A stretch of 16,116 nt of DNA from Bordetella sp. (lineage in GTDB: Bacteria > Pseudomonadota > Gammaproteobacteria > Burkholderiales > Burkholderiaceae_B). Positions 1 through 16,116 of this stretch are shown here, one piece after another. The stretch spans positions 1-16,116 of the forward strand of contig DAIDKG010000365.1 of assembly GCA_027450125.1 (NCBI GenBank), written 5' to 3'. The stretch's first letter is position 1; every line of letters starts with the position of its first letter. Below the pieces are notes generated by a model. The model was not told the origin of the DNA. It did no database searches and was given only the letters and a program-made list of their open reading frames with translations. The translations under genes were made by a program, and so were the position numbers.

Positions 1-504
1 ATAGGCGGCGGCGAGCATGGTGCCGCTGCCCATCGCGCCCCACGGGATCATGGTCTGGCTCAGCAGTGCGAACACCATGAGCCGGCGCGGCGCGATGTCC
101 AGCCGCCGTATCAGGGTGACCGTGCCCAGCATGCCCACGCCGAACCCGGTGGCCGACTCGGCGAAGTGGCCGACCAGAAAGCAGGCGAAGAACACCAGGC
201 GGCGGCGGGCGCGCCGGGCCTCGCCCGCAGCGCTCATGTCCGCCGCAGCGCCCTGGCCGCGCGCCGCCACTTGCCAGAACAGCAGCCCGCCCAGGATGTA
301 GGGCGCAATCGTCGCGCCTATCCAGAGTCCGCGCGCCAGCGCGCGCAGCAGCTGCGCGGCGCCGAACGCCGCGGGCCCGCTCAGCATGGCCACGGGCACG
401 GCGATCAGCAGACCCAGGATCGCCGCCCTGGTCGTATTGAGGCGCCCGCTGCCGATGGCCGCGACGACGGCGAGCGCGGGCAGCGACCACAGGAGATAGT
501 TCAT
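1..504 (-). CDS. L-lactate permease family transporter, N-terminal part (runs off the window)
   Basis: Reading leftward from the ATG at 504-502 gives 168 residues with no stop, so the gene is cut by base 1. The protein begins MNYLLWSLPALAVVAAIGSG and shows hydrophobic segments at about residues 3-20, 27-50, 60-80 and 100-130. A conserved-looking loop, HFAESATGFGVGMLG, resembles the E-x-x-x-GFG signature of the LctP/LldP family of inner-membrane lactate (and glycolate) proton symporters, which usually have about 500-560 residues. An in-frame TGA lies directly before the ATG, so this is the first possible start; no clear Shine-Dalgarno precedes it. Only 28 bases separate it from the stop of the upstream chemoreceptor gene, so the two are probably co-transcribed. 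The family call is fairly sure; the substrate (lactate or another small carboxylate) is inferred. Confidence 0.8.
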   Translation of the reverse strand, partial: MNYLLWSLPALAVVAAIGSGRLNTTRAAILGLLIAVPVAMLSGPAAFGAAQLLRALARGLWIGATIAPYILGGLLFWQVAARGQGAAADMSAAGEARRARRRLVFFACFLVGHFAESATGFGVGMLGTVTLIRRLDIAPRRLMVFALLSQTMIPWGAMGSGTMLAAAY

Positions 505-532
505 TCAGCCAGGACGGTGCGGCGGATTGCCT

Positions 533-2068
533 TCACGGCAGTTTGAACGCGCCGATCGCCTGGTTCAGTTTCAGCGCCTGCTCCTTGAGGCTCTCGGCCG
601 CTGCCGCGCTCTGCTCGACCAGCGCGGCGTTCTGCTGCGTCATCTGGTCCATGTGAGAAATGGCCGTGCCGATCTCGGAGATGCTGCTGGACTGGTACTC
701 GGCCGATGCCGAGATCTCGGCAATGGTGGTGGTCACGCGCTGCACGGCGCCGACGATGTCCTGCATGGTCTGGCCGGCCTGCTGCACAAGAGCGGCCCCC
801 TGGTCGACGCGTTCGGTGGAATCGGAGATCAGCGCCTTGATTTCGCGCGCGGCCTGGGCGCTGCGCTGGGCCAGGGTGCGCACCTCGCCGGCCACCACGG
901 CGAAGCCCTTGCCCTGCTCGCCGGCGCGGGCCGCCTCCACCGCCGCGTTCAGGGCGAGGATATTGGTCTGGAAGGCAATGCCGTCGATCGTGCCGATGAT
1001 GTCGACGATCTTGCTGGAACTGGCGCTGATCTCGCTCATCATCTGCACCACGTGCGACACCACGGCGCCGCCGCGGTTGGCCACGTCCGATGCGCTCTCG
1101 GCGAACTGGTTGGCCTGCCGCGCGGCCTCGGAGCTCTGTCGCACCACGTCCGAGAGCTGCATCATGGAAGCCGAGGTCTGCTCCAGGCTGGCCGCGGCCT
1201 GCTCGGTACGGCTGGAGAGATCGGCGTTGCCGTTGGCCACCTCTGCAGCTGCCGTCTCGATTTCCTCGGAACCCTGGCGCACGCGGCGGATGATGTCGCG
1301 CAGGCCCTCCTGCATGCGCCGCATGGAAGCGAGCAAGCTGTCGGAGCGGCCGTCGGCGCGCAAGTCGCGACTCAGGTCGCCGGCGGCGATCACATTGACG
1401 ACATCGGCTGCGTCCTGCGGCTCGCCGCCAAGCTGGCGCAGGATGGAGCGCGTCAGCATGAGGCCCAGGCCGGCAAGCACGACGAACAGCCCGCCGCCGA
1501 TCAGCAGGAAGCGCGCAGCATAGGACCAGAACGCGGTATTGATGTCGTCGATGAACACGCCGTTGCCGACCACCCAGTTCCAGGGCTTGAAAAGCACGGC
1601 GCACAGCAGCTTGGGCACGGGCTTGCGTGCCGGATCGTCGGGCCGCGCCACGGCGGCAATCATGTAGACGACGCCTTGCTTGGGCAGATCCTGGGCATAG
1701 ATGTCCGAGGTCATGCGCCCGTCGGGCAGCCTGGAACCCTTGTCCATCTTGCCGACCCGCTTGGCGTCGGCGTGCACGAGCATCATGCCGGCCATGGTGC
1801 GCACGAATATGTAGTCGTCGCCGTGGCGCAGGCCCGAGAGCGCCTCCACGGCCTGCGCCTGGGCCTGCGCGCGCGTGAGCTTGCCGCTCTGCTCGAGCGC
1901 GTAATAGCGCTGCATGATGCCTTCGGCCAGCTGCGAGGCCTTGAGGATTTCATCGCGCCGCGATTCGAGCATGTTCTGCCGCAGCGCCTGCAGGGCGAAG
2001 CCGCTGATCACCACGATGCCGATCAAGGCGACGGCCACGATGGAAAGAATCCGGGTGCGCATTTTCAT
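533..2068 (-). CDS. Methyl-accepting chemotaxis protein with periplasmic sCache_2-type sensor
   Basis: A 511-residue inner-membrane chemoreceptor. TM1 is at about residues 6-26, a periplasmic Cache-type domain at 35-178 (with DDYIFV near 84-89 and [13 protein letters not shown] near 163-175), TM2 at about 185-207, HAMP at about 208-260, then the cytoplasmic signalling domain. The hairpin tip that contacts CheA/CheW is clear ([20 protein letters not shown], 361-380). Glutamate/glutamine pairs around 289-297 resemble methylation sites. There is no C-terminal NWETF-like CheR/CheB tether. The frame stays open to 2179, but the ATG at 2068 has GGAG seven bases upstream and puts TM1 directly at the N terminus, so I chose it. 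Short-chain carboxylates are a common ligand class of sCache_2 receptors; the adjacent lactate-permease-like gene fits that. Confidence 0.92.
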
Positions 2069-2299
2069 GCTTTGTCTCCATAGGCGGTTGCGGCCGATGG
2101 AGCAATCGGGCAGTACCGCGGCTATTGTCATTTTTTTGCGATCGTAGAGCGCGGGCGCGCCCTGCCTGACCGGGAACAACGCCGCGGATTGGGCGCATTT
2201 ATGTTTGTTTTATTTGTCCTGGCCTGATGCAGCGCAGTTTTCTGACTTTTTATTGAACGCCGTTTGCGCCTTTCTTTTCCAGCCGCGGTGACGGCCGCG
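2069..2299. other. Intergenic spacer with AT-rich patch upstream of the chemoreceptor gene
   Basis: This stretch between the LysR stop and the chemoreceptor start holds no convincing ORF. About 2195-2275 is clearly richer in A and T than its surroundings (runs of T and A near 2203-2218 and 2246-2257), as expected for the chemoreceptor promoter on the minus strand. I could not assign a convincing sigma-70 or FliA (sigma-28) hexamer pair. Confidence 0.35.
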
Positions 2300-2320
2300 A
2301 AAGCCGGCTACTTCGCCGGC
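2300..2320 (-). terminator. Possible short terminator hairpin overlapping the LysR stop codon
   Basis: On the minus strand GCCGGC (2320-2315), six loop bases and GCCGGC (2308-2303) form a perfect 6-bp stem, followed by TTT (2302-2300). The right arm overlaps the TAG stop of the LysR gene (2310-2308). The U tract is only three bases, so this is a weak intrinsic terminator at best. Confidence 0.3.
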
Positions 2321-3264
2321 GCGCTGCCCGGCCACAGCGGCACGACCGCCTGCGCATTCTCCGGCGAGCGGGCCCGGAAGGCCTGGACGCTGCGGTGCAC
2401 GCAGTCCAGGAAGGTGCCGGCGTTGCTGCTGGGCGGCTGGCGCAACTGGTGTATGTAGCCGAACAGGATCCAGCGTTCGGGCGCCAGCGGGCGGATCACC
2501 AGGCCGTCCAGATCGATGGCCTGGGCGCACAAGCGGTCGAGAATGGCAATGCCGGCGCCGTCGCGGGCCAACTGGCAGGCCATCAGGGACGAGCGCGTCT
2601 CGATCGCATAGTCGGGCCTGACGCCGCCCGAGCGCAGAAAGTCGTCCACCTGTTGGCGCCAGGGCTGTCCGGACCACAAGCCCAGCAGCGGCTCGGACGC
2701 CAGGTCCGCGGCGGTCAGCGACGGCTTGTCCGCGAGCCGGTGCGTGGCGGGCAGCACGGCCTCCATCCGGACCTGGAACAACGGGTGGTTTTCGATTTCG
2801 ACGAAAGGATGGCTGACCGGCAGCGAGATGATGCCCAGGTCGTACAGCCGCGTGCCCATCTGGGCCTCGATCCCGAAGCGCGACTGTTCGTCGACCGACA
2901 CGCGGATGCCCGGGTTCTCGCGGCAGAACAGCGCGAGAGCGGGCGAGACGATGCCCCGGCCGATGCGCGAGGCCGTCACCAGCCGCAGCCGGCCCCGGGT
3001 TTCGGTGCGGATGGCGCTTGCGATGCGCGGAATTTCGTCGAATCCGGCCAGGATATGTTCGGCATCGCGATAGAACGCCTGCCCTTGAGCGGTCAGCTGC
3101 AGGCGCCGGCGCGTCCGGTGAAAGAGCTGCAGCTGGATTTCCGCCTCCAGCAGGCCGATCAGCCGGCTCGCGGCTGGCGGGCTGATGTTCATGGTCTCGG
3201 CCGCCGCCGCGAGCGAGCCTTGGCTGACCACCAGGTGAAAGAGGCGTAGCGCGCGGATGTTCAA
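2308..3264 (-). CDS. LysR-family transcriptional regulator, divergent from the ABC transporter operon
   Basis: A 318-residue LysR-type regulator if read from the TTG at 3264-3262, which gives the family-typical N terminus MNIRALRLFHLVVSQGSLAA. The winged-helix DNA-binding region is at about residues 3-62 (SLAAAAETMNISPPAASRLI covers the helix-turn-helix). The effector-binding domain, a periplasmic-binding-protein-like fold, fills about 90-290. The frame is open to another TTG at 3330, which would add 22 basic residues and lacks a ribosome binding site; there is no in-frame ATG upstream of the HTH. I prefer 3264 because family proteins normally start just before the HTH and because 3330 lies only nine bases from the putative operator. 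Divergent placement next to an amino-acid transporter operon implies it controls that operon, probably with the transported compound or a metabolite as co-inducer (inference). Confidence 0.88.
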   Translation of the reverse strand: MNIRALRLFHLVVSQGSLAAAAETMNISPPAASRLIGLLEAEIQLQLFHRTRRRLQLTAQGQAFYRDAEHILAGFDEIPRIASAIRTETRGRLRLVTASRIGRGIVSPALALFCRENPGIRVSVDEQSRFGIEAQMGTRLYDLGIISLPVSHPFVEIENHPLFQVRMEAVLPATHRLADKPSLTAADLASEPLLGLWSGQPWRQQVDDFLRSGGVRPDYAIETRSSLMACQLARDGAGIAILDRLCAQAIDLDGLVIRPLAPERWILFGYIHQLRQPPSSNAGTFLDCVHRSVQAFRARSPENAQAVVPLWPGSAPAK

Positions 3265-3338
3265 TATTTTTCTTCGCGTGGCAACTGATTGTCGGACATG
3301 AGGTTTTATCTCATTGTTCCGCTTTTTCAAACGATACG

Positions 3339-3363
3339 TTGATTAATTCACATTATTAAACAA
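3339..3363. promoter_or_regulatory. Inverted repeat, candidate LysR-regulator operator in the divergent spacer
   Basis: TTGATTAAT (3339-3347), seven spacer bases, then ATTAAACAA (3355-3363) form 9-bp inverted arms with a single mismatch. It is the only strong palindrome in the 183-base spacer between the regulator start (3264) and the binding-protein start (3448), and it lies in a local AT-rich patch where promoters are expected. The textbook T-N11-A pair of LysR sites is not at its symmetric position, so assignment to this regulator rests on location and symmetry. Confidence 0.5.
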
Positions 3364-3447
3364 CAACGCCACTTTAGACTGCGGCATCAAGGCTGGGCGG
3401 CGACATCGAGCCGTTCGGCGAAAGAACCATACCCAAAGGAGACAACG

Positions 3448-4263
3448 ATGATCCGGATGCGAATCTTGATGGCGGGCGCGCTTGCGCTGGCGGCTTGCGC
3501 GCAGGTGCCGGCGGCCATGGCGGGCAGCCTCGAACTGGTCACCCCCGGCGTGCTGAAAGTCGCCTACCGCACCGACGACAAGCCGGTTTCTTTCCTGCAG
3601 GACGGCAAGCCGACCGGCTTCATGGTGGAGCTGATGAACACGGTCGCCCAGCGCATGGGACTGAAGGTGACTTATATCTCGACGACGTTCGCCGCCATGC
3701 TGCCCGCGGTCAGGAATCACCAATACGACACGGCGGCCTTCGGCGTGCTGGTCACGCCCCAGCGCAAGACGGTCGTGAACTTCACCACCCCGGTCGGCTA
3801 CGGCCAGGCGCAACTGGTCAGCCGCAAGAAGGCTGCGCTGGCCACGCTGCAGGACGCCCAGGGCAAGACCGTGGCGATCACCACCGGCAGCGCGCTGATC
3901 CCCCTGCTGCGCAAAATGGCGCCCAAGGTGACGATCAAGGAGTTTCCCAACGTCGCATCGAGCACGAACGCGTTGCTGGCCGGGCAGGTGGACGGCCTTT
4001 TCACCGGCAACGCCACGGCGGGGCGCATCGCCGTGCAGCACCCTGAACTGGTCGCCACGCAAACCGTGGAGAGCGACGCCAACGCGCTGCCGGTCGCCAA
4101 GGATCATCCGGCGCTGCTGGCCGCGATGAACAAGGCGCTCGCGGCGGCGATGGCCGACGGCACCTACGGCAAGCTGTTCGCCAAGTGGAACCCCAAGGGC
4201 ATGCGCATTCCGCAGCGCATGTATGCCGACTATCCGGGCATGCCGCGGCAGGCCGCGCAATAA
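3448..4263 (+). CDS. Amino-acid ABC transporter, periplasmic substrate-binding protein (SBP_bac_3 family)
   Basis: A 271-residue family-3 solute-binding protein that captures a polar amino acid or similar ligand and delivers it to the permease encoded next. The ATG at 3448 follows AAAGGAG with good spacing. The N terminus is an export signal: basic MIRMR, a short hydrophobic core, then either a signal-peptidase I site at AMA-G (residues 24-27) or a lipobox LAAC with Cys17. The mature part opens with the family-typical LKVAYRTDDKPVSFLQDGKP and GFMVELM, and contains AAFGVLVTPQRKTVVNFTTP, the usual hinge and ligand-loop region. This is the first gene of the plus-strand operon, 21 bases before the permease. 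The substrate cannot be read from the sequence. Confidence 0.9.
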   Translation: MIRMRILMAGALALAACAQVPAAMAGSLELVTPGVLKVAYRTDDKPVSFLQDGKPTGFMVELMNTVAQRMGLKVTYISTTFAAMLPAVRNHQYDTAAFGVLVTPQRKTVVNFTTPVGYGQAQLVSRKKAALATLQDAQGKTVAITTGSALIPLLRKMAPKVTIKEFPNVASSTNALLAGQVDGLFTGNATAGRIAVQHPELVATQTVESDANALPVAKDHPALLAAMNKALAAAMADGTYGKLFAKWNPKGMRIPQRMYADYPGMPRQAAQ

Positions 4264-4284
4264 CACACACCGCGAAGAGCCGCC

Positions 4285-5016
4285 ATGTATCACGGTCTGC
4301 AGCAGATCCTGTCCACGTTCTTCGATCCGACGCTGATCCTGCAGGCGATGCCGCAGCTGCTTCGGGTCGGCCTGCCCAACACGCTGCTGCTGGCGGTGTG
4401 CGCCACGGCGATCGGCATCGCGCTTGCGCTATTGGTGGCGGTCGGGCTGATGTCGGAGCGGCGCTGGGTGCGCCTGCCGTGCCGCGCCTACGTCGACATC
4501 CTGCGCGGACTGCCGCACATCCTGACCGTCTACCTGATCGGGCAGGGCCTGCCGCTGGCGGGCCTGAGCCTGTTCGGGGACAACACCTACGGCTATGCAG
4601 CGCTGGCGATCGGGCTCATCGAGAGCGCCTATTTCGCCGAAATCTTCCGGGCCGGCTTCCAGGGAGTCGAGCGCGGCCAGGTCGAGGCCGCGCGCAGCAC
4701 AGGCATGACCAGGTTCCAGACCATGCGCCACATCATCATTCCCCAGGGCGCGCGGCGCGTCCTGCCGCCGCTGACCGGCCAGTTCATCCTGGTCATCAAG
4801 GCCACCTCGCTGGTGTTCCTGCTGGGCCTGACGGCGTCGCAGCGCGAGATGTTCGCGCTGGCCCAGGACGGCGCGATCAACAACGCCAATCTGTCGCCGC
4901 TGACCGCCGCGGGCCTGATCTATCTCGCCCTGACGATTCCGACGACCTATGTGATCAACACCTGGGACCGCCGGCTTCGCGGCGGTCGCGCAACCCGAGC
5001 GATAGGATCCGAATGA
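4285..5016 (+). CDS. Amino-acid ABC transporter permease (HisM/GlnP type)
   Basis: A 243-residue inner-membrane permease of the polar-amino-acid (HisM/GlnP/ArtQ) family. The Pro-Asn-Thr pattern near residues 30-33 begins the conserved permease domain, with membrane segments at about 32-55, 68-90, 103-120, 163-182 and 205-225. The cytoplasmic EAA loop that docks on the ATPase is clear at about 134-155 (EAARSTGMTRFQ followed by IIPQG). Only one permease gene is present, so a homodimer is the simplest channel. A modest GAAGAG lies before the ATG. The last four bases overlap the ATPase start (ATGA at 5013-5016), which indicates translational coupling. Confidence 0.92.
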   Translation: MYHGLQQILSTFFDPTLILQAMPQLLRVGLPNTLLLAVCATAIGIALALLVAVGLMSERRWVRLPCRAYVDILRGLPHILTVYLIGQGLPLAGLSLFGDNTYGYAALAIGLIESAYFAEIFRAGFQGVERGQVEAARSTGMTRFQTMRHIIIPQGARRVLPPLTGQFILVIKATSLVFLLGLTASQREMFALAQDGAINNANLSPLTAAGLIYLALTIPTTYVINTWDRRLRGGRATRAIGSE

Positions 5017-5756
5017 ATCCGCAATCCGGCACCCGCGTGCGCTTCGAACGCGTGAGCAAATCGTACGGCAACGTCGCCGTGCTGCACGAGATCGATCTGG
5101 AAGCGCCGGGCGGGACGACGACCTGCATCGTCGGCCCGTCGGGCTCGGGCAAGTCCACGCTGCTGCGCTGCGCCAACCTGATGGAGCGTCCGCAGTCGGG
5201 GCGCATCCTGCTGGGCGATCTCGACATCACCGCGCCCGGCGTGGACATCGACAAGGTGCGCGCGCGGGTGGGCATGGTGTTCCAGCACTTTCATCTGTAT
5301 GCGCATCTGGACGTGCTGGCCAACGTCAGCCTGGCCCTGCGCAAGGTGCGGGGCATGAATCGGGACGAGGCCGAGGCGATCGCGCGCGACAGGCTGCAGG
5401 CGGTCGGCCTGAACGGATTCGAGGCGCGCCGGCCGCAGGACCTGTCGGGCGGCCAGCAGCAGCGCGTGGCCATTGCGCGCTCGCTTGCCATGGAACCCGA
5501 GGTCATGCTCTTTGACGAGGCCACCTCCGCCCTCGATCCGGAGCTGGTCAAGGGGGTGCTCGCCGTCATGCGCGATCTTGCGCAGGCCGGCATGACCATG
5601 ATCGTGGTGACGCACGAAATGCGCTTCGCGCGCGAGGTCGCCGGCCAGGTTGTGTTCGTCGACGGCGGGCGCATCATCGAGCAGGGACCGCCCGATGAAT
5701 TCTTCGACCGGCCGCGCCACCCGCGCTTGCGCCATTTTCTGGAGCAGGTCCTCTGA
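5013..5756 (+). CDS. Amino-acid ABC transporter ATP-binding protein (HisP/GlnQ type)
   Basis: A 247-residue ATPase that powers the adjacent permease on the cytoplasmic face. All nucleotide-binding motifs are intact: Walker A GPSGSGKST (41-49), Q-loop Gln91 in VFQHFHLYAH, ABC signature LSGGQQQ (144-150), Walker B VMLFDE (164-169), D-loop ALD (173-175) and H-loop His201 in VVTHE. Length and motifs match the HisP/GlnQ subfamily. The frame is open far upstream to 4185, but those codons overlap the permease gene in another frame. The ATG at 5013, with AGGA just upstream and a 4-base overlap with the permease stop, gives the standard family N terminus. Confidence 0.95.
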   Translation: MNPQSGTRVRFERVSKSYGNVAVLHEIDLEAPGGTTTCIVGPSGSGKSTLLRCANLMERPQSGRILLGDLDITAPGVDIDKVRARVGMVFQHFHLYAHLDVLANVSLALRKVRGMNRDEAEAIARDRLQAVGLNGFEARRPQDLSGGQQQRVAIARSLAMEPEVMLFDEATSALDPELVKGVLAVMRDLAQAGMTMIVVTHEMRFAREVAGQVVFVDGGRIIEQGPPDEFFDRPRHPRLRHFLEQVL

Positions 5757-5770
5757 CCTGTGACGCACCC

Positions 5771-7126
5771 ATGACTGATATGCTCGCCGCGCGGCCATCG
5801 ACCGCCGAAATCCAAAACCTGTTTGCCCAGCGCAGCCATTGGCAATCCTGGCTCGATGTCGAAGCGGCACTCGCCGCGACCCAGGCCGAGATGGGCATGA
5901 TTCCAGCTGCCGCGGCGCTGGAAATCGGCCGCAAGGCCAATCTGGACCACGTCGACGCCACGGCCCTGGCGGCCGACATTGCCCGCACCCGGGCTCCCAT
6001 CGTGTCGCTCGTGCGGGCGCTGGCGCGAGTTTGCGACGACGATGCCGGCGACTATGTGCACTGGGGCGCCACCACGCAAAACGTAATGCTGACTGCCCGG
6101 ACCCTGCTGATGCGCCGGGTGCACGGCGCGTTCATGGCCAGGCTGGGCGACGTGCTGTCCAGGCTGGCGGACCTGGCCGATGCGGGCGCAGACATGCTCA
6201 CGGCCGGGCGCACCAATTTCCGCCAGGGTCTGCCGATCACGTTCGGCTTCAAGGCGGCTGCATGGATCGAGGAGTTCCTGCGGCACCGCCAGCGTTTCGA
6301 AGGCGCCGAACCGCGCGTCTTCGCCTCGCTGTGGGGCGGTGCGCTGGGCGCCATGCACACCTACGGCGAGCAGGGTGCCGAGCTGAACCGCCGGCTGTCG
6401 CAGCGACTCGGCCTGACGCCGCTGGCCGTGCCGTCGCGGGCGGGGACTGACTACATCGTGGAGTATTTCCTGCTGCTGGCCTTGTTCAGCGCGAGTTGCT
6501 CCAAGGTGGCCCGGGATCTGTACGGCCTGATGGCCGACGAGATCGGCGAAGTCTACGAGCATCAGGGCAAGGAGGTCGTCGGCTCGAGCACCATGCCCAA
6601 CAAGGTCAATCCCAAAGTCGTCGTGGTGGTGATCTCGCTTGCGGCCCGGCTGCGCGCCACGACGCCGCTGGCGCTGGAGGCGATGCAGTCCACGCATGAA
6701 GGCGATGCCGCCAACAACCAGATGCTTTACGCGCTCATCGACCAGGCCTGTCCCCTCGCGTACGAGCTGGTCTGCGCGATGGACGAGCTGCTGGCCTGCC
6801 TGAAGCTGGCACCGGAGAACATGCGCCGCAACGTGGCGCTTTCCGGGCAGACCATGGCCGCGGAGAACGCGATGATGGTCCTGGCCCCCGCCTTCGGACG
6901 CGCGCAGGCCTATGAGCGGGTCAAGCAGGCGATCGCACAGGCCGGACAGCGCGGCGGCCAGCTGGCCGACCTGCTGCTCGAGGATGACTCGGTGCGCCAG
7001 GCCGTCGACGAGGCCGCGCTGCGGGCGGCGCTGGACCCGGCCGCCTACACAGGCAGCAGCGCGCAGATGGCGAAAACCATGGCGGCCAGCGCGCGCAGCG
7101 CCGCGGCGGCGCTGACCGGCGGCTAA
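5771..7126 (+). CDS. Fumarase/adenylosuccinate-lyase superfamily enzyme, PcaB-like (substrate unknown)
   Basis: A 451-residue cytoplasmic enzyme, the length of 3-carboxymuconate cycloisomerase (PcaB) and adenylosuccinate lyase. The superfamily loop GSSTMPNKVNP (271-281) carries the catalytic serine region, and HWGATTQN (97-104) matches the usual H-x-G-x-T-S/T-x-D/N segment. The second conserved block reads RTNFRQGLPITFG (147-159): adenylosuccinate lyases normally have RTH here and PcaB enzymes RTW, so Asn149 is unusual. It starts 14 bases after the ATPase stop without a clear Shine-Dalgarno, and it is the last gene of the transporter operon. The context suggests it cleaves the imported compound, for example an N-substituted aspartate or carboxylated amino acid, releasing fumarate or an analogue; this is inference. 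True PcaB is less likely because no protocatechuate genes are nearby. Confidence 0.85.
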   Translation: MTDMLAARPSTAEIQNLFAQRSHWQSWLDVEAALAATQAEMGMIPAAAALEIGRKANLDHVDATALAADIARTRAPIVSLVRALARVCDDDAGDYVHWGATTQNVMLTARTLLMRRVHGAFMARLGDVLSRLADLADAGADMLTAGRTNFRQGLPITFGFKAAAWIEEFLRHRQRFEGAEPRVFASLWGGALGAMHTYGEQGAELNRRLSQRLGLTPLAVPSRAGTDYIVEYFLLLALFSASCSKVARDLYGLMADEIGEVYEHQGKEVVGSSTMPNKVNPKVVVVVISLAARLRATTPLALEAMQSTHEGDAANNQMLYALIDQACPLAYELVCAMDELLACLKLAPENMRRNVALSGQTMAAENAMMVLAPAFGRAQAYERVKQAIAQAGQRGGQLADLLLEDDSVRQAVDEAALRAALDPAAYTGSSAQMAKTMAASARSAAAALTGG

Positions 7127-7213
7127 GCCGCGGGGTCGGGCCAGGCGACCATCTGTTCGATACAGGCGCGGGCGGGGTGGCGAGTTACCCGGCCTGAGGC
7201 GCGGGGGCCTCGA

Positions 7214-8653
7214 TCAACGGCCGATGACGATACGGTTGCGCCCCGTCTGTTTGGCCTCGTATAGCGCCCGGTCGGCACGGCGCAGCCAATCGCTGTAGCT
7301 GGCGTCGCCGGCCTGCAGTTCGGCAACGCCGATGCTTACCTGGCAATAAATGGATTGCGCCTCATACAAGATCGACGCCTTGTCCAGGCAGCTGCGCAAT
7401 CTCTCGGCCAGAAGCACCGAGTCCTGGGTACCGGCTTGCGGCAGCAGGACCAGAAATTCTTCACCGCCATAACGGGTGGTGGTGTCCTGCTCGCCTGCGA
7501 CCTGGCGTATCAATGCCGCTATATGGCAGATGACGGCGTCACCGGCAGGATGCCCGTATTGATCGTTGATCCGCTTGAAATGATCGATATCGATCAGCAG
7601 CAGCGACGCTTTGCGGTTCGTGCCCTGAAGACGATCGAACGCCGCCTGAAGATGCTCATCCATCGCGCGTCGGTTCAGCAGGCCGGTCAAGCCATCCGTG
7701 CGGGCAAGATTCCTCGACTCCAGCAAGAGTCGATCATTCTTTTCCTGCCAGTGGCGGTAAATCTGATAGCCCATCAGCGAGGTAAATAAAACCACCACCG
7801 CAAAAACCCAGAAGAAAGCCCACAGCGTCTGCTGCATCAGGTTCAACGCATGCCGCAGCGCAGTCAGATCGCCCAGCGGTGCCAGCTCGGACTGATGAAT
7901 GCTCAGCCGCATGGTTTGGAATCCGTACAGCAGCACGCCTGCCGTCACCGTGGACAGCATGTACAGGATGCGTCGCCGGATATCTCCGGGGGTATTCGAA
8001 ATGGGCTTGGAGTAGCGCTGCCGCCACGCCAGCATCTTCGGCCACAGCCAAGCCAGCAGCGGCCCTGCAATAAAGACGCTCTGCAGAAAAATGCCGAACC
8101 ACCAGCCGTACCAGACCGACAGGACGCCGTAGTTGTCGACATGATTGGTGTAGCTCCAGATGAGCGCGCCGGTCGAACTGCAGATCGCGGAGGCGAAACT
8201 CAGCTGTATGTAGTAGAGCCATGACAACCAGCTCGAAAGATTGCGCCGCGTTGGAATGGCCCGGTAGCCGATGACCATGATCGCAAAACCCAGAGGATCG
8301 GCGCACGCGAACAAAACCGCCCATGGCCAGGGCATCCCGGCATAAAGGGCCAGCACGAACGTCGACGCATAGGCGGGTATGGCGCCCCATACCCATCCGA
8401 AGCCCAGGACCAGCAGCATGCAGATGATCTGCGGCGGATACAGCGTCAGGTAGATATGCACTTCGCCGAACGTCAGGTGCATGCCGTACAGGCTCTGGCT
8501 GACCGTGACTATCCCGAAGGCGATACTGATTATCCCCAGCGCCAGCCATGCGACCAGCGCAACCCAGCGATCTCGGGGCGTGCCCTGGTGCAGCAGTTTG
8601 GCAATCGAGAATGCCCGATAGGAAATGGCGTTATCGGAAGTTGTTGTATCCAT
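7214..8653 (-). CDS. Membrane-bound diguanylate cyclase (GGDEF) with MASE1-like sensor region
   Basis: A 479-residue inner-membrane protein that should make cyclic di-GMP from two GTP. About eight hydrophobic segments occupy residues 28-300, with a PPQIICMLLVLGFGW stretch and a following PWPWAVLFACADPLG that resemble the MASE1 sensor fold. The GGDEF domain covers about 317-479: DGLTGLLNRR (320-329), LLLIDIDHFKRIND and the active-site RYGGEEF (GGEEF at 396-400). The product-inhibition site, normally RxxD five residues before GGEEF, reads GEQD (387-390), so feedback inhibition is probably lost. No EAL domain follows. The ATG at 8653 has only a weak upstream AGG-type site. The gene is convergent with the lyase gene, 87 bases apart, and appears monocistronic. 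Confidence 0.92.
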   Translation of the reverse strand: MDTTTSDNAISYRAFSIAKLLHQGTPRDRWVALVAWLALGIISIAFGIVTVSQSLYGMHLTFGEVHIYLTLYPPQIICMLLVLGFGWVWGAIPAYASTFVLALYAGMPWPWAVLFACADPLGFAIMVIGYRAIPTRRNLSSWLSWLYYIQLSFASAICSSTGALIWSYTNHVDNYGVLSVWYGWWFGIFLQSVFIAGPLLAWLWPKMLAWRQRYSKPISNTPGDIRRRILYMLSTVTAGVLLYGFQTMRLSIHQSELAPLGDLTALRHALNLMQQTLWAFFWVFAVVVLFTSLMGYQIYRHWQEKNDRLLLESRNLARTDGLTGLLNRRAMDEHLQAAFDRLQGTNRKASLLLIDIDHFKRINDQYGHPAGDAVICHIAALIRQVAGEQDTTTRYGGEEFLVLLPQAGTQDSVLLAERLRSCLDKASILYEAQSIYCQVSIGVAELQAGDASYSDWLRRADRALYEAKQTGRNRIVIGR

Positions 8654-8764
8654 GCCTGCCAGCGATCCTCGAGCCTCATGACCCCGCCATCATAGTGTGC
8701 GCCAACTGCGAGAAGCAGGCCGGGGCTCATGGGGTAATCCCGCCGGTCCGCCCGGGCCTTGCCG

Positions 8765-8791
8765 GCCGCCCCGGATCCGGACCGGGGCGGC
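8765..8791. repeat. Perfect 10-bp GC hairpin between the diguanylate cyclase and tRNA genes
   Basis: GCCGCCCCGG (8765-8774) and CCGGGGCGGC (8782-8791) are perfect inverted arms around a 7-base loop containing TCCGGA. Neither strand has a T run after it, so it is not a standard intrinsic terminator. It sits just upstream of the presumed tRNA promoter and in the leader region of the divergent diguanylate cyclase gene. Confidence 0.6.
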
Positions 8792-8803
8792 GTCGGGCGC
8801 TGC

Positions 8804-8809
8804 TACAAT
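8804..8809 (+). promoter_or_regulatory. Candidate -10 box of the tRNA-Gly promoter
   Basis: TACAAT lies 21 bases before the tRNA 5' end and is followed by a GC-rich stretch like the discriminator of stringently controlled stable-RNA promoters. No good -35 hexamer is visible; the expected position falls in the GC hairpin at 8765-8791. Confidence 0.35.
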
Positions 8810-8830
8810 GACGCCGCTTCGGCTTTCCGC

Positions 8831-8905
8831 GCGGGCGTCGTATAACGGCTATTACCTTGGCTTCCCAAGCCAAAGACGAGGGTTCGACTCCCTTCGCCCG
8901 CTCCA
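8831..8905 (+). tRNA. tRNA-Gly, anticodon CCC
   Basis: A complete 75-base tRNA including an encoded CCA. Acceptor arms GCGGGCG (8831-8837) and CGCCCGC (8895-8901) pair perfectly, followed by discriminator T and CCA. The anticodon stem TTGGC/GCCAA encloses the 7-base loop TTCCCAA, giving anticodon CCC, which reads GGG glycine codons. The T arm is GAGGG-TTCGACT-CCCTT. The T discriminator base is the usual glycine identity in bacteria, and the sequence closely resembles E. coli tRNA-Gly(CCC). Confidence 0.97.
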
Positions 8906-8914
8906 GGCATTGCC

Positions 8915-8950
8915 CGGCATGGCCTCGCGGTTCCGCGCGACGAAATGCCG
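8915..8950 (+). terminator. Nested hairpin downstream of tRNA-Gly, possible terminator
   Basis: CGGCAT (8915-8920) and ATGCCG (8945-8950) can close over an inner CGCGG/CCGCG stem (8926-8937). It starts ten bases after the tRNA. Only TT follows the outer arm, so intrinsic termination is uncertain. Confidence 0.25.
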
Positions 8951-8971
8951 TTCATGAGCACCGGCAGGCAG

Positions 8972-8986
8972 GGCGCGCCCCGCGCC
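8972..8986 (-). terminator. Short GC hairpin directly 3' of the DUF4337 gene
   Basis: GGCGCG (8972-8977), loop CCC, CGCGCC (8981-8986) form a perfect 6-bp stem that abuts the stop codon at 8989-8987. No T tract follows on the minus strand; it may be a weak terminator or an mRNA 3'-end stabiliser. Confidence 0.3.
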
Positions 8987-9553
8987 TCAGGCCAGGTAGC
9001 TTATCGCCGCCTTGCCTGCGCCCACCACGCCCAGCGCGATCGCAACATACCAGGGCCATTTCTGCCCCTTGGTGATGATGGCGATCGTGGCGATCGCAAT
9101 ACCTATGTGCACCAGCGTCGCCGCCAGGGTCAGCCCGTGGTGCTTTTCCTCGTGCTTGTTGCTGGCGGCGAGCTTCTCGTCGCGCCTGTGTTCGAGCTCT
9201 TCGGCCTTTTTCTGGATTTCGCGGGTCTGGGCTTCGTAGCGCGCGGCCTGCTTCAGGTAGTCGGTGGCGCGCTCGGCGTTCGTGCCCGCCGCAATCGCAT
9301 ACATGTTCTGCTTGATGCTCTTGGCCTGGTAGTAGGCCCATTCGTCGCTGGCCCGCGCCTGCATGAGCACGGCCTCGTTCTTCTCGGAGATCGCATGCCC
9401 CGTCTCGATGGTCTCCAGGCTGGCGACCACCGCCGCCAGCACGGCCAGGACCGCGATGGTGGCCGACACCTTGATCATGAAATTGTCGCCGGCGTGCACC
9501 GCGTGGTGGGCGTGTTCGGCATGCTCGATATGTTCGTTTGCCAGCTCTTCCAT
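8987..9553 (-). CDS. DUF4337 family membrane protein
   Basis: A 188-residue protein that I recognise as DUF4337, a bacterial family with no established function. It has a histidine-rich, acidic N terminus (His at 8, 11, 14, 16, 17, 20), a membrane segment at about 26-46, the family-typical block with DEWAYYQAKSIKQNMY (70-85), a charged helical stretch at about 100-138 likely to form a coiled coil, and two C-terminal membrane segments at about 143-161 and 168-186. The ATG at 9553 is preceded by a GGGGG-type ribosome binding site. It lies 83 bases behind the TPR glycosyltransferase gene on the same strand, with a hairpin between, so it may be read separately. Localisation to the inner membrane is clear; function is unknown. 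Confidence 0.88.
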   Translation of the reverse strand: MEELANEHIEHAEHAHHAVHAGDNFMIKVSATIAVLAVLAAVVASLETIETGHAISEKNEAVLMQARASDEWAYYQAKSIKQNMYAIAAGTNAERATDYLKQAARYEAQTREIQKKAEELEHRRDEKLAASNKHEEKHHGLTLAATLVHIGIAIATIAIITKGQKWPWYVAIALGVVGAGKAAISYLA

Positions 9554-9610
9554 CGTGAACCCCCATCGGCGCCATGGACGAAGTCAAAAATTTTTATTGA
9601 ACAACTTTTT

Positions 9611-9635
9611 CCGGATCTGCCCCGCCAGACTCCGG
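9611..9635 (-). terminator. Hairpin immediately after the TPR glycosyltransferase stop
   Basis: CCGGATCTG (9611-9619), loop CCCCGC, then CAGA-C-TCCGG (9626-9635) form a 9-bp stem with one bulged base. It begins one base beyond the stop codon (9639-9637) on the minus strand. The bases that follow on that strand are A-rich rather than T-rich, with an ATTTTT further on, so termination here is only possible, not clear. Confidence 0.35.
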
Positions 9636-9636
9636 T

Positions 9637-9987
9637 TCAGGCCAGGCGCAGGAAATAGAACGTCTGGACGCCGTCGATCACGCCCTGGCCAGCGTAACTG
9701 ACGAGCCGGCCTTGTTCGTCCGTGCGCACAAGTTTGAAAATAACCGCCGGCTTCCCGTCGTCGGACATGAAGCAGGGAAACCCGTCGACCATCTTCCAGC
9801 GGCTCGCCGCGGCCGTTCCCGAATTCTCCAGCAGCTCCTGCCCGGCCAGGACCACCGAGGGCGAGATCAGGCGTCCGTTGAGGTCGAAAAATTTCCAGGA
9901 ACTCCCCAGCAACTGCTCGGCCGTCAGAGCGGGACCCTCGGCGTAGCTGGCCAGGATGGCCTTGAGTTCTGTTTGATCCTTATCCAT
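9637..9987 (-). CDS. Possible internal start: 116-residue C-terminal module of the TPR glycosyltransferase
   Basis: Inside the glycosyltransferase gene, in the same frame, GAGGAG stands six bases before an ATG at 9987-9985. Translation from there gives a 116-residue protein, MDKDQTELKAIL onward, ending at the shared stop. The part just before it (residues about 420-437 of the long protein, including NAAARTFSHEERH) looks like translated spacer rather than domain. The module contains SSWKFFDLNGRLISPSVVL and RWKMVDGFPCFM; these W-x-x-x-d-G style segments resemble small beta-rich domains seen in other polysaccharide-enzyme genes, but I cannot name the family. It could be an independent product, a fusion of two former genes, or simply a domain. 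Confidence 0.35.
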   Translation of the reverse strand: MDKDQTELKAILASYAEGPALTAEQLLGSSWKFFDLNGRLISPSVVLAGQELLENSGTAAASRWKMVDGFPCFMSDDGKPAVIFKLVRTDEQGRLVSYAGQGVIDGVQTFYFLRLA

Positions 9988-11298
9988 GTGCCGCTCCTCG
10001 TGAGAAAAAGTTCGTGCCGCCGCGTTCGACAACACGTGTATCAATGCTTTTGCGACATCGGCGACGACCGGCTCCCACTGCCCCATGGCGGGTTGGTGGA
10101 AAAGACGCGCCGTCGGATACCACGGACTGTCGGTCCGATTCAGCAGCCAGCGCCAGCAGCCATCGTAGCGCGACAGTATCCAGACCGGCCGGCCCAGCGC
10201 GCCCGCCAGATGCGCCACCGCCGTGTCGACTGTGATCACCAAGTCCAGCCCGGCGACCAGCGCTGCGGTGTCGGCGAAATCGCGTATTTCGCCGGTCCAA
10301 TCGACGAGGGGAAATCCCTCGCGCAACGCCTGAGCGGCCTCGGCCGATTCGCCGATCTGCAGACTGATGAATTGAATGCCATCGACGGCTGTGAGCGGCG
10401 AAAGCTGGGCAAGCACGAGGCTGCGGCGCGCGTCGAACGGCCTGCCCCTTGCGCCGGCCCACACCAGCCCCACCTTGAACCCGGGCCTGGCCGCAAGCCG
10501 CTGCGACCAGGCCGCCGCCGCGGCCGGGTCGGCATGCAGATACGGCGTTCGGGCGGGTATCGTCTCCAGGGTCGTGCCGAACAGCTCCGGCAATAACCGC
10601 ATCAACACCTGAAAGTCGAACTCGGCGGTGTCGAGCATGCGATCGACCACCTCGGCTCCCGGCAGCGATGCGCGCAGCAGCCTGAGCAGGGGCGACGGGA
10701 CAAGCACGGTGACGTGCGCACCGCGTGCAAGCGCCATCGGAACATAGCGCGCGAACTGCAGGATGTCGCCGTAGCCATCGTCGGCGAAAATCACCAGCCG
10801 CTTGCCGGCAAGCGGCTCGCCCTCCCAGTCTGGACAGGTGATCGCGGCCAATTCTTCGCGTTTCGCGTACTGCCGAAAATATCCGCGCAAGGCTTCGAAG
10901 CCGCGCGGCAGGTCGCCGCCGCGCAAGAGAGCCATGGCACGGCCGAGGTGAATCGGGGGGGATACCGGCTTGAGCGCCAGAGCGCGGTCGTAACTGGCCA
11001 CGGCCTCATCGAGCCGGCGCAGCTCATATAAAGCCACGCCGCGATTGCGAAACGCCTCGGCATCTGGCTTGAGCGCCAGCGCGCCGTCGTAGCTGACTAC
11101 CGACTCTTCCAGCCGGCCCAATTTGTATAGGACCGTACCGCGGTAATAATGCGCTTCGAACAAATGAGGCTCGATAGCGATCGCCTGGTCGAAGCTGGCC
11201 AGAGCCTCGTCCAGACGCTGCTGTCCAGTCAGTCGAACGCCTTGATTGACGAGCGCCACGGCCTCCTCGATCCGGCCCTGGCTCGTCGCAGCGGGCAT
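9637..11298 (-). CDS. TPR-containing glycosyltransferase (GT9-like) with extra C-terminal domain
   Basis: A 553-residue protein. Residues 13-110 hold about three tetratricopeptide repeats (ALASFDQAIAIEP, SVVSYDGALALKP and AVASYDRALALKP mark the repeat ends). Residues 155-425 form a GT-B-type transferase half related to ADP-heptose transferases, with KVGLVWAG (275-282), DLVITVDTAVAHLAGALG (352-369) and CWRWLLNRTDSPWYPTARLF (381-400). Such TPR glycosyltransferases are typically cytoplasmic and modify proteins or envelope glycans; donor and acceptor are unknown here. The ATG at 11298 has GAGGG eight bases upstream and is preferred over the TTG at 11313. It starts 30 bases after the CaiB gene stop, so the two are probably one operon. 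The family normally ends near residue 430; the last 116 residues are an addition with its own start signal (see 9637-9987). Confidence 0.88.
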   Translation of the reverse strand: MPAATSQGRIEEAVALVNQGVRLTGQQRLDEALASFDQAIAIEPHLFEAHYYRGTVLYKLGRLEESVVSYDGALALKPDAEAFRNRGVALYELRRLDEAVASYDRALALKPVSPPIHLGRAMALLRGGDLPRGFEALRGYFRQYAKREELAAITCPDWEGEPLAGKRLVIFADDGYGDILQFARYVPMALARGAHVTVLVPSPLLRLLRASLPGAEVVDRMLDTAEFDFQVLMRLLPELFGTTLETIPARTPYLHADPAAAAAWSQRLAARPGFKVGLVWAGARGRPFDARRSLVLAQLSPLTAVDGIQFISLQIGESAEAAQALREGFPLVDWTGEIRDFADTAALVAGLDLVITVDTAVAHLAGALGRPVWILSRYDGCWRWLLNRTDSPWYPTARLFHQPAMGQWEPVVADVAKALIHVLSNAAARTFSHEERHMDKDQTELKAILASYAEGPALTAEQLLGSSWKFFDLNGRLISPSVVLAGQELLENSGTAAASRWKMVDGFPCFMSDDGKPAVIFKLVRTDEQGRLVSYAGQGVIDGVQTFYFLRLA

Positions 11299-11328
11299 GT
11301 CAACGTCCCTCAACGAAAACGCCTCGAG

Positions 11329-12522
11329 TCATGCAATCACTCCCAGCTCGCGCAGCTTGGCGCGCTGCTCGGCGTCGAACCCCGCCGCTTCCAATACGGC
11401 ATCGGTGTGCTCGCCCAACGTGGGCGCCCGCCGCGCGATGGCGCCCGGATTCTGCGACAGCAGGGGAAAGATCGCCGGCTGCTCGACCTCGATGCCGCTG
11501 GCCGCCCTGACCGAAGCGATGGCGCCGCGGGCGCGGTAGTGCGGATCGGCGGCGATGTCGGCCACGGTGTAGATGCGGCCCGACGGCACGCCGGCATCGC
11601 GCATGGCCTCGAGCACGTCGGTGATCGTGCGCTGCGCCGTCCATGCGCCGATGGCGGCGTCCAGCTCGGCAGCGCGCCGGGCCCGCCCGTCGTTGCGCGC
11701 CAGGTCCGGATCGCTCCCCAGGTCGGAGCGTCCGATCCTGTCCATCAGGCGGCCGAAGATGCCGTCGCCGTTGCCGGCGATGAGCACGTAGCCGTCCCGG
11801 CACAGGTAGGCATTGGACGGCGCGATGCCCGGCAGGGCCGCACCCGCCGGCTCGCGCACGGCGCCGAACACCGAGTACTCGGGCAGCAGGCTCTCGGTCA
11901 GGTTGAAAATGCTCTCGTAAAGCGCGGCGTCGATCATCTGCCCCTGTCCGCCGCGTGCATCGCGCTGGTACAAAGCCAGCAGCACGCCCAAGGCGCCGTG
12001 CAGGCCGGCCACGGTATCGCCGATGGAGATGCCAGCGCGAACCGGCGCCCTGCCCGGTTCGCCGTTGAGGTAGCGCAGGCCCGCCATGGCCTCGCCGATG
12101 GCGGCAAAGCCGGGTTCGCCCGACTTGGGGCCCGACTGGCCGTAGCCCGAAATGCGCAGCATGATCAGGCGCGGGTTGGCCGCGTGCAGCGACTCCCAGG
12201 ACAGGCCCCACTTTTCCATCGTGCCGGGGCGGAAGTTTTCGATCAGCACGTCGGCCTCGGCCGCCAGGGCGCGCACCACGGCCTGCCCCTGCGGCTGTCG
12301 CAGATCCACGCATACCGACTGCTTGCTGCGCGACTGGGCCTCCCACCACACCGACGTGCCTTCGTGCAGCATGCGCCATTTGCGCAGGGGGTCGCCCTGG
12401 CCGGGCGGCTCGATCTTGACGACCTGGGCGCCGAAGTCGGCCAGGGTCTTGGCTGCGAAAGGGGCCGCGATCAGTTGCCCCAGCTCCAGCACACGGATGC
12501 CGGACAGTATCTGCGCTGCCAT
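11329..12522 (-). CDS. CaiB/BaiF family (type III) CoA transferase
   Basis: A 397-residue cytoplasmic enzyme of the formyl-CoA:oxalate / carnitine CoA-transferase family, which moves CoA between carboxylic acids through an enzyme-aspartyl anhydride. The start LSGIRVLELGQLIAAPFAAK, the IENFRPGTMEKWGL block (94-107) and SGYGQSGP (125-132) are family hallmarks. The presumed catalytic aspartate is Asp169 in GISIGDTVAGLHGALG, the same number as in formyl-CoA transferase. Length is standard. A strong GGGGGAG ribosome binding site precedes the ATG at 12522. It lies 60 bases after the TPR/ATP-grasp gene and 30 bases before the TPR glycosyltransferase gene, so it may belong to the same transcript. Substrates cannot be deduced; this family is abundant and diverse in Bordetella-like genomes. 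Confidence 0.93.
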   Translation of the reverse strand: MAAQILSGIRVLELGQLIAAPFAAKTLADFGAQVVKIEPPGQGDPLRKWRMLHEGTSVWWEAQSRSKQSVCVDLRQPQGQAVVRALAAEADVLIENFRPGTMEKWGLSWESLHAANPRLIMLRISGYGQSGPKSGEPGFAAIGEAMAGLRYLNGEPGRAPVRAGISIGDTVAGLHGALGVLLALYQRDARGGQGQMIDAALYESIFNLTESLLPEYSVFGAVREPAGAALPGIAPSNAYLCRDGYVLIAGNGDGIFGRLMDRIGRSDLGSDPDLARNDGRARRAAELDAAIGAWTAQRTITDVLEAMRDAGVPSGRIYTVADIAADPHYRARGAIASVRAASGIEVEQPAIFPLLSQNPGAIARRAPTLGEHTDAVLEAAGFDAEQRAKLRELGVIA

Positions 12523-12582
12523 ATTTCTCCCCCTCAGGCTCTCGTCTTCGCGCGCAACCCGCAGTCTACACGCCCCCGCCGG

Positions 12583-14085
12583 TCAGGCGGCTCGCCCGCG
12601 GGCCGCGGCGATGCGGCGCGCCAGCATGGCGTCGAAGGCCTCGCAGATCGTCCGGACATACGGGTTCTTGTAGTCATAAACGTCCTGCTCCTTCTCCGGA
12701 TGCGTCAGCATGGTGGCATTGGCCTCGAACACCAGCACCCTGCCGTCGGGCAGGACGGAAAAATCGACGCCGCCGTAGTCCAGGTCCAGGGTGCGGCCTA
12801 TGGCCTCGATCGCGGCCATGGCCTTCTCTCCCACGGCCTGCCGCGGGTCGGACAGGAACGCCTCTTCCTCGACGCGCTTCCAGCCGTCGTACTGCATGCC
12901 CGCGGTGTCGTGATGCACGAGCCAGTGGCCGCCGATGGCCAGATGGTAGGCATAGGGCCGGCGGTCGACGAAGACGACGCGGTACTTGCGAAAGCCCCCG
13001 TCGGCCGAGCTGAAATCGACGTAGTCGGTCAGGTAGTAATGGGGCGAGGGCCAGGGCTTGAATGCCGCGGCATCGGCCTTGGACTCAAGCTTGACCAGGT
13101 GATCCCCGCCGTGCGACCCGACGGGCCGCAGCAGGATGGGAAAACGGCTTTCGGGCAAGCCGTCCAGCACGCCGCGCAAGCGGCCGGACTCCACGCGCAG
13201 GGTGCGCGGCACGACGACATTCTCGATGCTGCCGAGCAGGCCGGGGATCATGTGGCGGGCCGTGCACGCGACGGCCTGCGCCGGGTTGAGCAGCGGCTTG
13301 TCGCAGGTCTGCAGAAAGCGGGCCATGGGTCCGAGGGCGGGATCGAGCACGTCCGGATCGCCGATCGCGTTGAAGACCAGGTCGTAGTCGGGCAGGCGCG
13401 CCAGCGCCTCGGGGCTGGCATATTCGATCACGCAGACGATGCGCGTGACCGACTTCTGCGGCAGGAGGTATTCGGTGGGAATATTGCCCAGGCCGGCGCC
13501 CCACAGGACCAGCACGGTCATGCGCGGATCCTGGGCATGGTCCACGTAGATCGCCTTGCGGCTGTAGACCGCGTCGCGGTGTTCTTTCGCCTTTTGCAGC
13601 TCGCCGCGCGACGCGCAGATGGCCGCCAGGTTCATGTGGACCTCGATCTGTTCGGGATCGACCTCCAGGGCGGCCTGATACCAGATCAGCGCTTCGTCGT
13701 AGTCCTTCAGGTCGAAGTAGATCGTGCCTACGTTGAGCAGGGCCTGGGCGTAGGCCGGCTGGCACCTGAGCGCTGCGGCATAGCAGTCCAGGGCCTGCTG
13801 CGGCCTGGCCATGCGCTTGTAGGCCACGCCCATGTTGTTGTGGGCCTGGGCGTGATCGGGCTGCAGCGCCACGGCTTGCCGGAAGCTGGCCACCGCGTCG
13901 TCCAGCTCGCCCAGCGCCATCAGGGCCAGGCCCAGATTGTTGTGGCTGCCGGCGTGATCGGGGTGCTCGTGCAGCAGGCGCCGATAGGCTTGCGCGGCCT
14001 CGCGATACCGCCCGCTTTGCTGCAGCGCGCAGGCGCCCTGGAACTCGTGTTCGAGCTGGCCGCGATCCATGTCGTCAGGCGGCAT
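12583..14085 (-). CDS. TPR protein with C-terminal ATP-grasp-like domain
   Basis: A 500-residue protein. Residues 11-180 carry about five tetratricopeptide repeats (for example SHNNLGLALMALGELDDAVA and AHNNMGVAYKRM). From about 188 a Rossmann-like segment, VLVLWGAGLGNIPTEYLL, leads into an ATP-grasp-like half: FPILLRPVGSHGG (315-327), FRKYRVVFVDRRPYAYHLAI (365-384) and PDGRVLVFEANATM (446-459), where Glu454 and Asn456 would be metal ligands. ATP-grasp enzymes join a carboxylate to an amine or similar nucleophile through an acyl phosphate; the substrates here are unknown. The ATG at 14085 overlaps the aminotransferase stop by 11 bases; another ATG at 14070 is possible. Neither has a strong Shine-Dalgarno, consistent with translational coupling. 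The C-terminal half is clearly paralogous to the gene at 15193-16116. Confidence 0.82.
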   Translation of the reverse strand: MPPDDMDRGQLEHEFQGACALQQSGRYREAAQAYRRLLHEHPDHAGSHNNLGLALMALGELDDAVASFRQAVALQPDHAQAHNNMGVAYKRMARPQQALDCYAAALRCQPAYAQALLNVGTIYFDLKDYDEALIWYQAALEVDPEQIEVHMNLAAICASRGELQKAKEHRDAVYSRKAIYVDHAQDPRMTVLVLWGAGLGNIPTEYLLPQKSVTRIVCVIEYASPEALARLPDYDLVFNAIGDPDVLDPALGPMARFLQTCDKPLLNPAQAVACTARHMIPGLLGSIENVVVPRTLRVESGRLRGVLDGLPESRFPILLRPVGSHGGDHLVKLESKADAAAFKPWPSPHYYLTDYVDFSSADGGFRKYRVVFVDRRPYAYHLAIGGHWLVHHDTAGMQYDGWKRVEEEAFLSDPRQAVGEKAMAAIEAIGRTLDLDYGGVDFSVLPDGRVLVFEANATMLTHPEKEQDVYDYKNPYVRTICEAFDAMLARRIAAARGRAA

Positions 14086-15190
14086 GCCGCTTGCGGTAGT
14101 CGTGCATGAACTGCACGAGGGCCTCGACGGCCTCGATCGTCACGCCGTTGTAGAGCGAGGCTCGCATGCCGCCGACCGAGCGATGGCCGTTCAGTCCGGA
14201 AAATCCTGCCTGCGAAGAGGCTTGCAGGAACTGCTTTTCCGCTTCGGGCGTCGCCATGTTGAAGACGACGTTCATGATGGAACGATGGGCCACATCGGCG
14301 CGGCCGCGATAAAAGCCGTCGCTGCCGTCGACCTGCGCATAGAGCAGTTCGGCCTTGCGGCGGTTGACCGCATCCATCTTGTCCAGGCCGCCCACGTCCT
14401 CGCGCAGCCAGCGCGTAGCCAGCATGACGGCGTAGATGGCGAAGACCGGCGGCGTGTTGTAGATGGAATGCGCCGCGGCATGGGGGCGGTAGTCCATGAA
14501 CTCGGGCAAGCGGTCGGCAGGCACCTTGTTCATCAATTCGTCGCGCACCACCACCACGGTCACACCCGCAGGGCCGAGGTTCTTCTGCGCGTGCGCATAG
14601 ATGAGATCGTAGCGATGCGCCTCGCAGGGCCGGGAGAGGAAATCCGAGGACATGTCGCACAGGCGCGGCACATCGTCGCGGCCCATCGTTTCCTGGAACT
14701 GGATGCCGTCCACGGTCTCGTTGGAGATGTAGTGGAAGTACGGCGCCTCGGGCGAAAGCGACAGGTCCCGCGCCCGGGGCAGCGACTTGAAGCCGATGTC
14801 CTTGCCGCTCCAGGCCACGCCGATGCGGTGGCGGCTGGCGGCCGCGGCGAGCGCCTTGCCGCTCCAGTAGCCGGTGTGCAGGTATTCGGGCGCAGGGCCG
14901 TCCGGACGGGAAAATGCCATGGGGAACGTGAAGAACTGCTGCGTCGCGCCGCCCTGCAGGAACAGCACCTGGTATCCGTCGGGCAGGCCCAGCAGCGTAC
15001 GCACGTTGCGCTCGGCCTCGGCCACGACCGCCGCGAACCAGTCTGAGCGATGGCTGATGCCCAGCACCGACATGCCCACTTCCGGCACGCACAGCATGGA
15101 CTCGTGCAGTTGCTGAAGAATCGTTTGCGGCAAGGCTCCCGGCCCGCCGGAGAAATTGCGCGCATTGCGCAGCCGAACGGCGTCCTGCAT
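14075..15190 (-). CDS. Phosphoserine aminotransferase-type PLP enzyme (SerC family)
   Basis: A 371-residue class-V aminotransferase with the full SerC pattern: NFSGGPGALP (12-21), GISHRSDWF (44-52, with the His and Arg that contact the phosphate), VLFLQGGATQQF (75-86), ISNETVDGIQF (155-165), and AHAQKNLGPAGV (199-210) whose Lys203 should bind pyridoxal phosphate. The C-terminal GHRSVGGMRASLYN is also intact. SerC converts 3-phosphohydroxypyruvate and glutamate to phosphoserine. All key residues are present, so the enzyme is probably active on that or a close analogue. The ATG at 15190 has AGGAG eight bases upstream; a TTG at 15196 is less likely. It starts two bases after the stop of the upstream ATP-grasp gene. 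No serA, pheA or gyrA neighbour is seen, so this may be a second, pathway-specific copy. Confidence 0.9.
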   Translation of the reverse strand: MQDAVRLRNARNFSGGPGALPQTILQQLHESMLCVPEVGMSVLGISHRSDWFAAVVAEAERNVRTLLGLPDGYQVLFLQGGATQQFFTFPMAFSRPDGPAPEYLHTGYWSGKALAAAASRHRIGVAWSGKDIGFKSLPRARDLSLSPEAPYFHYISNETVDGIQFQETMGRDDVPRLCDMSSDFLSRPCEAHRYDLIYAHAQKNLGPAGVTVVVVRDELMNKVPADRLPEFMDYRPHAAAHSIYNTPPVFAIYAVMLATRWLREDVGGLDKMDAVNRRKAELLYAQVDGSDGFYRGRADVAHRSIMNVVFNMATPEAEKQFLQASSQAGFSGLNGHRSVGGMRASLYNGVTIEAVEALVQFMHDYRKRHAA

Positions 15191-15192
15191 GG

Positions 15193-16116
15193 TCAAGCTC
15201 CTGTGGCTCGCGCGGCGCTGTCGGCGAGCATGGCCTGGAAGGCGGCGAATACCTTGCGCATCTGCGATTTTTTATAAGGGTAGAGATCTTCGGGGTCCAT
15301 GTCGTGCACGATGCCGCAGGTGTCCGCCTCGAACACCAGCAGTTCGCCGTCCGGCGTTTCGGCGCAATCGATGATCAGGTAATCCAGCCCCACCCGTTTA
15401 TGGAAGGTGCGGAAAGCCTGCGCATGGCGCGCGCCGAACTCCTGGTCGAAACTGCGCATGGCCTCGCCTTCTTCGGCGCGGTTGGCGGCGTTTTCCTGCA
15501 TGTCCGCGTTCAGGTAGTGCACCATCCAGCGCGGCGAAATGCCCACATGCGCCAGATAGGCCCTGCCCTGCATCAGCACGACGCGATACTTGCGGTAAAG
15601 CCCGTCGGGCCCGCGGTAATCGACGAACTGCGACACGAAGAAATCGTCGCCTTGCGTCGCGGCGAGATACGCCGCAAGCCCGGCCGGCGCGTCGATTTTC
15701 TCCAGGTTCTCGCCGGCATTGGAGTCGACGGGCCGCACCAGAATGGGAAACTGCGCATCCGGCAGAACATCCTGCAGGTTCGCCGCGCCGCGCGCCAGTT
15801 CGTCCAGCGCCAGTCGGTCGGTGCGCGCCAGCGCCGGGGACACTATGCCGGGCGCGCCGCGCAAGGCCGCGTGCAGCCCGTCGCGCGAGGTCCTGAGTAC
15901 TCTGCCGGGAAGATTGAGCACCGGCGTATGCCACCTGTCCAGGGGCTCGGCCAGCCCTTGCAGCAGCTTGCGATTGCCCAGGTTCTCGCCCACGGCGACC
16001 ATGGCCAGGTCGTGCGGCGGCAGGGACTTGGGCACCGGAATGCCCGGTCCCAGGTACAACAGGTACAGGTCGATGCTGGAGTCGGCGACCAGGAATTCCA
16101 GCGGGGTATTGGCCAT
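15193..16116 (-). CDS. ATP-grasp-like protein, probably cut at its N terminus by the window edge
   Basis: 307 residues are visible, with an ATG exactly at the last bases of the window. The protein parallels the C-terminal half of the 12583-14085 product: ANTPLEFLV (2-10) aligns with GNIPTEYLL, FPILVRPVDSNAGENLEKI (123-141) with FPILLRPVGSHGG, LYRKYRVVLMQGRAYLAHVG (173-192) with the FRKYRVV region, and PDGELLVFEADTC (255-267) with PDGRVLVFEANAT. Glu263 is kept; the second metal ligand is Asp265 rather than Asn. Because the aligned relative has more sequence before this point (a VLVLWGAGLG strand and TPRs), the ATG at 16116 may be internal. Function is presumably ATP-dependent ligation of a carboxylate, substrate unknown. 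It is tightly coupled to the downstream aminotransferase gene. Confidence 0.75.
   Translation of the reverse strand: MANTPLEFLVADSSIDLYLLYLGPGIPVPKSLPPHDLAMVAVGENLGNRKLLQGLAEPLDRWHTPVLNLPGRVLRTSRDGLHAALRGAPGIVSPALARTDRLALDELARGAANLQDVLPDAQFPILVRPVDSNAGENLEKIDAPAGLAAYLAATQGDDFFVSQFVDYRGPDGLYRKYRVVLMQGRAYLAHVGISPRWMVHYLNADMQENAANRAEEGEAMRSFDQEFGARHAQAFRTFHKRVGLDYLIIDCAETPDGELLVFEADTCGIVHDMDPEDLYPYKKSQMRKVFAAFQAMLADSAARATGA

What the first reader, a model, noticed from the sequence alone, without database searches (positions are those of the whole stretch)
9637..16116. Candidate uncharacterised biosynthetic locus: two ATP-grasp-like enzymes, a SerC-type aminotransferase and a TPR glycosyltransferase
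Seen: five same-strand genes; the first three have gaps of +2 and -11 bases, the next two gaps of 60 and 30 bases. Two are paralogous ATP-grasp-like proteins flanking a complete SerC-family enzyme, and two different products carry TPR arrays. Known: ATP-grasp enzymes make amide-type bonds, SerC makes an amino donor or phosphoserine, and TPR/GT-B enzymes glycosylate proteins or glycans. Inference: together they could build and attach an amino-acid-containing modification or a small peptide-like product. I know of no described pathway with this set, but I cannot search.
Basis: partly seen in the sequence, partly recalled or inferred. Interest (0 to 1): 0.7.

Follow-up and report, generated by a model that had tools for sequence, protein, structure and literature searches.

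The report
Transaminase-ligase module that tags proteins
A bacterial operon places a second copy of the amino-acid-making enzyme SerC directly beside an ATP-grasp ligase, an arrangement seen in 21 of the 23 genomes found to carry this SerC type, and the pair is predicted to make an amino-acid building block and join it to a protein, likely flagellin, which would be an unfamiliar kind of protein modification.

Summary
In detail: five minus-strand genes, two paralogous ATP-grasp-type proteins around a SerC. Corrections: the first gene is cut by the contig end; another contig continues it and adds an upstream PLP decarboxylase. Genome G153 has all six genes in this order.

The SerC/ATP-grasp pairing is real. 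This SerC type is in 23 genomes (6 of 268 family, 19 of 399 order, two shared). In 21 an ATP-grasp gene of this family lies directly upstream; beside 7 housekeeping-type serC copies there is none. SerC sits beside three kinds of ligase. The ligase model (pLDDT 95) best matches RimK and LysX/ArgX. The 80 nearest relatives pair instead with the decarboxylase (72) and an uncharacterised PLP protein (61); flagellar genes lie within 10 kb in 24.

I infer that PLP enzymes make an amine or amino acid that the ligase amide-links to a protein, probably flagellin. Reaction, nucleophile and target are untested; the window is not beside flagellar genes. The CoA-transferase is probably a bystander.

The parts
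15193..16116 (-). ATP-grasp ligase of the RimK/LysX fold class (GRASP); 3' three quarters of the gene, truncated at the contig end; the rest (about 100 aa, TPR-like helices) is on contig C165
14075..15196 (-). SerC-family transaminase, second copy (SerC2); TTG at 15196 overlaps the upstream stop by 4 bp, ATG at 15190 is the alternative; PLP lysine K205 at 14582-14584
   Evidence: NF009112 573.9 bits; PDB phosphoserine aminotransferases E 2.5e-98; another SerC, 41% identical, on contig C405; ATP-grasp neighbour in 21 of 23 genomes
12583..14085 (-). TPR array (about residues 17-165) fused to a second ATP-grasp domain (about residues 190-490); TPRgrasp
   Evidence: TPR Pfam matches; ATP-grasp part 33% identical to GRASP with D-E-N pattern; 83% identical copy in G153
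11329..12522 (-). class-III CoA-transferase; in the run of genes in three genus members but not a conserved partner
   Evidence: PF02515 E 6.5e-123; present in G153 and G158, 0 of 80 wider loci
9637..11313 (-). TPR plus GT9-type glycosyltransferase with an extra C-terminal region
   Evidence: PF01075 and TPR matches; 74% identical copy in G153
9637..9987 (-). C-terminal 116 aa of the previous ORF, possibly a separate small protein: in-frame ATG preceded by GAGGAG; no Pfam match
   Evidence: among the loci held only the G153 copy matches besides the window itself

Best explanation
The locus encodes a SerC-family transaminase whose gene overlaps that of an ATP-grasp protein with a predicted RimK/LysX-type fold, and the two likely act in sequence: SerC would make an amino-acid nucleophile (probably O-phospho-L-serine or a close analogue), and the ligase would use ATP to activate a carboxyl group on a protein and join the amino acid to it as an amide. 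The TPR-like N-termini would recruit the protein substrate, as the TPR domain of Caulobacter FlmG recruits flagellin. In this genus the upstream PLP decarboxylase would supply an amine as a second nucleophile, or would trim the amino acid, and the TPR-ATP-grasp paralogue would make a second linkage or act on a second target. The most likely target is flagellin or another flagellar surface protein, because the wider family (decarboxylase, ligase, FAM1) lies next to flagellar genes far more often than genome sizes predict. Shown by calls: gene order, adjacency, paralogy, conserved residues, SerC beside three kinds of ligase, and the flagellar neighbourhoods in other lineages. Predicted: the ATP-grasp fold. 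Inferred: the reaction, the nucleophile, the protein target, and any role of the glycosyltransferase.
Confidence: 0.4

Rival explanations
1. A soluble small-molecule pathway: PLP enzymes make amines and amino acids that the two ATP-grasp ligases condense into a dipeptide-like or amide natural product, with the TPRs serving only protein-protein assembly.
Against: No NRPS, PKS or carrier protein among the 11 window proteins scanned, and no LysW-like C-terminal motif in five loci checked. The best fold matches are ligases that act on proteins (substrates recalled). The family keeps an N-terminal helical region that the catalytic fold does not need.
Confidence: 0.24
2. Glycan decoration: the ligase amidates the carboxyl group of a uronic or nonulosonic acid in a surface or flagellar glycan with the amino acid or amine, and the TPR glycosyltransferase transfers the finished sugar.
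For: A TPR-GT9 gene follows in the operon. A Maf-like (MptE-like) gene lies near the module in Methylobacter (L093). Shewanella SfmE is an ATP-grasp needed for full flagellin modification, where the base is likely a nonulosonic acid (PMC3765264, passages).
Against: The glycosyltransferase accompanies the module in few loci (5 of 80), and no nonulosonic acid synthase is among the 11 window proteins scanned.
Confidence: 0.2
3. SerC2 is merely a spare phosphoserine or vitamin B6 transaminase and the gene proximity reflects a shared promoter only.
For: SerC2 passes the curated phosphoserine transaminase model and keeps the active-site residues.
Against: Five of six family genomes with SerC2 also have another SerC, and the sixth is 77% complete. 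Adjacency to an ATP-grasp in 21 of 23 genomes, with three kinds of ligase, would be unexplained.
Confidence: 0.08
4. Only GRASP, SerC and the decarboxylase belong together; TPRgrasp, CoA-transferase and glycosyltransferase are unrelated neighbours.
For: In the 80 nearest relatives these genes do not accompany the module; TPRgrasp and the TPR glycosyltransferase have paralogues elsewhere in the genome.
Against: Order is kept in G153 and, up to the contig end, in G158. A TPRgrasp-type protein is itself the gene upstream of SerC in three genomes, L197-L199.
Confidence: 0.3

Closest known systems
RimK and LysX/ArgX (ATP-grasp ligases that add amino acids to ribosomal protein S6 or to the carrier LysW; functions recalled)
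   Different: No curated RimK-family match for the window proteins; structural-alignment identity 8-18%; TPR-like N-terminus; third ligand position is D rather than N in GRASP; operon partners are PLP enzymes
SfmE of Shewanella oneidensis (ATP-grasp in flagellin modification)
   Same: An ATP-grasp protein of similar length (412 aa) whose loss shifts flagellin mass (PMC3765264, passages)
   Different: Described there as carrying an ATP-grasp_4 domain; named operon partners include a PseI-like protein, a reductase and a methyltransferase, not SerC or a decarboxylase; relation to GRASP not tested
FlmG of Caulobacter crescentus (TPR plus GT-B flagellin glycosyltransferase)
   Same: TPR domain joined to a catalytic domain; cytoplasmic, TPR binds flagellin (PMC7591256, passages)
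   Different: FlmG transfers a sugar; the window glycosyltransferase is GT9-like and not beside flagellin
Housekeeping SerC (phosphoserine transaminase)
   Same: Same family, PLP lysine and substrate-binding residues
   Different: SerC2 is 37-42% identical to the seven other copies and differs from them at 8 positions fixed in both groups of the 21 and 7 rows compared; it stands beside an ATP-grasp in 21 of 23 genomes
Butirosin BtrJ/BtrK pair (recalled, not searched)
   Same: An ATP-grasp ligase working with a PLP decarboxylase
   Different: Acts on a carrier protein inside an antibiotic cluster; no carrier protein among the 11 window proteins scanned

Membership tests
ATP-grasp superfamily | ATP-grasp fold | tested here: met
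   Predicted structure of the G153 copy (91% identical), pLDDT 95.3, 270 residues aligned to RimK at 3.6 A
ATP-grasp superfamily | Conserved nucleotide- and metal-binding residues | tested here: met
   R226, K274, R276, D348, E361 invariant in 58 GRASP and 25 TPRgrasp rows; third ligand D in 56 of 58 GRASP, N in 25 of 25 TPRgrasp (roles recalled)
RimK family (curated sequence models) | Match above the curated cut-off | tested here: not met
   No match for the window proteins; the relative L043 reaches only 19.9 bits against 143.4 for TIGR00768
RimK/LysX type function | Ligation of an amino acid to a protein carboxyl group | not testable with these tools
   Needs enzymology
SerC phosphoserine transaminase | Curated family score | tested here: met
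   NF009112, 573.9 bits against 563
SerC phosphoserine transaminase | PLP lysine and phosphate/carboxylate-binding residues | tested here: met
   K205, H49, R50, H338, R345 in 21 of 21 SerC2 and 7 of 7 other rows (roles recalled)
SerC phosphoserine transaminase | Role as the sole housekeeping enzyme | tested here: not met
   Another SerC on C405 of the same genome
Flagellin modification locus | Located with flagellar genes | tested here: inconclusive
   24 of 80 related loci, but not the window, C165, G153 or G158, and 1 of 20 SerC-carrying loci
Flagellin modification locus | Flagellin carries a modification that depends on the genes | not testable with these tools
   Needs mass spectrometry
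NRPS/PKS or carrier-protein natural product cluster | Assembly-line or carrier-protein genes nearby | tested here: not met
   None among the 11 window proteins scanned; no LysW-like motif in five loci
Graspetide (RiPP) cluster | Precursor peptide with a core motif beside the ATP-grasp | not tested
   No systematic small-ORF search was made; the 116-aa region at 9637-9987 is the only small candidate noted
GT9 glycosyltransferase | PF01075 above cut-off | tested here: met
   28.2 bits against 22

The most novel reading that the evidence does not exclude
A new class of bacterial post-translational modification: self-contained modules in which a PLP enzyme (SerC2, FAM1 or a group-II decarboxylase) makes a phospho-amino acid or amine, and a TPR-guided RimK-like ATP-grasp ligase couples it through an amide bond to flagellin or another surface protein, giving filaments a charged, non-sugar coat.
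Probability: 0.27. Interest if true: 0.85.

Novelty: new variant of a known kind. Interest (0 to 1): 0.62.

Why it matters
An ATP-grasp family with thousands of members (5794 matches at E <= 0.001 among the 7996 candidates scored) and a PLP-type family without a Pfam or NCBIfam match in the members scanned (2708 matches among 7995 scored) form a conserved, unexplained module in Proteobacteria and some other phyla. The SerC-ATP-grasp pairing gives a concrete biochemical handle: one enzyme of known chemistry next to a ligase with a predictable fold. If the target is flagellin, it would add amino-acid or amine ligation to a field that, as far as I recall, is described mainly in terms of glycans and methylation, and it makes testable predictions in culturable environmental bacteria.

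Tried and rejected
Sequence search for a solved relative of the truncated ligase: one chance MHC match, E 1. Profile search of the ligase alignment against solved structures: the 60 of 120 rows shown are TPR or designed-TPR chains, no ATP-grasp. FAM1 against solved structures: none by single sequence; by profile a cysteine desulfurase at E 0.4 and a copper ATPase at 0.85; the model (pLDDT 90.7) then matched PLP fold-type I enzymes by Foldseek. Considered and dropped: a methanofuran-type MfnA/MfnD pathway (the decarboxylase scores 211.7 bits with the diaminobutyrate decarboxylase model and 78.2 with MfnA, both below cut-off); a LysW-type carrier (motif absent in five loci); the CoA-transferase as a pathway member (0 of 80; a 32% relative 1 kb or more past the ligase in L128 looks incidental). 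A first gene caller by ORF length failed on antisense ORFs and was replaced by one weighted by conservation. Promoter and terminator scans were uninformative. PHROGs gave only TPR-region matches for TPRgrasp and none for GRASP or SerC.

Tree labels: six database proteins without genomic context had been labelled as lacking SerC.

Literature: I found no description of this gene set in the papers held; searches were 0 papers; 1, listing only; 5; PMC3765264 read in passages, the others listing only; 0; 1, listing only; 0; 3, listing only. (1) led to PMC7591256, read in passages; (1) listing only.
Full report
WHAT IS THERE. The five reported ORFs exist on the minus strand at the stated coordinates. 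In transcription order they are: an ATP-grasp-like protein (15193-16116, called GRASP here), a SerC-family transaminase (14075-15196, SerC2), a protein with several TPRs and a second ATP-grasp-like domain (12583-14085, TPRgrasp), a class-III CoA-transferase (11329-12522) and a TPR glycosyltransferase with a GT9 match (9637-11313). GRASP and TPRgrasp are paralogues at 33% identity. The window is a whole contig (C365) of a 600-contig assembly of 3.0 Mb, 73% complete.

The GRASP ORF begins exactly at the contig end. Contig C165 ends with 348 bp that match the window with 3 mismatches, and it carries the missing N-terminus and, upstream, a PLP decarboxylase of Pfam PF00282. The join is supported by genome G153 of the same genus, which has decarboxylase, GRASP, SerC2, TPRgrasp, CoA-transferase, glycosyltransferase and the next gene, DUF4337, in the same order on one contig. 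Protein identities are 92, 91, 92, 82, 94, 74 and 91%, and Ka/Ks is 0.09-0.25, as under purifying selection. A third genome, G158, has the run from the end of GRASP to the CoA-transferase, where its contig ends. Twelve of 15 genus genomes lack GRASP, SerC2 and TPRgrasp.

THE SERC-LIGASE PAIR. The window SerC at E <= 1e-100 was found in 6 of 268 family genomes and 19 of 399 order genomes; two genomes are in both samples, so there are 23. In 21 of 23 an ATP-grasp gene of this family lies immediately upstream on the same strand. The exceptions, L200 and L201, are the two weakest matches (47% identity); wider stretches around them show no such gene either. In 21 junctions examined the gene distance is between -8 and +20 bp, 15 of them a 4-bp overlap; where several start codons fit, the script took the one nearest to such an overlap, so 15 is an upper count. 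A second, housekeeping-type SerC was found in 7 of 8 genomes searched; none of those seven copies has an ATP-grasp within the roughly 1.5 kb of flank held. Five of the six family genomes with SerC2 also have the other copy; the sixth, G158, is 77% complete. On a tree of 47 ligase domains the SerC-linked rows need 4 changes, at least 3 forced by well supported branches, against 13.9 in shuffles when rows without known context are left out. These may be gains or losses. What is plain is that SerC2 sits beside three kinds of ligase: GRASP in this genus, a separate GRASP-B clade in many others, and TPRgrasp-type proteins in L197-L199.

THE WIDER FAMILY. 211 stretches of named genomes encode relatives of GRASP; the best 80 were kept, so these are the nearest ones. 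In them the decarboxylase is present in 72, upstream on the same strand within 1.5 kb in 68, and a third protein, FAM1, in 61, downstream on the same strand within 1 kb in 58; both stand in place in 55. SerC is in 0 of 80, CoA-transferase in 0, glycosyltransferase in 5. In L049, L051, L090 and L110 decarboxylase and ligase form one uninterrupted ORF. FAM1 has no Pfam match (1 protein scanned) and no NCBIfam match (3 scanned); its model (pLDDT 90.7) matches PLP fold-type I enzymes. So SerC2 and FAM1 look like alternative PLP partners of the same ligase. Against a uniform picture: G005 and G047, the nearest relatives outside the genus, have decarboxylase and ligase but neither SerC2 nor FAM1 in the stretches read; G065 and G033 have the ligase without any of these partners, and G041 has only a distant CoA-transferase match.

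FLAGELLAR CONTEXT. Matches to FlaG, FliD, FliS, flagellin, FliT, FliF-I, FlgF-H or FlhB-like proteins lie within 10 kb of the ligase in 24 of 80 loci. One representative each of FlaG, FliS, FliD, FliF, FlgFG and flagellin was confirmed by Pfam; a FliT-like one had no Pfam match, and the FliT, FliG, FliH, FliI, FlgH and FlhB labels are recalled from sequence. Examples: L043 (decarboxylase, ligase, FAM1, one other gene, then flagellin, FlaG, FliD, FliS, FliT), L080 (flagellin cluster upstream on the same strand), L058 (FliF-I before, flagellin cluster after). As a control, 33 of these records on contigs of 100 kb or more were searched for FliS: 29 genomes had it, and 8 of those have it within 10 kb of the ligase, against 0.15 expected from genome sizes. 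This is not corrected for kinship. Against it: the window, C165, G153 and G158 loci have no match to any of these queries, and of 20 SerC-carrying loci (18 with the pair) only L205, where the pair follows fliR, has flagellar neighbours. All 15 family genomes with the ligase have flagellin, against 190 of 268 overall (hypergeometric P 0.005); ten of the 33 further genomes were examined, including the four without FliS, and all ten have it.

MECHANISM. SerC2 keeps the PLP lysine and the substrate-binding residues, so it probably still makes a phospho-amino acid such as O-phosphoserine. The ligase would then activate a carboxyl group and attach that amino acid, or an amine made by the decarboxylase, as an amide. 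TPRs would bind the protein substrate, as shown for FlmG and flagellin (PMC7591256, passages). An ATP-grasp protein, SfmE, is already known to affect flagellin modification in Shewanella; its mutant still swims but spreads less (PMC3765264, passages). Reaction, nucleophile and target here are inferences. The decarboxylase substrate is open; its best match among solved structures is 4obu (E 3.2e-63), titled a Ruminococcus gnavus tryptophan decarboxylase.

VERDICT.

Noticed in passing
9637-9987: The last 116 aa of the glycosyltransferase ORF start with an ATG preceded by GAGGAG and may be a separate small protein read in the same frame; among the loci held only the G153 copy matches (65%), and Pfam has no match.
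   Followed up: partly
L123 (contig C87) 2-4000: A 1333-aa ORF holds three TPR glycosyltransferase modules in tandem, 58-63% identical to the window glycosyltransferase, and a partial fourth; another partial copy is on C303 (L124).
   Followed up: no
window 15769-16116 and L120 3120-3467: Two contigs of one assembly overlap by 348 bp with 3 mismatches, which suggests strain mixture in the assembly.
   Followed up: partly
L043:10918-12555 and 60 other loci: FAM1, a predicted PLP fold-type I family with no Pfam or NCBIfam match in the members scanned, sometimes fused to a methyltransferase domain (P0148).
   Followed up: partly
L163 3362-5747; L054, L118 and other Methylobacter loci: A cytochrome c assembly gene (Pfam only for L163) and an ffh-like gene (name recalled) lie upstream of the decarboxylase-ligase pair both in G153 and in Methylobacter, in a different order.
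   Followed up: no
L121, L122, L164-L167: Further TPRgrasp paralogues occur in this genus: E below 1e-80 at four other places in G153, three of them with a stop inside the matched stretch.
   Followed up: no
L107: A record titled Klebsiella pneumoniae MAG carries a ligase relative; the label is probably wrong.
   Followed up: no
2308-7126: LysR regulator, amino-acid ABC transporter genes and a fumarase/adenylosuccinate-lyase superfamily enzyme below the curated cut-offs form a separate likely catabolic cluster, also partly present in G153.
   Followed up: no
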